Origin: an uncultured beta proteobacterium
Lineage (GTDB): Bacteria; Pseudomonadota; Gammaproteobacteria; Burkholderiales; Burkholderiaceae_C
Direction of reading: 5' to 3'
Assembly: GCA_903909815.1 (NCBI GenBank)
Contig: CAIVXG010000047.1
Coordinates: forward strand, 1 to 64,000
DNA: 64,000 bases
Shown here: piece by piece, positions 1-64,000 of the stretch
Layout of the letters: each line of letters begins with the position of its first letter
How positions within the stretch are numbered: the first letter of the stretch is position 1
The notes under the pieces: generated by a model
Databases searched by the model: none
What the model was told of the DNA's origin: nothing
Seen by the model: the letters and a program-made list of their open reading frames with translations, nothing else
Position numbers and translations under genes: made by a program

Positions 1-223
1 GGTTTTGGGCGGAAATCCGCGAAAAACCCCAAGTCTGACCTTCGACGTTCAAATCGAGACCAGACTCAAACACCAAATTCAACATGTAAATCATCAACTT
101 ACGACGTCCTGATGTGGAAACGTTGGGACACTACTGATTTCAAGTCAAGCCTGGATTGCCGCGTCGTTGGCGCTCCTCGCAATGACGAAACATCGGCTCG
201 GTCAAGGTGCTATGCTGGCGCCC

Positions 224-577
224 ATGAAACTCCTCGTCCGATGGCTTCTCAGCGCCACCGCCTTGCTGGCTGTGGCCCATTTGTACAGCGGCGTGCAGGT
301 GCAGAGTTTTTCGGCAGCGCTGATTGCGGCGTTCGTGATCGGCCTGTTCAACACCTTGCTGCGTCCGATCCTGGTGTTGTTGACCCTGCCGGTGACGATC
401 GTCACCCTGGGTCTGTTCCTGTTCATCATCAACGCCCTGATGTTCTGGCTCGCGTCTGCCAGCCTGAACGGATTTCAGGTTCAGGGATTCGGCGCGGCGC
501 TGCTGGGCTCGCTCATCTACTCGGTGCTGGGCCTGGTGATCGACTCAGCGCTCAGTCACCTGTTCCCGAACAAGTAG
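224..577 (+). CDS. Phage-holin-family-4/YvlD-like small membrane protein
   Basis: 118-aa hydrophobic ORF MKLLVRWLLSATALLAVAHLYSGVQVQSF...NTLLRPILVLLTLPVTIVTLGLFLFIINALMFWLA, typical of the YvlD/DUF360 family. Confidence 0.75.
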   Translation: MKLLVRWLLSATALLAVAHLYSGVQVQSFSAALIAAFVIGLFNTLLRPILVLLTLPVTIVTLGLFLFIINALMFWLASASLNGFQVQGFGAALLGSLIYSVLGLVIDSALSHLFPNK

Positions 578-2182
578 CTCCACCTCGCGCGTGCGGGTGT
601 CGATGATGGACGCTTCGATGTGGTCGCCCGCGCTGCGCGCGCCGCCCTCACCCTTGATGCGCGCCTGCGCCGCCTTGAAGCGGGCCAGGGCGCCAGGGAG
701 GTCCAGGTGCGCCACCTGCGCCTCGGCGTCGGCCCGAATCGCGCTCACGGTCTGCCCCAAGGCGTCGTAGGCGCTGCGCAGCGCCATCCAGGCGTTGGCG
801 TCCTTCGGATGCACAACCACCCAGGTCTGCAACTCCTGCGCCGCCAGATTGGCGCGCCCACCTCGCACCTGAGCCTGCGCCAACAGCAGCAGTTCTGCTC
901 GCTGCGTGGGAACAGCGTCCCCTAACAGCCGCAAGGCACGCGCTGCGTCGTCCTGCGCCAAAGCCAGTTCCACCGACATGAAGCGCGTCAGCCGCTGCGT
1001 CGCTGCATCGCCCTGCGCCAGCGCTTGCAGGCGCGCGAGCAGCTGGCTGGCCTGGCCGAATTCCCGCAAACGCATGCTGGACAGAAGGGCGCTGGTGAGG
1101 GCGCCGGCCTTCCTGGGGAGGTCCCAGCCATCGAAGGTGATGCCGCTGGCCTCGTCCTGCGACAGCCGCAGTGCCTCGGAAGACGGGTTGGCCAGGATGC
1201 GCGCGCGCGCCGCCATCATGGCGTGCTGCGGCGTGAGCGGCGGTGGCGGCAGCACGGCCCCTGCTGCACCCTGGGGCAGGCGCGACTGCACATCGCCGAT
1301 GCGTTCGGTCGTGAGCGGGTGCGTGCGCAGATAGGGAAAGGCGCCGGAGTCGCTGAGCCGGGTGGATTGCTGCAGCTTGTCGAACATGCTGGCGAAGGCC
1401 TCGGGCGCAAAGCCGGCTTGTGACATGACGCCAAACCCCACGCGGTCGGCTTCGCGCTCCATGTCGCGCGAAAAATTCAACTGGTTTTGGATCGCCAGCG
1501 CCTGCCCGCCGGTCAACAAGGCGCTGGCTGCATCCGGGCTCTTGCTGGCTGCCAGCACACCCAGAATCATGGCGCCGATCAGCCATGGCGTTTGCTGGCT
1601 GTCCTTGGCGGCCACGCGCGAGATATGGCGCTGGGTGATGTGGCTGAGCTCGTGCCCCAGCACCGAGGCCAATTCATCGGGGCTGCTCACGATCGCGATC
1701 ATCCCCAAATGCACGCCCATGTAGCCACCCGGCAGCGCAAAGGCGTTGACGCTGCGGTCGCGTATCAGCATCACTTCCCAGGCCAGGCGTTCGTCCATTT
1801 CGGGCGATATCTCGCCGCGCACGCGCGCCGCTGCCAGCAGCGGCTGCCAGATGCCCTGCACATACTCGGCCAGCAGCGGGTCGTCGATGTAGTCGGGGTC
1901 GCGGTAGATTTCGTAGGCGATGCGGTCGCCCAGGCGGCGCTCGGCGCTCAGACTCATGTCACCGGAGTCGCCCAGATGCGGCAGCGGATTGACCGAGCCC
2001 GCAGGCAAGGCCACCAGCGGCCAGCCCAGCACGGCCGCGAACAGGCCCAGTTGCAGGCCGCGAAGCAGTCGACGCCCGGGCGAGAATTTCAAGGTGAATC
2101 CAGCGGCTCGGGGCTCAGGTTTCTGGCCTGCCCGGTGAATGCGCAATGTGAACATGGCCGTATGATGCTCGAAAAAGATCAA
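545..2182 (-). CDS. M48 family metalloprotease with TPR-like C-terminus (BepA/YfgC-like)
   Basis: [10 protein letters not shown] zinc motif, EREADRVGF motif, C-terminal repeat region; start may be internal (MFTLRI). Confidence 0.88.
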
Positions 2183-2218
2183 CGTTCAGTGAATCAACCT
2201 TTTCCCCCGCCATTTCCC

Positions 2219-2710
2219 ATGAGTTCATTGACCCACTTCGATGCGCAAGGCCAGGCCCACATGGTGGACGTGGCCGGCAAGGCCAGCACCCACCGCGTTG
2301 CTGTCGCTGGTGGCTGCATAGAGATGTTGCCGCAAACGCTGGACATCATTCTGGCGGGCAGCGCCAAGAAGGGCGACGTGTTGGGCATTGCCCGCATTGC
2401 CGGCATCCAGGCCGCCAAGAAGACCAGCGACTTGATTCCCCTGTGCCACCCGCTGGCGCTGACCCGCGTGGCGCTGGAGTTTTCCAGCGCGCCGCAGCAT
2501 GAGGGCGCAGCCGCAAGGGTGGAGTGCCGCGCCACGGTCGAAACTTTTGGGCCCACGGGCGTGGAGATGGAGGCCCTGACCGCTGTGCAGATCGCCCTGC
2601 TCACGATCTACGACATGTGCAAGGCCGTGGACCGCGGCATGACGATCACGGGCGTGCGGTTGCTGGAAAAACACGGTGGCAAATCGGGCAGCTTCGTGAC
2701 GCGGGAGTGA
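2219..2710 (+). CDS. moaC: Cyclic pyranopterin monophosphate synthase MoaC
   Basis: [21 protein letters not shown]...[11 protein letters not shown]...[29 protein letters not shown]. Confidence 0.95.
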
Positions 2711-2855
2711 TCGCTGACTTTCAAAGCGATCGGCCGAGAGACAAGGCGCTGAACGGTGGGCACGTTCAATCGAGACCGAAAGGGACAGGGCCACATGCCT
2801 ATCCGACCCCCGGCGAGGTGACCAAGATTTCGCCGAATGACCTCTGGCACTTTCA

Positions 2856-3602
2856 TCAGACACCGAGGTAGTTGGCCAGGGCTGAGCTTTGCGCCACATA
2901 CTGGGACGTACCTTGCAGCACCACCTGTCCCTTTTGCAGCACCAGCGCATGGTCGGAGCGCTGCAGCACCTTACGGTAGTCCCGGTCGACGATCAGCGTG
3001 GCGATGCCGCTAGCACGAATCTCGGCGATCACGCGCCAGATTTCCGTGACGATTTTTGGCGCCAGGCCTTCAGTGGCTTCGTCCAGCACGATCAACTCGG
3101 GGTGCGTCATCAGGGCCCGGCCGATGGCCAGCATCTGCTGCTCACCGCCGGAGAGTTGTCCTCCCAGGTTGGAGATTCTTTCCTGCAAACGGGGAAATGT
3201 GTGCAGCACGCGCTCCAGTGTCCAGTCGTTTCGGCCATCGCGGCCGCAGCGCGCCGCCATCACCATGTTCTCGCGCACGGACAGGTTCGCAAACACGCCC
3301 CGCCCCTCGGGCACGTAGGCCAGGCCCAGCCGCGCCACCTGATGCGGAGCGAAACGCGACGCGTCCTGCCCGAACAGGGTGATGCGGCCTTCGCGCTGTG
3401 CCACATGTCCGAGCAAAGTGCGTATCAGCGTGCTCTTGCCCATGCCATTGCGACCCAGCAGACCGACGGTTTGGCCGGCGCTGATCTGCAGGTCAACGCC
3501 GTGCAGCACGTGACTGGAACCATACCAGGCGTTCAGACCGCTGGCGTCGACAATCAGTTCGGCGCCGGTTCCTCGGGGCGCTTCTATGCCAGCAGTGGTC
3601 AT
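2856..3602 (-). CDS. Branched-chain amino acid/aromatic acid-type ABC transporter ATPase (LivF-like)
   Basis: GRNGMGKST Walker A, LSGGEQQ signature; LivF-type length and context. Confidence 0.9.
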   Translation of the reverse strand: MTTAGIEAPRGTGAELIVDASGLNAWYGSSHVLHGVDLQISAGQTVGLLGRNGMGKSTLIRTLLGHVAQREGRITLFGQDASRFAPHQVARLGLAYVPEGRGVFANLSVRENMVMAARCGRDGRNDWTLERVLHTFPRLQERISNLGGQLSGGEQQMLAIGRALMTHPELIVLDEATEGLAPKIVTEIWRVIAEIRASGIATLIVDRDYRKVLQRSDHALVLQKGQVVLQGTSQYVAQSSALANYLGV

Positions 3603-3603
3603 A

Positions 3604-4356
3604 TCACTGCTCCCCCAGATAGGCCACGCGCACCTCGTCGCTGTTGCGCACGAAGTCCGGTGTGCCCGAAGCGATCACGCTGCCGTTGACCATGACGGTG
3701 ATGCAGTCGGAAATTCGAAACACCGCGTCCATGTCATGCTCGACCAGCAAAATGGCGTGCTGGCCCTTCAATTCCTCGAGCAGTCTCAGCATGCGTTCCG
3801 TTTCCTCGGCGCCCATCCCCGCCAGCGGCTCGTCCAGTAACAGCACCTTTGGATCAGTGGCCAGGCACATAGCGATTTCGAGTTGGCGCTTGTTCCCATG
3901 CGAGAGCATCCCGGCTTGCAACTCACACACGTCGGTCAGCCCGGCGCGCTCGACGCAAACGCGTGCTGTGGCCATGCTGGCCTGGCACCGCTGCGCGTCT
4001 TGCCACCAGGCCCAGGGTTTGGGAGTGCGTGCCTGCGCCGCGAGGCGACAGTTCTCGAACACGGTGAATGTCTGATAGATGGTGTTTCGCTGATAACTTC
4101 GCCCCAACGCGGCGCGAGCGCGTTGGGGCTGCGACCAGGTAGTGACGTCCTGACCCAGCAGTTCGACCTGGCCACTCGAGGGCGCAAGCTCGCCTGAGAG
4201 CATATTGATCAAGGTGGACTTGCCCGCGCCGTTGGTGCCGATGACAGCGTGCACAGTACCACGCTCCAGCGTCAGCGAAACCCTGTCCACCGCAACCAGT
4301 CCGCCCCAGCGGCGGGTCAGTTCCTTGGCCCGCAGCAGCACTTCAGGTGGGTTCAT
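3604..4356 (-). CDS. ABC transporter ATPase (LivG-like)
   Basis: GTNGAGKSTLINMLSGE Walker A; start set at MNPPEVLLRAKEL, trimming the long ORF. Confidence 0.88.
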   Translation of the reverse strand: MNPPEVLLRAKELTRRWGGLVAVDRVSLTLERGTVHAVIGTNGAGKSTLINMLSGELAPSSGQVELLGQDVTTWSQPQRARAALGRSYQRNTIYQTFTVFENCRLAAQARTPKPWAWWQDAQRCQASMATARVCVERAGLTDVCELQAGMLSHGNKRQLEIAMCLATDPKVLLLDEPLAGMGAEETERMLRLLEELKGQHAILLVEHDMDAVFRISDCITVMVNGSVIASGTPDFVRNSDEVRVAYLGEQ

Positions 4357-5344
4357 GAGGCGCTCCCGTGGCTCGCGCTCCTGGCGCGCGGCCGGCCAGG
4401 CGCGCCACCAGTTGCCCAGGCAATCCGACGAGCCCGCGAGGCAGCAGCGCCACGCTGGCAATGATCGACAGGCCCAAGCCCAGGTGCCAATGCTTGGCAA
4501 AGTCCCCAAATATCGCTTCCGATTTGAATAATTCCTGCAGCAGCGCAAAGGCAAATGCGCCCAGCAAGGCCCCGCGCAAATGTCCCAGACCACCCAGGAT
4601 GATCATGATCAGAACCTCGCCCGACATGTGCCAGCTCATCAGTTCGGGATTGACAAACCCATCTTTCACGGCGAACAGGAAGCCGGCCAGACCAGCAATG
4701 CCGCCGGAAATCACGAAGGCCGCCAGCTTGTAGGGGTAGGTGGAAAACCCCGTGGCGCGCATGCGCTGCTCGTTCACCCTGATGCCGTCCAACGCGCGCC
4801 CAAAGCGCGAGCGCAAGATCAGCGCAAGCAGTCCGAACACGCCCAGCAGGCAGGCCAGGGTGAAGGCGTACATGGTCTGTGAGCGGTCCAGATCGAGCAG
4901 TGTGCCCAGCACCGGCTTGCTGCTGAGATAGATGCCGTCGGTACCCCCTCCCAGGGGCGTGTCGTGAACCACATAGAACGCCATCTGGGAAAACGCCAGC
5001 GTCACCATGATGAAGTAAACCCCCCTGGTGCGCAGCGACAAGGCGCCCACGAACAGCGCGCAGAAGGCGGCTGCCAGCACGCTGGCGGGCAACAGCCAGA
5101 GCACAGACGCCGCTGTGTCCGAAGGCGACAGCAGCACCGCTGCGTAGGCGCCCGCGCCAAAGAACGCTGCCTGACCGAAGCAAACCAGGCCGGTGCAGCC
5201 CACGAGCAGTTGCAGACTCAGCGCGAAGATGGCGAAGACCATGATCTTGGTGACGCGGTCGACGCCATAAGGCTCTGCCACCAGCGGAAACAGCGCCAGC
5301 GCGGTGAATGCGAATGCAACGAAGAGCAGTTTGTAGCGATTCAT
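4343..5344 (-). CDS. ABC transporter permease (LivM-like)
   Basis: Hydrophobic permease from MNRYKLLFVAFAFTALALF; contains the LVGCTGLVCFGQAAFFGAGAYAAVLL LivM motif. Confidence 0.88.
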   Translation of the reverse strand: MNRYKLLFVAFAFTALALFPLVAEPYGVDRVTKIMVFAIFALSLQLLVGCTGLVCFGQAAFFGAGAYAAVLLSPSDTAASVLWLLPASVLAAAFCALFVGALSLRTRGVYFIMVTLAFSQMAFYVVHDTPLGGGTDGIYLSSKPVLGTLLDLDRSQTMYAFTLACLLGVFGLLALILRSRFGRALDGIRVNEQRMRATGFSTYPYKLAAFVISGGIAGLAGFLFAVKDGFVNPELMSWHMSGEVLIMIILGGLGHLRGALLGAFAFALLQELFKSEAIFGDFAKHWHLGLGLSIIASVALLPRGLVGLPGQLVARLAGRAPGARATGAPHEPT

Positions 5345-5352
5345 GCTGACGC

Positions 5353-6234
5353 TTAGCCTGCCTTGAACAGGCCGTCGGGTTTCCAAAGAAGGATCAGCGC
5401 CATCAGCACGTAAACAAGTACACCTGAGGCCTGGGGCAGCAGCACCTTGCCAAAGGTGTCCACCACGCCGATCAGCAACGCGGCCAACAAGGCGCCGCGG
5501 ATCGAGCCAATCCCTCCAATCACCACCACGACAAAACAGATGATGAGCACGGTATTGCCCATGCCGGGATAGACCGAGGACACGGGCGCTGCGATCATGC
5601 CGGCGAACACCGCAATCGCGACACCGGCAGCGAACACGATACGGTACAAAAACTTGATGTCTATGCCCAGCGACTGCACCATCTCGCGATTCGTGCTGCC
5701 GGCGCGAATCATCATCCCCAAGCGTGTGCGCGTGAAGACAAAGTACATGCCCATGGCCAGTGCCAGACAAACGCCCGAGACGAAAAGCCGGTACACCGGG
5801 TAGGTCATCATTTCGCCCAAGGCGATGGTCCCCGCCAGCATGTCCGGGGGCGCCACGCCGTGCACCTCATCACCCAGCAGCAGGCTGCGCAACTCCTCAA
5901 ATACCAGGATCAGTCCATAGGTCATAAGCACCTGCTGCAGATGTTCACGCTCGTACAGGAAGCTGAAAAAGGCCCACTCCAGCACATAGCCCAGCAGCAC
6001 CGCCAGCACCAACCCCACGACCAGCGTCGCGAAAAAGCCGCCGCCAAAGGTCGAGCCCACGATCGGCGCCAGGGCAAAAGCCATGTAGGCGCCAATCATG
6101 TAGAAGCTGCCGTGCGCCAGGTTGATCACGCCCATGATGCCAAAGATCAGCGTCAGGCCGGAAGCGACCAGGAACAGCAGCAGTCCGTACTGCAAGGCGT
6201 TCAGGCACTGGATCAGAAAAGTGGCGAAGTCCAT
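5353..6234 (-). CDS. ABC transporter permease (LivH-like)
   Basis: GLTLIFGIMGVINLAHGSFYMIGAYMAF LivH motif. Confidence 0.9.
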   Translation of the reverse strand: MDFATFLIQCLNALQYGLLLFLVASGLTLIFGIMGVINLAHGSFYMIGAYMAFALAPIVGSTFGGGFFATLVVGLVLAVLLGYVLEWAFFSFLYEREHLQQVLMTYGLILVFEELRSLLLGDEVHGVAPPDMLAGTIALGEMMTYPVYRLFVSGVCLALAMGMYFVFTRTRLGMMIRAGSTNREMVQSLGIDIKFLYRIVFAAGVAIAVFAGMIAAPVSSVYPGMGNTVLIICFVVVVIGGIGSIRGALLAALLIGVVDTFGKVLLPQASGVLVYVLMALILLWKPDGLFKAG

Positions 6235-6254
6235 CGCTGCGGGCCAACCCTGAA

Positions 6255-7415
6255 CTACATCTTGCAACCGCGCGCCGGGTCGGCCAGCGCCTTGGTGGCG
6301 ACGCTGATGACCTTGTTCTCCTTGCCCACGACCTGGCGCAGGTAAATGTCCTGCACCGGGTTGTGCGATTTGGACAGGGTGAAGACGCCGCGCGGGCTGT
6401 CGATGCGCGCCTTCTCCACGGCGGCGGCAAATTCGGCCTTCTTCGCCGTATCGCCCTTTGTGGCCAACAGGCCTATGCCAAGAATCTGGGCGGCGTCATA
6501 GCCTTGCACCGCGTACCCATCGGGTTGCAGCTTGTAGGTCTTGGCGTAGGACAGGCGAAAACTGTTGTCCCGCGGCGTGCCCAGGCTGTCGGCGTAGTGC
6601 AGCGTGGTCAGCAAGTCCGCAGCGGCGTCACCGGCGGCCTCCAGGGTACCATCGGTGAGGAAACCGGCGCCGTACAGCGGAATGTTCTTCTTCAGCCCGG
6701 CTGCCGCATAGTCCTTCATGAACTTGGCAGCGCCAGCACCGGCGAAGAAGGTGTAAACCGCATCGGGCTTGGTGGCGGCGATTTCGGTCAGCAGCGCCTG
6801 AAATTCGACGTTCGGGAACGGCAAATTGAGTTCCTTCACCACCTGTCCGCCGCTCTTCTCGAAGGCCTCCTTGAAGCCGCGCGCCGATTCGTCGCCGGCC
6901 GAGTATTTCCAGGTAATGGTCACGACCTTCTTGTGCCCCTTCTTGGCCACCACGTCGCCCATCGCATAGGCCGGCTGCCAATTCGAGAAAGAACTGCGAA
7001 ATATGTTGATGGCGCACATGGGACCGGTGATGGCGTCGGCGCCGCCATTGGGATCAATCATCAGGGTTCCGGTTTCCTTGGCGACCTTGGCCATGGCCAT
7101 GGCCACACCCGAGTGCACTGATCCCACGAGCACATCGACATGGTCGCGCTTCACGAGCTTGTTCACATTGTCCGTGGCCTTGGAGGGGTCGGACTCGTCA
7201 TCGACCTTGACGTACTCGACCTCGCGCCCGGCAATTTTGCCGCCCTGTTCGGCGACGAACAGGCGAAAGCCGTTTTCAATCGCCGTGCCCAATGACGCGT
7301 AGGTGCCGGTGTAGGGCAGCATCAGCCCCACCTTGAGTTTGGGTGCGGCCTGGCCAAAGGCCAGAGGCGCGGCAAGTGCACAGGCAGTGAGCAGGCTGGT
7401 ACGGAACATCTTCAT
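6255..7415 (-). CDS. ABC transporter periplasmic substrate-binding protein (LivK-like)
   Basis: Signal peptide followed by KVGLMLPYTGTYASLGTAIENGFRLFV; adjacent to livHMGF and benzoate-CoA ligase. Confidence 0.9.
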   Translation of the reverse strand: MKMFRTSLLTACALAAPLAFGQAAPKLKVGLMLPYTGTYASLGTAIENGFRLFVAEQGGKIAGREVEYVKVDDESDPSKATDNVNKLVKRDHVDVLVGSVHSGVAMAMAKVAKETGTLMIDPNGGADAITGPMCAINIFRSSFSNWQPAYAMGDVVAKKGHKKVVTITWKYSAGDESARGFKEAFEKSGGQVVKELNLPFPNVEFQALLTEIAATKPDAVYTFFAGAGAAKFMKDYAAAGLKKNIPLYGAGFLTDGTLEAAGDAAADLLTTLHYADSLGTPRDNSFRLSYAKTYKLQPDGYAVQGYDAAQILGIGLLATKGDTAKKAEFAAAVEKARIDSPRGVFTLSKSHNPVQDIYLRQVVGKENKVISVATKALADPARGCKM

Positions 7416-8224
7416 GGTTTGTCTCCTGGTTTAGGGTGTCGTTGTAAAAAATCGGTGATCGCGGCAATCAGTCGCTCGGTCTGGTCGCGGTGCGGCGAGT
7501 GACCGCAATCGGGCAAGGCCAAGATTTCGGTCTGGGGCACAACCTGGGAGATACCGAGAACCTGTTGCATTGTCCCGTACTCGTCGTCCACACCCTGGAC
7601 CGCCAGCATGGGACAGCGAATAGCGCCGATTTCGCCGGCGATCGACCATTCGCGAAACGCCGGATCCAACCAGACGCGGTTCCAGCCCCAGAAGGCCGAG
7701 TCGGGGTCATCGTGGTACTTCGCCAGCCCCTGCTTCAAGCCCTGTCCCAGATAGGCTTGGCGCGCCAGTTCAATGCTGGCGACCGACAGGTCTTCCACCA
7801 TGATGTGCGGCGCGACGACGATCATGCCTGCGACGGCTTGGGGCCATCGCGCGCCGTACAGCAGTGCGATCGAGGCGCCATCACTGTGCCCCAGCAGCCA
7901 GACCGGGTGCTCGATTCCCAGCGCCGCGAGCACGGCAGGCAAGACCTCGTGCGCCTGGCGGTGCATGAAATCAGTTCCCCACTCTTCAAGCTCGCCGCGC
8001 GGCGTCGAGCGGCCATAGCCAGGGCGCGAATACACCAGGCCGCGGCATGCTGCGGCAGCGCAAAGGCGCGGCGGAAAATCCTTCCACAAGGCCACCGAGC
8101 CCAGGCCTTCGTGCAGGAACACGAGCAGCGGCGCGCCGGCGCGTTGGGCTTCAATCCACTGCAATTCGATGCGCACGGGCAAGCCGCGCCAGTCGATCTG
8201 CACGAATTCTCCGGTTGGCTTCAC
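7412..8224 (-). CDS. Alpha/beta hydrolase
   Basis: HEGLGSVALWKDFP, GHSDGASIALLYG nucleophile elbow, C-terminal DCGHSPH. Confidence 0.85.
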   Translation of the reverse strand: MKPTGEFVQIDWRGLPVRIELQWIEAQRAGAPLLVFLHEGLGSVALWKDFPPRLCAAAACRGLVYSRPGYGRSTPRGELEEWGTDFMHRQAHEVLPAVLAALGIEHPVWLLGHSDGASIALLYGARWPQAVAGMIVVAPHIMVEDLSVASIELARQAYLGQGLKQGLAKYHDDPDSAFWGWNRVWLDPAFREWSIAGEIGAIRCPMLAVQGVDDEYGTMQQVLGISQVVPQTEILALPDCGHSPHRDQTERLIAAITDFLQRHPKPGDKP

Positions 8225-9822
8225 CTTGGCTCGACTTGCAATGCGCGCAGCTTAAAACGCTGAATCTTGCCGGTGGCGGTCTTGGGCAATTCATCAATGA
8301 ATTCGATGAGGCGGGGGTATTTGTAGGGCGCCAGCCTGTCCTTGACGAAGCTCTTGAGCTCTTCCTCGCTCACCTGAGCGCCCGACTTGCGCACGACAAA
8401 GGCCTTGGTCTTGGTCAGGCCATCGGCGTCGATCAGTCCCACCACTGCGGCCTCCAGCACTGCGGAGTGCTGCACCAGCGTGGCTTCGACCTCGAACGGC
8501 GACACGTAGATGCCACTGACCTTGAGCATGTCGTCGCTGCGACCGGAGTAGGTATAGCTGCCGTCGGCATTGCGCACGTATTTGTCACCGCTCTTGGTCC
8601 AGCCCCCCTGAAAGGTGTCGCGCGTCTTCTCCCTGTTGCCCCAGTACATCATGGCCGCAGACGGCCCCTGGATGTACAGGTCACCGGTTTCTCCGTCGGC
8701 CACGGGGAGGTTGTCGTCGCCGCGCAATTCGACCACATAGCCCGGCACCGGCCAGCCGGTCGTGCCGTAGCGCACCCGTCCCGGCGCATTCGACAGGAAG
8801 ATGTGCAGCATCTCGGTGGAACCTATGCCGTCGATCACTTCAATGCCGAAATGTGCGCTGAAGCGCTGACCCAGTTCCGCCGGCAGGGCTTCCCCCGCCG
8901 AGGATGCCAGGCGCAGCGCTGTGTCCTTGGCGTCGGGCAGCTTGGGCGACGCCAGCATCCCGGCAAAACCTGTGGGCGCACCGAAGAAAACCGTCGGCCT
9001 GACTTGGCCGACGTGGCCCAGCCAGCGCTTGAAGGTCGCTTCGGGCGTGGGTCGTTCGGCCATGAGGATGGTGGTGGCACCCACGCTCAGCGGAAAACTC
9101 AAGCCGTTGCCCAGGCCGTAGGCGAAGAACAGTTTGGCCGCTGAAAAGCAGACGTCGTTTTCCTGCAGATCCAGCACGCCCTTGCCATAAAGCTCTGCCG
9201 TCCAATAGGGATTGGCATGCGAATGCACCGTGCCCTTGGGGCGGCCCGTGGAACCGGAGGAGTAGAGCCAGAAACCGGGGTCGTCCGCGTGCGTGGCAGC
9301 GGGTTTTTGCATCGGCGTGTAGGCGCGCAGAAAGCTCTCGAACTCTGCCTCGCCGGGGTGCAATGGGACCTCGGGGTGCGACACGATGACCTTGTGCACT
9401 TCGTGGTCGGACTTGACCATGCCCGCGTTCAGCACCGGCAGCAAGGCACCGGACACGAGCACGATTTGCGCCCGGGAATGCTCCAGCATGAAGGCGTAAT
9501 CCTCGGCAGTGAGCAGCGTGTTCACCGCCACCGGCACCAGGCCTGCATACATTGCGCCCAGGAAACTCACCGGCCAGTCGTTGCAGTCGTGCATCAGGAC
9601 CAGCACGCGCTCCTCGCGCTTGACCCCGAGCGAGCGCAGACCTTCAGCCATGTGCCGCACGCGATCATCGAGCGCCGCGAAGCTCAGTGTTCCCCCGTCG
9701 TCGATGAAGGCGACCTTGTCCGGGCGCTGCGTGTTCAGCTGCAGCAGGTGCTGGGCGAAGTTGAATAGCTCCGGGGGCGGCTGCACCTCGGTCGATGGAT
9801 TGGCGGGCGTGGCTGCGTTCAT
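8221..9822 (-). CDS. bclA: Benzoate-CoA ligase (BclA/BzdA family)
   Basis: AMP-binding motif YSSGSTGRPKGTVHSHANPYWTAELYGKGVL; FFAYGLGNGLSFPLSVGATTILM and KTATGKIQRFKLR typical of benzoate-CoA ligases; start MNAATPANPSTEVQPPPELFNFA. Confidence 0.92.
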   Translation of the reverse strand: MNAATPANPSTEVQPPPELFNFAQHLLQLNTQRPDKVAFIDDGGTLSFAALDDRVRHMAEGLRSLGVKREERVLVLMHDCNDWPVSFLGAMYAGLVPVAVNTLLTAEDYAFMLEHSRAQIVLVSGALLPVLNAGMVKSDHEVHKVIVSHPEVPLHPGEAEFESFLRAYTPMQKPAATHADDPGFWLYSSGSTGRPKGTVHSHANPYWTAELYGKGVLDLQENDVCFSAAKLFFAYGLGNGLSFPLSVGATTILMAERPTPEATFKRWLGHVGQVRPTVFFGAPTGFAGMLASPKLPDAKDTALRLASSAGEALPAELGQRFSAHFGIEVIDGIGSTEMLHIFLSNAPGRVRYGTTGWPVPGYVVELRGDDNLPVADGETGDLYIQGPSAAMMYWGNREKTRDTFQGGWTKSGDKYVRNADGSYTYSGRSDDMLKVSGIYVSPFEVEATLVQHSAVLEAAVVGLIDADGLTKTKAFVVRKSGAQVSEEELKSFVKDRLAPYKYPRLIEFIDELPKTATGKIQRFKLRALQVEPR

Positions 9823-9992
9823 GGCAATCTCCGATGGGTACTCAGTGCGGCAACTTGAATCAAGTGGCGCTGCAATGTGCCAGCACCGCGGTGCTGGCCT
9901 GAACCGCGCTGCGCCGGTGGTAAAGGCCCAGGGCACGGCCCCCACCAAGCTCGCCGCCCAAGTGATTTAGAAGCGATTCGGTCATGGGGTTC

Positions 9993-10460
9993 TCATACGG
10001 GCGTAAAGGCGATGCTGCCCTGGGGCAGCAGGTACAGCACGAGGGCGCGTCCACCGCTGACGGTGGGGCGGTGTGCGCTGCCCGGCGGGCAGACCAGCCA
10101 GCCGGCACCGCGCCCGTCAAACTGCGCAGCTTCGTCCAGCGGCATGATGAGGTCGATCTCGCCAAGCGGGTGCGCGTGGTGCGGGCCGGCGATGTCCTTC
10201 ATATCGACCACATCGACCGAGAAACCCGCGAGGTCCTCTGCCGGCTTGAAGATGCGGCCGTAGCGGATGCCGCCGCCTTCACGGTTGGCCAGCCAGCCTG
10301 CAGCGACGCCCTCTTCGCAGCTCTGTTTCAGACGCGCGTAAGTCGCGCTGCCGGCACCATGTTCGGCGTTCAGCCAAGCGTCCAGTTGTGCATCAAGTAC
10401 GCGCCCTGCAAGCTTTGCGCTCATTTCAACGATCTGTTGACGAAATTCGGTGGATGGCAT
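9993..10460 (-). CDS. DUF4863-family protein associated with benzoyl-CoA clusters
   Basis: 155-aa ORF with GPHHAHPLGEIDLIMP...GRGAGWLVCPPGSAHRPTVSGGRALVLYLLPQG; family recalled as a box/benzoate cluster companion. Confidence 0.65.
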   Translation of the reverse strand: MPSTEFRQQIVEMSAKLAGRVLDAQLDAWLNAEHGAGSATYARLKQSCEEGVAAGWLANREGGGIRYGRIFKPAEDLAGFSVDVVDMKDIAGPHHAHPLGEIDLIMPLDEAAQFDGRGAGWLVCPPGSAHRPTVSGGRALVLYLLPQGSIAFTPV

Positions 10461-10556
10461 TTGACGGTCTCCTTGTTCCTGCCTCGGCGAATTGTCGTCG
10501 AAACATGAAATATCATGCAACTTTTGGACCTTAGTTCATGCCATCGCCTGAGTCAA

Positions 10557-10568
10557 GCAATATATTGC
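10557..10568. promoter_or_regulatory. Candidate operator GCAATATATTGC upstream of the DUF4863/bclA/liv block
   Basis: Perfect 12-bp palindrome; the extended ATATATTGCAT resembles the ATATA-NN-GCAT repeats in the bzdN promoter. Confidence 0.4.
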
Positions 10569-10621
10569 ATTGTTCGGGTAAGACCTTAGTTGTTACGCGT
10601 CGCCAGAGCCTCAGCCAGCGG

Positions 10622-11815
10622 TCATGAGAACGCCGCGATGCCGGTCTGGGCCCGACCCAGGATCAGCGCATGGATGTCGTGCGTACCTTCATAGGTGTTC
10701 ACCACTTCCAGGTTCACCAGATGGCGCGCCACACCGAACTCGTCCGAGATGCCGTTGCCGCCCATCATGTCGCGCGCCAGCCGCGCCACGTCCAGCGCCT
10801 TGCCGCACGAGTTGCGCTTGAGCAGCGAGGTGAGTTCCACCGACGCGGTCCCTTCGTCCTTCATGCGGCCCAGGCGCAGGCAGCCCTGCAGGCCCAGGGC
10901 GATCTCGGTCTGCATGTCTGCGAGCTTCTTCTGGATCAGCTGGTTCGCCGCCAGCGGGCGGCCGAACTGCTTGCGGTCCATCACGTAGTGACGGGCCCGG
11001 TGCCAGCAGTCTTCGGCCGCGCCCAGGGCGCCCCAGGCGATGCCGTAGCGCGCCGAGTTAAGGCAGGTGAACGGGCCCTTAAGTCCTTGGACCTCGGGGA
11101 AGGCGTTCTCCTCCGGGCAGAACACGCCGTCCATGACGATCTCGCCGGTGATAGAGGCACGCAACCCCACCTTGCCGTGGATTGCCGGGGCGGTGAGGCC
11201 CGCCATGCCTTTCTCCAGCACGAAGCCCCGGATCGGACCCAGCTGGCCGCTGGCGCTGACCTCCTTGGCCCAGACCACGAAGACGTCGGCGATTGGGCTG
11301 TTGGAGATCCACATCTTGGAGCCCGAGAGCTTGTAGCCGCCGGCAACCCTGTGTGCGCGGCACGCCATCGAGCCGGGATCGGAGCCATGGTCGGGTTCGG
11401 TCAGGCCAAAGCATCCTATCGATTCGCCGGTGGCCAGTTTCGGCAGATATTTCTGGCGCTGGCCCTCGGTGCCAAACTCGAAGATGGGCACCATCACCAG
11501 CGAGCTTTGTACGCTCATCATGGAACGGTAGCCGGAATCGACGCGCTCCACTTCGCGCGCGATCAGCCCGTAGGCCACGTAGTTCAGGCCCGGGCCGCCG
11601 TAGGCTTCAGGCGTGGTCGGTCCCAGCAGGCCCAACTCACCCATTTCACGAAAGATGCTGGCATCGGTCTGCTCGTTGCGAAAGGCCTGGAGCACACGCG
11701 GCTGCAGCCTGTCCTGACAGTAGGCCTCGGCGGCCTTGCGCACCATGCGCTCGTCATCGCTCAGTTGTTGCTCCAGCAGGAACGGGTCCTGCCATTGAAA
11801 TGCTGCGTGTGCCAT
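10622..11815 (-). CDS. gcdH: Acyl-CoA dehydrogenase, probable glutaryl-CoA dehydrogenase
   Basis: [36 protein letters not shown] and C-terminal [24 protein letters not shown] typical of GcdH. Confidence 0.9.
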
Positions 11816-12001
11816 GGCGGTTCTCCAGAATTTGAAAGCGGGGCGCAGAGTCGGCTCCCGGGCCATCGTAGTGCTCACCTGAGTCTGAAGGCAAACGATG
11901 AATAGTCATGCAGTTATGCTATTTATTAATATTTAGTCCTAATTGAAGTCAAAATAGCCCACAAATTCCTCTTAAAGCTGAAATTTTTTCATTTTTGAAA
12001 A

Positions 12002-12907
12002 ATGCGCAGAAAAATCCCTTCACTGCAGGCACTGGCATGTTTCGAAGCCGCGGCACGGCACGAGAGTTACACCCGCGCTGCTCAGGAACTGGCCTTGACC
12101 CAGGGTGCCGTGTCGCGACAGATCTCGGTGCTGGAAGAGTTCCTGGGGGTGGCCCTGTTCCGCCGCACCCGGCATGGCGTGCTGCTGACCGGGCGCGGCA
12201 GCGAATACTTGAACCAGGTCACGCCCCGCCTGCAGGGTCTGGAACAGGACACCCTGGACTGCATGTCCAGCCGGGGCCAAGGCGGCATCATCCACCTCGC
12301 TGCGGTTCCCACTTTCGCTACGCGCTGGCTGATTCCGCGCCTGCCACGGCTGAAGCTGGCGCACCCGCAAATCACCGTCCATATCGATACGCGGACCCGC
12401 CCTTTCATGTTCGCCGAGACGGCCTTTGACGCCGCCCTTTATGCGGGAACACCGGAACAAGTGAGCAACTGGGCGGGTACGCGGGCCACCCGTCTGATGG
12501 GCGAAGTTGTGGTGCCGGTTTGCAGTCCGCGGTTTCTCGACCGGCGTCGCCACCTCACGCCCGAGACCATGGCGCTGCTGCCCTTGCTGCAGCAAAGCAC
12601 CCGCCCTGCGGGCTGGCGCCAATGGTTTGACGCGGCTGGCGTGACAGCACCGAATGCCCTCGCCGGTGCGCGTTACGAGCTCTTTTCCATGACCGCTGCA
12701 GCCGCAGCACAGGGCCTGGGTCTGGCCCTGGTGCCGCGCATGCTGATCGAGGACGAACTGGCGCGCGGCGAGCTGGTGGTGGCGTGCGAGCGAGCGCTGC
12801 GCGGTGAGCGCGCCTACTACCTGGTGACACCGGAACGCGCCGACGAACGCATGTCCATACAGACTTTTCGTGATTGGTTGCAGCAAGCCGCACAGGACAC
12901 GTCCTGA
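12002..12907 (+). CDS. LysR-family transcriptional regulator (GcvA/GcdR-like)
   Basis: N-terminal HTH PSLQALACFEAAARHESYTRAAQELALTQGAVSRQISVLEEFLGVALFRR; divergent from gcdH. Confidence 0.88.
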   Translation: MRRKIPSLQALACFEAAARHESYTRAAQELALTQGAVSRQISVLEEFLGVALFRRTRHGVLLTGRGSEYLNQVTPRLQGLEQDTLDCMSSRGQGGIIHLAAVPTFATRWLIPRLPRLKLAHPQITVHIDTRTRPFMFAETAFDAALYAGTPEQVSNWAGTRATRLMGEVVVPVCSPRFLDRRRHLTPETMALLPLLQQSTRPAGWRQWFDAAGVTAPNALAGARYELFSMTAAAAAQGLGLALVPRMLIEDELARGELVVACERALRGERAYYLVTPERADERMSIQTFRDWLQQAAQDTS

Positions 12908-13033
12908 ACTGGCTGTGGGCAACAAGGCCTGGTTGCTGCGCCACACCGGGCCTGAGCGACAATGTCCCATCCTTCACCGGGCCCAAAACGCAGGCCATGG
13001 AAAACCTGGTGCGGACCCGACACGTTTGGATTT

Positions 13034-13918
13034 ATGACCAGCAAGCCTTTGGAAAACACCTCGATGCCACGCCTGCCGGACGACAGCAGCGAATACCTGC
13101 ACGCCTTGGGCGAACACATTCGTGACCTGCGTGTGCGCCGCGGCATGACCCGCGCCATCCTGGCACGCGATTCGGGCGTGTCGCTGCGCTACCTGGCGCA
13201 ACTCGAAGCCGGTGAGGGCAACATCTCCATACTGCGCCTGCGCCAAGTGGCGCAGGCCATGGCCATGCCGTTGGAAGAGGTCATTCGGGTAGGGCCTGAG
13301 CAGGCCGCTGAACTGACGCTGTTGGGGCAGTTTCTGGCCCGCCTTTCACCAGCGCAACTGGTCGAGGCCCGAACTCTGCTGGGCAGTGCCTTCGAGCAAA
13401 AGAACCGGCGTAACCGAATTGCCCTCGTGGGCCTGCGCGGGGCCGGGAAGACCAGTCTTGGCAAACGAGTTGCAGCGCAACTGAATGTTCCCTTCATCGA
13501 ACTCGCCGACGTGATCGAGCAGATTGCCGGAGTGCCGCTGTCGGAGGTGTTTTCCCTTTACGGGCAGTCCGCCTACCGGCGCTACGAGCGGCGCTCGCTG
13601 GAGTGGTTGGTGGAAACGCATGAAAGCTTCGTGCTGTCCACGGGCGGCAGCATTTCCACCGAACCGGCCACCTTTGACGAACTGCTGACCACGTGCTACA
13701 CGGTCTGGCTGCGGGCCAGTCCATCAGATCACATGGCCAGGGTCGTGGCTCAGGGCGACCAACGTCCCATGGGCGACAACCGGGAGGCGATGCAGGATCT
13801 CGAACGCATCCTGATCGGGCGCGAACCCATGTACCGCAAGGCCGATGCGATCGTGAACACCTCAGGGCTCGACATTGAGCAAAGCCTGGCCGAGCTGCTG
13901 AAACAGATCGCCGCCTGA
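13034..13918 (+). CDS. bzdR: BzdR/BoxR-type regulator: N-terminal XRE HTH plus C-terminal shikimate-kinase-like domain
   Basis: HTH LGEHIRDLRVRRGMTRAILARDSGVSLRYLAQLEAGEGNIS and P-loop IALVGLRGAGKTSLGKRVAAQL; directly upstream of the benzoyl-CoA reductase genes. Confidence 0.92.
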   Translation: MTSKPLENTSMPRLPDDSSEYLHALGEHIRDLRVRRGMTRAILARDSGVSLRYLAQLEAGEGNISILRLRQVAQAMAMPLEEVIRVGPEQAAELTLLGQFLARLSPAQLVEARTLLGSAFEQKNRRNRIALVGLRGAGKTSLGKRVAAQLNVPFIELADVIEQIAGVPLSEVFSLYGQSAYRRYERRSLEWLVETHESFVLSTGGSISTEPATFDELLTTCYTVWLRASPSDHMARVVAQGDQRPMGDNREAMQDLERILIGREPMYRKADAIVNTSGLDIEQSLAELLKQIAA

Positions 13919-13920
13919 AA

Positions 13921-13962
13921 CGGGAAACCATTTCCCGACGCCTGCCTGCCGCGACAGCAGGC
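13921..13962. other. Two consecutive stem-loops just after the bzdR stop codon
   Basis: CGGGAAA-CCA-TTTCCCG (13921-13937), then GCCTGC-N11-GCAGGC (13940-13962); no clear U-tract. Confidence 0.5.
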
Positions 13963-14078
13963 CAGCCTTGGCGCGCAGTCGCGACCGATGCGACAGACAG
14001 CTCCAGTTAAGCCTCATACCCATTCGAGCGGTTCGGCATCGGGGTTTTCACTGACACCGACAAGCAATACGAGTTTTG

Positions 14079-14092
14079 TTGCGCCAAATCAA
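14079..14092. promoter_or_regulatory. Weak FNR/CRP-type box TTGCG-CCAA-ATCAA
   Basis: TTG-N8-CAA spacing with one perfect ATCAA half-site, upstream of the bzdN start. Confidence 0.35.
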
Positions 14093-14118
14093 ATCTTCGC
14101 CTATTTCCGAGAAAAAGG

Positions 14119-14171
14119 TGCGATATATCGCATCTTGAGCTATATAGTGCATGACAGGCGATATAGTGCAT
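14119..14171. promoter_or_regulatory. Probable BzdR operator region: TGCGATATATCGCA palindrome plus three ATATA-NN-GCAT repeats at 19-bp spacing
   Basis: gATATAtcGCAT (14122-14133), tATATAgtGCAT (14141-14152), gATATAgtGCAT (14160-14171). Confidence 0.6.
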
Positions 14172-14219
14172 GCCATGATGTTTGGCCGGCCAGACTGACT
14201 TGCGAACAAGGAGACTTCG

Positions 14220-15359
14220 ATGAGCGACGGTTTATTTGACCAGTTCAAGGGCTGGTACGAAAAGCGGCATGACTACGCTAAGGACTGGAAGCAGCGCACG
14301 GGCGGCCAGGTGGTGGCCACGATGTGCACTTACACGGCCGAGGAGTTGCTGATCGCGGCCGGCATGCTGCCGGTTCGGGTGCTCGGAGCGCACGAGCCGC
14401 AAAACGTCACCGAACCGCATATCTTTGGCATGTTCTGCCCCTTCTGCCGCGACTCGCTGGCACAGGGACTGCTCGGACGCTTCGACTATTGCGACGGCGT
14501 GACGCTGACGCAGTCGTGCATACAGTACCGCCAGACCTTCAGCTCCTGGCGCACCAATGTTCCCAGCGTGCAGTGGGACTATTACGTCCCCATGCCCAAC
14601 GAGGTGCAGTCGGTCCATGCCCGCAAAGCACACCATGCCGAACTGCAGTCGTTTCGCATCTTCCTGCAAGCGCTGACCGGCAAGGAGCTGACCGATGCCA
14701 AGCTGAAGGAGGCACTGGCCGTGGTGGACGAGAACCGCCGCCTGTTGCGCGAATTGTTCGAGTACCGCAAGGCCACCGATCCCCAGGTCAGCGGCGTGGA
14801 GGCCATCTACGCTTCACTCACGGCGCAGTTTGTCGACAAGCGCGAACACAATGAGGAGCTCAAGCGCGTGCTGGCCAAGCTACCCAATCGCGGTCTGGTG
14901 CGCCCTGAAGGAGTGCGCTTCATGACCATCGGTTCGGAGAACGACGACATCGCCTTCATGGCCATGGTCGAGTCGGTGGGCTCCACCATCGTGATCGATG
15001 ACCAGTGTTCCGGTACGCGCTATTTCTGGAACGAGTCCAAACCCGACGAGGACGTGATAAAGGCCATCGCCGACCGCTACTGCGACCGGCCGGCCTGCCC
15101 GACCAAGGACTACCCCAGCCACACGCGCTTCGACCACGTTCTGGGCCTGGCCAAGGAGTTCAACGCACGCGCCGCGATCTTCTTGCAGCAGAAATTCTGC
15201 GACCCGCACGAAGGGGACTACCCGGATCTGAAACGGCACCTCGAATCCAACGGAATCCCGACGCTGTTCCTCGAATTCGACATCACCAACCCGATCGGGC
15301 CGTTCCGTATCCGGGTCGAGGCTTTCCTCGAAACGATGAGCGAAGAAGACCTTTTCTGA
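14220..15359 (+). CDS. bzdN: Benzoyl-CoA reductase subunit (BcrC/BzdN-like)
   Basis: HgdB/FldB-fold protein [53 protein letters not shown], 379 aa. Confidence 0.93.
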
Positions 15360-15379
15360 ATCCACGGGAGACACAGTCC

Positions 15380-16684
15380 ATGCACAACAAATACCCAACC
15401 GAGCCGCTGAAGCTCTGGAAAAAAGCCAAGGAACTGCGCGAGCAGTACTACCTGAACTACGCCAAGGCCAAGGACAACGGCGGCCTGCGCTGGTCAGGCT
15501 CGGCCTGGGCGCTCGACGCCTTGCCTGCGGGGCTGGGGGAAGATGTCTTCTCGCTCACCGGAGAACCCTACGCTGCGGCCATTTCGCACGACCGCAAGTT
15601 CGCCAAGGAATGCATGGATGCGGCCGAATCCTACGGTTTTGCGCGCGACCTGTGCTCCTACATGCGCATTTACTGGGGCGGCATGCACCTGGACAAATAC
15701 CTGTTCGGCGGCAAATTTCCCAAGCCCGACTTTATCTTCCAGACCCAAATCTGTTGCTCGCACTCCAAGTGGTACCAGCACGTCTCAACAGTCGAGCAGG
15801 TGCCCCAGTTTTACGTCGATGTGGGGGTCGGGCCCTACAAGGACATGACCGACGCCCGCCTGGACTACGTGGTCGGACAGCTCAACGAGGGTATCGAATT
15901 TCTGGAGAAATCCACGGGCCGAAAGTTCGACGACGAGCTGTTCATCAAGGCCGTGAAAAACGAAATGCGCTCCACCAGCCGCTGGGCCGACATCTGCGCG
16001 CTGAACAAAGTCAAGCCCGCGCCGCTGGACGAGAAGACCATGTACTCGCTGTACGTGCTGGCGACGCTGTCCAAGTCGTCGCAATGGTGCGCCGACTTCT
16101 ACGACGAGTTGTACGACGAAGTCAAGGACCGGGTCGCGCGCGGCATCGCTGCCGTGCCAAATGAGACCGTGCGCATGATGTCGGACACGCAACCACCCTG
16201 GTCCTTCCTGAAGATCTTTCGCTACCTCGAGACCTTTGGCGCGGTTTCCATAGGCTCGCTCTACACCTTCGCACTCGAAGGCATCTGGGAGACGAAGGAA
16301 GACGGCAGTTGGGGTGGCCGCACCCTGCCCTGGGACAAGGGCATCGCCATGGACGACAGACAAACCGTGCTGCGCCTGTATGCCGACTGGAATCTGTCCA
16401 AGCCCCAATGGCAGCACTTTTACGATCCGCGCCTGAAGACGGAGATGATGTTGCGCATCGTCAAGGAGTGGCAGGTCGACGGCGTCATGCTGCACCTGAA
16501 CCGCGGCTGCGAGGGCCTGTCCATGGGCATCATGGAAAACCGCATGGGCATTGCCAAGGCGGGCGTTCCCATCATGACCTACGAAGGCAACATGGGCGAC
16601 GAGCGCGAGTTCGACGAAGTACGCACACAGGCGCGCGTCGATGCCTTCATGGAGCAGCTGGGCCTCAGGCGCCAGGCTGCCTGA
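15380..16684 (+). CDS. bzdO: Benzoyl-CoA reductase subunit (BcrB/BzdO-like)
   Basis: 434 aa; [46 protein letters not shown]-terminal [19 protein letters not shown]. Confidence 0.93.
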
Positions 16685-16707
16685 CCCCTACCTGCAAGGA
16701 GACAAAG

Positions 16708-17517
16708 ATGATTACCGCTGGCATAGACATGGGTTCACGCACCGTCAAGGTCGTGTTGCTCGAAGAAATCAACGTGGAGGGCGCGCCTCAACTGAAGTAC
16801 AAGTTGAGGAAGGCGCACATCATGATGCCGGGCGACCTCGACCCGGATCAGGCTGCCGAAAAGGTCTACGACGACGCGCTGGCTGCGGTCGGACTGACGC
16901 GCGACCAGATCGCGGCCGTGTTCGCTACCGGCGCTGGGCGAAAACAGGTTGCCTTCTCGACGGAGGGAATCACTGAGATGACCGCCGGCGCCAAAGGCGC
17001 GTCCTACATGTACCCCCTTGCGCGCACCGTGGTCGATGTGGGCGCCGAAGAGGGACGCGGCATGAAGACCGACGCGCAGGGGCGCGCCATCGACTTCGCG
17101 GGCAATGAGAAATGCGCAGCCGGCGCGGGCTCCTTTGCCGAAGCCATGTCGCGCGCACTGCAGATGACGCTGCAGGAATTTGGCGACGCCAGCCTGCTTT
17201 CCGACAAGACCATCCCCATGAACGCCCAGTGCACGGTTTTCGCCGAGTCTGAAGTGGTGTCGCTGATCCACTCGGCCACACCCAAGAACGACATCGCCAA
17301 GGCCGTACTCGACGCCGTGGCCAGCCGGGTCTGCGCCATGGTGCGGCGCGTCGGCATCGAGGGAGAAGTGGTGTTGATCGGCGGCATGGTGCACAACGCC
17401 GGCTTTGTCCAGTCACTAAAGAACGCCATGGGCGTGGACGCGATATCTCTGCCCGACATGCCCGAGTACATCAGCGCGCTGGGCTGCGCACTGATCGCCG
17501 CCGAGCGTCAGCACTGA
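16708..17517 (+). CDS. bzdP: Benzoyl-CoA reductase ATPase-type subunit (BcrD/BzdP-like)
   Basis: ASKHA/BadF fold MITAGIDMGSRTVKVVLL, DVGAEEGRGMK, NEKCAAGAGSFAEAM; P/Q assignment by order. Confidence 0.88.
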   Translation: MITAGIDMGSRTVKVVLLEEINVEGAPQLKYKLRKAHIMMPGDLDPDQAAEKVYDDALAAVGLTRDQIAAVFATGAGRKQVAFSTEGITEMTAGAKGASYMYPLARTVVDVGAEEGRGMKTDAQGRAIDFAGNEKCAAGAGSFAEAMSRALQMTLQEFGDASLLSDKTIPMNAQCTVFAESEVVSLIHSATPKNDIAKAVLDAVASRVCAMVRRVGIEGEVVLIGGMVHNAGFVQSLKNAMGVDAISLPDMPEYISALGCALIAAERQH

Positions 17518-17535
17518 ACGAACAAGGAGCATGAA

Positions 17536-18450
17536 ATGAGTTCAACAAGCGCGCAAGTCATCGCTGAGACCGTCCCAGAGAAGAAGGAATTCTGGCGCTG
17601 GCAGGAAAACGTCTGGATCGATGAAACCAAGGATTGGAAGAGCGCCAAGATCATCACCTGCGGCATCGATGTGGGGTCGGTGTCGTCGCAGGCGGTGCTG
17701 GTCGTGGACGGTGAGCTGTACGGCTTCAACAGCATGCGCACCGGCAACAACTCACCCGATTCAGCGACGAACGCGCTGCAGGGCGTGATGGACAAGTGCG
17801 GCATGAAACTTGAGAACATACGCTATGTCGTGGGCACAGGCTATGGCCGCGTGAATGTGCCGTTTGCGCACAAGGCCATCACCGAGATCGCCTGCCATGC
17901 ACGCGGCGCCAACTACATGGGCGGCAACGGTGTGCGCACCATTCTTGACATGGGTGGCCAGGACTGCAAGGCCATCCACTGCGACGAAAAGGGCAAGGTC
18001 ACCAACTTCCTCATGAACGACAAGTGCGCCGCCGGCACCGGTCGCGGTATGGAGGTGATCGCCGACCTGATGCAGATTCCGATTGCCGAACTGGGCCCGC
18101 GTTCCTTCGATGTTGATGTCGAACCCGAGGCTGTGTCTTCGGTCTGCGTGGTCTTCGCCAAGTCCGAAGCATTGGGCCTGCTCAAGGCCGGCTACACCAA
18201 GAACAAGGTCATCGCCGCGTACTGCCAAGCCATGGCGGAGCGCGTCGTGTCCCTGCTGGAACGCATCGGCGTGGAAGAGGGCTTCTTCATCACGGGCGGC
18301 ATCGCCAAAAATCCGGGTGTGGTGCGGCGCATCGAAAAGCTGCTGGGCATCAAGGCCATGGAGACCAAGGTGGACAGCCAGATCGCCGGCGCTCTGGGTG
18401 CCGCGCTCTTTGGCTACACCCTGATGCAAAAACAGGACAAGGCCGCGTGA
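17536..18450 (+). CDS. bzdQ: Benzoyl-CoA reductase ATPase-type subunit (BcrA/BzdQ-like)
   Basis: ITCGIDVGSVSSQAVLVVDG, LDMGGQDCKAIHCDEKGKV, NDKCAAGTGRGMEVIADLM; P/Q assignment by order. Confidence 0.88.
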   Translation: MSSTSAQVIAETVPEKKEFWRWQENVWIDETKDWKSAKIITCGIDVGSVSSQAVLVVDGELYGFNSMRTGNNSPDSATNALQGVMDKCGMKLENIRYVVGTGYGRVNVPFAHKAITEIACHARGANYMGGNGVRTILDMGGQDCKAIHCDEKGKVTNFLMNDKCAAGTGRGMEVIADLMQIPIAELGPRSFDVDVEPEAVSSVCVVFAKSEALGLLKAGYTKNKVIAAYCQAMAERVVSLLERIGVEEGFFITGGIAKNPGVVRRIEKLLGIKAMETKVDSQIAGALGAALFGYTLMQKQDKAA

Positions 18451-18492
18451 AGCGCTTCGGCGCGCTGCAGCTCCATTACTGAGGAACATCAG

Positions 18493-18777
18493 ATGATTGC
18501 CAACTACGGTTACAAGGACGGCTCGGGCGAGTACTACATCAGCATCGACACCGACAAGTGCATCAACTGCGCTGTCGGCCGAGCCTGCATCAGCGCCTGC
18601 CCCAAGCAGATGTTCGAAACCCTCATGGACGATTACGACGACGAAGTGGTGTGGGTCAAGAAGCCCAATTGCCGCACGCTGTCGTACGACTGCTCGGAGT
18701 GCAAACCCGCATCCGGCTACACCGGCTTGCCCTGCACCGCGGCGTGCACGCCGGGCGCCATCAAGCATTCCTGGTAA
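18493..18777 (+). CDS. bzdM: Ferredoxin, proposed electron donor to benzoyl-CoA reductase
   Basis: 94 aa with CINCAVGRACISACP and CSECKPASGYTGLPCTAACTPGAI cysteine clusters. Confidence 0.88.
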   Translation: MIANYGYKDGSGEYYISIDTDKCINCAVGRACISACPKQMFETLMDDYDDEVVWVKKPNCRTLSYDCSECKPASGYTGLPCTAACTPGAIKHSW

Positions 18778-18786
18778 GGAGAGAAC

Positions 18787-19194
18787 ATGGGCAAGAGCCA
18801 GGTGATGATTCCCATCGTGCAGGCCGACGCCGCCTGCGCCAGCGCAAGTTCCTGCGCCTCCAGCGCGAGCTGCTCGTCCACTTCGTGCTCCTCGTCGGGC
18901 GCCGTGGACAGCAACGACCCATCCTTCCTGCTGCAACAGCAGGGCTGGATCCTGCGCACGACCATCGGCGAGCCGCGCCTGTCGGAGGTGGTCGAGAACT
19001 ACAAAGGCATGGGCTACGAGGTGCACGTCGAGCGTTTCGGCACCAGTACCGCCGGACCATCGGGCAGCACGGACGAAGCGTCCTGCACCGTCTGCTACGA
19101 CGCGGCCGACAAGTCGAATGCGAGTCAATCCTGGGGTTCGATCTATGTCCGCCCCGGTCGCACTGCGGCCAAGGGTGATGAATTGTTTGACTAA
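18787..19194 (+). CDS. Small Cys/Ser/Ala-rich protein of unknown function in the bzd operon (possible BzdS position)
   Basis: 135 aa; N-terminal CASASSCASSASCSSTSCSSSG low-complexity cysteine region; tightly spaced after the ferredoxin gene with GGAG-type RBS. Confidence 0.7.
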   Translation: MGKSQVMIPIVQADAACASASSCASSASCSSTSCSSSGAVDSNDPSFLLQQQGWILRTTIGEPRLSEVVENYKGMGYEVHVERFGTSTAGPSGSTDEASCTVCYDAADKSNASQSWGSIYVRPGRTAAKGDELFD

Positions 19195-19243
19195 TAACCT
19201 GCCGGCGCTCGCACCCGACGCGCCGGCCTTAAGGAGAATGAAC

Positions 19244-19696
19244 ATGGCTAGCAAGCAGCGCATCCTGCGCGTACTCAAAGTACAAGATCTGGACGACATT
19301 GTCGCCATCGATGAGGCGGCGAGCCAGCAGCCGCGGCGCGAGTACTACGAAAAGAAGATCGCCAGCATCCTGAACCGCAAGGCCAACACCAACTGCTCCA
19401 TCGTCTGCGAAGAGGATGGCAAGGTGGTCGGCTTCGTCATGGGATACATGTTCTTTGGTGAATTCGGCATCTCCGACGCCACGGCGACGATCGATGCACT
19501 GGGCGTTCACCCCGATTTCCGCAAGTTCGGTGTGGCCAGTGAAATGCTGGAGCAGTTCATGATGAACATGAAGGCGGTCGGTGTGAAGAAGGTCTATACG
19601 CTGGTGAACTGGGACGACTTCGCGCTCGAGCGATTCTTTGCGCGTCAGAAATTCGTCCCCTCTAAACGCATCAACCTCGAGTTCGAGCTGCCCTGA
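19244..19696 (+). CDS. GNAT-family N-acetyltransferase (possible BzdT position)
   Basis: 150 aa; VVGFVMGYMFFGEFG, IDALGVHPDFRKFGVASEML acetyl-CoA-binding motif. Confidence 0.85.
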   Translation: MASKQRILRVLKVQDLDDIVAIDEAASQQPRREYYEKKIASILNRKANTNCSIVCEEDGKVVGFVMGYMFFGEFGISDATATIDALGVHPDFRKFGVASEMLEQFMMNMKAVGVKKVYTLVNWDDFALERFFARQKFVPSKRINLEFELP

Positions 19697-19721
19697 ACTG
19701 TCCAGCCCTGCGTTGCGCACC

Positions 19722-20387
19722 ATGTGGATCGATACCCATTGCCATACGAAGTATTCGTACGACAACTGGCTGGAGCCGGTCGACCTGATCCGACGCGCCA
19801 AGGCGCTGGGCATTGACGCCGTGTGCATCACCGAACACTACTCCTTTGAAGCCTCCGAGCCCGTGTTGCAGGTGGGCCGGGATGAGGGTCTGCTGGTGCT
19901 GCGCGGTGTCGAAATCGCCACTGACCGCGGCCATCTTCTGGCCTACGGCGTCGAGGACGATGGGTGGAATATCTGGAACCGCGACAACTACCTGCCGATG
20001 CAGGAAGTCATCACCCGCATCAACGCCCTAGGGGGAATCTGCGTTCCGGCCCATCCTTTTCGCCAGGTCGGGTTGTCCAGTCTGCTCGAAGGCATCCTGG
20101 ATCTGGACGGCATTGCCGCGGTCGAGACGCACAACGGCAACAACAGCGCCGACGACGATCGTCTCGCGCTGCGCGCCGCACAGATCCTGGGTCTGCCCAC
20201 GCTGGGCGGCAGCGACTGCCACAAGACGGCAGCGGTGGGCCGCTGCGCCACGGAGTTCCAAGGCGACATCCGGTGCATGGCCGATTTCATCGCCGCGGTG
20301 CGCGCCGGTGCCTGCCAGGCGCACTATTACCCGGGCTACGGCCCCAGCCCGCAGGCGCGCAGCGCATTGAGCGCGCCTGCGCTCTGA
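19722..20387 (+). CDS. PHP-domain metal-dependent phosphoesterase-like protein (possible BzdU position)
   Basis: WIDTHCHTKYSYDNW, ITEHYSFE, PAHPFR, GGSDCHK metal-binding motifs. Confidence 0.85.
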   Translation: MWIDTHCHTKYSYDNWLEPVDLIRRAKALGIDAVCITEHYSFEASEPVLQVGRDEGLLVLRGVEIATDRGHLLAYGVEDDGWNIWNRDNYLPMQEVITRINALGGICVPAHPFRQVGLSSLLEGILDLDGIAAVETHNGNNSADDDRLALRAAQILGLPTLGGSDCHKTAAVGRCATEFQGDIRCMADFIAAVRAGACQAHYYPGYGPSPQARSALSAPAL

Positions 20388-20407
20388 GCGAATCAGGAGA
20401 AGCAGCG

Positions 20408-22966
20408 ATGCCAGCCCAACAGACTTCAGTCATCACCTGGTGGAAAGCCAGCCGGGCATCGGATGCGCTCGCGTTCGGGGAACCGGTGGAACTCACGATC
20501 GACGGCAAGCGCGTGCAGGCGCTGGCGGGCGCCTCGGTGCTGAACGCCGCCAGCGTGGCCGGGATCTATATCCCCGCGTTGTGCGCCCACCCGGACCTGC
20601 CGCCAGCCCAGCAGCGCGCCTGCGGCGACAAGGGCGATTCCGGCTGCAATCTTTGTCTGATCGAAATCAATGGCACGCCCGGCATGAGCAAGGCCTGTTC
20701 CACCGCCGTGCGCGAAGGCATGACGGTGCGCAGCAACACGCCCCAGATCCAGAAGGCGCGCCAGCAGCATCTGGCCAAGATCCTGGGACCACACCCCCAT
20801 GTCTGTCTGGTTTGCCCGCAACGCGACGGCTGCTCGCGCACCCAATGCTCGTACGGCAATCCGCCCGACACCCGCTGCTGCTCGATCTTTTCCAGCTGCG
20901 AGTTGCGCAAGGTGGCCGACTACGTCGTGATCCCCAACAGCACCCCGCCCTACAAGCCGGCGGGGTTGCCCATCATCACGAACGAGCCTTTTTTTGATCG
21001 GGACTACAACCTGTGCATCGACTGCCGCCGCTGCCTGGTGGCTTGCAACGAGGTGCGTGGCGTCGGTTGCCTGGAAGTCAAGGAGGTCCAGACCGCTCAG
21101 GGAGTGCGTCGCTACGTCGGCACGATTGCGCCCACGCTGATCGAATCCGGCTGCAAATTCTGCCAGGCCTGCGTGGTCGTGTGTCCCACCGGCGCCCTCA
21201 CCGACCGTACGCTGGATCCGGCCCGGCGCGAGCAAAGCATGGTTCCCTGCAAGCAGGCCTGTCCCGCCGGCATCGACGTGCCGCGCTACGTGCAACTGGC
21301 GGCCCAGGGCAAATACGGCGAAGCCATCGCGGTGGTGCGCGAGAAACTGCCCTTCCCCGGCATCGTCGCTCGCGCCTGTTTCGCCATGTGCGAGACCGCC
21401 TGTCGGCGCGGGCAACTCGATGATCCGCTGTCGATCCGATCGCTCAAACGCATCGCCGCCGACAACGACACCGGCCTGTGGCGCGAACACTCGACGCAAC
21501 TGGCGCCAAGCGGACGCCGGGCCGCAGTGATCGGCGCCGGCCCAGCAGGCCTGACCGTTGCCTATTACCTGGCCAAGAAGGGTCACGCCGTGACCGTCTT
21601 TGACGCCCAACCGGCAGCCGGCGGCATGGCCCGCTACGGCATCCCCTCCTACCGCGTACCGGTCAAAGTCATCGACGACGAAATCTCCGAAGTGCAAAAG
21701 CTCGGTGTGGCGTTTCAGTTCAATAGCCGCGTGGAGAGTGCCGATGCGCTGTTTGGGCAGGGCTTCGAGGCGCTGTTCATCGGTATCGGCGCGCAGGGCG
21801 GCGACAAGCTGGGAATTCCCGGCGAGGATCTGCCTGGCGTGGTCGACAGCCCCACCTACCTCAAGGCCGCGACCATGGGCCTGGTGAATACGCCGGCGGG
21901 CATTCAGACCGGAGCCAAGGTGGTGGTCATAGGCGGCGGCAACGTCGCCACCGACAACGCACGCTCGTCCCGGCGTTTTGGCGCCGGGGTGGACATGGTT
22001 TATCGCCGCACGCAGGATGAGATGCCGGCGCGCACCGAGGAAGTCGAGGGCTGTTTGACGGAGGGCGTGAACCTGCGCTTCCTGCTTTCGCCCAAAAGGA
22101 TTGAAGTGGGCAGCGATGGCCAGGGCCTGAACATCACCTACGCCCGCATGGCGCTGGGTGCACCCGATGCATCCAAACGTCGCTCGGCCTTCGACACCGG
22201 TGAAGAGTGCTGTGAGCGGGTGGACCTGGTGATCTCCGCCGTGGGACAGCACCCCCAGCGTTTTGAAGGCTTCGGCGTGCTGACCGATCAAAAGGGTCGC
22301 ATCACGGTGCGCCAGGACTCCATGCTCAGTAGCCGCGCGGGCGTGTATGCGGGAGGCGACTGCGTGCTCGGGCCGTCGACGCTGATCGAGTCCATCGCGC
22401 AGGGCCGCGTCGCCGCAGCCGCCATGGACCGGCAACTCGGTGGCGACGGTGACATCGAGGAAAAACTGCTGCGCGACGGCTGGGAAAGCGACCCCTTCCT
22501 GGGCCGCGACCCGCAATTTAATCGGCAACACAAATTCCACCCGATCATGCTGCAACCGGCGCAACGCGGTGGCTGGGACGAAGTGGAAAAAGGCTTTGAA
22601 GACGCGACAGCGCGCGCCGAAGCCGCGCGCTGTTTCAAATGCAATCTGGCGCCCAAGATCACCGATGCGGTGCTGCCACCCGAGTCGTGGCTGGACTTCG
22701 AGTCCCAAGTGGTGGCGGGCATGAGCACTGAGGCGGGGGTGTTTCAGTTGCTGGACGCGGACAAGAACGTTCTCATGATCAAGGGCGTCGAGAACCTGCA
22801 GCGCGGGCTGCAGGAGCAACTTGGGGGGTCCCACGGCGCGGTGGCGTTCACGTTCGAAGAAGCCGCCATGTACACCTCGCGCGAGTCCCAGATGATCCAG
22901 GCCTATTTGCAGGAGCACGGCAAGATGCCGGGCGGTGGATCGGATGAGCTTGATGACCTGTTTTAA
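20408..22966 (+). CDS. bzdV: BzdV-like multidomain oxidoreductase: 2Fe-2S/4Fe-4S NuoG/FdhA-like N-terminus fused to GltD-like FAD/NAD(P) domain
   Basis: CGDKGDSGCNLCLIEING, CIDCRRCLVACNEVRG, CKFCQACVVVCPTGAL; VIGAGPAGLTVAYYLAKKGHAVTVFDAQ; 852 aa. Confidence 0.88.
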   Translation: MPAQQTSVITWWKASRASDALAFGEPVELTIDGKRVQALAGASVLNAASVAGIYIPALCAHPDLPPAQQRACGDKGDSGCNLCLIEINGTPGMSKACSTAVREGMTVRSNTPQIQKARQQHLAKILGPHPHVCLVCPQRDGCSRTQCSYGNPPDTRCCSIFSSCELRKVADYVVIPNSTPPYKPAGLPIITNEPFFDRDYNLCIDCRRCLVACNEVRGVGCLEVKEVQTAQGVRRYVGTIAPTLIESGCKFCQACVVVCPTGALTDRTLDPARREQSMVPCKQACPAGIDVPRYVQLAAQGKYGEAIAVVREKLPFPGIVARACFAMCETACRRGQLDDPLSIRSLKRIAADNDTGLWREHSTQLAPSGRRAAVIGAGPAGLTVAYYLAKKGHAVTVFDAQPAAGGMARYGIPSYRVPVKVIDDEISEVQKLGVAFQFNSRVESADALFGQGFEALFIGIGAQGGDKLGIPGEDLPGVVDSPTYLKAATMGLVNTPAGIQTGAKVVVIGGGNVATDNARSSRRFGAGVDMVYRRTQDEMPARTEEVEGCLTEGVNLRFLLSPKRIEVGSDGQGLNITYARMALGAPDASKRRSAFDTGEECCERVDLVISAVGQHPQRFEGFGVLTDQKGRITVRQDSMLSSRAGVYAGGDCVLGPSTLIESIAQGRVAAAAMDRQLGGDGDIEEKLLRDGWESDPFLGRDPQFNRQHKFHPIMLQPAQRGGWDEVEKGFEDATARAEAARCFKCNLAPKITDAVLPPESWLDFESQVVAGMSTEAGVFQLLDADKNVLMIKGVENLQRGLQEQLGGSHGAVAFTFEEAAMYTSRESQMIQAYLQEHGKMPGGGSDELDDLF

Positions 22967-22978
22967 GGAAAAAATCCG

Positions 22979-23761
22979 ATGAGCGCAGCGCAAACTTTCG
23001 AATTCATTCGCTACGGTGTCGCCGACGGACTGGCGACACTGACCATCAACCGGCCGCCCTTCAACGTCCTTGACATCCCGACCATGGCCGAGATCAACGA
23101 CGCGCTGGACGCATGCAGCCAGGACGACAGCGTCAAGCTGCTGGTCATCACCGGCGCGGGCGAGAAGGCCTTTTCCGCCGGCGTCGAGGTGGCAGATCAC
23201 ACGCCGGACAAGGTGGACCAGATGATCGAGGTTTTTCACGGTATCTTTCGCCGGCTGCACAAGTTGCCCATGCCTACCGTGGCGTCGGTGAATGGCGCGG
23301 CCCTGGGCGGCGGTATGGAGTTGGCCATCGCCTGCGACATGATCGTGGCCGCGGCCGGCGCCAAATTTGGCCAGCCGGAGATCAAGCTGGCGGTGTTCCC
23401 GCCGATAGCGGCCGTGCTCCTGCCGCGCCTGGTGTCGCCCGCCAGGGCCATGGAGATGCTGCTGGGCGGAGAAAATTTCACGGCCGAGCACGGCCACGCG
23501 CTGGGCCTGGTGAATCGCGTCTTCCCAAGAGAATCCTTCGCCGCCGACGTGCAGGCTTTTTTGGCGCCGTTCCTGAAACTGTCCCGCGTCGCTCTGCTGA
23601 GCACGCGCCGCGCGATCCGCGGCGCCAGCGGCCAGCACTTCGGCGCCGCGCTCGACATCGTGGAAGACATCTACCTCAAGGAACTCATGCTGACCGACGA
23701 CGCAAAAGAGGGTTTGGCGGCGTTCCTGGAAAAGCGCCAGCCGGTCTGGCGCAATTCCTGA
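22979..23761 (+). CDS. bzdW: Cyclohexa-1,5-dienecarbonyl-CoA hydratase (enoyl-CoA hydratase family)
   Basis: Crotonase fold; LATLTINRPPFNVLDIPTMAEINDAL; position after bzdV. Confidence 0.88.
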   Translation: MSAAQTFEFIRYGVADGLATLTINRPPFNVLDIPTMAEINDALDACSQDDSVKLLVITGAGEKAFSAGVEVADHTPDKVDQMIEVFHGIFRRLHKLPMPTVASVNGAALGGGMELAIACDMIVAAAGAKFGQPEIKLAVFPPIAAVLLPRLVSPARAMEMLLGGENFTAEHGHALGLVNRVFPRESFAADVQAFLAPFLKLSRVALLSTRRAIRGASGQHFGAALDIVEDIYLKELMLTDDAKEGLAAFLEKRQPVWRNS

Positions 23762-23791
23762 TTCAAACAAATTTCACACAAAGGAAACCCC

Positions 23792-24871
23792 ATGATTCCG
23801 GAATTCATCGATACCTGGCAAATGTCCGAACCGGGCAAACTGGTCAGGACCCGCATCCCCATGCCGGCGCTGGCCAGCGGCGACGTGGTGGTGCAGATCA
23901 GCGGTTGTGGCGTCTGCCACACCGATCTCTCGTACTTCTACATGGGTGTGCCGACGGTGCAAAAGCCGCCCCTGTCGCTGGGACACGAGATCAGCGGCGT
24001 GGCCATCGGCGGCGAAGCCAGCATGCTGGGCAAGGAAGTCATCATTCCGGCCGTGCTGCCCTGCGGCGAATGCGAACTGTGCCAATCGGGCCGCGGCAAC
24101 CGTTGTCTGGCGCAAAAGATGCCAGGCAACTCCATGGGCATCTACGGCGGCTTCTCCAGCCATATCGTGGTGCAGGCGAAGTTCCTTTGCGTCGTGGGTG
24201 ATCGCAAGGGCATTCCGCTGGAACACCTGTCGGTGATCGCCGATGCCGTGACCACGCCCTACCAGGCCGCAGTGCGCGCCAAGCTCGGTGCGGGTGATCT
24301 GGTGGTGGTGGTCGGTGCGGCTGGCGGTGTCGGCAGCTTCATGGTACAGGTGGCCAAGGCCATGGGCGCCAAAATGATCGTCGGCATCGACGTGAACGCC
24401 GAGAAGCTGAAAAAGATGGAGGGCTTTGGTGCCGACGCCACCATCAACCCGCGGGACTTGAGCAGCAAGGAAGTGAAGGAACAATTCAAGAAAATCGCCA
24501 AGGACGCCGGCGTCTCCGGCAACACCGGCTGGAAGATCTTCGAATGCACGGGCACCAAGCCCGGCCAGGAAACAGCGCTGTCGCTGCTGTCCTTTGTCGG
24601 CATGCTGGTAGTGGTGGGCTATGGCACGGAAGAGACCAGCTACATGCTGTCCAAGCTCATGGCCTTCGACGCCGAAATCATCGGTACCTGGGGCTGCACA
24701 CCCGACAAATACCCGGCGGTGCTGGAAATGTGCCTGGATGGGCGCATCCAGCTCGAGCCCTTTGTCGAGACGCGACCCATGAGCCAGATCGAACAGGTGT
24801 TTGACGAAGCCCATCACGGCAAACTCAGCCGCCGCGTCATTCTCACGCCCGATTTCAATCAACTCAACTAA
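23792..24871 (+). CDS. bzdX: 6-hydroxycyclohex-1-ene-1-carbonyl-CoA dehydrogenase
   Basis: Zn-alcohol dehydrogenase: GCGVCHTDLSYFYMGVPTVQKPPLSLGHEISG, CGECELCQSGRGNRC; position in operon. Confidence 0.9.
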   Translation: MIPEFIDTWQMSEPGKLVRTRIPMPALASGDVVVQISGCGVCHTDLSYFYMGVPTVQKPPLSLGHEISGVAIGGEASMLGKEVIIPAVLPCGECELCQSGRGNRCLAQKMPGNSMGIYGGFSSHIVVQAKFLCVVGDRKGIPLEHLSVIADAVTTPYQAAVRAKLGAGDLVVVVGAAGGVGSFMVQVAKAMGAKMIVGIDVNAEKLKKMEGFGADATINPRDLSSKEVKEQFKKIAKDAGVSGNTGWKIFECTGTKPGQETALSLLSFVGMLVVVGYGTEETSYMLSKLMAFDAEIIGTWGCTPDKYPAVLEMCLDGRIQLEPFVETRPMSQIEQVFDEAHHGKLSRRVILTPDFNQLN

Positions 24872-24889
24872 CTAATCAGGAGCATTTTC

Positions 24890-26020
24890 ATGTCACTCAA
24901 TTGGCTGCGCCGCGACAACGAACTGAAAGACCACGCCCTGTTGGGCGAAGAACATTTCGGCACCGAGGCCCCCTCGGTCATGTATGAACGCCGACCCATC
25001 GTCGATCCCCAAGGCAATACCGTGGAGGGACTTTTTTCCTCCTGGATCATCCTGAACAATCCGGCGCAATACAACTCCTACACCACGGAAATGGTAAAGG
25101 CGGTGATTGCCGGATTCCAGCGTGCGTCCAGCGACCGCGCCATTGTGGCCGTGGTCTTCACGGCGGTGGGCGACAAGGCCTTCTGCACCGGCGGCAATAC
25201 GGCCGAGTACTCGGCCTACTACTCGAAACGGCCGAATGAATACGGCGAGTACATGGACCTGTTCAATGCCATGGTGGACGGCATCCTGAATTGCAAGAAG
25301 CCCGTGATCTGCCGCGTCAACGGCATGCGCGTCGCGGGCGGCCAGGAAATCGGCATGGCCACAGACCTGACCGTCACCTCCGACATGGCCATCTTTGGCC
25401 AGGCCGGACCGAAACACGGCAGCGCGCCCGATGGCGGCTCCACCGATTTCCTGCCGTGGATGCTGAACATGGAAGATGCCATGTACAACTGTGTTTCCTG
25501 CGAGACCTGGAGCGCCTACAAGATGCGCGCCAAGAACCTCGTGACCAAAGTCGTTCCGGTGCTGAAGAAGGACGGCGAGTGGGTGCGCAATCCTCTGGTT
25601 CGCACCGACGCCTACGTGGACGACGGCGAACTGGTGTACGGCGAGGCGGTGGCACCCGACCAGCTGAAGGCGGCGAAGGAATTGATGGCGCAATGCACCA
25701 CCGATTTCAGCCGCCTCGACGCGGCGGTGAACGAACTGATCTGGAAATTCACCAACTTGTTTCCCCATTGCCTGATCAAATCGATCGACGGCATTCGCGG
25801 CAAGAAGAAGTTCTTCTGGGATCAGTTCAAGCTGGCCAATCGTCACTGGCTGGCGGCCAACATGAACCACGAGGCCTGGCTCGGCTTCAACGCCTTTGAC
25901 GCCAAGAAGGCCACCGGACGGGACGTGATCGATTTTGTCAAATACCGCCAGCTGGTGGCGCAAGGTGCGCTGTTCGACGACGCCTTTGCCGAACAGGTTC
26001 TGGCCAAGCCCAAGGCCTGA
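24890..26020 (+). CDS. bzdY: 6-oxocyclohex-1-ene-1-carbonyl-CoA hydrolase
   Basis: 376-aa crotonase-family ring hydrolase; LNWLRRDNELKDHALLGEEHFGTEAPSVMYERRPI; position in operon. Confidence 0.9.
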   Translation: MSLNWLRRDNELKDHALLGEEHFGTEAPSVMYERRPIVDPQGNTVEGLFSSWIILNNPAQYNSYTTEMVKAVIAGFQRASSDRAIVAVVFTAVGDKAFCTGGNTAEYSAYYSKRPNEYGEYMDLFNAMVDGILNCKKPVICRVNGMRVAGGQEIGMATDLTVTSDMAIFGQAGPKHGSAPDGGSTDFLPWMLNMEDAMYNCVSCETWSAYKMRAKNLVTKVVPVLKKDGEWVRNPLVRTDAYVDDGELVYGEAVAPDQLKAAKELMAQCTTDFSRLDAAVNELIWKFTNLFPHCLIKSIDGIRGKKKFFWDQFKLANRHWLAANMNHEAWLGFNAFDAKKATGRDVIDFVKYRQLVAQGALFDDAFAEQVLAKPKA

Positions 26021-26024
26021 CAGC

Positions 26025-26771
26025 ATGCAACTCAAGGACAGGGTGGCGATTGTGACCGGCGCCGGCCAGGGCATCGGCGCTGCTGTGGCCCAAGCCTATG
26101 CCGCCCAAGGCGCCAGGGTGGCCGTGGTCGACATGAACCTCGACGCGGCCAACGCCGTGGCCGAGGGCATCCGTGCGGCCGGCGGGCAGGCCATGGCCGT
26201 GGCCTGCGATGTGGCGCAGCGCGCCCACGTCGACGCCATGGCGGAGCAAGTGACGCAGGCCTGGGGGCGCGTCGACATCCTGGTGAACAACGCCGGCATC
26301 ACGCGCACGGCGATGTTGCACAAGATGACCCTCGAGCAGTGGCAGGCAGTGCTCGCCGTGCACCTGAGCGGAAGCTTCAACTGCCTTCAGGCCGTGGTGG
26401 ACGGCATGATCGAGCGCCGCTATGGCCGCATCATTTTCGTCACTTCCGCCGCGGGTATTCTGGGCACTGTGGGCCAGATCAATTACAGCGTGGCCAAGGC
26501 CGGCATCCTGGGCATGACCAAGAGCTGCGCCAGGGAGTTGGCGCGGCACAACATCACGGCCAACGCCATCGCGCCAGGCGCAGCCACGCCGATGACGGAG
26601 ACGATCCGGACCGACGAACGCTTCAAGGAAAAATACTTGGACCGCATCGCCCTGGGGCGTTGGGCGCAACCTGAAGAAATAACACCGGTCTTTGTCTTCT
26701 TTGCGTCGGACGCTTCCTCCTACGTCACCGGCCAGATCCTCGCTGCCGACGGCGGCATGACGATTCACTAG
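26025..26771 (+). CDS. bzdZ: Short-chain dehydrogenase/reductase (BzdZ-like)
   Basis: TGAGQGIGAAVAQAYAAQGA, NNAGITR, YSVAKAGILGMTKS. Confidence 0.85.
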   Translation: MQLKDRVAIVTGAGQGIGAAVAQAYAAQGARVAVVDMNLDAANAVAEGIRAAGGQAMAVACDVAQRAHVDAMAEQVTQAWGRVDILVNNAGITRTAMLHKMTLEQWQAVLAVHLSGSFNCLQAVVDGMIERRYGRIIFVTSAAGILGTVGQINYSVAKAGILGMTKSCARELARHNITANAIAPGAATPMTETIRTDERFKEKYLDRIALGRWAQPEEITPVFVFFASDASSYVTGQILAADGGMTIH

Positions 26772-26781
26772 GCTTGAGTCG

Positions 26782-27399
26782 ATGGCGCAAATCTATTCCT
26801 ACGACGGCGTCGTTCCGGTCATCGATCCCAGTGCCTTCGTTCATCCGAGCGCCGTAGTCATCGGCGACGTCATCATCGGTGCTGGAGTCTACGTGGCACC
26901 GTGCGCCTGCTTGCGCGGTGACCTGGGGCGCATCGTCATCGGCGCAGGCTCCAACATCCAGGACACGGTAGTGGTGCACGGCTTCCCCAGCACCGATACC
27001 GTGATCGAAGAGAACGGTCACATCGGACACGGGGCCATCATTCATGCCTGCACGCTCAAACGCAATGTGCTGGTGGGGATGAATGCGGTCGTGATGGATT
27101 TCGCCGAGATCGGAGAATCGTCCATTGTTTCGGCCTCTGCCTTCGTCGCAGCCAAGAGCGTGATTCCCCCCAGGAGCCTGGCGATGGGTGTGCCGGCCAA
27201 AGTGGTGCGCAGCCTCACGCCGGAGGAACTGGAATGGAAATTGCAGGCCACGGCCACTTACCAGCAGCTCTGCCTGGATTCAAGGCGCTCCATGGTGCCA
27301 TGCATTCCACTCACCGCGCCCGAGGAAGGACGGCGGCGCTGCAGCGCCACCGACGTGCGGCCACTGTCTGAATTCAAGCTGCAACTCGGCGCAGAATAG
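26782..27399 (+). CDS. Gamma-carbonic-anhydrase-like/PaaY-like hexapeptide-repeat protein
   Basis: Left-handed beta-helix repeats; VHPSAVVIGDVIIGAGVYVAPCACLRGDLGRIVIGAGSNIQDTVVVHGFP. Confidence 0.85.
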   Translation: MAQIYSYDGVVPVIDPSAFVHPSAVVIGDVIIGAGVYVAPCACLRGDLGRIVIGAGSNIQDTVVVHGFPSTDTVIEENGHIGHGAIIHACTLKRNVLVGMNAVVMDFAEIGESSIVSASAFVAAKSVIPPRSLAMGVPAKVVRSLTPEELEWKLQATATYQQLCLDSRRSMVPCIPLTAPEEGRRRCSATDVRPLSEFKLQLGAE

Positions 27400-27462
27400 C
27401 GGGCGTTGGAGTCGATCGCCAACGTCATTCATTTACTTTTCGACTGTCAGCAGGTTTTCATT

Positions 27463-27924
27463 ATGAACAGCTTCAAAGATCTCATGCTCGCCGACCATCG
27501 GCGCTGCGATGTGTTTTTTGCCTCGGCCGAGCAGGCCGCAGCGGCACAGGAGTGGGACCGAGCCAAGGCCTCGTTTTGCGCCTTCCAGCGTGCCATGGAG
27601 CAGCACTTTTCCGCGGAAGAACAGGTGCTTTTCCCTGCCTTCGAACACGCCACCGGCATGACCATGGGGCCCACCCAGGTGATGCGCGACGAGCATGTGC
27701 AGATGAACCAGCTCATGGCGGCGGCGCAGCAATCCCTTGGCGTCCGGGACGGCGAAGACTTCTCGGGCAACACCGAGACCCTGCTGATCATGATGCAACA
27801 GCACAACATGAAGGAGGAGCAGGTCCTCTATCCCATGTGCGACGCGCACCTGAGCGATCAGGCCGCCTCCCTGCTGGCGCAATTGAGCGCGCAGATCGGC
27901 ACAGCGCCAGCGCTGCAGGCATGA
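27463..27924 (+). CDS. Hemerythrin HHE-domain protein
   Basis: MNSFKDLMLADHRRCDVFF, HFSAEEQVLFPAFE, DEHVQMNQLM, HNMKEEQVLYPMCD. Confidence 0.82.
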   Translation: MNSFKDLMLADHRRCDVFFASAEQAAAAQEWDRAKASFCAFQRAMEQHFSAEEQVLFPAFEHATGMTMGPTQVMRDEHVQMNQLMAAAQQSLGVRDGEDFSGNTETLLIMMQQHNMKEEQVLYPMCDAHLSDQAASLLAQLSAQIGTAPALQA

Positions 27925-28181
27925 CGCCCCCGGACGCGATCGAGGAGGTGATCGACGGGCGCGGCATGGAGCCGCCAGAGCCCTTTGTGCGGGTGATGGA
28001 CGCGCTCAGCGTCTGCCCTGACGGGCGGGCCGTGATGCTGTTGTTGGCGCGTGAGCCCTACCCCCTTTATCGGGCGCTTGCGCTCAACGGTTTTGCGCAT
28101 CAGGTGCGCCATGCAGCCGATGGAACCGTGGAAATACTGAGCTGGCGCGATCCGGACCATGCAGGCACTGCTGTCGTTTGA
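27921..28181 (+). CDS. DUF2249-like small protein
   Basis: 86 aa, EEVIDGRGMEPPEPFVRVMDALS; start overlaps preceding stop (ATGA). Confidence 0.65.
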   Translation: MTPPDAIEEVIDGRGMEPPEPFVRVMDALSVCPDGRAVMLLLAREPYPLYRALALNGFAHQVRHAADGTVEILSWRDPDHAGTAVV

Positions 28182-29466
28182 TCAGGCGCCGCCGATCAGC
28201 GCGCCGCTGCGGTTCTTCTTGAGCGCACCGCTGTTTGCCATGCTCGCCGGCGCCCTGATCCTGTACAGCGGACCCGCATTGTTCGCATCGCGCTGGACGC
28301 CCGCAGCACTGGCGCTGACGCACCTGATCACGGTCGGCTTCATGCTGCAGGTGCTGCTGGGCGCGCTGCTGCAGTTGCTGCCCGTCGTGGTTGGCGCGAA
28401 CATGGCACGGCCCCTGGGCCTTGCCAGGGTGGTGCATCTGGCGATCAGCGCCGGAGCGCTGTCGCTGGCTGCGGCGTTCCTGAGCTACGCGCCGGCGCTG
28501 TTTGGCGCGGCGGTGTTTTTCCTGGCCGGCGGGGTCTTGCTCTTCATCGGTGCGGCGGGGCGCGCCTTGCATGGCATTGCCGCTTCCACCCCGACCGTGC
28601 GTGGTTTGAAGCTGGCGCTCCTCGGTCTGAGCGCGACCGCGCTGTCGGGCGCGCTGCTGGCCATTGCGCTCGGCGGCTGGTTGTCCTTGCCGCTACTGGA
28701 GCTGACCAGCCTGCATCTGGGCTGGGGCCTGATGGGCTGGGCCTGCACCGTGCTCGCCGCGGTGAGTTTCGTGGTCGTACCCATGTTCCAGTTGACCCCC
28801 GAATACCCGGGCTGGTTTGCCCGCAATTTTGCCTTTGCGGTGTTGACCGCGCTTGTCCTGTGGACGCTGGCCGAACTGGCCGGCTGGATCACGTCGGCGC
28901 TGCTGTTGGGCGCAGCGACGCTGGTCACAGGCGCGGTGTTTGCCGGGTTGACGCTGCGACTCCTTGGATCCAGCAAGCGCCCAAAACATGATGCATCACA
29001 GCATCTGTGGCGTTTCTCCATGGCCAGCGCGCTGCTGGCCTGCACGCTGTGGCTGGCCAGCAACCTCGTTCCGACGCTTCGGCTTTGGCCGGGCTTTCCA
29101 CTGCTGCTGGGGGTACTGGTGTTGGCGGGCTGCTTCATGTCGGCAATCCTTGGCATGCTGTACAAGATCGTGCCGTTTCTAGTCTGGCTGCACTTGCAAA
29201 ACCTCGGTCATGGTCGCCTGCTGGCCCCGAACATGAAAAAGGTCTTGCCGCAGTCGCGCATTGATCGCCAGACGCTGGCGCACTTGTTGGCCTGCGCGCT
29301 GCTCGGCTTGTCGGTCTTTTGGCCAGCCTGGTTCGTTCGGCCCGCAGGTCTGGCGCTCATCGTCGCCAACGGTTGGTTGCTGCGCAACTTGCTCTATGCC
29401 ACCGGCGTTTACAAAAAGCACCTGGCCAAACTTGAAACTGACCACGCGAAATCGGTTGTCCCTTAG
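28159..29466 (+). CDS. Multi-pass membrane protein (NnrS/denitrification-cluster-type)
   Basis: About 12 hydrophobic segments; His/Met in membrane segments; linked to hemerythrin and DUF2249 genes. Confidence 0.6.
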   Translation: MQALLSFDQAPPISAPLRFFLSAPLFAMLAGALILYSGPALFASRWTPAALALTHLITVGFMLQVLLGALLQLLPVVVGANMARPLGLARVVHLAISAGALSLAAAFLSYAPALFGAAVFFLAGGVLLFIGAAGRALHGIAASTPTVRGLKLALLGLSATALSGALLAIALGGWLSLPLLELTSLHLGWGLMGWACTVLAAVSFVVVPMFQLTPEYPGWFARNFAFAVLTALVLWTLAELAGWITSALLLGAATLVTGAVFAGLTLRLLGSSKRPKHDASQHLWRFSMASALLACTLWLASNLVPTLRLWPGFPLLLGVLVLAGCFMSAILGMLYKIVPFLVWLHLQNLGHGRLLAPNMKKVLPQSRIDRQTLAHLLACALLGLSVFWPAWFVRPAGLALIVANGWLLRNLLYATGVYKKHLAKLETDHAKSVVP

Positions 29467-29712
29467 CCGCCCCTGCATTTGTGCGATTCGCCTCTCGGTT
29501 TATGGATCTGGACGCATGGCTCGAGTTGGTATAGTGTTCAGCGATTAGCTTGCATGCGCAGAAGGTGTTTGATCGGCAAGTGAAGTTCTGCTTTGTTTCC
29601 AAAGGCGGATGGTCAGCGTGCTGACCTGCCCCATTTTGTTCAGATCATTGAGCGAACCATAGGCGCCGATTTTTTGGCGATCGGATCGAAATTTGAGTTA
29701 TGGAGGAATTCG

Positions 29713-30726
29713 ATGCGCGTATTTCAAATTGAAGGTGATTGGGGTATGCACAACCTCAAGTTATCTCAGCGATCCGAGCCAACAGCCGGGCCCGGGCAGG
29801 TGCTCGTGCGCATAAAGTCGTCATCGCTCAATTACCGTGACCTAGTCGTTCCTGAACGCGGTTACGGTAGCTATACCGGTAGCTTGCCGCTGATACCAAT
29901 TTCTGATGGAGTCGGTACGGTGTGCGAAGTTGGTCCAGGCGTGCGCCGAGTCGCGGTTGGCGACCGGGTTTGTCCGACTTTTTTTCAGACCTGGATTGGC
30001 GGCGATCCTGACCTTGAACGACTGACCCAGTCTTTGGGCGGCCCAATTGATGGGACGATGACCGAAATCATGTGTTTGTCGGACCAAGGGGTGGTCAAAG
30101 TCCCCTCTCATTTGACAGACGCCGAAGCTGCAAGTTTGCCCTGCGCTGCACTGACAGCCTGGAGCGCCCTTACCACTGGCGGCGCCGTCAAATCCGGTGA
30201 TCGCGTGCTAATTCAAGGCTGCGGGGGTGTGGCTCTGTTTGCGGTTCAGTTTGCCAAGCTCCTAGGTGCCCATGTCACAGTTATCACTTCGAGCGAGGAT
30301 CGTATGGTGCGGGTCCAGCAATTGGGGGCTGATGCCGTAATTAACTACTGCGTCGTGCCCGAGTGGGCTAAAGCAACACGGGACATTACCTTGGGCCGCG
30401 GCTATGACCTCATTGTTGAACTCGGTGGGGAGAAGACGTTGCCACAGTCCCTGCGATGCATTCGGCCCGGTGGCACCATCGCGATGATCGGCATTCTTTC
30501 CGGCGGCTCTGTTGCGACGTCACTGGGACTTATCATCACGCGCCAAGTGCGGCTGCAAGGTGTCACCGTCGGTCATCGGGATGGATTTGAAGCAATGATT
30601 CGATCAATTGAACAACACAAGGTTCGGCCCATCATTGATCGAGTTTTTGGTTTTGAAGATCTGAAAGAGGCGATGGTTTACCTCAGGAGTGGACGGCAGT
30701 TCGGCAAGGTGTGTATTGCCCATTGA
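29713..30726 (+). CDS. Zinc-independent alcohol dehydrogenase/quinone-oxidoreductase-family protein
   Basis: MDR fold: PGPGQVLVRIKSSSLNYRDLVVPERGYG, VLIQGCGGVALFAVQFAKLLGA. Confidence 0.82.
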   Translation: MRVFQIEGDWGMHNLKLSQRSEPTAGPGQVLVRIKSSSLNYRDLVVPERGYGSYTGSLPLIPISDGVGTVCEVGPGVRRVAVGDRVCPTFFQTWIGGDPDLERLTQSLGGPIDGTMTEIMCLSDQGVVKVPSHLTDAEAASLPCAALTAWSALTTGGAVKSGDRVLIQGCGGVALFAVQFAKLLGAHVTVITSSEDRMVRVQQLGADAVINYCVVPEWAKATRDITLGRGYDLIVELGGEKTLPQSLRCIRPGGTIAMIGILSGGSVATSLGLIITRQVRLQGVTVGHRDGFEAMIRSIEQHKVRPIIDRVFGFEDLKEAMVYLRSGRQFGKVCIAH

Positions 30727-30835
30727 CCTCAGTTTGGCGCCCTGTGCTGTCGCTTTGGGTACCGAGTGCCGCCCAGTTCCGCACGCAATCTAGGCCGGGC
30801 ACCCCTTGTAAGCGCTCATTTCGAATTTCGTGATG

Positions 30836-31255
30836 TCAGGAGCACAGGGCTTTGATATCTTCAGGCACGGGGATGGCTTTGATTCGATCCGGAGATTCGA
30901 GTGGCCGAATGACAAAAGCCCGCGTTTCGGTGCTTTCGCACAACACCTCACCACCCCGCATCACCACGTGCTTATGGATAAATACCTTTTCCCGCCATTC
31001 GATGATGTTCGTGTGGATATCAAGGTGATCGCCATCGGTCGCGGGTTGAAAATATTTCGTATGAATTCCCAGCAGCGGGTGTCCTGCAATGCCGCGGGTC
31101 CGTTCGAGTTCGCGAAAAGCTGGCACCCCGCATTGAATAAAGAAGTTGTGTGACGCGGCATCCATCCATCTGCTGAAATTGTGAGCCATGACCAACCCAG
31201 TAGGGTCACAGTCCCCAAATGTCACCTCGACTTGATAGACTGCTGTTTTAGACAT
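30836..31255 (-). CDS. 4-hydroxybenzoyl-CoA-thioesterase-family acyl-CoA thioesterase
   Basis: YQVEVTFGDCDPTGLVMAHNFSRWMDAASHNFF hotdog motif. Confidence 0.82.
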   Translation of the reverse strand: MSKTAVYQVEVTFGDCDPTGLVMAHNFSRWMDAASHNFFIQCGVPAFRELERTRGIAGHPLLGIHTKYFQPATDGDHLDIHTNIIEWREKVFIHKHVVMRGGEVLCESTETRAFVIRPLESPDRIKAIPVPEDIKALCS

Positions 31256-31598
31256 GGCATGGTTACCTTGAAATTTCGTTTTTTTTGCGATCGTGGGGTC
31301 GATCCGAGGAGGGTAGCGCGGTCGTCCTTTGATCGGCCCGAAACGCGTCAGACCTGGTTGACTGTTGACGCGTGATGCGATCGATAGCCTCATAGTCCTG
31401 TTCGAAGATGTTGTTGCGAAACTTGTTTGCTCGCATCAGCAGGTCAATGCAGCCGTCAGTCATTTTTCGTTGGCGCTGGGGTCGCGCCGCTCTTGTAATT
31501 GGTCAGCTTATCAGGCAAGTCGTTCGGGCTGATGGCGCGCTCCTAAAATTGCTTAACGCGGCAGAATTTCCGGACTTTTGTACTTGGCGCCACGCGGT

Positions 31599-32468
31599 TC
31601 ATCGGCCAGGACGTGTACCCCGAACCGGCATATTGGTCAGTGCAAAACCCTGATTAAAACTGGCACGCGTCACCAGGATGTACTTGAGCCTGGCTCCCGC
31701 CGCTGCCGCGCAGACACCGGCCACGGCCATCAGCAGCGGTCCAGCCACCCCACCCAGGAACCAGCCGCCAAGGAGCATCAAGCCCGGCACGACGCTGCCC
31801 AGGATCAGCACATTGCGACCGGCGAGATCGAGCGCGCTGCGCGCGCGCGCAGCCAAGCTGGCGTCGACCGCACTGCGGTAACGGCGCCAGACCAGCAGGC
31901 GTGCCGCCAACAGGACCAGAAACGCCAGCAGCGCCAGGCCCGAAACCCTTGTGCTGAACAGGCCGCACAGCATGAAGATGCCGCAACCCTCGCAGCCTGC
32001 GGTCAGCACGAAGAGCGTCGAGAACCAACCCGAGCGCCAGGCGGGAATTCCCCGCGCCGCCGGCAGCATGCGACTCTGGCAATACAGGAAGGCCAGGGCG
32101 AGCGCGGCCGTGAGCCAGATCGCGCCGCTCAGCCCGAGCAGCGCGGCCAGTCCGACCGGAAACAGCGCCACGCTGACCCAGGCTTCTCGCGACATCCAGG
32201 AAGTGCGCGGGTTGATGAAGACATTCAGCGCCCGCAGCGGACGCCCGATCTCCAGCCAGACACACATCAGCCCCAGGCCGATCAGCGCCAGTCCGGTAAA
32301 GACCAGCCAGTCGGGGGAGCGCAGTGAAGCCGCAGCGCCAGCGCCAAACAGCGCGACCGCGACCAGTAGGCCAGTGCCGGCGCCGCCGCAGATGAAATTG
32401 CCCGCAGCGCGCCAATCCCAGCTGGTCTGTTGCCAGGGGTTGGGGCCAAAACCGGAAGCAGCACTCAT
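31599..32468 (-). CDS. padD: Membrane anchor subunit of molybdopterin oxidoreductase (PadD-like, DmsC/NrfD type)
   Basis: Hydrophobic 289-aa protein adjacent to and in operon with PadC- and PadB-like genes. Confidence 0.78.
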   Translation of the reverse strand: MSAASGFGPNPWQQTSWDWRAAGNFICGGAGTGLLVAVALFGAGAAASLRSPDWLVFTGLALIGLGLMCVWLEIGRPLRALNVFINPRTSWMSREAWVSVALFPVGLAALLGLSGAIWLTAALALAFLYCQSRMLPAARGIPAWRSGWFSTLFVLTAGCEGCGIFMLCGLFSTRVSGLALLAFLVLLAARLLVWRRYRSAVDASLAARARSALDLAGRNVLILGSVVPGLMLLGGWFLGGVAGPLLMAVAGVCAAAAGARLKYILVTRASFNQGFALTNMPVRGTRPGR

Positions 32469-33115
32469 GGATCCACCTTGTCCCAAAGATAATGAAAACC
32501 GGGCCCCGTGCCCAGTTCCTCATGCATGCGAAAGCTCTGATTTTTCTCCAGCAGCTGCGACACATTGCTCTGAGGATCTTGCAGGTCGCCAAAGGCCAGG
32601 GCATCGGCAATGCAGGAGTTGACGCAGGCCGGCGTGGCCGCCGCGTCAACGCCGGGTTTGAGTCCGGCGGCTAGACCGGCGTCAATGCGGTCCACGCAGA
32701 AGGTGCACTTGGTTGCCACCGCCAGGCGTGAATCGTCCCGGCGCTGGGCCTCGCTCTGGATCGGCGAGCCAAAGGCAAAGCTTGCCTTGTCGGTGCGGTA
32801 GCGCGCCTGGTAGGGGCAGGCGACGGCGCAGTAGGAACAGCCGATACACAGGTCGTAGTCAATGGTGACGATACCGTCGGGGCGCTGCTTGGTGGCGGTG
32901 GTGGGACAAACCTCCATGCAAGGGGGATCCTCGCAGTGCTGACAGCCCACCGGCACAAACACGCGCTTGACATTGGGAAACTCGCCAAACTCCATGTCGA
33001 GCACGCGGCGCCACTGCACCTCCGGCGGTGTGGCATTGGTCTGCTTGCAGGCGGCCGTGCAGGTCTGGCAGCCGACACAGCGGCGCAAGTCGGCGGTCAT
33101 GGCCCAGCGCGTCAT
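32465..33115 (-). CDS. padC: Iron-sulfur subunit of phenylacetyl-CoA:acceptor oxidoreductase (PadC-like, DmsB type)
   Basis: CVGCQTCTAACKQTNATPPEVQWRRV, CQHCEDPPCMEVCPTTAT, CIGCSYCAVACPYQAR. Confidence 0.83.
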   Translation of the reverse strand: MTRWAMTADLRRCVGCQTCTAACKQTNATPPEVQWRRVLDMEFGEFPNVKRVFVPVGCQHCEDPPCMEVCPTTATKQRPDGIVTIDYDLCIGCSYCAVACPYQARYRTDKASFAFGSPIQSEAQRRDDSRLAVATKCTFCVDRIDAGLAAGLKPGVDAAATPACVNSCIADALAFGDLQDPQSNVSQLLEKNQSFRMHEELGTGPGFHYLWDKVDP

Positions 33116-35847
33116 ACGGCCCCCTTTGGCGCGCGGCAAATCTTCACGCGCACGATATCGGCACCCGACCCCGTGGCATCGGTCAGGGAGATCGACATGG
33201 TCGCCAGCGTGTTCAGGCTGGGCATGCCGAAGTCGCGTGCCACCGGCGTTTCCCAATGCTCGAACTGCCCAATCAACAGCAATGTGTCCGGGCGTATGCC
33301 CTGTCGCACCACGGCGTTGCCACGCACGCTGCGCTTGGGCGTGGAGATCTCGATGGCGTCGCCATCTTCGATGCCCAGCGCTTTCGCAGCGCCGCTGTTG
33401 ATGATCACGCCGCGGTGGCCGGCGATGTTGTCGGCCACTTCGCGCATCAGCGGGATGCCGGCATTCGCACCCCAGGCGTACTGCATGCTGCGCGCCGTGA
33501 GCAGCCAGAATGGATAGTCCTGCGCGCGCCCGCCGCCCTGGCCGATGATGGCCTCCCAAAGCGCCGGAAAGTCCTTCCACGCCGGCAAAGCCTGGTATTC
33601 CTTGAGCTGCTCGTCCCACCAGTGCATGTCGTTCTCGTGCAGGCGTCGGCCCAACTCGGCACCCACACGCATGAGCCGCTCCTGATAGGGCAGCTCGTAG
33701 CGCAGGCCGCGCTTGACCATGGTCTGATCGAGATACCAGTCGCTGCGGGCAAACGGCCGGGTCGCCAGGCCGTTCTCCTTCCACCATTCGAGTCCATGCG
33801 CGTGCGCGCCATCGCTGACCTCGGCGCTGGCCGCGCGACACACGGCGTCCCAGATGGCCTCACAACTGTGCTGCTCCTGGGTGTCGAGCGAGAAATCCCC
33901 GTGTGCGCCTTTGAGCGGCACGCCGCCGGCGCCCTTGTTGATGGCTGCCACATAGGCCGCGTTCAACCCGCTGCGCTGCGCGAGTTCGCTGGCGATGTCG
34001 GTCATGTCACGCGCCTCGCCGGCGCTGGGTACGACCGGCTGGCGCAGCGCGAAGCCGGCGTGTTCCCAGTACTGCTCCTGGTACTTGGTGCCGCCGATGC
34101 GCATCAGTTGCAGGCTCTCCAGGTCGGTGGCGTCGGGCAGCAGTACGTCGGCAAAGTGGTTGGTCTCGTCGTGCGTGTAAGCGAAGGCGACGGTGAACGG
34201 AAAGCGCGCCATCTTCTCCCCCAGCTTGTCCGTGTCCCAGTACGAAATGCCAGGATTGGTGCGGTACAGGAACCAGACATCAGGCGGCGCCACGCGCGGC
34301 AGACCCTTGGGCGTCTCGTCCAGAAACAGCCAGGAGAAGTGGGTCGGTCCCAGCGCCTGGCTCCAGGGTCCGTCGGCGGCCAGCGGCACCATCGAGCGAT
34401 AGGCGTTGCGGATGTTGGGGCTCGGTGACCAGTGCGCCTTGTCCGTCGGGTTCAGCGGGAAATGCATGAAGCCGTCGGGGCCGGGCTTGACGCTCTCGTG
34501 GCGCTGCGACATCGGCCGGGTGAGCCGCACCGTCGTGCCCAGCGTTCCGCCCGGCACCTCCAGGCCGCCCACCAGCGTGGCCAGCAGCGTGCGCGCCCAG
34601 CAGCATTCAAAGCCACCCCAGCCGTTGTTTACGGTCTTGCCCAAAGTCACTGCCACGGGCCGAAACGGCATGGTGATGCCACCCACCTCGATGGTCTCGC
34701 CGACGCAGGCGTGGTCGATGAACTCGTTGGCGATGGTGCGCATCTGCTCGGCTGGCACATCGCAGACCGCTTGCGCCCACTCGGGCGAGTAGGCCTGCAT
34801 GTGCTCGATCAGCCGCGTGAAAGAGGTGCTGCCAACAAGCAGGCCTTCGCCCAGGACTTCATCGTCGGGGCCGATCTCGATCGCGTCCACCTCATAGCGG
34901 CCTTCGAGCGCTTCCTTCAGGTCCGGACTGTCGTGCGGGCACGCGCTCGCTCGCCCCAGGTCCCAGACCAGGGGCTTGCGGCTGGCGCGGTCGCGCAGGT
35001 AGTAGCCGTGCGCGCCAACCAGGTAGGGGCAAGCCGTGCGCGCTGCCAGGAACGGCAGGTCCAGCCGCGCGCGCGGCAGTTCGTGCAACAGCACGTGGAT
35101 CAGCGCGTAGAGGAAGGCGGCGTCAGTTTTGGGCTTGATCGGCACCCACTGCGCCGAGCAGGCGCCCGTGACCGACAGATGCGGCTCCACCTGCACGCGC
35201 TTCAAGCCGCGCAGACGCGCAGCCGAATGACGCCAGACGCCGATCACGCCGCCCGAGGCCTCGATGTTGGAGCCGCAGGAGATCAGGTAGTCGCACAACG
35301 GCGTGTCGGGCGTGACGATGAAAGCCCGGTGCCAGAACTCACCGTACAGGTGCTCGGAGTGGTAGCACTTGACGCCCTGACCCGAGCCAAAACCCATGTC
35401 GATCGGGCCCCAGGCCGACAGAAAAGCCGGCAGCGTACCCATATAGGACTGGGGCGTTCCGGCGCCGCCAAAGCTGGCGGCAACGCGCGGGTAGCCGGAT
35501 GCATCCAGGATGCCGGTGGCGCGCACGGCATCGAGTTTGCTGGCGATCAAGCCAAAGGCCTCGTCCCAGCTGATCGGCACAAAGCCCGGATCCTGGTCGC
35601 GCCCCTTGATCGGGTTGCTGCGCTTCATGGGTGTGAGCACCCGATTCGGGTTGTAGGTCTTTTGCACCAGGCCGTAGGCCTTCACGCAGACCCTGCCGCC
35701 ACCCGGGTGAATCTCGGCCGCGCAATGATTCGGCTCGACCTCGGTGGCCACGCCCTGTTCCACTTTGACCGTGAGCAGGTCCGGGCCGGCGACACACTGA
35801 TAGCAGTAGGTCGGAACCCGGCGCACATCCTTGACTTCAAGACTCAT
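33112..35847 (-). CDS. padB: Molybdopterin-dependent oxidoreductase, probable phenylacetyl-CoA:acceptor oxidoreductase large subunit (PadB-like)
   Basis: 911 aa from MSLEVKDVRRVPTYCYQCVAGPDLLTVKVEQG; DMSO-reductase superfamily; linked to phenylglyoxylate oxidoreductase and phenylacetate-CoA ligase genes. Confidence 0.82.
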   Translation of the reverse strand: MSLEVKDVRRVPTYCYQCVAGPDLLTVKVEQGVATEVEPNHCAAEIHPGGGRVCVKAYGLVQKTYNPNRVLTPMKRSNPIKGRDQDPGFVPISWDEAFGLIASKLDAVRATGILDASGYPRVAASFGGAGTPQSYMGTLPAFLSAWGPIDMGFGSGQGVKCYHSEHLYGEFWHRAFIVTPDTPLCDYLISCGSNIEASGGVIGVWRHSAARLRGLKRVQVEPHLSVTGACSAQWVPIKPKTDAAFLYALIHVLLHELPRARLDLPFLAARTACPYLVGAHGYYLRDRASRKPLVWDLGRASACPHDSPDLKEALEGRYEVDAIEIGPDDEVLGEGLLVGSTSFTRLIEHMQAYSPEWAQAVCDVPAEQMRTIANEFIDHACVGETIEVGGITMPFRPVAVTLGKTVNNGWGGFECCWARTLLATLVGGLEVPGGTLGTTVRLTRPMSQRHESVKPGPDGFMHFPLNPTDKAHWSPSPNIRNAYRSMVPLAADGPWSQALGPTHFSWLFLDETPKGLPRVAPPDVWFLYRTNPGISYWDTDKLGEKMARFPFTVAFAYTHDETNHFADVLLPDATDLESLQLMRIGGTKYQEQYWEHAGFALRQPVVPSAGEARDMTDIASELAQRSGLNAAYVAAINKGAGGVPLKGAHGDFSLDTQEQHSCEAIWDAVCRAASAEVSDGAHAHGLEWWKENGLATRPFARSDWYLDQTMVKRGLRYELPYQERLMRVGAELGRRLHENDMHWWDEQLKEYQALPAWKDFPALWEAIIGQGGGRAQDYPFWLLTARSMQYAWGANAGIPLMREVADNIAGHRGVIINSGAAKALGIEDGDAIEISTPKRSVRGNAVVRQGIRPDTLLLIGQFEHWETPVARDFGMPSLNTLATMSISLTDATGSGADIVRVKICRAPKGAV

Positions 35848-36007
35848 GAAAATCCTCGTCAGACAAAAATCAATGAGATGGCGCATGGGAACGTCCCCAT
35901 CCCAGCACTCAGCAGGGGATTCAAAGCAAGCCGCGCGGGTCATCTCCTGCGCGGGCTTGGCGTGATCCTGCACCTGAAATTTCTTACTCAATGGCTCAAT
36001 TCGGTCT

Positions 36008-36031
36008 ATTCTTGCATAGCCATGCAATAAT
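36008..36031. promoter_or_regulatory. 24-bp near-perfect palindrome in the padB/GNAT divergent intergenic region
   Basis: ATT-c-TTGCAT-AGCC-ATGCAA-t-AAT. Confidence 0.5.
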
Positions 36032-36050
36032 TGCCAGTAGCACGAAACCT

Positions 36051-36587
36051 ATGAGCAAAATCAGACCAAAAGAAGCACCCGTGAGGAGCGCCGTCAAAGT
36101 GGCCGCGGCGAGCCCGCCGGCGCCGCCGGCTGAGCCCGAACGCCGCGCACTGAGCATCCGCACGGTGCGGCGCGGAGATCTGAAAGCGGTGATTGAACTC
36201 GACGCCCTGGTCACCGGAAACAGGAAGCCGGCTTACTGGAATTCACTGTACCAACGGCATGAAGAGGCGGTGATCACGGGTCAACATTTCCTGGTCGCCA
36301 CCCTGGGCTCCCAGGTCATCGGCTTTGTCATCGGCGAGGTGCGCGACTGGGAGTTCGGCTCGCCCCCTTGCGGCTGGATCCTGGCCATCGACGTTCGACC
36401 CGACGCGCGCTTGCTGGGCGCGGCGACGCAACTGCTGCAAGTCCTTTGTCAGGGCTTCAAGCGCGCCAAAGTGAGCAAGGTGCGCACGCTGCTGGCGCGC
36501 GAAAACACCCTCATCCTGTCCTTCTTTCGAAGTCAAGGAATGATGATCAGCCCGTTCATTCCGCTGGAAATGGACCTGGCGCCATGA
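36051..36587 (+). CDS. GNAT-family N-acetyltransferase
   Basis: SIRTVRRGDLKAVIELDALVTGNRKPAYW...VIGFVIGEVRDWEFG...ILAIDVRPDARLLGAATQLL. Confidence 0.83.
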   Translation: MSKIRPKEAPVRSAVKVAAASPPAPPAEPERRALSIRTVRRGDLKAVIELDALVTGNRKPAYWNSLYQRHEEAVITGQHFLVATLGSQVIGFVIGEVRDWEFGSPPCGWILAIDVRPDARLLGAATQLLQVLCQGFKRAKVSKVRTLLARENTLILSFFRSQGMMISPFIPLEMDLAP

Positions 36588-37027
36588 AGCTTCGACAAAA
36601 CACGCTGCTGGCGTTGTACAGCCTGCTCGAATTTGCCGCTGATCCACAGCGACAAATGCCAGCTTCCGAAATCGCGCAGAAGTACGAGGTGTCGCCACAC
36701 CACCTGGCCAAGGTTCTGGCCGAGCTGTCGCGCTTGGGCATGGTGCAATCCGTGCGGGGTGTGGGCGGCGGCTACCGCTTCGTTGGCAATGCACGCAGGC
36801 TCACACTGATGGATGTGATCTCCCGCTTTGAAGATGTGCTGCCGGTCGAGCGCAACCACGCCGAGACCACGCCAGCAGGCCAGGCGCTGGCGTCGGTCCT
36901 GGCAGAAATTGATGCCATCGCCATGGCATCCATGAGCTCGATCACGCTGGAAACCCTGCTCGGCATCGTCAAGCGCCAGCAGGCCGCGACCCCGCTGCGC
37001 CGCAGGTCCAGGCCTGCAAAGCTCTGA
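36584..37027 (+). CDS. Rrf2-family regulator lacking cysteines
   Basis: MKLRQNTLLALYSLLEFAADPQRQMPASEIAQKYEVSPHHLAKVLAELSRLGMVQSVRGVGGGYRF; ATGA overlap with preceding gene. Confidence 0.85.
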   Translation: MKLRQNTLLALYSLLEFAADPQRQMPASEIAQKYEVSPHHLAKVLAELSRLGMVQSVRGVGGGYRFVGNARRLTLMDVISRFEDVLPVERNHAETTPAGQALASVLAEIDAIAMASMSSITLETLLGIVKRQQAATPLRRRSRPAKL

Positions 37028-37094
37028 TGCTTGAGCCAACGCGCCACCAGCGGGCACGGGCTTGGGGGCCGGCCTCAGGAGGTCGTGCCACGCC

Positions 37095-38039
37095 ATGAAT
37101 TTTCGACAACTTGACTTGAACTTGCTGCGCGTGCTGTGCGCGGTTTACCGCTACGGCTCGGTGACCGAGGCCGGACACCATCTGGCCTTGTCACAGCCGG
37201 CCACCAGCAATGCGCTGGCCCGCTTGCGCGCGGCGCTCGACGATGAGTTGTTTGTGCGCTCACCCAGTGGCTTGCATCCCACGCGCAAGGCGCAGCGCAT
37301 CGTGCCCAGCGTGATCGAACAACTTCGCTTGCTGGAGAACACGGTCAGCTGCCACGAGGCGTTCGAACCCGCCAGCAGCCAGGTGCACTGGCGTCTGTCG
37401 CTATCCGATCTGGGTGAGATGATGTTCCTGCCAGCGCTGGCACAGGTGCTGCGCAGCCAGTCGCCGGGCAGCCATGTCTCCAACGTGGCGGTGGCGGCAA
37501 CCCAGATCAGTGCCGCGCTGGATGCGCACGAAGTCGATCTGGCGATTGGCATCCTGGACGCGAATCGCGGCCCCTATGCCAGCGAGTTGCTGTTTCAGGA
37601 AAATTTCGTCGCCGTCACGGCCAGCGCTTGGCGGCCGCGCAACTGGCGCGGAGCGAATCGCCTGAGCGCGCAGCAGTTGGCAACCGCCTCGCTGGCGGTG
37701 GCGTCGCCCGCCGCCACCTTTCACGGCATCGTTGACCTGATGCTGACAAAGCTGCGACTCAATGAGCGCATCGTGCTGCGCGCGCGCCACTATGGCGCCC
37801 TGCCCGAACTGGTGACCCGTACCGACCTGCTGGCCATCGTGCCTCAGATGTACGCCCATTCACTGGCGCCGCGCTACGACATCCGAGTCTGGGATTTGCC
37901 CAAAGTGGGAACCAGCTACGACGTGCACATGTTGTGGCACCAGACCGCCAGCCTGGATCCGGCCCACCAGTGGCTGCGCGGGGTGGTGCGTCAATTGTTC
38001 CAAAGAACACCACCTGGGCCGGACCGTAAAGTCCAGTAA
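37095..38039 (+). CDS. LysR-family transcriptional regulator
   Basis: MNFRQLDLNLLRVLCAVYRYGSVTEAGHHLALSQPATSNALARLRAALDDELFVR. Confidence 0.9.
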   Translation: MNFRQLDLNLLRVLCAVYRYGSVTEAGHHLALSQPATSNALARLRAALDDELFVRSPSGLHPTRKAQRIVPSVIEQLRLLENTVSCHEAFEPASSQVHWRLSLSDLGEMMFLPALAQVLRSQSPGSHVSNVAVAATQISAALDAHEVDLAIGILDANRGPYASELLFQENFVAVTASAWRPRNWRGANRLSAQQLATASLAVASPAATFHGIVDLMLTKLRLNERIVLRARHYGALPELVTRTDLLAIVPQMYAHSLAPRYDIRVWDLPKVGTSYDVHMLWHQTASLDPAHQWLRGVVRQLFQRTPPGPDRKVQ

Positions 38040-38075
38040 TAGCCCTCGCACCCAGCCCGGCCAAGGAGTCCAAGC

Positions 38076-40208
38076 ATGTCTCATCCCGTCCCACTCTACG
38101 CCAGTTCGGCACCCGTCACGGCGCTACCATCAGGGCTGTTCGAGCAGGCCGCAAGAGCCGGACGAAGCCAGCTCGAAGCGGCGGAACTCGATGCCTTGCT
38201 GGCAGCGCTGGGTGCTCTCACACCGCATGACCGCACCGTTGCGGCAGAGGCCGGGAGCGGCGAGCTTCGTGTCAGCCTGCATGTCAGCCGAGAGTTCGGT
38301 ATGGTGCTCAGCGCCGGCGTTGGGGGGCTCGACGGTGAGCTCGATGCGGGACTTTTCCGCAAGGACAGTGCCCGCGTGCAGGTGCTGGCCGAATTGAGCA
38401 ACGCACAGGATTTCCTGATGCGCTTCAAGGGCACCATGGCGTATCAAAAGCTGGGGCTGCGCGCGCGCCGGAAGAACCAAGCAGCGCCTGACGCGCAACT
38501 GCTCGCGCTGTTTGAAAGCCTTTTGACCCTGGCCCGCGACGCGGTCAGCGCCAGCCCGGCGGTGCCCTTCACACTGACCAGCCTGGACCTCGAGGTCAGG
38601 CTGAGCCAAGGGCCCATCGAGGTGCTTGCGGCGCACTGCGCATTCGCGGCACCGGCGCCGCAAAGACGGGGCCGACCGATCGAGAAGATCGGCCAACTGC
38701 TGCATCCGGCAACGATCGGCCTGATCGGCGTCTCGGGCACCAGCATGAATTTTGGCCGTATCATTTTGCGCAATCTGCTGGGCAGCGCTTACCCCAAGAC
38801 GCAGCTGACCGTGATTCGCCCGGATGCCACGGAAATTGACGGCGTCGCCTGCGTCGCCAACCTGCAGTCGCTGACGCACCCGCTCGATTTGCTGATCGTT
38901 GCCGTGGCCGCCGAGGCAGTCCCTGCCCTGGTGGACGAAATCATCGCCAGCGGCGCGGTGGCCGCCGTGATGCTGATCCCTGGCGGCCTGGGAGAAACCA
39001 GCAAGAGCCGGGGAGCGGCGGCCGTGCTGGCGGAAAAAATCAACGCCGCGCACGCCCAGAGCGGAGGCGGGCCGATCTTTCTGGGCGCGAATTGTCTGGG
39101 CGTGGTCTCGCATCCCGGCGGCTACGATTCCTGGTTTATCCCGCTGGAACGATTGCCCAAGCCAGCCAAGAAGGCGCAAAGAAATTCGGTCATGCTCAGC
39201 CAGAGCGGCGCCTTTATGATCACCCGCCTGAGCCAGAACCCCTGGCTCGATCCGAGCTACATGCTGGCGCTGGGCAACCAAACCGACCTCACCCATGGCG
39301 ACTTGCTGAGCTATTTTGCCGGCTGCCCCGAGATCGAGACGCTGGGCATCTACATCGAGGGCTTCAAGGACGGCGACGGACTGCACTTTGCCAAGGCCGT
39401 GCGTCAGGCGGTGCTCGCCGGAAAGCAGGTGGTGGTGTACAAGGCCGGGAGAACGGGGCCGGGCAGCGCGGCGGCACTGGGTCACACGGCCTCCGTTGCC
39501 GGCGACCCGGCGCTGTTCGAATCGGTGATGCGCCAGGCCGGCGCCATCGTGGCCAGGACCATCAACGCCTTCGACGATCTGTTCTACATCGCCGGCGCCA
39601 TGCACCACAAGAAGATCGGCGGCACCCGGCTGGGCGCCATCAGCGGCGCGGGCTTCGAAGCCGTTGCCATGGCCGATGAGCTGAGCGCCGACGGCTTTTC
39701 GCTGCAGATGGGCGAACTGCAGCAGGACACCGTGCAAGCCGTGGCCGCCATCCTGCAGGCCAAGAAGCTCGCCGCGCTGGTGGAGGTGAGAAACCCGATC
39801 GACATCAACCCGGGCGCCGACGACGAGGCGCACCTGCAAATCGCCGAGGCCTTCTTGCTTGACGCCCAGATCGATGCGCTGGTTATCGGCCTGGACCCGA
39901 CTGCGCCTTCGGTGCGCGCGCTGGAACACAGCCTGCTGCGACCCGGCTATGACATCAGCGACCCGCTGAGCACGGTGCAGCTGATGCCGCCGCTGGTGCA
40001 GCGCCACGACAAGCCGCTCGTGGGCATTGTCGATGGCGGCAGGTTGTTTGATGCCATGTGCGATGCGCTGATGGACCGCGGGGTCTGCGTGTTTCGCAAC
40101 TGCGCCCGCGGCACCAGCGCCTTGCGACAGTACATCGAGGCCAGACAGGCCACGGCCGCGCTGTGCGCGGCGCACCAGGACTCATTGACGTCGACCCCCA
40201 AGAACTGA
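38076..40208 (+). CDS. ADP-forming acyl-CoA-synthetase-like protein (CoA-binding + succinyl-CoA-ligase-like domains, N-terminal partial ATP-grasp-like region)
   Basis: KIGQLLHPATIGLIGVSGTSMNFGRIILRNLL, LGANCLGVVS, SQSGAF, LGNQTDL, KAGRTGPGSAAALGHTASVAGD; N-terminus SREFGMVLSAGVGGLDGELD resembles the second half of an ATP-grasp_5 domain. Confidence 0.75.
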   Translation: MSHPVPLYASSAPVTALPSGLFEQAARAGRSQLEAAELDALLAALGALTPHDRTVAAEAGSGELRVSLHVSREFGMVLSAGVGGLDGELDAGLFRKDSARVQVLAELSNAQDFLMRFKGTMAYQKLGLRARRKNQAAPDAQLLALFESLLTLARDAVSASPAVPFTLTSLDLEVRLSQGPIEVLAAHCAFAAPAPQRRGRPIEKIGQLLHPATIGLIGVSGTSMNFGRIILRNLLGSAYPKTQLTVIRPDATEIDGVACVANLQSLTHPLDLLIVAVAAEAVPALVDEIIASGAVAAVMLIPGGLGETSKSRGAAAVLAEKINAAHAQSGGGPIFLGANCLGVVSHPGGYDSWFIPLERLPKPAKKAQRNSVMLSQSGAFMITRLSQNPWLDPSYMLALGNQTDLTHGDLLSYFAGCPEIETLGIYIEGFKDGDGLHFAKAVRQAVLAGKQVVVYKAGRTGPGSAAALGHTASVAGDPALFESVMRQAGAIVARTINAFDDLFYIAGAMHHKKIGGTRLGAISGAGFEAVAMADELSADGFSLQMGELQQDTVQAVAAILQAKKLAALVEVRNPIDINPGADDEAHLQIAEAFLLDAQIDALVIGLDPTAPSVRALEHSLLRPGYDISDPLSTVQLMPPLVQRHDKPLVGIVDGGRLFDAMCDALMDRGVCVFRNCARGTSALRQYIEARQATAALCAAHQDSLTSTPKN

Positions 40209-40266
40209 GCAGCCGCAGCCCGATGGCTCCAGTTTCAAGTTAACCCCACCCACCACAAGGAGAAGC

Positions 40267-40668
40267 ATGAGCGAAACACTGAACCCCGGACTGAGCGCCA
40301 CACGCCGCGTCACCATCGACCGTGAACGCACGATCAGCTTCATGGGCGACGATTGCCGCGTGTACTCAACCCCGAACCTGCTCTATGACGTGGAGATGAG
40401 CTGTCGCGACCTGCTGCTGCCGTTGCTCGGCGAGGGCCGGGATTCGGTGGGCACGCGGGTCGAACTCGACCACGTGGGCGCCACCCTGCTAGGCATGTGG
40501 GTGGACGTCACGGTCACGGTACGCGAGGTCAATGGCAACGCCGTGACTTTTGACTTCAGCGTCCGCGACGCGGTCGAGGAAGTCGCCAGCGGCAAGCACC
40601 ATCGTTTCATTGTCGGGCTGGAAAAGACCGCGCAACGCCTGCGGGCCAAGCAGGCCAAGGCACTCTGA
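40267..40668 (+). CDS. FlK-like hotdog thioesterase
   Basis: MGDDCRVYSTPNLLYDVEMSCRDLLLPLLGEGRDSVGTRVELDHVGATLLGMWVDVTVTV. Confidence 0.78.
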   Translation: MSETLNPGLSATRRVTIDRERTISFMGDDCRVYSTPNLLYDVEMSCRDLLLPLLGEGRDSVGTRVELDHVGATLLGMWVDVTVTVREVNGNAVTFDFSVRDAVEEVASGKHHRFIVGLEKTAQRLRAKQAKAL

Positions 40669-40680
40669 AACGTTCGCCGC

Positions 40681-41427
40681 CTAGGTAAGGGGCGGCGTCT
40701 TTCGCCCGCCCATGCCCAGGTAAGTCTCGATGATGCGTGGGTCGTTGGTCAGATCACCGGATTTTCCACTCAGCGCGATCCGTCCCATTTCCAGCACATA
40801 GGCACGGTCCGACACCGCCAGGGCGGCGCGCGCATTCTGTTCCACCAGCAGGATAGCCACGCCCCGTTCACGCAGGCCGACCACCACCTGCAACACTTCG
40901 CGCACGATGTTGGGCGCCAGTCCCAGCGAAGGCTCGTCGAGCATCAGCAACCTGGGCTTGGCCATCAAGGCGCGGCCGATGGCCAGCATCTGTCGCTCAC
41001 CGCCCGAGAGGGTCGCCGCCGTTTGCATACGCCGCTCCTGCAGGCGCGGGAAGGTCGCATAGACCTCGTCGCGGCACGCAACCTGGTCCCGCAAACCGCG
41101 CCACCAGCGTGAGAAGCCACCCAACAACAGGTTGTCCTCAACCGACATTTCGCCGAACAGTTCGCGCCGCTCCGGCACCAGACCCACGCCAGCGCGAACC
41201 AGGGTGTTGACGGACGGGCGGCGGATTACCTTGCCATCGAGCCAGACTTCCCCCCGGCTTGGCAGCAGTCCCATGGCGGCAGAAAGCAGCGTCGACTTCC
41301 CGGCACCGTTGGGTCCGATGACTGTGACGATCTCCCCCGGGTACACGACCAGATCGACCGCGTGCACCGCCTCCACGACACCGTAGGAGACGCTCAATTG
41401 CTTGAGCTCCAGAACGGGTTGCGACAT
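40681..41427 (-). CDS. ABC transporter ATPase (LivF-like), second Liv system
   Basis: GPNGAGKSTLLSAAMGLLP, LSGGERQMLAIGRALMAKPRLLMLDEPSLGLAP. Confidence 0.9.
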   Translation of the reverse strand: MSQPVLELKQLSVSYGVVEAVHAVDLVVYPGEIVTVIGPNGAGKSTLLSAAMGLLPSRGEVWLDGKVIRRPSVNTLVRAGVGLVPERRELFGEMSVEDNLLLGGFSRWWRGLRDQVACRDEVYATFPRLQERRMQTAATLSGGERQMLAIGRALMAKPRLLMLDEPSLGLAPNIVREVLQVVVGLRERGVAILLVEQNARAALAVSDRAYVLEMGRIALSGKSGDLTNDPRIIETYLGMGGRKTPPLT

Positions 41428-41431
41428 GCCA

Positions 41432-43243
41432 TCAACTCCCATCGAAACCGCCCAAATAGGCCGCAAGCACCTTGGGGTCGGCTTGCACCTGCGCCGCTGA
41501 ACCGTGCGCAATCACCTGTCCAAATTCCAGCACGGTGATGCGGTCAGCGATGTTCATGACAAATTCCATGTCGTGTTCCACCACCAGAATCGCCATGCCC
41601 TCCTCGCGCAATTGGGTCAACAGGCGCGCCAGCGCCTGCTTCTCCATGTACGGCAAGCCCGCCGCGGGTTCGTCGAGCAGCAACACGCCGGGTTGACTGG
41701 CGAGCGCACGGGCAATTTCCATGATGCGCTGCTGACCCAAGGCCAGCGAAGCCGCCGCCGCGTACATCTGGGGACCCAGCCCGCAGCGCTCGATCTGACG
41801 CCGCGCCTCCCGCATCAGGGCGGCTTCCTCGGGACGGTCCAAGCGCAGCATGGTGGCCAACCAGCCGCTGCGTCCGCGCAGGTGCGCTCCGAGTGCGACG
41901 TTGTCGAGCACGCTGCATGACCCCAGCAAGCGCACGTGTTGAAAGGTGCGACTCAGACCCGCCAGGGCAAAGGCGCGCGACGACTGGCGGTGCATGTTGC
42001 ACCCGAGCAGTCTGACCTCGCCCGCAGTCGGGTCGTCGACGCCAGAGATCAGGTTGAAGAAGGTGCTCTTGCCAGCACCATTGGGACCGATCAGCGCATG
42101 TATTTCGCCGGCCTTGACTTGCAGATCGACCTTGCTGTTGGCCATCAGTCCACCAAACCGTTTGCTGACCGCGCTGGCGGCGAGCACGACGCTGCCTTTT
42201 TTCGCAGGCTCGCGTTGTGGCAACTCGCGCAGGGACCGTGCCGGCGCCAGACGATCAGGCCGAAGAAAACGGTTGCCCAGGCGCGCCAGACTGGGCCACA
42301 AGCCGTCGGAGAAGTGCTGCAACACCAGCAACATCAGCAGGCCAAAGACGATCACCTCAAAGTTGCCGCTGCTGCCCAACAGGCTGGGCAAGATGTCCTG
42401 CAGGTACTGCTTCATCAAGGTGATCACCGCGGCTCCCAGCACCGCACCCCAAAGATGACCGGCGCCGCCGACGACCGCCATGAACAGGTATTCGATACCG
42501 ACGTTCAGATTGAAGGGCGTGGGGTTGACGAAGCGCTGCAGGTGCGCATACATCCAGCCCGAAAGACTGGCCAGCAAGGCCGCCAGCACAAACACCTTGA
42601 TGCGATATCGCGCCGTGTCCACACCCATGCTTTCCGCCATCACGCGGCCCGATTTGAGCGCGCGAATGGCGCGACCTTCGCGCGAGTCGAGCAAGTTATG
42701 CAGGGCCCACAGCGTCAGCAACAACACACTCCAGGTCAGCAGGCCGAGTTCGCGCACCGAGCGCAAGGTCAGTCCACCCAGCGACAAGGCCGGCAGACTG
42801 GCCAAGCCGGTGTGGCCACCCAGGAACTGAAGGTTACCAAACAGGAAGTAGAGGCTCAGGCCCCAGGCGATGGTGCCCAAGGGCAGGTAATGGCCCGACA
42901 GGCGCAGCGTCACCGAACCCAGCAACCAGGCGACGGCCGCGCTCAGGGTCAATCCCAGCACCAGGCCGACCCAGGGCAGCACGGCCGACCCCGGCGCCAG
43001 GCCGAGCAGCGCAGCGGCCGCGGGGTCGGTGCAGAGCCAAGCGCTGGCGTAGGCCCCGAGTCCCACGAAGGCTGCCTGTCCAAACGATGTCATTCCGGCC
43101 ACGCCTGTGAGCATCACCAGTCCGACGGCAACCAGCGCGTACAGGCCGATGTAATTCAGCATGGCGATGCTGAATTCGGGGAGCAGGCCCCAGCCCGCCA
43201 GCAGCAGCGCCACCGCAGCCAGCGTCAGTTGGCGCCGAGTCAT
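41432..43243 (-). CDS. Fused LivM permease and LivG ATPase, second Liv system
   Basis: N-terminal permease LTGVAGMTSFGQAAFVGLGAYASAWL, C-terminal ATPase IHALIGPNGAGKSTFFNLISGVDDPTAG in one reading frame. Confidence 0.9.
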   Translation of the reverse strand: MTRRQLTLAAVALLLAGWGLLPEFSIAMLNYIGLYALVAVGLVMLTGVAGMTSFGQAAFVGLGAYASAWLCTDPAAAALLGLAPGSAVLPWVGLVLGLTLSAAVAWLLGSVTLRLSGHYLPLGTIAWGLSLYFLFGNLQFLGGHTGLASLPALSLGGLTLRSVRELGLLTWSVLLLTLWALHNLLDSREGRAIRALKSGRVMAESMGVDTARYRIKVFVLAALLASLSGWMYAHLQRFVNPTPFNLNVGIEYLFMAVVGGAGHLWGAVLGAAVITLMKQYLQDILPSLLGSSGNFEVIVFGLLMLLVLQHFSDGLWPSLARLGNRFLRPDRLAPARSLRELPQREPAKKGSVVLAASAVSKRFGGLMANSKVDLQVKAGEIHALIGPNGAGKSTFFNLISGVDDPTAGEVRLLGCNMHRQSSRAFALAGLSRTFQHVRLLGSCSVLDNVALGAHLRGRSGWLATMLRLDRPEEAALMREARRQIERCGLGPQMYAAAASLALGQQRIMEIARALASQPGVLLLDEPAAGLPYMEKQALARLLTQLREEGMAILVVEHDMEFVMNIADRITVLEFGQVIAHGSAAQVQADPKVLAAYLGGFDGS

Positions 43244-44268
43244 TCCTCGTCCTCGACGTGGCGGCTGTTGAGCGAACGCCACCAGAGCACCGGAATGATC
43301 AGGGTGAAGACGATGACTTCCTTAAAGGCACTGGCCCAGAACGAAGAGAACGACTCCAGCAAGCCCACCAGCAGGGCGCCGGCCAGGGCCAGCGGATAAC
43401 TGGTCAAGCCGCCGATGATGGCGGCGACAAAACCCTTCAGACCAATCAGAAAGCCAGTGTCGTAGTAAACCGTGGTCAGAGGCGCGATCAGCAGACCCGA
43501 CACGGCCCCGACCAGAGCCGCCAGGGCAAAGCTGAGGTCGCCCGAGAATTCCGTGGGAATGCCCATGAGGCGCGCACCGATCCGGTTCATGGCCGTGGCA
43601 CGCAAGGCCTTGCCCACGATGCTGCGTTCAAAGAACAGGAACAACGCGACCACCAGCAGGCTGGCCACACCCATCACCACCAGCGACTGCCCGCTCACCG
43701 GAATTCCGCCCAGATCGAGTTGCAGTTCCGAAAACGCCGCAGTGCGCGAGCCTTCGGCGCCGAAGAAATACAGGCCCAAGCCCACCAGCACGCCATGCAA
43801 GGCGACCGAGACGATCAATAGCGTCAACACCGTGGCATGGGCCAGCGGCCGGTAGGCCAGGCGGTAAAGCAAAGGACCCAAAGGGGTGATCAACAGCAAG
43901 GTGGTGCTGGCTTGGCCGAGCATCGAGGTCGGCCGCTGAACCAGTACCAGAAACGCAGCCAGTGCGGGAAGGGCCAGCGCCCATAGGAGGCTTGACTTCC
44001 AATCCACCGTCAGGCCGCGACGGTAGCGGACGCTCTCCACCAGCAGCGTGAGCGCCGCCAGCGCGAGCAGCAGCCACAGCGTCCCTGGTGCGCGCCCGGC
44101 CTGCAACACGGCCATGGTCAGCGCGCCAAATGCAACAAATTCGCCTTGCGGTATGAAGATCACTCGTGTGACCGAAAATACCAGCACCAAGGCCAAGGCC
44201 ATCAGGGCGTAGACCGCCCCGTTGACGATCCCGTCCTGGCCCAGCAGCAAGGCGATCTGACCGTCCAT
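43240..44268 (-). CDS. ABC transporter permease (LivH-like), second Liv system
   Basis: MDGQIALLLGQDGIVNGAVYALMALALVLVFSVTRVIFIPQGEFVAFG. Confidence 0.88.
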   Translation of the reverse strand: MDGQIALLLGQDGIVNGAVYALMALALVLVFSVTRVIFIPQGEFVAFGALTMAVLQAGRAPGTLWLLLALAALTLLVESVRYRRGLTVDWKSSLLWALALPALAAFLVLVQRPTSMLGQASTTLLLITPLGPLLYRLAYRPLAHATVLTLLIVSVALHGVLVGLGLYFFGAEGSRTAAFSELQLDLGGIPVSGQSLVVMGVASLLVVALFLFFERSIVGKALRATAMNRIGARLMGIPTEFSGDLSFALAALVGAVSGLLIAPLTTVYYDTGFLIGLKGFVAAIIGGLTSYPLALAGALLVGLLESFSSFWASAFKEVIVFTLIIPVLWWRSLNSRHVEDEE

Positions 44269-45413
44269 CAGGGCTGGAATTTCCAGGCGCCGGCCTCGAT
44301 CTTGACCATCACGCGGGCACGCTGGTCCAGTCCCAGATGATCGGCCGCCGACATGTTGAACACGCCGTGCGCACCCGCCACTTCCTTCACCGTTTCGAGT
44401 GCGTCGCGCAGGGCGATGCGGAATTCGAGCGTCCCCGGCTTGGCCTTCTTCAGCGCTTGGCCCACGGCGGCTTCCATCAGCTTGCCGGCGTCCCACGCGT
44501 GCCCGCCAAAGGTCGACACCGAACCCGCACCGTAGGCCTTCTCATACTTTTCGACGTAGTCCTGCGCGGACTTTTTCAGCGGGTGGCTGGCTGGCAATTG
44601 CGCTGCCACCAGGACCGGGCCCGACGGCAGGAAGGTACCCTCCACGTCCTTGCCGCCAACGCGCAAGAAGTCGTTGTTCGCGACACCGTGCGTCTGGTAG
44701 AACTTGCCGTGGTAGCCGCGCTCCTTGAGCGCGCGCTGGGGCAGCACGGCGGGCGTTCCGGAAGCGGCAATCAGCACCGCGTCCGGCTTGGCCGAGACGA
44801 TCTTGAGCACCTGGCCGGTGACCGAGGTGTCGGTGCGGTTGTAGCGCTCGTTGGCGACGATCTGTATGCCCTTCATGGCAGCGATCTTGCTGAATTCCTG
44901 GTACCAACCTTCACCGTAGGCGTCAGAGAAGCCAATGAAGCCCACGGTCTTGACACCGCTGTCGGCCATGTGGCCGACGATCGCCAGCGACATCATGATG
45001 TCGTTTTGCGGCGTCTTGAAGACCCAGCGCTTTTTCGCATCCTGCGGCTCGATGATGCGGGCCGAGGCGGCCATGGAAATCATCGGCGTCTGCGCTTCGG
45101 CGGCGACGTCGATCATTGCCAGCGAATTCGGCGTGGTGGTCGAACCCAGGATCAGGTCGACCTTGTGATCACCAATCAACTTGCGCGCATTGGTCACCGC
45201 CGCCGTGGTGTCGGAGGCGTCGTCCAGCACGATGTAGTGCACTTTTTGTCCGCCAATCGTGGTGGGCATCAGGGCGATCGTGTTCTTCTCCGGAATCCCC
45301 AGTGAAGCAGCCGGGCCAGTGGCTGAAACGGTGACACCTACAGTGATGTCGGCGTGGGCCAAGCTCGCCAGCATCAGCGCGGCCAGCAGTGGCAGGGTCT
45401 TCTTCAAGCTCAT
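44268..45413 (-). CDS. ABC transporter substrate-binding protein (LivK-like), second Liv system
   Basis: Signal peptide MSLKKTLPLLAALMLASLAHA followed by DITVGVTVSATGPAASLGIPEKN. Confidence 0.88.
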   Translation of the reverse strand: MSLKKTLPLLAALMLASLAHADITVGVTVSATGPAASLGIPEKNTIALMPTTIGGQKVHYIVLDDASDTTAAVTNARKLIGDHKVDLILGSTTTPNSLAMIDVAAEAQTPMISMAASARIIEPQDAKKRWVFKTPQNDIMMSLAIVGHMADSGVKTVGFIGFSDAYGEGWYQEFSKIAAMKGIQIVANERYNRTDTSVTGQVLKIVSAKPDAVLIAASGTPAVLPQRALKERGYHGKFYQTHGVANNDFLRVGGKDVEGTFLPSGPVLVAAQLPASHPLKKSAQDYVEKYEKAYGAGSVSTFGGHAWDAGKLMEAAVGQALKKAKPGTLEFRIALRDALETVKEVAGAHGVFNMSAADHLGLDQRARVMVKIEAGAWKFQP

Positions 45414-45889
45414 TGTCTTTCTCCGGTAAAAAAAGTGGGGTGCAGATCGCATGCGGCGGATTTCGGACCGAGCCACCGGATCAAGCCGCACGGCACCCGG
45501 ATCGTCCAGAAAGGCAAACTGGCAACTGAGAAACTTCCTTGCTGCAAAAGAAAATTAACCCTTCATATCCCAATGTCAATTTCATTCTGCTAAGCAAGCC
45601 ACCATCCTAAGCAGGAGCGGGCTCGACGCGTTCGGGGGTTTACCAGCAAATCACAAAAAATCCGCGCAACTTGCACAATCCGGTTCATGCGCCGCGCCCT
45701 CTTTCCCCCTTGCGAATCGTGTTTTCAAAACACAGTGGTGCTGTACTATTCGTCTTCTCTTGATAATTCATGCATTGTCGTACCATTTTGCAAGTATGCT
45801 ACGGTTTTTGCAAGCACGGCGAGTTTCGGTGGCTGGGGCCATTGACCGAAAGCGCGGAGGACGGGTTAATCGACCGACCGGGGACAAAA

Positions 45890-46432
45890 ATGCAAGACGA
45901 AGACAGTTCCGTTGCGGCTCACCAGGCGCCCAATGAGCCACGGGGGCCCTATGGTCGCCTGCTGTTCTGGCTGGCAAAGGCGTTTGCCTACGCCGGAGGA
46001 ATCGTCTTCATCGCCCTGGTGATCATGTCCGTGGTTTCGATCGTCGGGAGAAAGCTGTTCAGCGCGCCGGTGCCCGGCGATGTCGAGCTGCTGCAGTTGT
46101 CCTCGGCCTTCGCTTCAGCCACGTTCTTTGCCTACTGCCATTTGATGAAGGGCGACGTGAAGGTGGACTTTTTCACGTCGCACATGACGAGCGGCCGGCG
46201 CGTCCTGCTGGACTCTGCCGGCTCCTTGCTGGTGGGCTTGCTCGGAGCGCTGCTGGCGTGGCGCACCGCGGTCGGCGCGATCAGCCTGAAAGAGGGCGGC
46301 GAGTCTTCGGCCATCCTTGAGTTGCCTGTCTGGATCGCACAGGCGCTGATGGTGCCCAGCTTCATTTTGCTGGCGCTCGCCGGCTTCTACATGTGCTGGC
46401 AGCCCTGGACCAGGGGAGGGGCGAAGTCATGA
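45890..46432 (+). CDS. TRAP transporter small permease (DctQ)
   Basis: VVSIVGRKLFSAPVPGDVELLQLSSAFASATFFAYCHLMKGDVKVDFF; start at MQDEDSS, with longer ORF from 45770. Confidence 0.85.
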   Translation: MQDEDSSVAAHQAPNEPRGPYGRLLFWLAKAFAYAGGIVFIALVIMSVVSIVGRKLFSAPVPGDVELLQLSSAFASATFFAYCHLMKGDVKVDFFTSHMTSGRRVLLDSAGSLLVGLLGALLAWRTAVGAISLKEGGESSAILELPVWIAQALMVPSFILLALAGFYMCWQPWTRGGAKS

Positions 46433-47760
46433 GTGGAATGCAGCTTGGCTTCCTGATCTTCGGCGTGCTGTTGACGCTGCTGGTGCTGCGTGTTCCGATC
46501 GGCGTGGCCATGTTCATCTCGGGCGCCGGCGGCTACCTCTACCTGACCGGCGGACAAGGCACGCCTTTTCTGAATTCACTTAAGAACCTCGCCTACGCCC
46601 GGCTCTCCAATTACGACCTGGTGGTCATCCCCTTGTTCCTGCTCATGGGCCAGTTCGCCACGCACGGCGGATTGAGCCGCTTGCTGTTCCGATTCGTCAG
46701 CGCCTTCCTGGGACACCGCAAGGGCGGCATCGCCATGGCGGCAATCGGCGCCTGTGCCGGCTTTGGCGCGATCTGCGGCTCGTCGCTGGCCACCGCCGCC
46801 ACCATGGGCCAGGTGGCGTTGCCGGAACTGCGCCGCTATGGCTATTCGGGCGCGCTGGCCACCGGTGCCCTCGCTGCCGGCGGCACCTTGGGCATCATGA
46901 TTCCGCCGTCGGTGCCGCTGGTGATCTACGCGATCCTGACGCAGGAGTCGATCGGCAAGCTGTTCATGGCCGCCGTGCTGCCGGGCATCATCGCCATGCT
47001 CGGCTACATGCTGGTGGTGCAGATCGTGGTCACGCTCGATCCCAAGGCCGGGCCGGCAGGCCCGCGTGTGCCGTGGCCTCAGCGCCTGCGCTGCCTGCTC
47101 GAAGTGCTCCCGGTGCTGATGGTGTTTGTCGTCGTCATCGTCGGCATCTACGGCGGCTGGGCTAACCCGACGGAGGCCGCGTCCATCGGTGCGGGGTCCT
47201 GCGGCATCCTGGCTTTGCTGTCCGGCAATATGGGGATACCCGAGTTGCGCAAGAGCCTGCTCGGCACGGCCATGGCCACGGCCATGATCTACCTCGTGCT
47301 GTTGGGTGCCGACATGATGAACTCGGCGTTGGCGATCTCGCAAATGCCGGTCGAGCTCGCGCAGTGGGTCAAGGACAGCGGCATGTCGCCGCTGCTGGTC
47401 ATGGGCTTGATCCTGCTGATCTACATTTTGCTGGGCTGCGTGATGGACGCGCTGGCCATGATCCTGCTGACGATTCCCATCTTCTACCCCATGATCATGG
47501 GGCTGGATTACTTCGGCTTGGCGCAGACCGACAAGTCGATCTGGTTTGGCATCCTGGCGCTGATGGTGGTGGAGATCGGCCTGGTCCATCCGCCCGTGGG
47601 AATGAATGTTTACGTCATCAATCGGCTTGCCCTCGATGTGCCACTGATTGAGACCTTCAAGGGCGTGATCCCGTTCCTGATTTCGGACTTCCTGCGCATC
47701 ACCCTGCTGGTCTTTTTCCCGGTCATCTCGCTTTACCTGGTGCACCAGTTTGGCGCCTGA
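46429..47760 (+). CDS. TRAP transporter large permease (DctM)
   Basis: ALRVPIGVAMFISGAGG-like N-terminus, GTLGIMIPPSVPLVIYAILTQESIGKLFMAAVLPGI, HPPVGMNVYVI. Confidence 0.92.
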   Translation: MSGMQLGFLIFGVLLTLLVLRVPIGVAMFISGAGGYLYLTGGQGTPFLNSLKNLAYARLSNYDLVVIPLFLLMGQFATHGGLSRLLFRFVSAFLGHRKGGIAMAAIGACAGFGAICGSSLATAATMGQVALPELRRYGYSGALATGALAAGGTLGIMIPPSVPLVIYAILTQESIGKLFMAAVLPGIIAMLGYMLVVQIVVTLDPKAGPAGPRVPWPQRLRCLLEVLPVLMVFVVVIVGIYGGWANPTEAASIGAGSCGILALLSGNMGIPELRKSLLGTAMATAMIYLVLLGADMMNSALAISQMPVELAQWVKDSGMSPLLVMGLILLIYILLGCVMDALAMILLTIPIFYPMIMGLDYFGLAQTDKSIWFGILALMVVEIGLVHPPVGMNVYVINRLALDVPLIETFKGVIPFLISDFLRITLLVFFPVISLYLVHQFGA

Positions 47761-47801
47761 GAAAGCTTCCTCTGTTCCACAACCCCCAAAGGAGACTCGA
47801 C

Positions 47802-48839
47802 ATGCAGCTACGCAAGACAATCGCCCCCCTGTTGACCGCAACGGCTTTGCTCCTGGGCGCGGGCAGCGCCTGGGCCCAGGAGGTCACGCTCAAGGTGCAT
47901 CATTTCCTCGCGCCCAACGCGACCTCGCAAAAGCTGTTGCTCGGTCCCTGGTGTGAAAAGATCGCCAAGGAGTCCAACAACCGACTCAAGTGCCAGATCT
48001 ACCCGGCCATGCAACTCGGCGGCACGCCGCCTCAATTGTTTGACCAGGCCAAGGACGGCGTGGCCGATATCGTCTGGACGGTGCCGACCTACCAGGCCGG
48101 GCGTTTTGCCAAATCCGAAGTCTTCGAACTCCCCTTCATGATCAAGAATGCCGAGGGCGGCAGCCGCGCCTTTTGGGAGTACCTGCAAAGAAATTCCCTG
48201 GATGAATTCAAGGGCACGAAAATCCTGATGGCGCACGTGCACGACGGCGCCGAACTGCACTTCGCCACCAAGTCGGTGAAGACGCTGGAAGACCTCAAGG
48301 GGCTCAAGATCCGGGCGCCGACGCGCATCGGCACGCGCATGCTGACGGCCCTGGGCGCAACGCCGATTCAGATGCCTGCGCCGCAGGTACAGGAGGCCAT
48401 CTCCAAGGGCGTGGTCGATGGTGCTTCGCTGCCATGGGAAGTGGTTCCAGGCATCAAGGTGAACGAGGTCACCAAGTTCCACACCGAGACCGGCGCCGAC
48501 CAGCGCAAGATGTCCAACACCATCTTCGTGGTGGCGATGAACGAGGCCAAATACAACAGCCTGGCGCCGGAATTGAAGAAGGTGATCGACGCCAACAGCG
48601 GTGCCGAAGCATCGGCTTGGGCCGGTCGGGTTTGGGACAGCACGATTACGCCTGGACGCAAGTCGGCCACCGACCGCGGCAATACCGTGAATGTGCTCAC
48701 GGCCGAGGAATACCAGCGCTGGGACAAGGCAACGCAAGGTGTGGCCCAGGATTGGATCAAGGACCTGGCGGCCAAAGGCATTGACGGCAAGGCGTTGCTG
48801 GAATCGGCCAAAGCGCTGCTCAGCCAATACGACAAATAG
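47802..48839 (+). CDS. TRAP transporter substrate-binding protein (DctP)
   Basis: VTLKVHHFLAPNATSQKLLLGPWCEKIAKESNNRLKCQIYPAMQLGG. Confidence 0.92.
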   Translation: MQLRKTIAPLLTATALLLGAGSAWAQEVTLKVHHFLAPNATSQKLLLGPWCEKIAKESNNRLKCQIYPAMQLGGTPPQLFDQAKDGVADIVWTVPTYQAGRFAKSEVFELPFMIKNAEGGSRAFWEYLQRNSLDEFKGTKILMAHVHDGAELHFATKSVKTLEDLKGLKIRAPTRIGTRMLTALGATPIQMPAPQVQEAISKGVVDGASLPWEVVPGIKVNEVTKFHTETGADQRKMSNTIFVVAMNEAKYNSLAPELKKVIDANSGAEASAWAGRVWDSTITPGRKSATDRGNTVNVLTAEEYQRWDKATQGVAQDWIKDLAAKGIDGKALLESAKALLSQYDK

Positions 48840-48845
48840 GCACGG

Positions 48846-49631
48846 CTACAACAGGGGGCCCAGTTCGCGCGCCGCATTGAGCAGCAGCGGCAGTAGGCTG
48901 CGCTGCATCTCGGCGGCCGAGGTCCGGTGGTGCGAGGCCACCACATTGAGTGCAGCCACCGTCAGTCCCTTGCTGTTGCGCAGCGGAACCGCCAGCGCCT
49001 GCACGCCGAGTTCGTGCTCTTCGTTGACGATGCAATAGTCTTGTTTGCGCACCTGCTCGATGACGCCATGAAAGCTTCGCGCGTCCACCGTGGTGAAAGG
49101 CGTGATGCGTTGCAGGTGGCGCCCTTTCATCCACTCATTGAACGATTTCTTGGTCTTGGCCGCGAGCAAAATTCGCCCGGTGGACGTGGCATGCGCCGGC
49201 AATCTGGCCCCCATGTGCAGGCCATAGGCGATGACGCGGCCGGCGCCGATCGCATCCGGGTTGCGGTCGTTGCCGCTGCGCGCCACGATGACCACTTCGT
49301 CGCCATCCAGCACCACCGCCGAAAACGATTCCTGCGCCTGAATCGAGAGCCGGTCCAGCGTGGGCTGAAGCGCGCGCGGCAGCCGGGCGGAGGAGAAATA
49401 GTTGCCCGAGAAACGCAGCACCTTGCTCGACAGCCAGTAGTAGCTGCCATCGGTTTCAAGGTAACCCAGGTGCGCCAGGGTCAGAAGATGGCGGCGCGCT
49501 GCGGCACGTGTGAGGCCGGTGCGCCCGGCGGCAAGCGTGGCATTGAGCCGTTGCCGTTCGGTGTCAAAACTCTCCAGCACCGCCATGCCTTTGGCCATGC
49601 CTTCGATCAGATCCGGTTTGGCAATCGTCAC
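48846..49631 (-). CDS. IclR-family transcriptional regulator
   Basis: GMAKGMAVLESFDTERQRLNATLAAGRTGLTRAAARRHLLTLAHLGYLETDGSYYWLSSKVL; divergent from AOR gene. Confidence 0.9.
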   Translation of the reverse strand: MTIAKPDLIEGMAKGMAVLESFDTERQRLNATLAAGRTGLTRAAARRHLLTLAHLGYLETDGSYYWLSSKVLRFSGNYFSSARLPRALQPTLDRLSIQAQESFSAVVLDGDEVVIVARSGNDRNPDAIGAGRVIAYGLHMGARLPAHATSTGRILLAAKTKKSFNEWMKGRHLQRITPFTTVDARSFHGVIEQVRKQDYCIVNEEHELGVQALAVPLRNSKGLTVAALNVVASHHRTSAAEMQRSLLPLLLNAARELGPLL

Positions 49632-49635
49632 GACG

Positions 49636-49694
49636 TGATTCTTTCAAAGGTTTGAATCATTGGGCGATGATCGCGCAATTTGTTCAATCATCGC
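49636..49694. promoter_or_regulatory. Nested palindromes and direct repeat between the IclR regulator and the AOR gene
   Basis: TGATTC-N12-GAATCA enclosing TTCAAA-GG-TTTGAA; GCGATGAT-N15-ATCATCGC; direct repeat ATGATCGCGCAA/ATCATCGCACAA 20 bp apart. Confidence 0.5.
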
Positions 49695-49822
49695 ACAAAA
49701 AGTGCGCGCCGCCACTTTGCAATGCGAGTCCGCCGCACTAGACTGAAAACGCCAGGCGCGCCTTGCAGGCCTGCCTGACGCTGCAGGCCGCCTGCTGCAT
49801 TGCAACCACGGGAGTTAGGAAA

Positions 49823-52147
49823 ATGGCCATCAGAGAAAAGCTCGACCGCCTCGTCTTACGCATGCATGACACGCCGCAGTACAACGCGCAAGGGGCCGTG
49901 CTGTTCGTTGATCTGGAACAGCGCACGCTGCTCAGGAAATACCTGCCGCTGGAGGTGCTGCGAAATTTTCTTGGCGGGCGCGGCGCAAACATGTGGCTGC
50001 TCTACAACCTGATGGACGAGGAGCGCGATGCGCTGGACCCGGAGATCCCCTTGATCTTTGGCGCCGGCGTGCTGACCAGCAGCATGCCATCGGCCACGCG
50101 CGGCAACATCACCAGTAAATCGCCCGACAGCTATGCGATTTTGGACGCCAATGCGGGCGACTTCTTCCCGTCGTTTTTGCGTCGCCACGGCTACGAGCAC
50201 ATCGTCCTGTTCGGCCGCTCGGCCTGCTGGACCCTGCTCAAGATCTCCTACGACACGGCCGAATTCATCGACGCCACGCCCTACCTGGGGCTGGACAACC
50301 TGGACATGGCTGCGGCCGTGGCGCGCGACTTCAACTGCGTCGAGCGCGAAGACATGGCGTTGGCGCGCATCACCACCGCGGGCGAGAACCAGGTGCTGTG
50401 TAGCGGCATCATGGGGGGCATCAAGTCGATCTGGGCGCGCGGCGGCGGCGGCGCCAAGATGGGCTCGCTCCGGCTCAAGGCAATCATGATCCACGGCGAG
50501 CCCAATACCCTGGCGCCAGTGCAGCCCATGGCCAAGTACAACCAGCTCATCGGCAAGAAGATCATCGGCACCAGCGTGATCAAGAACGCCCTCAAGATGG
50601 TGGGAACGCCCTTCCTATACAAGCCCAGCCGGGTGCTGTGCGCCCTGGGAACCAAGAACCATCAGGAGTCCAGCTGGACGCCTGCGCTGGACGCCGACAA
50701 TTTCGACCCCTACCGTCCCGGCATGGACGGCTGCTATCGCTGCCCGGTGCATTGCCGAAATCAGAATGACATGACGCCCGGCGCCAAGTCCGGCTGGGGC
50801 GCATCTGCCCTCAAGGGTCTGTCCGGCAACGCCAGCTACGACAAGGACCAGGCTGCCATCGACCACGGCAAGCGGCGCAGCTACAACGGCATTCACGGCG
50901 ACGGCCACTACGACCGCTACGACAAGGGCGACGGACCCGAGTACGTCACGCTGGGCAAGTTCGGCCCGCTGATCGGCATCAAGCAGCCCGAGCAGGTGCT
51001 GCGCCTGAACAACATCCTGAACGATCTGGGACTTGACTCCGCATCCACCGGAAGCGCCATCGCCTGGGCCATGGAGTTGTTCCAGCGCGGCATCATCGGC
51101 CTGCAGGAGACCGGTGGCATGGACCTGAGCTGGGGCAACTACGAGGTCATCGAGAAGCTGCTGTTCATGACCGCGCGCCGCGAAGGCTTCGGCGACACCA
51201 TTGCCGACTCGGCGCGCGCGGTGGAGCGGGGCAAGTACCCGGTGGTCGCACTGGACTATCGCATGACGGTCAAGGGCCTGTTCCAGTCCGATCCGCACGA
51301 TGCACGCATCCTCAAGGCCTTCGCCCTGGGGCTGTCGGTGGCCACACGCGGCATGGATCACCTGCGCAACCGTGTCACTTTGGAGATCAACGCCCGCATC
51401 AATGACGATCCGGTTTTCAAGGCGTCCTTGTACGGCGGAAGCGTGTCTGCAGCACCGAACAGCTACGAGGGCAAGGAATTTGCGGTGCGCAAGTGCGAAA
51501 ACACCTACGCGGTGGGCGACTCGGTGGGCATGTGCCGTTTCAACACCAAGCTGTTCAACTCCCCCACGTTGCCCGACCTCAAGGATTTCGCCACGCAAAT
51601 CAGCGCGCTCACGGGGCAGGCCTTCACCGAGGCCGAGCTCGACGAAATCGGGCGCAACGTCACCGGTGTGGAGCGCATGCTGAACTTCCGTTTTGGACTG
51701 CGCTCCAAGGACGACACGCTGCCAAGGCGCTGGTTTGAAGAGGCCTTGACCGAAGGCCCCTTTGCCGGCGAGAAGATCGACCGCGCCGAATTCGATGCCA
51801 TGAAGAAGCGCTTCTACAGCCTGAGCGGCTTGAACACGGAGGGCACGCCGGCCGTGGCCTGGCACGAGAAGCTGTCGCTGCTGATCACCGGCTTCGCCGT
51901 GCGGGTCAGCTTGCCCCAGCCGCTGGCCGGCGCGCCCGAGCAGGTGGTGGTCATCGATGAAGTGATTAGCGACGTGAGCGCACTGCGCCATGCCCTACTG
52001 CGCAAGCTGCCCGAGGCCGCGGACGATCTCAACGACAGCAGTTGGAACGTTGCCGTGAATGGCACGATGGTGCTGTCGGGAGAAGCATCCACGCCGATTT
52101 TCAGCGGGGATCTGCTGGTGCTGGTGCCCATCATCGCGGGCGGATGA
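49823..52147 (+). CDS. Aldehyde:ferredoxin oxidoreductase (AOR family, W/Mo-bis-pyranopterin) with C-terminal MoaD/ThiS-like domain
   Basis: YNAQGAVLFVDLEQRTLLRKYLPLEVLRNFLGGRGANMWLLYNL, GCYRCPVHCRNQ cysteine region, ending VNGTMVLSGEASTPIFSGDLLVLVPIIAGG; 774 aa. Confidence 0.88.
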   Translation: MAIREKLDRLVLRMHDTPQYNAQGAVLFVDLEQRTLLRKYLPLEVLRNFLGGRGANMWLLYNLMDEERDALDPEIPLIFGAGVLTSSMPSATRGNITSKSPDSYAILDANAGDFFPSFLRRHGYEHIVLFGRSACWTLLKISYDTAEFIDATPYLGLDNLDMAAAVARDFNCVEREDMALARITTAGENQVLCSGIMGGIKSIWARGGGGAKMGSLRLKAIMIHGEPNTLAPVQPMAKYNQLIGKKIIGTSVIKNALKMVGTPFLYKPSRVLCALGTKNHQESSWTPALDADNFDPYRPGMDGCYRCPVHCRNQNDMTPGAKSGWGASALKGLSGNASYDKDQAAIDHGKRRSYNGIHGDGHYDRYDKGDGPEYVTLGKFGPLIGIKQPEQVLRLNNILNDLGLDSASTGSAIAWAMELFQRGIIGLQETGGMDLSWGNYEVIEKLLFMTARREGFGDTIADSARAVERGKYPVVALDYRMTVKGLFQSDPHDARILKAFALGLSVATRGMDHLRNRVTLEINARINDDPVFKASLYGGSVSAAPNSYEGKEFAVRKCENTYAVGDSVGMCRFNTKLFNSPTLPDLKDFATQISALTGQAFTEAELDEIGRNVTGVERMLNFRFGLRSKDDTLPRRWFEEALTEGPFAGEKIDRAEFDAMKKRFYSLSGLNTEGTPAVAWHEKLSLLITGFAVRVSLPQPLAGAPEQVVVIDEVISDVSALRHALLRKLPEAADDLNDSSWNVAVNGTMVLSGEASTPIFSGDLLVLVPIIAGG

Positions 52148-52215
52148 GCCCCGCGCCCGCGTCCCACCGAGCTACGCATCGGACCGCTTCCTCCACCCCG
52201 AACTACGAGTCTCAC

Positions 52216-53523
52216 ATGAGCTATTTCGACGAAGCCACCGAGACCATGGCGCGCGAGCCCCTCGCCGAACTGCAACTGCACAAGCTGCAACGAATGCTGG
52301 CCCACCTGTGGCAAAGGAATCGCTTCTACACCGCCAAATGGCAGGCTGCCGGCGTGCAGCCGTCCGACATCCGCTGCCTGGCCGATCTATCCCTGTTGCC
52401 ACTGACGCGAAAGAGCGAGTTGCTGCAAGACCAGGCCCGGTACGCGCCGTTCGGCAGCAACCTGACCTACGCGCCCGAAGCCTATGTGCGTATGCACCAG
52501 ACCTCGGGCACCACGGGCCTGCCCTTGAAGGTGTTCGACACGCACGAGTCCTGGGACTGGTGGGGGCGCTGCTGGGGCCATGTTCTGACCGGCGCCGGAG
52601 TCAGGCCCTCGGACCGGCTCTTCATGGCCTTCGGCTTTGGTCCGTTCATCGGCTTCTGGGCCGCAGTCGAAGGTGCGAGAAAGCTCGGCGCCCTGATGAT
52701 TCCGGGGGGCGGTCGCGACACGCAGCAACGCCTGGAGATGATGCGCGACGCGGGTGCCACGGTGCTGTGTTGCACGCCCTCGTATGCGCTGCGCATGGCC
52801 GAGGTGGCGCAGGAGATCGGCTTCGACCTGCGCTCCATCCCGCTGCAGACCACGGTCCATGCGGGCGAACCGGGGGCCAGCGTCGCGGCCACCAAACAAC
52901 GCATCGAGAACACCTGGGCCGCCAAGTGTTTCGACCACGCCGGCGCCTCCGAGGTGGGCGCCCATTCCTTTGAATGCCAGGCCCAACCGGGCGGCACGCA
53001 CCTGATCGAGAGCGAATACATCGCGGAAATCCTCGACCCGCTGAGCGGCGCGCCGGTGTTGCCGGGCGAGCGCGGCGAACTGGTGATCACCAACCTGGGG
53101 CGCTGGGGTTTCCCGGTGCTGCGCTATTGCACTGGCGACCTGGTGCAGACGAATCTGCAGCGCTGCGCCTGCGGTCGGACTTCGCTGCGCTTTGAAGGCG
53201 GCGTGCTCGGGCGCGCCGACGACATGGTGACGGTGCGCGGCGTGAACGTGTTCCCGGCCGGCGTGGAAAACATCATCCGCAGTTTCACCGAGGTGGACGA
53301 GTTTCGCGTCACGGTAAGCAAGACCCGGCAGATGGACGAAATGGATATCGAAGTCGAACTGTGCGCCGGCACTGACACCGCCTTGATTCAAACCATCGGC
53401 ACCCGGCTCGACAGCATGCTGGCCTTTCGCCCGCGCGTGCGCCTGGTACCCCACGGCGCGCTGCCGCGCTTTGAAATGAAGGCCAAGCGCTTTCACGTCA
53501 AGTTGGAGACGGCCGGGTGCTGA
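52216..53523 (+). CDS. Phenylacetate-CoA-ligase-family protein
   Basis: HQTSGTTGLPLKVFDTHESWDWWGRCWGHVL, FDHAGASEVGAHSFEC, GRADDMVTVRGVNVFPAGVENIIRSF. Confidence 0.85.
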   Translation: MSYFDEATETMAREPLAELQLHKLQRMLAHLWQRNRFYTAKWQAAGVQPSDIRCLADLSLLPLTRKSELLQDQARYAPFGSNLTYAPEAYVRMHQTSGTTGLPLKVFDTHESWDWWGRCWGHVLTGAGVRPSDRLFMAFGFGPFIGFWAAVEGARKLGALMIPGGGRDTQQRLEMMRDAGATVLCCTPSYALRMAEVAQEIGFDLRSIPLQTTVHAGEPGASVAATKQRIENTWAAKCFDHAGASEVGAHSFECQAQPGGTHLIESEYIAEILDPLSGAPVLPGERGELVITNLGRWGFPVLRYCTGDLVQTNLQRCACGRTSLRFEGGVLGRADDMVTVRGVNVFPAGVENIIRSFTEVDEFRVTVSKTRQMDEMDIEVELCAGTDTALIQTIGTRLDSMLAFRPRVRLVPHGALPRFEMKAKRFHVKLETAGC

Positions 53524-53539
53524 GTGCAGCGTGATTTTC

Positions 53540-53577
53540 ATTCGCCTGGTGAATGTGGCCAATTCCAAAAATGAATT
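53540..53577. promoter_or_regulatory. Tandem ATTC-N7-GAAT dyads upstream of the 2-oxoacid oxidoreductase genes
   Basis: ATTC-GCCTGGT-GAAT (53540-53554) and AATTC-CAAAAAT-GAATT (53561-53577), centres 22 bp apart; T-N11-A LysR-box geometry. Confidence 0.45.
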
Positions 53578-53697
53578 GGACGAATGGGCCGCGAGACACT
53601 ACATTGGCCGACAAACAGGCTCGCACAGAGCCAACAAAGAATTCACGAAGGATGGGGCGGCGTGCGCTGACCCAGAACTTTGAGAGGAGACGACAAC

Positions 53698-54255
53698 ATG
53701 CTTGAGATCATCATCCAGGGCCGTGGCGGCCAGGGTGCACAGACCGCCGGGAATTTGCTGGCGGGCGCGTTCCATGCGCAAGGCCTGCACGTTCAGTGCT
53801 TTGCCAGCTACGGCGGAGCCCGTCGCGGCACACCCGTGAACTCCTATCTGCGTGTGGACCAGCGTCCGGTGCGTGTGCGTTGCGACATCGAGCGCGCCAA
53901 CGCCATCCTGTGCTTTGACGCCAGTCTGCTCGAAGGCCGACTGCTGGGTGCAGCCCATGCCGACACCTACATCGTCGTCAATTCGGCGCGCAGCGCCAGC
54001 GACTTTGCGCAACTCCTGCCCGGCAGAAAAGTCATCCCCATCGATGCACTGGCGATCTCGCGCGAACAGGGCCTGGGGCGCATCGTGAACTCCGCCTTGC
54101 TCGGCGCTTTGGCTCGGGTGCTGCAGGCGCCCACGCTGGCCGCATTGACGCAGGCGCTGGTGGATAACGCGCCCAAGCACCACGACGAGAACGTCGCCGC
54201 CTGCACCGAAGGCTACCGCTGGGCCGACCGGCAACTCTTGGGGGCTGCAGCATGA
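53698..54255 (+). CDS. padE: 2-oxoacid:acceptor oxidoreductase gamma subunit (PadE-like)
   Basis: MLEIIIQGRGGQGAQTAGNLLAGAFHAQGLHVQCFASYGGARRGTPVNSYLRV. Confidence 0.83.
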   Translation: MLEIIIQGRGGQGAQTAGNLLAGAFHAQGLHVQCFASYGGARRGTPVNSYLRVDQRPVRVRCDIERANAILCFDASLLEGRLLGAAHADTYIVVNSARSASDFAQLLPGRKVIPIDALAISREQGLGRIVNSALLGALARVLQAPTLAALTQALVDNAPKHHDENVAACTEGYRWADRQLLGAAA

Positions 54256-55907
54256 GCGCCCTCGTCCCCACCACCTGGACCACAGGCAGCACCGAGGCCA
54301 TCAAGACCGGAACCTGGCGCGCCTCCTTGGCCAAACACATCCAGGCTCCCGCGCCCTGCCACGGCGCCTGCCCCGTCAACGGCGATATCGCACAATGGAT
54401 TGGACTGGCGCGTGCGCGCGATTTCCACGGCGCCTGGCAGGTGCTGGTGCGGCACAACCCCTTTCCCTCGATCGCCGGGCGCATCTGCCACCATCCCTGC
54501 GAGACCGCCTGCAACCGCGCCGGTTATGACGAGGCCTTGTCGATCTGCAAGCTTGAGCGCTTCGTTGGCGATCAGGCGCTGGCACAGGGCTGGAAGTTCG
54601 AGCCGGCGCCGGCGCGAAGCGCCCACGTGGCCATCGTCGGCGGCGGCCCATCAGGCTTGTCCGCGGCGTTTCAATTGCGCTCCATGGGTTTTGCGGTGAC
54701 GCTCTACGAAGCCCAGGCCGAGTTGGGCGGGCTCATGCGTTACGGCATCCCCGCCTACCGTCTGGCACGCGCCGTGCTCGACGGCGAGATCGCCCGCATC
54801 GTGGCGCTGGGCGTGACCGTGCATTGCAATCACCGCATCGACTCAGCCTCGGGCTTTACCCAACTGCGCGAGCAGCACGACGCGCTTTACCTGGCGCTGG
54901 GCGCCGCGCGCCCCAAGCGTCTGCCCGCGCTCGACTACAGCCAGGATTTTGTCTGCGACGGCGCGGCCTACCTGGCCGGCGCCAACAGCGGCCAGCCGCT
55001 GGCGCTGGGGCGGCGCCTGGTGGTGATCGGAGGCGGCAGCGCCGCCCTTGATGCCGCGCGCAGCGCACGCCGACTCGGGCACGAGGTCACGTTACTGGCG
55101 CTGGAACAACGTCGTCAGATGCCCGCGCAGCACGAAGAAGTTGACGAGGCGCTAGAGGAAGGCATCGTTCTGGTGGACGGTGCGCGCCTGGACCAGGTGC
55201 ACGACCACGGCGCGCCCGGGCTGACCCTGAGCTGCACGCGGGTAGCCTTTGTCGCGGGCGCGAAACGCGGACAGTTCAGCCTGAGCACCGTGGCGGACAG
55301 CGCCTTTGACATCGCGGCCGACGCCGTCGTCACTTCCATCGGCCAGGATCCCGAGCTCGACATCCTGGGCCAGGGTTTCGCTGCGGCCGGCGGTTTGCTC
55401 GTCACCGACGCCCGCCTGGCGACCGCTTGCCAGGGCGTTTACGCCGGCGGCGACATGGCCAGCATGGCGCGCTTTGTGACAGAGGCCATTGGCATGGGAC
55501 AACGCGCAGCCCATGAGATCGCGCGCGAACTCGGGCGCGGTGCTGCGGCGCACGCCGGCGCCGTCCAAAGCGGCGAAGCCGAGGTGGCGCTGACCGCCAT
55601 CGGCACCTGGTATCACCCCAAGCAGGAACGCGTGCCCTCGCGCTGGCTGGCCGTGGCCGAGCGCCTGCACGGCGACGCCGAAGTCCAGTTGGGACTGGAA
55701 CTAGAACAGGTGCTGGCGGAGAGCGAACGCTGCTTTTCCTGCGGCACCTGCACCCACTGCGACAACTGCGTGGTGTATTGCCCCGACATGGCGGTGGTGC
55801 GCTCGGGCGAGGGCTACGCCGTGCTGACCGACTTCTGCAAAGGCTGCGGCTTGTGCGTCAAGGAATGCCCCACTGGCTCGATGAAGATGCAGGAGGAACT
55901 GCGATGA
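54252..55907 (+). CDS. GltD-like FAD/NAD(P) oxidoreductase fused to 2[4Fe-4S] ferredoxin-type delta domain (PadH/PadF-like functions)
   Basis: CHGACPVNGDIAQWIGLARARDF, VAIVGGGPSGLSAAFQLRSMG, C-terminal CFSCGTCTHCDNCVVYCPDMAV...CKGCGLCVKECPTGSMKM. Confidence 0.82.
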   Translation: MSALVPTTWTTGSTEAIKTGTWRASLAKHIQAPAPCHGACPVNGDIAQWIGLARARDFHGAWQVLVRHNPFPSIAGRICHHPCETACNRAGYDEALSICKLERFVGDQALAQGWKFEPAPARSAHVAIVGGGPSGLSAAFQLRSMGFAVTLYEAQAELGGLMRYGIPAYRLARAVLDGEIARIVALGVTVHCNHRIDSASGFTQLREQHDALYLALGAARPKRLPALDYSQDFVCDGAAYLAGANSGQPLALGRRLVVIGGGSAALDAARSARRLGHEVTLLALEQRRQMPAQHEEVDEALEEGIVLVDGARLDQVHDHGAPGLTLSCTRVAFVAGAKRGQFSLSTVADSAFDIAADAVVTSIGQDPELDILGQGFAAAGGLLVTDARLATACQGVYAGGDMASMARFVTEAIGMGQRAAHEIARELGRGAAAHAGAVQSGEAEVALTAIGTWYHPKQERVPSRWLAVAERLHGDAEVQLGLELEQVLAESERCFSCGTCTHCDNCVVYCPDMAVVRSGEGYAVLTDFCKGCGLCVKECPTGSMKMQEELR

Positions 55908-57061
55908 ACGGCCCCCACAAATCCCGGCTGCTCACCGGCAATCAGGCCGTTGCCTGGGGCGCGCGTCTGGCGCGGCCGCAGGTGGTTCCGGTGTATCCGA
56001 TCACGCCGCAAACCCCGGTTCTGGAACAGATCACGGCCTTCGTCGCCGACGGCGAATTCAACACCGAGATCATCACGCCCGAATCCGAACACTCGGTGAT
56101 GTCAGCCTGCATCCCGGCCTCGCTGGTGGGCACGCGCGTCTTCACCGCCACGGCGTCTCAGGGGTTGCTGCTAATGCACGAGTTGCTGCACTATGCCAGC
56201 GGCGCGCGCGCCCCCATCGTCATGGCCAACATCAATCGCACCGTGGCTTCGCCCTGGGCGTTCTGGCCCGACCAGACCGACAGCCTGTCACAGCGCGATA
56301 CCGGCTGGATCCAGTACTACGTGGAGAGCGCCCAGGAGGCACTCGACACCGTGATTCAGGCCTTTCGCGTGGCCGAACAGGTGCTGCTGCCGACCATGGT
56401 GAACCTGGACGCCTTCTATGTGTCGCACTCGCTGGAGCCGGTGCTGGTGCCCGAGCAGGCCCAGGTGGACGGCTACCTGCCGGCGTTTGATCCCCCGCAC
56501 CGCCTGGACACCGAGAAGGTCGAATCCTGGGGCAACGTGGTGTCGCAGGAGATGTTCTTTCGCCACCGCCAGGCGCTGGGCGAGGCCATGGCGCGCGTGC
56601 CAGCGCTGGCCGCGAAGGCTGATCAGGAGTGGGCGCAACTGACGGGGCGCAGCCACGGCGTGATCGAGCGCTACCGGTGCGACGGCGCCAAGACCTTGCT
56701 CGTCACCATGGGCAGCATGTGCGGGACAGCCCGCGACGCCGTAGACGCGATGCGTGAGGCCGGCCAGGCCGTGGGGCTGGTCAAGGTGCGGCTGTTTCGC
56801 CCCCTGCCCACCGCCGGGTTGCTCGCGGCGCTCGAAGGCGCCGAAGAAGTCGTGGTGCTCGACCGCAACTACTCGCCGGGGCACGGCGGCGTGCTGCACC
56901 AGGAACTGCGCGCAGCGCTGTACGGCAGTTCGGTCACGCCGCGCGTGCACGGTCTGCTCGCTGGAGTGGGTGGCGTCAACGTGTCACCGGCGAAGATTGT
57001 CGAGTTCGTCAGCCACGCCGTGCAAGGCGCGGCCCTGTCCGATTCCCAGTGGGTAAGGTGA
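55904..57061 (+). CDS. padG: 2-oxoacid:acceptor oxidoreductase alpha subunit (PadG-like)
   Basis: LLTGNQAVAWGARLARPQVVPVYPITPQTPVLEQITAFVADGEFNTEIITPESEHSVMSACIPASLVG. Confidence 0.85.
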   Translation: MNGPHKSRLLTGNQAVAWGARLARPQVVPVYPITPQTPVLEQITAFVADGEFNTEIITPESEHSVMSACIPASLVGTRVFTATASQGLLLMHELLHYASGARAPIVMANINRTVASPWAFWPDQTDSLSQRDTGWIQYYVESAQEALDTVIQAFRVAEQVLLPTMVNLDAFYVSHSLEPVLVPEQAQVDGYLPAFDPPHRLDTEKVESWGNVVSQEMFFRHRQALGEAMARVPALAAKADQEWAQLTGRSHGVIERYRCDGAKTLLVTMGSMCGTARDAVDAMREAGQAVGLVKVRLFRPLPTAGLLAALEGAEEVVVLDRNYSPGHGGVLHQELRAALYGSSVTPRVHGLLAGVGGVNVSPAKIVEFVSHAVQGAALSDSQWVR

Positions 57062-57066
57062 ACACC

Positions 57067-57981
57067 ATGATCCAGATTCAAAATGCCAACCAGGAATCCA
57101 TGCTGTGCTCAGGGCACGCCGCCTGTCCGGGATGCCTGGACGCGCTGACGGTACGGCATATCCTCACGGCGCTGGGGCCCAAGACCATGGCCGTGATCCC
57201 CCCCTCGTGCATGGCCATCATCGCCGGACCGCAGCCCTACAGTTCGCTGCGCATCCCCGTGTACCAACCCACGCTCGAGTCCAGTGCTGCTGCGGCCACG
57301 GGCCTGCGACGCGCGCTGGATGCCCAGGGCAAGCACGACACGCAGATCATCGTGCTGGCCGGTGACGGTGGCACCTACGACATCGGTTTTCAATGCCTGT
57401 CGTCGGCAGCCGAACGCAACGAAGATTTCATCTACTTCTGCCTGGACAACGAAGGCTACATGAACACGGGCGCGCAAAAATCCTCGTCAACGCCACATTT
57501 TGCACGCACCGGATCCACCCCCACGGGCAAGACCTCGCGCAAGAAAAACCTCACCGAAATCATGGGCGCACACCGCGTTCCCTATGTAGCAACCGCCAGC
57601 GCAGGCCATCTGAGCGATCTGCTGCGCAAGGTGGAAAAGGCGAAGCAGATGAAGGGCACGCGCATCATCACGCTGCTGATACCCTGCATGGACGGCTGGG
57701 GCGTCGCCGATGATGCGGGTTTGACCACGGCGCGCTACGCCGTCGAGTGCGGAGCGTTCCCGTTGTATGAAATCGAAGACGGACATCACTACACGCTGAA
57801 CCACACCCGCAAGACCCGTCCGGTATCGGACTACCTCGCACTGCAACGCCGCTACCGCAACATGCCCGACGCCGAGATCGAAACGCTGCAGGCGGAAATC
57901 GACGAAGGCTGGTGCACTTTGCAGGAACGCGCGGCGGCCAGCCAGGCGCGAGCTCGAGCCGCCGCTGCCGCATCGGTTTGA
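57067..57981 (+). CDS. padI: 2-oxoacid:acceptor oxidoreductase beta subunit, TPP-binding (PadI-like)
   Basis: CSGHAACPGCLDALTVRHIL, AGDGGTYDIGFQCLSSAAERNEDFIYFCLDNEGYMNTGAQKSSSTP. Confidence 0.87.
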   Translation: MIQIQNANQESMLCSGHAACPGCLDALTVRHILTALGPKTMAVIPPSCMAIIAGPQPYSSLRIPVYQPTLESSAAAATGLRRALDAQGKHDTQIIVLAGDGGTYDIGFQCLSSAAERNEDFIYFCLDNEGYMNTGAQKSSSTPHFARTGSTPTGKTSRKKNLTEIMGAHRVPYVATASAGHLSDLLRKVEKAKQMKGTRIITLLIPCMDGWGVADDAGLTTARYAVECGAFPLYEIEDGHHYTLNHTRKTRPVSDYLALQRRYRNMPDAEIETLQAEIDEGWCTLQERAAASQARARAAAAASV

Positions 57982-58049
57982 AGAGCACTGGCCATTCAGC
58001 GAAGAGCACATCGTCAGCCAATACCATCCTTGCATCAGCGGAGTACAAC

Positions 58050-59375
58050 ATGACGGTTAAACAACCCATGCCCGGCGAACTTGAGCCCATCGAGACGGCA
58101 AGTCGTGACGAGATTTCAGCGCTGCAACTCGAACGCATGAAATGGAGCTTGAAACACGCCTACGATAACGTGGCGCATTATCGAAAGAAGTTCGATGACC
58201 ACGGCGTCCATCCCGATGACCTCAAGACGCTGGCCGATCTGGGCAAGTTTCCGTTCACCACCAAGAGCGATTTACGCGATACCTACCCCTTTGGCATGTT
58301 CGCCGTGCCTCGCAGCCAGGTGGCTCGAGTGCACGCTTCGTCCGGCACGACCGGCAAACCTATCGTCGCAGGTTACACGCGCAAAGACATCGACACCTGG
58401 GCCCATCTGATGGCCCGCTCCATTCGCGCCGCAGGTGGGCGCGCCGGCGACACATGCCACATTTCTTATGGGTATGGATTGTTCACGGGCGGCTTGGGGG
58501 CCCACTATGGCGCCGAGCGCCTGGGCTGCATGGTGGTGCCAATGTCGGGCGGTCAGACCGAAAAGCAGGTTCAATTGATTCAGGATTTTCGGCCTGAAAT
58601 CATCATGGTGACGCCGTCCTATTCGCTGGTGATTGCCGAAGAGTTTGAACGTCTCGGTGTCAAGCCCGAAGACATCTCCTTGAAGATTGCTCTCCTGGGT
58701 GCTGAGCCTTGGGGACATGGTATGCGCGACGAGATCGAGCGCAAGCTAGGCATCGATGCCATCAACATCTACGGGCTGACCGAAGTCATGGGCCCGGGCG
58801 TAGCGTCCGAGTGCATTGAGTCAAAGGATGGGCCAGTGATCTGGGAGGACCACTTCTATCCTGAAATCATCGACCCCGAAACGGGTCAGGTCGTCCCGGA
58901 CGGAGAGGAAGGCGAACTGGTATTCACGTCGCTGTCCAAGGAAGCCGCGCCGGTCATCCGCTATCGCACGCGTGACCTGACCCGTTTGCTGCCACCAACC
59001 TCGCGCAGCTTGCGCCGCATGGACCGGATCACGGGACGCACCGATGACATGTTGATCGTTCGTGGCGTCAACGTTTTTCCAAGCGTGATCGAGGAGCAGA
59101 TATTGCGTGACAAGCGGCTGGCAGGCACCTATCAGATTCGCCTCACGCGCGAGGGTCACCTCGACAGCGTCGAAGTACTTTGTGAACTTCAGCGCGAATT
59201 TTCCAATCGCCTGTCGCCTCTCGAGTTGCAGGCCATCAGCGCTGAATTGCAGCATCGCATCAAGACCATTGCCGGCATTTCTACTGGGGTGTCGGTCATG
59301 GCTCACGAGTCCATTGCGCGCACCCTGACAGGCAAAGCCCGCCGGGTGGTCGACGAGCGTCCCAAGCAGCAGTGA
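58050..59375 (+). CDS. padJ: Phenylacetate-CoA ligase (PadJ/PaaK-like)
   Basis: LERMKWSLKHAYDNVAHYRKKFDDHGVHPDDLKTLADLGKFPFTTKSDLRDTYPFGMFAVP, ASSGTTGKPIVAGYTRKDI, YGLTEVMGPGVASEC. Confidence 0.9.
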   Translation: MTVKQPMPGELEPIETASRDEISALQLERMKWSLKHAYDNVAHYRKKFDDHGVHPDDLKTLADLGKFPFTTKSDLRDTYPFGMFAVPRSQVARVHASSGTTGKPIVAGYTRKDIDTWAHLMARSIRAAGGRAGDTCHISYGYGLFTGGLGAHYGAERLGCMVVPMSGGQTEKQVQLIQDFRPEIIMVTPSYSLVIAEEFERLGVKPEDISLKIALLGAEPWGHGMRDEIERKLGIDAINIYGLTEVMGPGVASECIESKDGPVIWEDHFYPEIIDPETGQVVPDGEEGELVFTSLSKEAAPVIRYRTRDLTRLLPPTSRSLRRMDRITGRTDDMLIVRGVNVFPSVIEEQILRDKRLAGTYQIRLTREGHLDSVEVLCELQREFSNRLSPLELQAISAELQHRIKTIAGISTGVSVMAHESIARTLTGKARRVVDERPKQQ

Positions 59376-59630
59376 GGGCGGGAGTCGATATGAAGAAATT
59401 CAGGATGCGACTGAAGACCTGATGGCGCTCCTTATGGACGTTCGGTTCAACTTCGGTCGAAAAGCACTCAGTCATGGTTACGCTGCCGTGTTTGAATCAT
59501 TTCTGCTGTTAGCAACGCGTGCCGATTGGGAATTCGGTGTGGGGCAGATTGGCTATCGCATTCTTGTCCAAATCAACCCCAGGAATATTTGGGAAACCAA
59601 CAATCAGGCAACGCAAGTTATTGATTTGTA

Positions 59631-59765
59631 ATGCGCATTTACACGATCTACGACATTTGCAAGGCGGTGGACCGGGGCATGACCATCACCGCCGTGAAGC
59701 TGCCAGTAAAGCATGGCGGCAAATCGGCCAGCGTCTTGGCGGATCGGGCGCCTGGCGCGGATTAA
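59631..59765 (+). pseudogene. moaC: Truncated 3' fragment of moaC
   Basis: Translates to [44 protein letters not shown], aligning with the C-terminus of the intact MoaC at 2219-2710. Confidence 0.85.
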
Positions 59766-61366
59766 TTTTCCGGCTCGAGGTCGTCGCTGATCGCGTCTGC
59801 CTCGTCTGCATCGTCGGCACCGGTTTTCAGCCAGTGCGCGTATTCGTCGGGAAACGCGGCGCGAAAACGCTGCATGTGAAACAGCGCCTCATCGTTCAGC
59901 CCCAGTTGCGCGTCGCTTTCAATCAGCCTTGAAATGACGCGCGCTTCCGGCGAGAAGTGCAGCACTTCCAGTGCCATCGCATGCGCAGTGGCGGCGTTGC
60001 TGCGGGTCACGGCGATGCTGGTGAGCTCGGCGAAACGCACGTGCTTGCTGAATAGCCACGAACCCTGCAGCTTGGCCAGCGTATCGTCGCGATAGGCCTC
60101 ATCCCGCTGCGAAGGTGACAAAAAGATCTGGCTCACGCGGTGGTAGTCCCAGGCCGTGTGGGCCGTGACGGCCAGCAGTGCGACGGCGGCGCCCGCCGCT
60201 GCAGCGCTGGCGTAACGCGACCCACGGGCAGTCCGCACGTGCGCGCCCGAGCCCGAAGCCAAGTGAGAACGCAACAACAGCGCCAGGCACAGCGTAGCCG
60301 CCATCGAGAACGGCGCATACCAAAGCGGGTACTCGACCATGCTGTGCACCAGGATCAGGATCAACACCGCCCACGCCATACGTCGGGCCGGATCCTGCTC
60401 GCGCCAGGGGCGCTGGCGCAGCGCAAATACCAGCGCACCGAAGCACAGCAGCAGGGCTGCAGGAACACCCAACTCCACGGCCAATTGCAATGGCAAGTCG
60501 TGCGCATTGTCCAGAATGTCGCAAAACCGCGTACCGGGATAAAGCGTGATGTAGTGGGCATAACTCAGTTCGCCCCAGCCCCAGCCGAGCCAGGGTTTTT
60601 GTGCAATCAGGTACAGCACATTGCTCCACAGCGTGCGCCGACCACCGCAGGCGCTGTTGCCCTGGACAAAATGCGCCGCCGCACCTTGGGTCGCGGCGTC
60701 CAGACCGGCCAGCCGGGGCAACAGCCACAGGGCAGCCACGCCGTAGACCAGCACGGCGAACAGCAACAAATGGGCTGTGCTGCGCTGTGTGCCTGCACCT
60801 TGCACTTTCTTGTCGAAGAGGCTCCAGACCCCCAGGCACAAACCCAGCGCCAGCAATTGCACCGCCCCGGTCCGCGACGACGTCGTCGCGTTACCCAGCG
60901 CCAGCAGCGCGGCCATGAACCAACCAAGCGCAATGGGCATGCGCCGTGTGGTGTCTCCTTCCTCCGACGCCGCGGGCCTTTGCGCCAACCACCAAAGCAG
61001 CACGGCCAGGCCGATGTTGGTGAGGGTGGCGAACTGGTTGCGCTGGCGCAAATTGGCGAAGGCCTCGCCCAGGGGCGTGACATTCACCAGCGGCGCCAAC
61101 GCGGCCGATACGCCGAAGTACTGCAGCAATCCGATGACGCTGCTGACCAGTGCCGCCAGCAGCCAGCCCAGAGCCACCGCCCGCGCCAGGGCGACGCCCG
61201 AAAGCTGGTTCAGTGCCAACAGCAGCAGCAACACAGCGGCGCCCAGCGAGGTGGCCAGCGTCTGCATCATCGCCGGCGAAGGCCCGGAGGCAGACGAGAT
61301 CAGCCAGGGTAGCGCGATGGCAAGTGCGGCAATACCGCAGGCAAGGGTTCGAGGCAAAGGGTTCAT
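59762..61366 (-). CDS. O-antigen ligase/polymerase (Wzy/PglL family) membrane protein
   Basis: Multiple TM segments, [21 protein letters not shown] and [19 protein letters not shown]-type motif ([25 protein letters not shown]). Confidence 0.85.
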
Positions 61367-61425
61367 GATGATGCGTAGGCGTGCGGTGGGTCACCGCCGC
61401 CGCAAGTTTGACACAAGGCCTGGTG

Positions 61426-62187
61426 CTACTTGAATCGATAGCTCAGAGCCATCAGCCCTGAGTCCTGCTGGGCCCGTGCCACCAGCGGGCTGGCGCTGAT
61501 GGCCGGATCAAGCCAGCGCCGGCGCAAATAGAAATTCAGGTACCAAGTCGGCGTGACCTTGATTTCGCCCAACAACCCGAGCAGGGGGTTGAGTGCGCTG
61601 GCAGGCTGATAGGCAGCGCCAGCGCTGGCCTGGCTCTCGGCCAATGACACGCCGTAAAAATAGCGCACGTACTGTCGCGACTGGTATTCAATCCCGACCT
61701 CCGGATAGAGGGTGACGGACCCCAAGTCGAGTTGAGCGGCGTAAATCAGCTCCGCCAGATTGCCCTTGGACCGATGAACGTCGTGAAAGCCGTTGATAAA
61801 AAAAGCGCCCAGCGGCGTCACCTGCAGGCTGCCCAGGCCCAGCGGCACGGAACTGCGGCGTTCGGTGATGCCGCGCAAGGCCGGCGTATCGGCCTTGAAT
61901 CCATCCTGGCTTACGCGCGCAATCAGTTCCACGTGACCGTAGCCCAGCGGCAGCGTCTTCAGACCCAACGTGTCGATGCGCACAAAGGCCCGGCCATAGT
62001 CAAAATTGGCGTAGGGCAGGGCTGTTGTGGCCTCCGCCAGGCCGCGCACCCGGCTGCGATTGGAAACCACGCTCACGCCCAAGTCGCCGTCGATACCATC
62101 GGGGAATTCGGCGGCAGTCTGCTGCGCGCAGACAAGGCCACTCAGAGAGCAGGCAATGGCAGCGCCGAGCCTGCGGCGGCTCAGCAC
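61426..62187 (-). CDS. MipA/OmpV-family-like outer-membrane protein
   Basis: Signal peptide; GDLGVSVVSNRSRVRG start and C-terminal LMALSYRFK beta-barrel ending. Confidence 0.65.
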   Translation of the reverse strand: MLSRRRLGAAIACSLSGLVCAQQTAAEFPDGIDGDLGVSVVSNRSRVRGLAEATTALPYANFDYGRAFVRIDTLGLKTLPLGYGHVELIARVSQDGFKADTPALRGITERRSSVPLGLGSLQVTPLGAFFINGFHDVHRSKGNLAELIYAAQLDLGSVTLYPEVGIEYQSRQYVRYFYGVSLAESQASAGAAYQPASALNPLLGLLGEIKVTPTWYLNFYLRRRWLDPAISASPLVARAQQDSGLMALSYRFK

Positions 62188-63005
62188 GTTGCTTCTGGCA
62201 CTGTGCGCGCCAATGCACGCCGGTCGGGAATCGGTGCCCCATCCACAAACACCTTGAACTCGCCGGGCTCGAACGCGGTCCAGGTTTCATTGGTGGTGAG
62301 CGGCTCGGTCACAACAATGGCGAGGCGGTCGTCGGGGCCGTTGAGTTGCGCCAAGTCGACATGCACGTCGTCGTCCTTGAGCTGGACGTCGGCGAACGGA
62401 TATTGGCGCACCAGGTAATGCAGCTTGGTGCTGGCGTGCGCCCACATCGCTTGACCGTTGCTCAGCAGAAAATTGAAGGTGCCGTGTTTGGCAATCTGAG
62501 GCACCAGTTCGCGCAGCGTGAGCGTGAGCTCGTCCACGCTGGGCACGCTGGCATGCGACTTGGAGAGTTGCTGCAGCAGCCAGCAAAACGCGAGCTCGCT
62601 GTCGGTATTGCCCACGGGATGGAAACTGCCGTGCAGCGGCGGATTGAAACCCTTCAGATCGCCGTTGTGCGCAAACACCCAGTAGCGGCCCCACAGCTCG
62701 CGCACAAAGGGATGGGAGTTCTCCAGCGTGATCTCGCCCACCGTCGCCTTGCGCACATGGGCCACCACGTTATGGCTTTTGATGGGATAGGAGCACAGCA
62801 TCTGTGCGACGGGCGAGCTGGATGCGCTTTCGCTGTCAACAAAGCAGCGCACGCCCTTGCCGGGTTGACCATCATCGGCGCCGAAGAAGGCAATGCCCCA
62901 GCCGTCGGCGTGGTGGTCGGTGCAACCGCCGCGCTGCGAGAACCCGGTGAAACTCAAGGTCAGACTCGCCGGCAGGCGGCTGTTCATGGCAAGAAGTTGG
63001 CACAT
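62181..63005 (-). CDS. Class II glutamine amidotransferase (YafJ-like)
   Basis: MCQLLAMNSRLPASLTLSFTGFSQRGGCTDHHADGWGIAFF, VVAHVRKATVGEI, WVFAHNGDLKGF. Confidence 0.9.
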   Translation of the reverse strand: MCQLLAMNSRLPASLTLSFTGFSQRGGCTDHHADGWGIAFFGADDGQPGKGVRCFVDSESASSSPVAQMLCSYPIKSHNVVAHVRKATVGEITLENSHPFVRELWGRYWVFAHNGDLKGFNPPLHGSFHPVGNTDSELAFCWLLQQLSKSHASVPSVDELTLTLRELVPQIAKHGTFNFLLSNGQAMWAHASTKLHYLVRQYPFADVQLKDDDVHVDLAQLNGPDDRLAIVVTEPLTTNETWTAFEPGEFKVFVDGAPIPDRRALARTVPEATC

Positions 63006-63033
63006 GCTCAGAGTTTAACTTGTCATCACCGCG

Positions 63034-64000
63034 TCACACCCCCGTTGGCGTTCGCGAGCGAGGCGGACGCAACCGCCACGCGACCACACCCGCCAGCGCG
63101 CAGGTCGCGGCCAGCAGCAAAAAGGCTTCGTTGAACGCCTGCAGTCGCTGCACTGAGAGCGCCGCCAGCTTGAGCGAATCGCCATGCGCTGCAATGCGCC
63201 ATTCCAGCACAATGCCGCACAGACTCACGCCCAACGCGCCGCCGAGCACGCGCATGAAGTTGGACAGACTGGCGGCCTGCGACACCAGGTCGGTGCTGAC
63301 GGCGCGCATGGTACTGAAGTGCATCGCCGGCAGGATCAGCCCCAGACCGATGCGACCCACCAGCGCCCAGATCGCAAGCCAGGTCCAGACGCTGTCCAGG
63401 CCCAGGCTCGGCATCAGCGCCATGGAGGCGGTGAGCAGCGCAAAGCCCAGGCTGGCCAAGGGCAGGTGCGGAGCGTGGTCCAGCACGCGCCCGACCACGC
63501 CGATGGTGATGGCCAGCGCCAAGCCTGCGGGCAACAGCATCCACCCGGCCTGGGCCGCCGACATGCCCAGAGCCAGTTGCATATACACCGGCAGCAAGTA
63601 GGTGGAACCGAACAGCGCCACGCCATAGAGAAACGCCACGATGCAGCCCACGGCAAAACGTCGGTTGCGAAACAGGTCCAGACGCACCAAGGGCTCGACC
63701 TGGAAATGCGTCCGCTTCCGCAGCAGGTGGTATTGCCACGCCACAAAGCCCGTCAACGTCAACGCCGATGTTGCCAGCAACAGCGATGCCACCGACACGC
63801 TGCCGTTGCGCCATTGCACCAGCGCATTGAGCAGGCACACGACCCCGACCGAGCCCAGCAGCAAGCCGCGCCAGTCCAGGCGCGAGTCGTCACGTGTGGC
63901 TTCGCAGGTTCTGGCCGGAACGAAGCGGCGCGCCATCCACAGCGACGCGAGACAAAACGGAACCACCATGAAAAACACGGAGCGCCAGCCAAAAGAGTGC
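63034..64000 (-). CDS. MFS drug transporter (EmrB-like), truncated by the window end
   Basis: Multi-pass protein with LLPVYMQLALGMSAAQAGWMLLPAGLALAITIGVVGRVLD; no start codon within the window is confidently the true start. Confidence 0.82.
   Translation of the reverse strand, partial: HSFGWRSVFFMVVPFCLASLWMARRFVPARTCEATRDDSRLDWRGLLLGSVGVVCLLNALVQWRNGSVSVASLLLATSALTLTGFVAWQYHLLRKRTHFQVEPLVRLDLFRNRRFAVGCIVAFLYGVALFGSTYLLPVYMQLALGMSAAQAGWMLLPAGLALAITIGVVGRVLDHAPHLPLASLGFALLTASMALMPSLGLDSVWTWLAIWALVGRIGLGLILPAMHFSTMRAVSTDLVSQAASLSNFMRVLGGALGVSLCGIVLEWRIAAHGDSLKLAALSVQRLQAFNEAFLLLAATCALAGVVAWRLRPPRSRTPTGV

Follow-up and report, generated by a model that had tools for sequence, protein, structure and literature searches.

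A C-terminal fusion of MoaD to an aldehyde ferredoxin oxidoreductase (AOR) was described for Azoarcus by Iyer, Burroughs and Aravind in 2006, and MoaD encoded adjacent to AOR was proposed to serve the synthesis of the W cofactor (PMC1779556). The gene analyzed in our study is located in a stretch of 64,000 nucleotides from contig CAIVXG010000047.1 of an uncultured beta proteobacterium, hereafter called the window. Judged by its published description, the Azoarcus AOR-MoaD protein resembles the product of the window gene in its domain order and in the suggested link to the W cofactor (PMC1779556). The architecture is already known from that report and the window gene is a further case of it; the earlier note on this locus had therefore overstated its novelty. 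However, the Azoarcus report comprises one organism in a table and a figure, whereas we describe a clade that extends over five bacterial groups, namely Betaproteobacteria, Gammaproteobacteria, Thermodesulfobacteriota, Myxococcota and Planctomycetota, together with a split form in Acidobacteriota.

Similar associations have been reported for carriers that are not fused. WorX is a ThiS-like protein encoded next to WOR genes, which was described in 2026 and for which a role in the biosynthesis of the pterin was predicted (PMC13328260). Like the window gene, WorX as well as AorD/AorE of Aromatoleum aromaticum (PMC6365974) tie a MoaD/ThiS-like unit to an AOR-family gene, and a function in cofactor maturation has been proposed. 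WorX and AorD/AorE, however, are free proteins from a separate gene and did not form part of the enzyme purified from A. aromaticum, whereas the carrier of the window is covalently part of the enzyme. Our locus thus shares with WorX/AorD the genetic tie to a WOR gene, while a separate polypeptide occurs only in the Acidobacteria. A WOR-ThiS fusion is not mentioned in the main text of the 2026 WOR classification (PMC13328260). The A. aromaticum enzyme itself (AORAa, AorABC, 8c0z) shares the large-subunit AOR fold with the window protein (Foldseek E 2.8e-38). Nevertheless, AORAa consists of three subunits and has Glu at the position of Glu313, whereas the window gene has no adjoining AorA or AorC gene and its clade has Val at this position.

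Ubiquitin-like carriers within larger polypeptides have been described as well. MoaX of Mycobacterium tuberculosis, which belongs to the cofactor pathway, likewise contains MoaD as one part of a larger polypeptide (PMC4326299), but there MoaD is N-terminal with an internal Gly-Gly and cleavage is required, whereas the MoaD unit of the window protein is C-terminal and its Gly-Gly is free. The sulfite reductase with a C-terminal ThiS-like domain of some actinobacteria also is a redox enzyme ending in such a carrier, although the enzyme is a different one and its context is sulfur metabolism (PMC1779556).

Our analysis adds how far the fused clade extends and that it apparently arose once. Further additions are its invariant tail, a translationally coupled split form, an atypical active site, and the comparison with a second AOR operon that the genome also contains. 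These results bear on how AOR-family enzymes gain their bis-pterin cofactor and why MoaD/ThiS-like genes adjoin theirs. A conserved covalent carrier with split relatives offers a clean handle on the role of the carrier in cofactor assembly, and the clade marks an atypical AOR-type active site with a probable tie to anaerobic aromatic degradation.

Architecture and predicted fold of the fused protein

The 774-aa frame was found intact in the window from its ATG at 49823 to its TGA at 52147 (+), with the AOR-family body spanning residues 25-686 and the MoaD-like domain residues ~690-774 up to the final Gly-Gly (Table 1). In four relatives (L039, L019, L020 and L021) the homologous open frame starts exactly at the position of residue 1, which supports the start at ATG 49823. 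By its domain content and predicted fold the window ORF is an AOR/WOR-family large subunit, in which AFOR_N, AFOR_C and the AOR fold are present. According to the alignment, the insertion of about 41 aa is found in the proteobacterial fused forms and is missing in the Planctomycetota and Acidobacteria homologs. It adjoins the Fe-S cysteines and is among the lowest-confidence parts of the AOR body in the AlphaFold model.

Table 1. Coordinates of the fused gene, its domains and its downstream neighbour in the window
Feature	Residues	Position	Strand	Basis
Fused gene, AOR/WOR-family large subunit with C-terminal MoaD-like domain, 774 aa		49823..52147	+	Uninterrupted frame; 52 full-length fused homologs
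AFOR_N, pterin-binding beta domains	25-225	49895..50497	+	Pfam PF02730 6.1e-44; Foldseek 1aor, 9mqx, 8c0z
AFOR_C domains	244-686	50552..51880	+	Pfam PF01314 4.6e-88; alignment to 1AOR
Insertion of ~41 aa	~323-363	50789..50911	+	Alignment; pLDDT 68-69 in residues 331-350
MoaD/ThiS-like beta-grasp, terminal Gly773-Gly774	690-774	51890..52144	+	Pfam ThiS; AlphaFold; Foldseek
PaaK-like AMP-forming CoA ligase, immediately downstream		52216..53523	+	NCBIfam PaaK-type matches below equivalog cut-offs

With the whole protein as query, the Pfam ThiS profile matched residues 715-774 at 2.3e-5, which is above its curated cut-off, and ThiS was the sole Pfam match of the last 82 aa alone (4.4e-7). The MoaD equivalog model TIGR01682, whose cut-off is 66.15, reached 14.8 bits with the whole protein and 20.7 bits with the C-terminal domain alone, and other canonical-MoaD models likewise scored far under their cut-offs. 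Therefore, we regard the C-terminal domain as a MoaD-like relative and not as a canonical MoaD.

The AlphaFold model of the whole protein, built from an alignment of 37 rows, had a mean pLDDT of 91.4 and a pTM of 0.93. It predicts C-terminal strands at residues 693-696, 708-711, 741-745, 748-750 and 764-769 and helices at 718-728 and 730-736, an order that corresponds to a beta-grasp; this part has a pLDDT of 86-93, and the four-residue tail is predicted to be flexible (pLDDT 48). In a Foldseek search of the PDB the whole model matched first the AOR structures 1aor, 9mqx, 9g7j and 8c0z (TM ~0.9 on the target) and after these the MoaD chains of molybdopterin synthase. When the domain was folded alone, its best matches were MoaD (1nvi_D, 6jbz_B and 1fm0_D), followed by SAMP1 and CysO. 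The predicted domain thus has the MoaD fold (1fm0_D, TM 0.75-0.79; 1nvi_D, TM 0.74-0.78) and also the C-terminal Gly-Gly of MoaD proteins. One of our profile searches was biased by the inclusion of canonical MoaD rows, and the independent evidence comes from the profile of fused domains, from Pfam and from Foldseek. Profile matches, the AlphaFold model and its Foldseek matches consistently characterise the last domain as a MoaD-like beta-grasp. The earlier note had described an AOR body followed by a MoaD-like domain with a terminal Gly-Gly; Pfam, AlphaFold and Foldseek concur with this description, and its own reservation that the C-terminus might contain no beta-grasp fell away with the AlphaFold model.

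Spread of the fusion and the split form in Acidobacteria

A homolog scan with one genome per species yielded 60 loci. Body and MoaD domain were joined in one frame in 52 complete ORFs from 45 other loci; together with the window protein this gives 53 fused sequences. The hosts are mostly Betaproteobacteria (Rhodocyclales, Sulfuritalea, Polaromonas and Aromatoleum diolicum) and further comprise Gammaproteobacteria, Geopsychrobacter (Thermodesulfobacteriota), Myxococcota and Planctomycetota. Aromatoleum diolicum 22Lin is an isolate. The family is nevertheless rare: of 300 genomes examined from the order 3 contained it, and of 399 from the phylum a single one, with the window's own genome included in each count.

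The terminal residues are conserved throughout. Gly-Gly was present at the aligned end of all 52 homologs, being terminal in 51 and followed by TDGA in the planctomycetal L058, and Gly773-Gly774 are hence invariant in the fused sequences (53/53). At the junction T689, G690 and F691 are conserved among the fused sequences. The MoaD-like domain as a whole is about twice as variable as the AOR body, with a mean column entropy of 1.32 vs 0.58 bits. Judged by sequence comparison it is under purifying selection; its dN/dS was 0.06-0.20 in eight close pairs. Besides the TDGA in L058 (8318-8537), a longer tail past Gly-Gly was observed in the split copy of L060 (~1470-1755). Because of the residues beyond Gly-Gly, both MoaD units would need trimming or be inactive. 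The L058 genome encodes a Prok-JAB protein.

In the tree of the AOR body, the 50 fused rows are set apart by a single branch (support of only 94/33). The fused state appears as a single label change in 94% of the bootstrap trees, with the split forms outside. Eight loci of the Sulfuritalea type (L013, L015, L018, L019, L020, L028, L031 and L045) contain a second AOR-MoaD fusion 4-8 kb downstream of the first, which in L019 is cut by the contig end. The second copy is ~73% identical to the window protein, compared to 84% for the first, and the two are placed on different branches.

A different arrangement was found in the Acidobacteria. In all eight loci of this group the AOR frame ends near residue 688 and is followed by a separate MoaD ORF, and in five of them (L049, L051, L053, L054 and L060) stop and start codon overlap as ATGA. 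Such an overlap is a usual sign of translational coupling. A test profile built solely from fused domains matched seven of the split MoaD ORFs with values between 8e-19 and 2e-21. For the split copy of L052, which is truncated by the contig end, the value was 5.5e-4, and for the canonical MoaD of the window genome 8e-4 only. Coupling of carrier and enzyme, either by fusion or by an adjacent gene, was seen in every relative of the subfamily for which we had a complete sequence to examine. The simplest history is that two coupled genes fused once. Less probably, a later fission in the Acidobacteria may have occurred, as the fork that joins split and fused forms is without resolution in the tree.

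Active site of the AOR body and gene neighbourhood

The ligand positions of the [4Fe-4S] cluster (C304, C307, C311 and C571, a CxxCxxxC motif with a distal Cys) are kept in all 53 fused sequences. Alignment to 1AOR showed that T262 and H513, which correspond to Thr243 and His448 of the Pyrococcus AOR (PfAOR), are also retained. At the position of the catalytic Glu313, however, the window protein has V375, with Val in 52 and Ile in one of the fused sequences, and at the position of Tyr427 it has H492, with His in 53 of 53. The alignment has no gaps in the Glu313 column, next to which GPEY is found, whereas the Tyr427 column is less certain because of a one-residue gap beside it. Glu was found at the Glu313 position in the solved AOR, FOR, WOR5 and A. 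aromaticum sequences compared. The set of Thr243, Glu313, Tyr427 and His448 is typical of aldehyde-oxidising members (PMC13328260), and two of these four residues are replaced across the fused clade. Therefore, "aldehyde" oxidoreductase is to be read as a family label and not as a shown activity, and the name aldehyde:ferredoxin oxidoreductase in the earlier note claimed too much in this respect.

The genes around the fused gene suggest a link to aromatic metabolism. Among the 47 relatives whose sequence extends far enough, 22 have a PaaK-like homolog of more than 55% identity after the AOR-MoaD gene. In the window, a four-gene 2-oxoacid oxidoreductase (gamma, a GltD-ferredoxin fusion, alpha and beta) and then PaaK itself are located further downstream, and on the upstream side there are a TRAP transporter and a divergently oriented regulator of the IclR/PcaR type. 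An assignment of this 2-oxoacid oxidoreductase as PadEGI (phenylglyoxylate dehydrogenase) was rejected, as the scores were far under the equivalog cut-offs. The window also contains genes of the benzoyl-CoA pathway type at 16-27 kb (16309-18450 and 19964-27399), including two ATPases of the BcrA/D family (benzoyl-CoA reductase type), a GltD-like flavoprotein of 1000 aa that has Fe-S domains, and enzymes of the enoyl-CoA hydratase and dehydrogenase families. Among the distant relatives, the fused gene of L046 and L047 stands beside dch/oah/had homologs and a BzdR-like regulator with HTH and shikimate-kinase parts.

In 25 of 41 relatives a two-gene 2-oxoacid:acceptor oxidoreductase is encoded upstream, and in 19 of 41 a small ferredoxin gene is located directly upstream of the fused gene. 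In L012 (5542-8969) this block consists of a 2-oxoacid:acceptor oxidoreductase (gamma-alpha fusion and beta), a rubrerythrin-like protein, a small ferredoxin and AOR-MoaD, and its order is repeated in about 20 other loci. The window and its two nearest relatives (L008 and L009) are without a block of this type upstream and have a different 2-oxoacid oxidoreductase downstream. In line with the earlier note, which had seen no AorA- or AorC-type gene nearby, none was found among the annotated neighbours in the window and almost none in the relatives (of the 41 longer ones, one had an AorA-like and two an AorC-like gene). The adjacent genes for a small Fe-S and an FAD subunit that define Class III WOR (AorABC) are thus missing here. 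For the electron transfer, the small upstream ferredoxin of many relatives is a more natural carrier than the GltD fusion suggested before. It is reasonable to infer a role in anaerobic aromatic metabolism, with a ferredoxin as electron partner and the CoA ligase acting on the product.

Cofactor assembly and the proposed role of the attached carrier

The partners of a sulfur carrier are encoded elsewhere in the genome. The window genome has a canonical moaD-moaE-moeA group (L069; C14) and one MoeB (C142). Among the genomes of the relatives, 24 of 28 had MoaE, and all 15 that were tested for a ThiF/MoeB-type E1 had one. MoaE gave no match in the draft assemblies G007, G010, G015 and G024 (the genomes of L024, L032, L041 and L057), possibly due to draft incompleteness or to another pterin route. 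Neither moeB nor moaE nor moeA adjoins the fused gene in the 41 longer relatives, and no Rfam match to a Moco/W riboswitch reached the gathering score in the window. Free ThiS/MoaD-family proteins were present in 28 of 28 genomes checked, and a genome with the fused domain as its sole ThiS/MoaD protein, which would have served as a natural test of complementation, did not occur among them (0/28). The tethered carrier may therefore be dispensable or feed a general pool.

We favour the reading that an AOR-family oxidoreductase bears its own sulfur carrier for cofactor assembly as a permanent C-terminal domain, to which we assign a probability of about 0.6. It was described that MoeB adenylates the C-terminal glycine of MoaD, which is converted to a thiocarboxylate and delivers sulfur to cPMP in MoaE, with both glycines being essential (PMC4326299). 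In the fused protein, MoeB would adenylate Gly774 in trans and a sulfurtransferase would convert the adenylate to a thiocarboxylate; the GG tail would enter the active site of MoaE and donate sulfur to cPMP, and molybdopterin would be made beside an apo-enzyme requiring two copies of it. The fusion would thereby ensure a 1:1 ratio and a local supply for the role that free WorX/AorD play with other AOR-family enzymes. Ubiquitin-like proteins (Ubls) were shown to be required for the activities of W enzymes in Thermococcus kodakarensis in some media (PMC11323500). A tethered sulfur donor had been one of two possibilities in the earlier note, and with MoeB and MoaE available in trans and free WorX/AorD beside other AOR-family genes it emerged as the best-supported one. 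A more far-reaching version, which we regard as tentative and rather doubtful, is a self-maturing enzyme whose attached thiocarboxylated GG makes molybdopterin in cis for the same polypeptide, and whose body, lacking Glu313 and having His for Tyr427, has some other catalytic function in anaerobic benzoyl-CoA metabolism than the simple oxidation of aldehydes.

Several other explanations have to be weighed against a carrier that serves its own enzyme. The domain could be an active sulfur carrier without such preference and act as an extra MoaD for the general molybdopterin pool. MoeB and MoaE are common to the canonical pathway, and the Ubls of T. kodakarensis show partial redundancy (PMC11323500); however, a canonical moaD next to moaE and moeA is already present in the genome, and the carrier is tied to one enzyme in every complete subfamily relative examined, which makes this explanation rather unlikely. 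The second possibility of the earlier note, a post-translational cut that releases an ordinary free MoaD, has a precedent in the MoaD-MoaE protein MoaX, which must be cut after Gly82 (PMC4326299), and the Acidobacteria do produce the AOR and MoaD parts separately. Yet MoaX needs cutting because its GG is internal, whereas the Gly-Gly of the window protein is already C-terminal and proteolysis is unnecessary. Moreover, the last AOR helix (678-689) nearly meets the first MoaD strand (693-696) at a pLDDT of 93-96 with no long disordered linker predicted, and we saw no evident motif for cleavage between them despite the conserved residues of the junction. As nothing was found that indicates such processing, we consider it unlikely.

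Loss of sulfur carriage in favour of a structural function, for example as a docking surface for ferredoxin or in oligomerisation, would agree with the faster evolution of the MoaD-like domain compared to the enzyme body and with the frequent reuse of beta-grasp domains for binding. However, both terminal glycines are invariant, the tail matches that of MoaD, and its predicted flexibility is expected of a carrier, so that a purely structural domain appears quite improbable. It is very improbable that the GG serves to conjugate the enzyme to other proteins in the manner of ubiquitin, although the isolated domain also resembles SAMP1 in Foldseek and MoaD-family Ubls of archaea are conjugated to proteins (PMC11323500). 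The structural similarity to MoaD of molybdopterin synthase is closer, and in the window the fused gene is not adjoined by any gene for a conjugation factor. Further, we know of no precedent for the attachment of an 84-kDa enzyme as a tag. The earlier note had itself raised the concern of a sequencing frameshift or assembly error joining neighbouring genes, for which the two overlapping genes of the Acidobacteria relatives might be quoted; with 52 more fused ORFs in 45 loci, including that of the isolate Aromatoleum diolicum 22Lin, an artefact is ruled out for practical purposes.

Next to the fused gene with its presumed permanent carrier, the window genome contains a second AOR locus on contig 14 (L068, 5292-9548), which encodes AorA-like, AorB-like and AorC-like proteins and a free MoaD-like protein ending in PPIAGG. 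The same cell thus has a free AOR-linked carrier as well as a tethered one, and this conventional aor operon provides a natural control within one genome to which the fused version can be compared.
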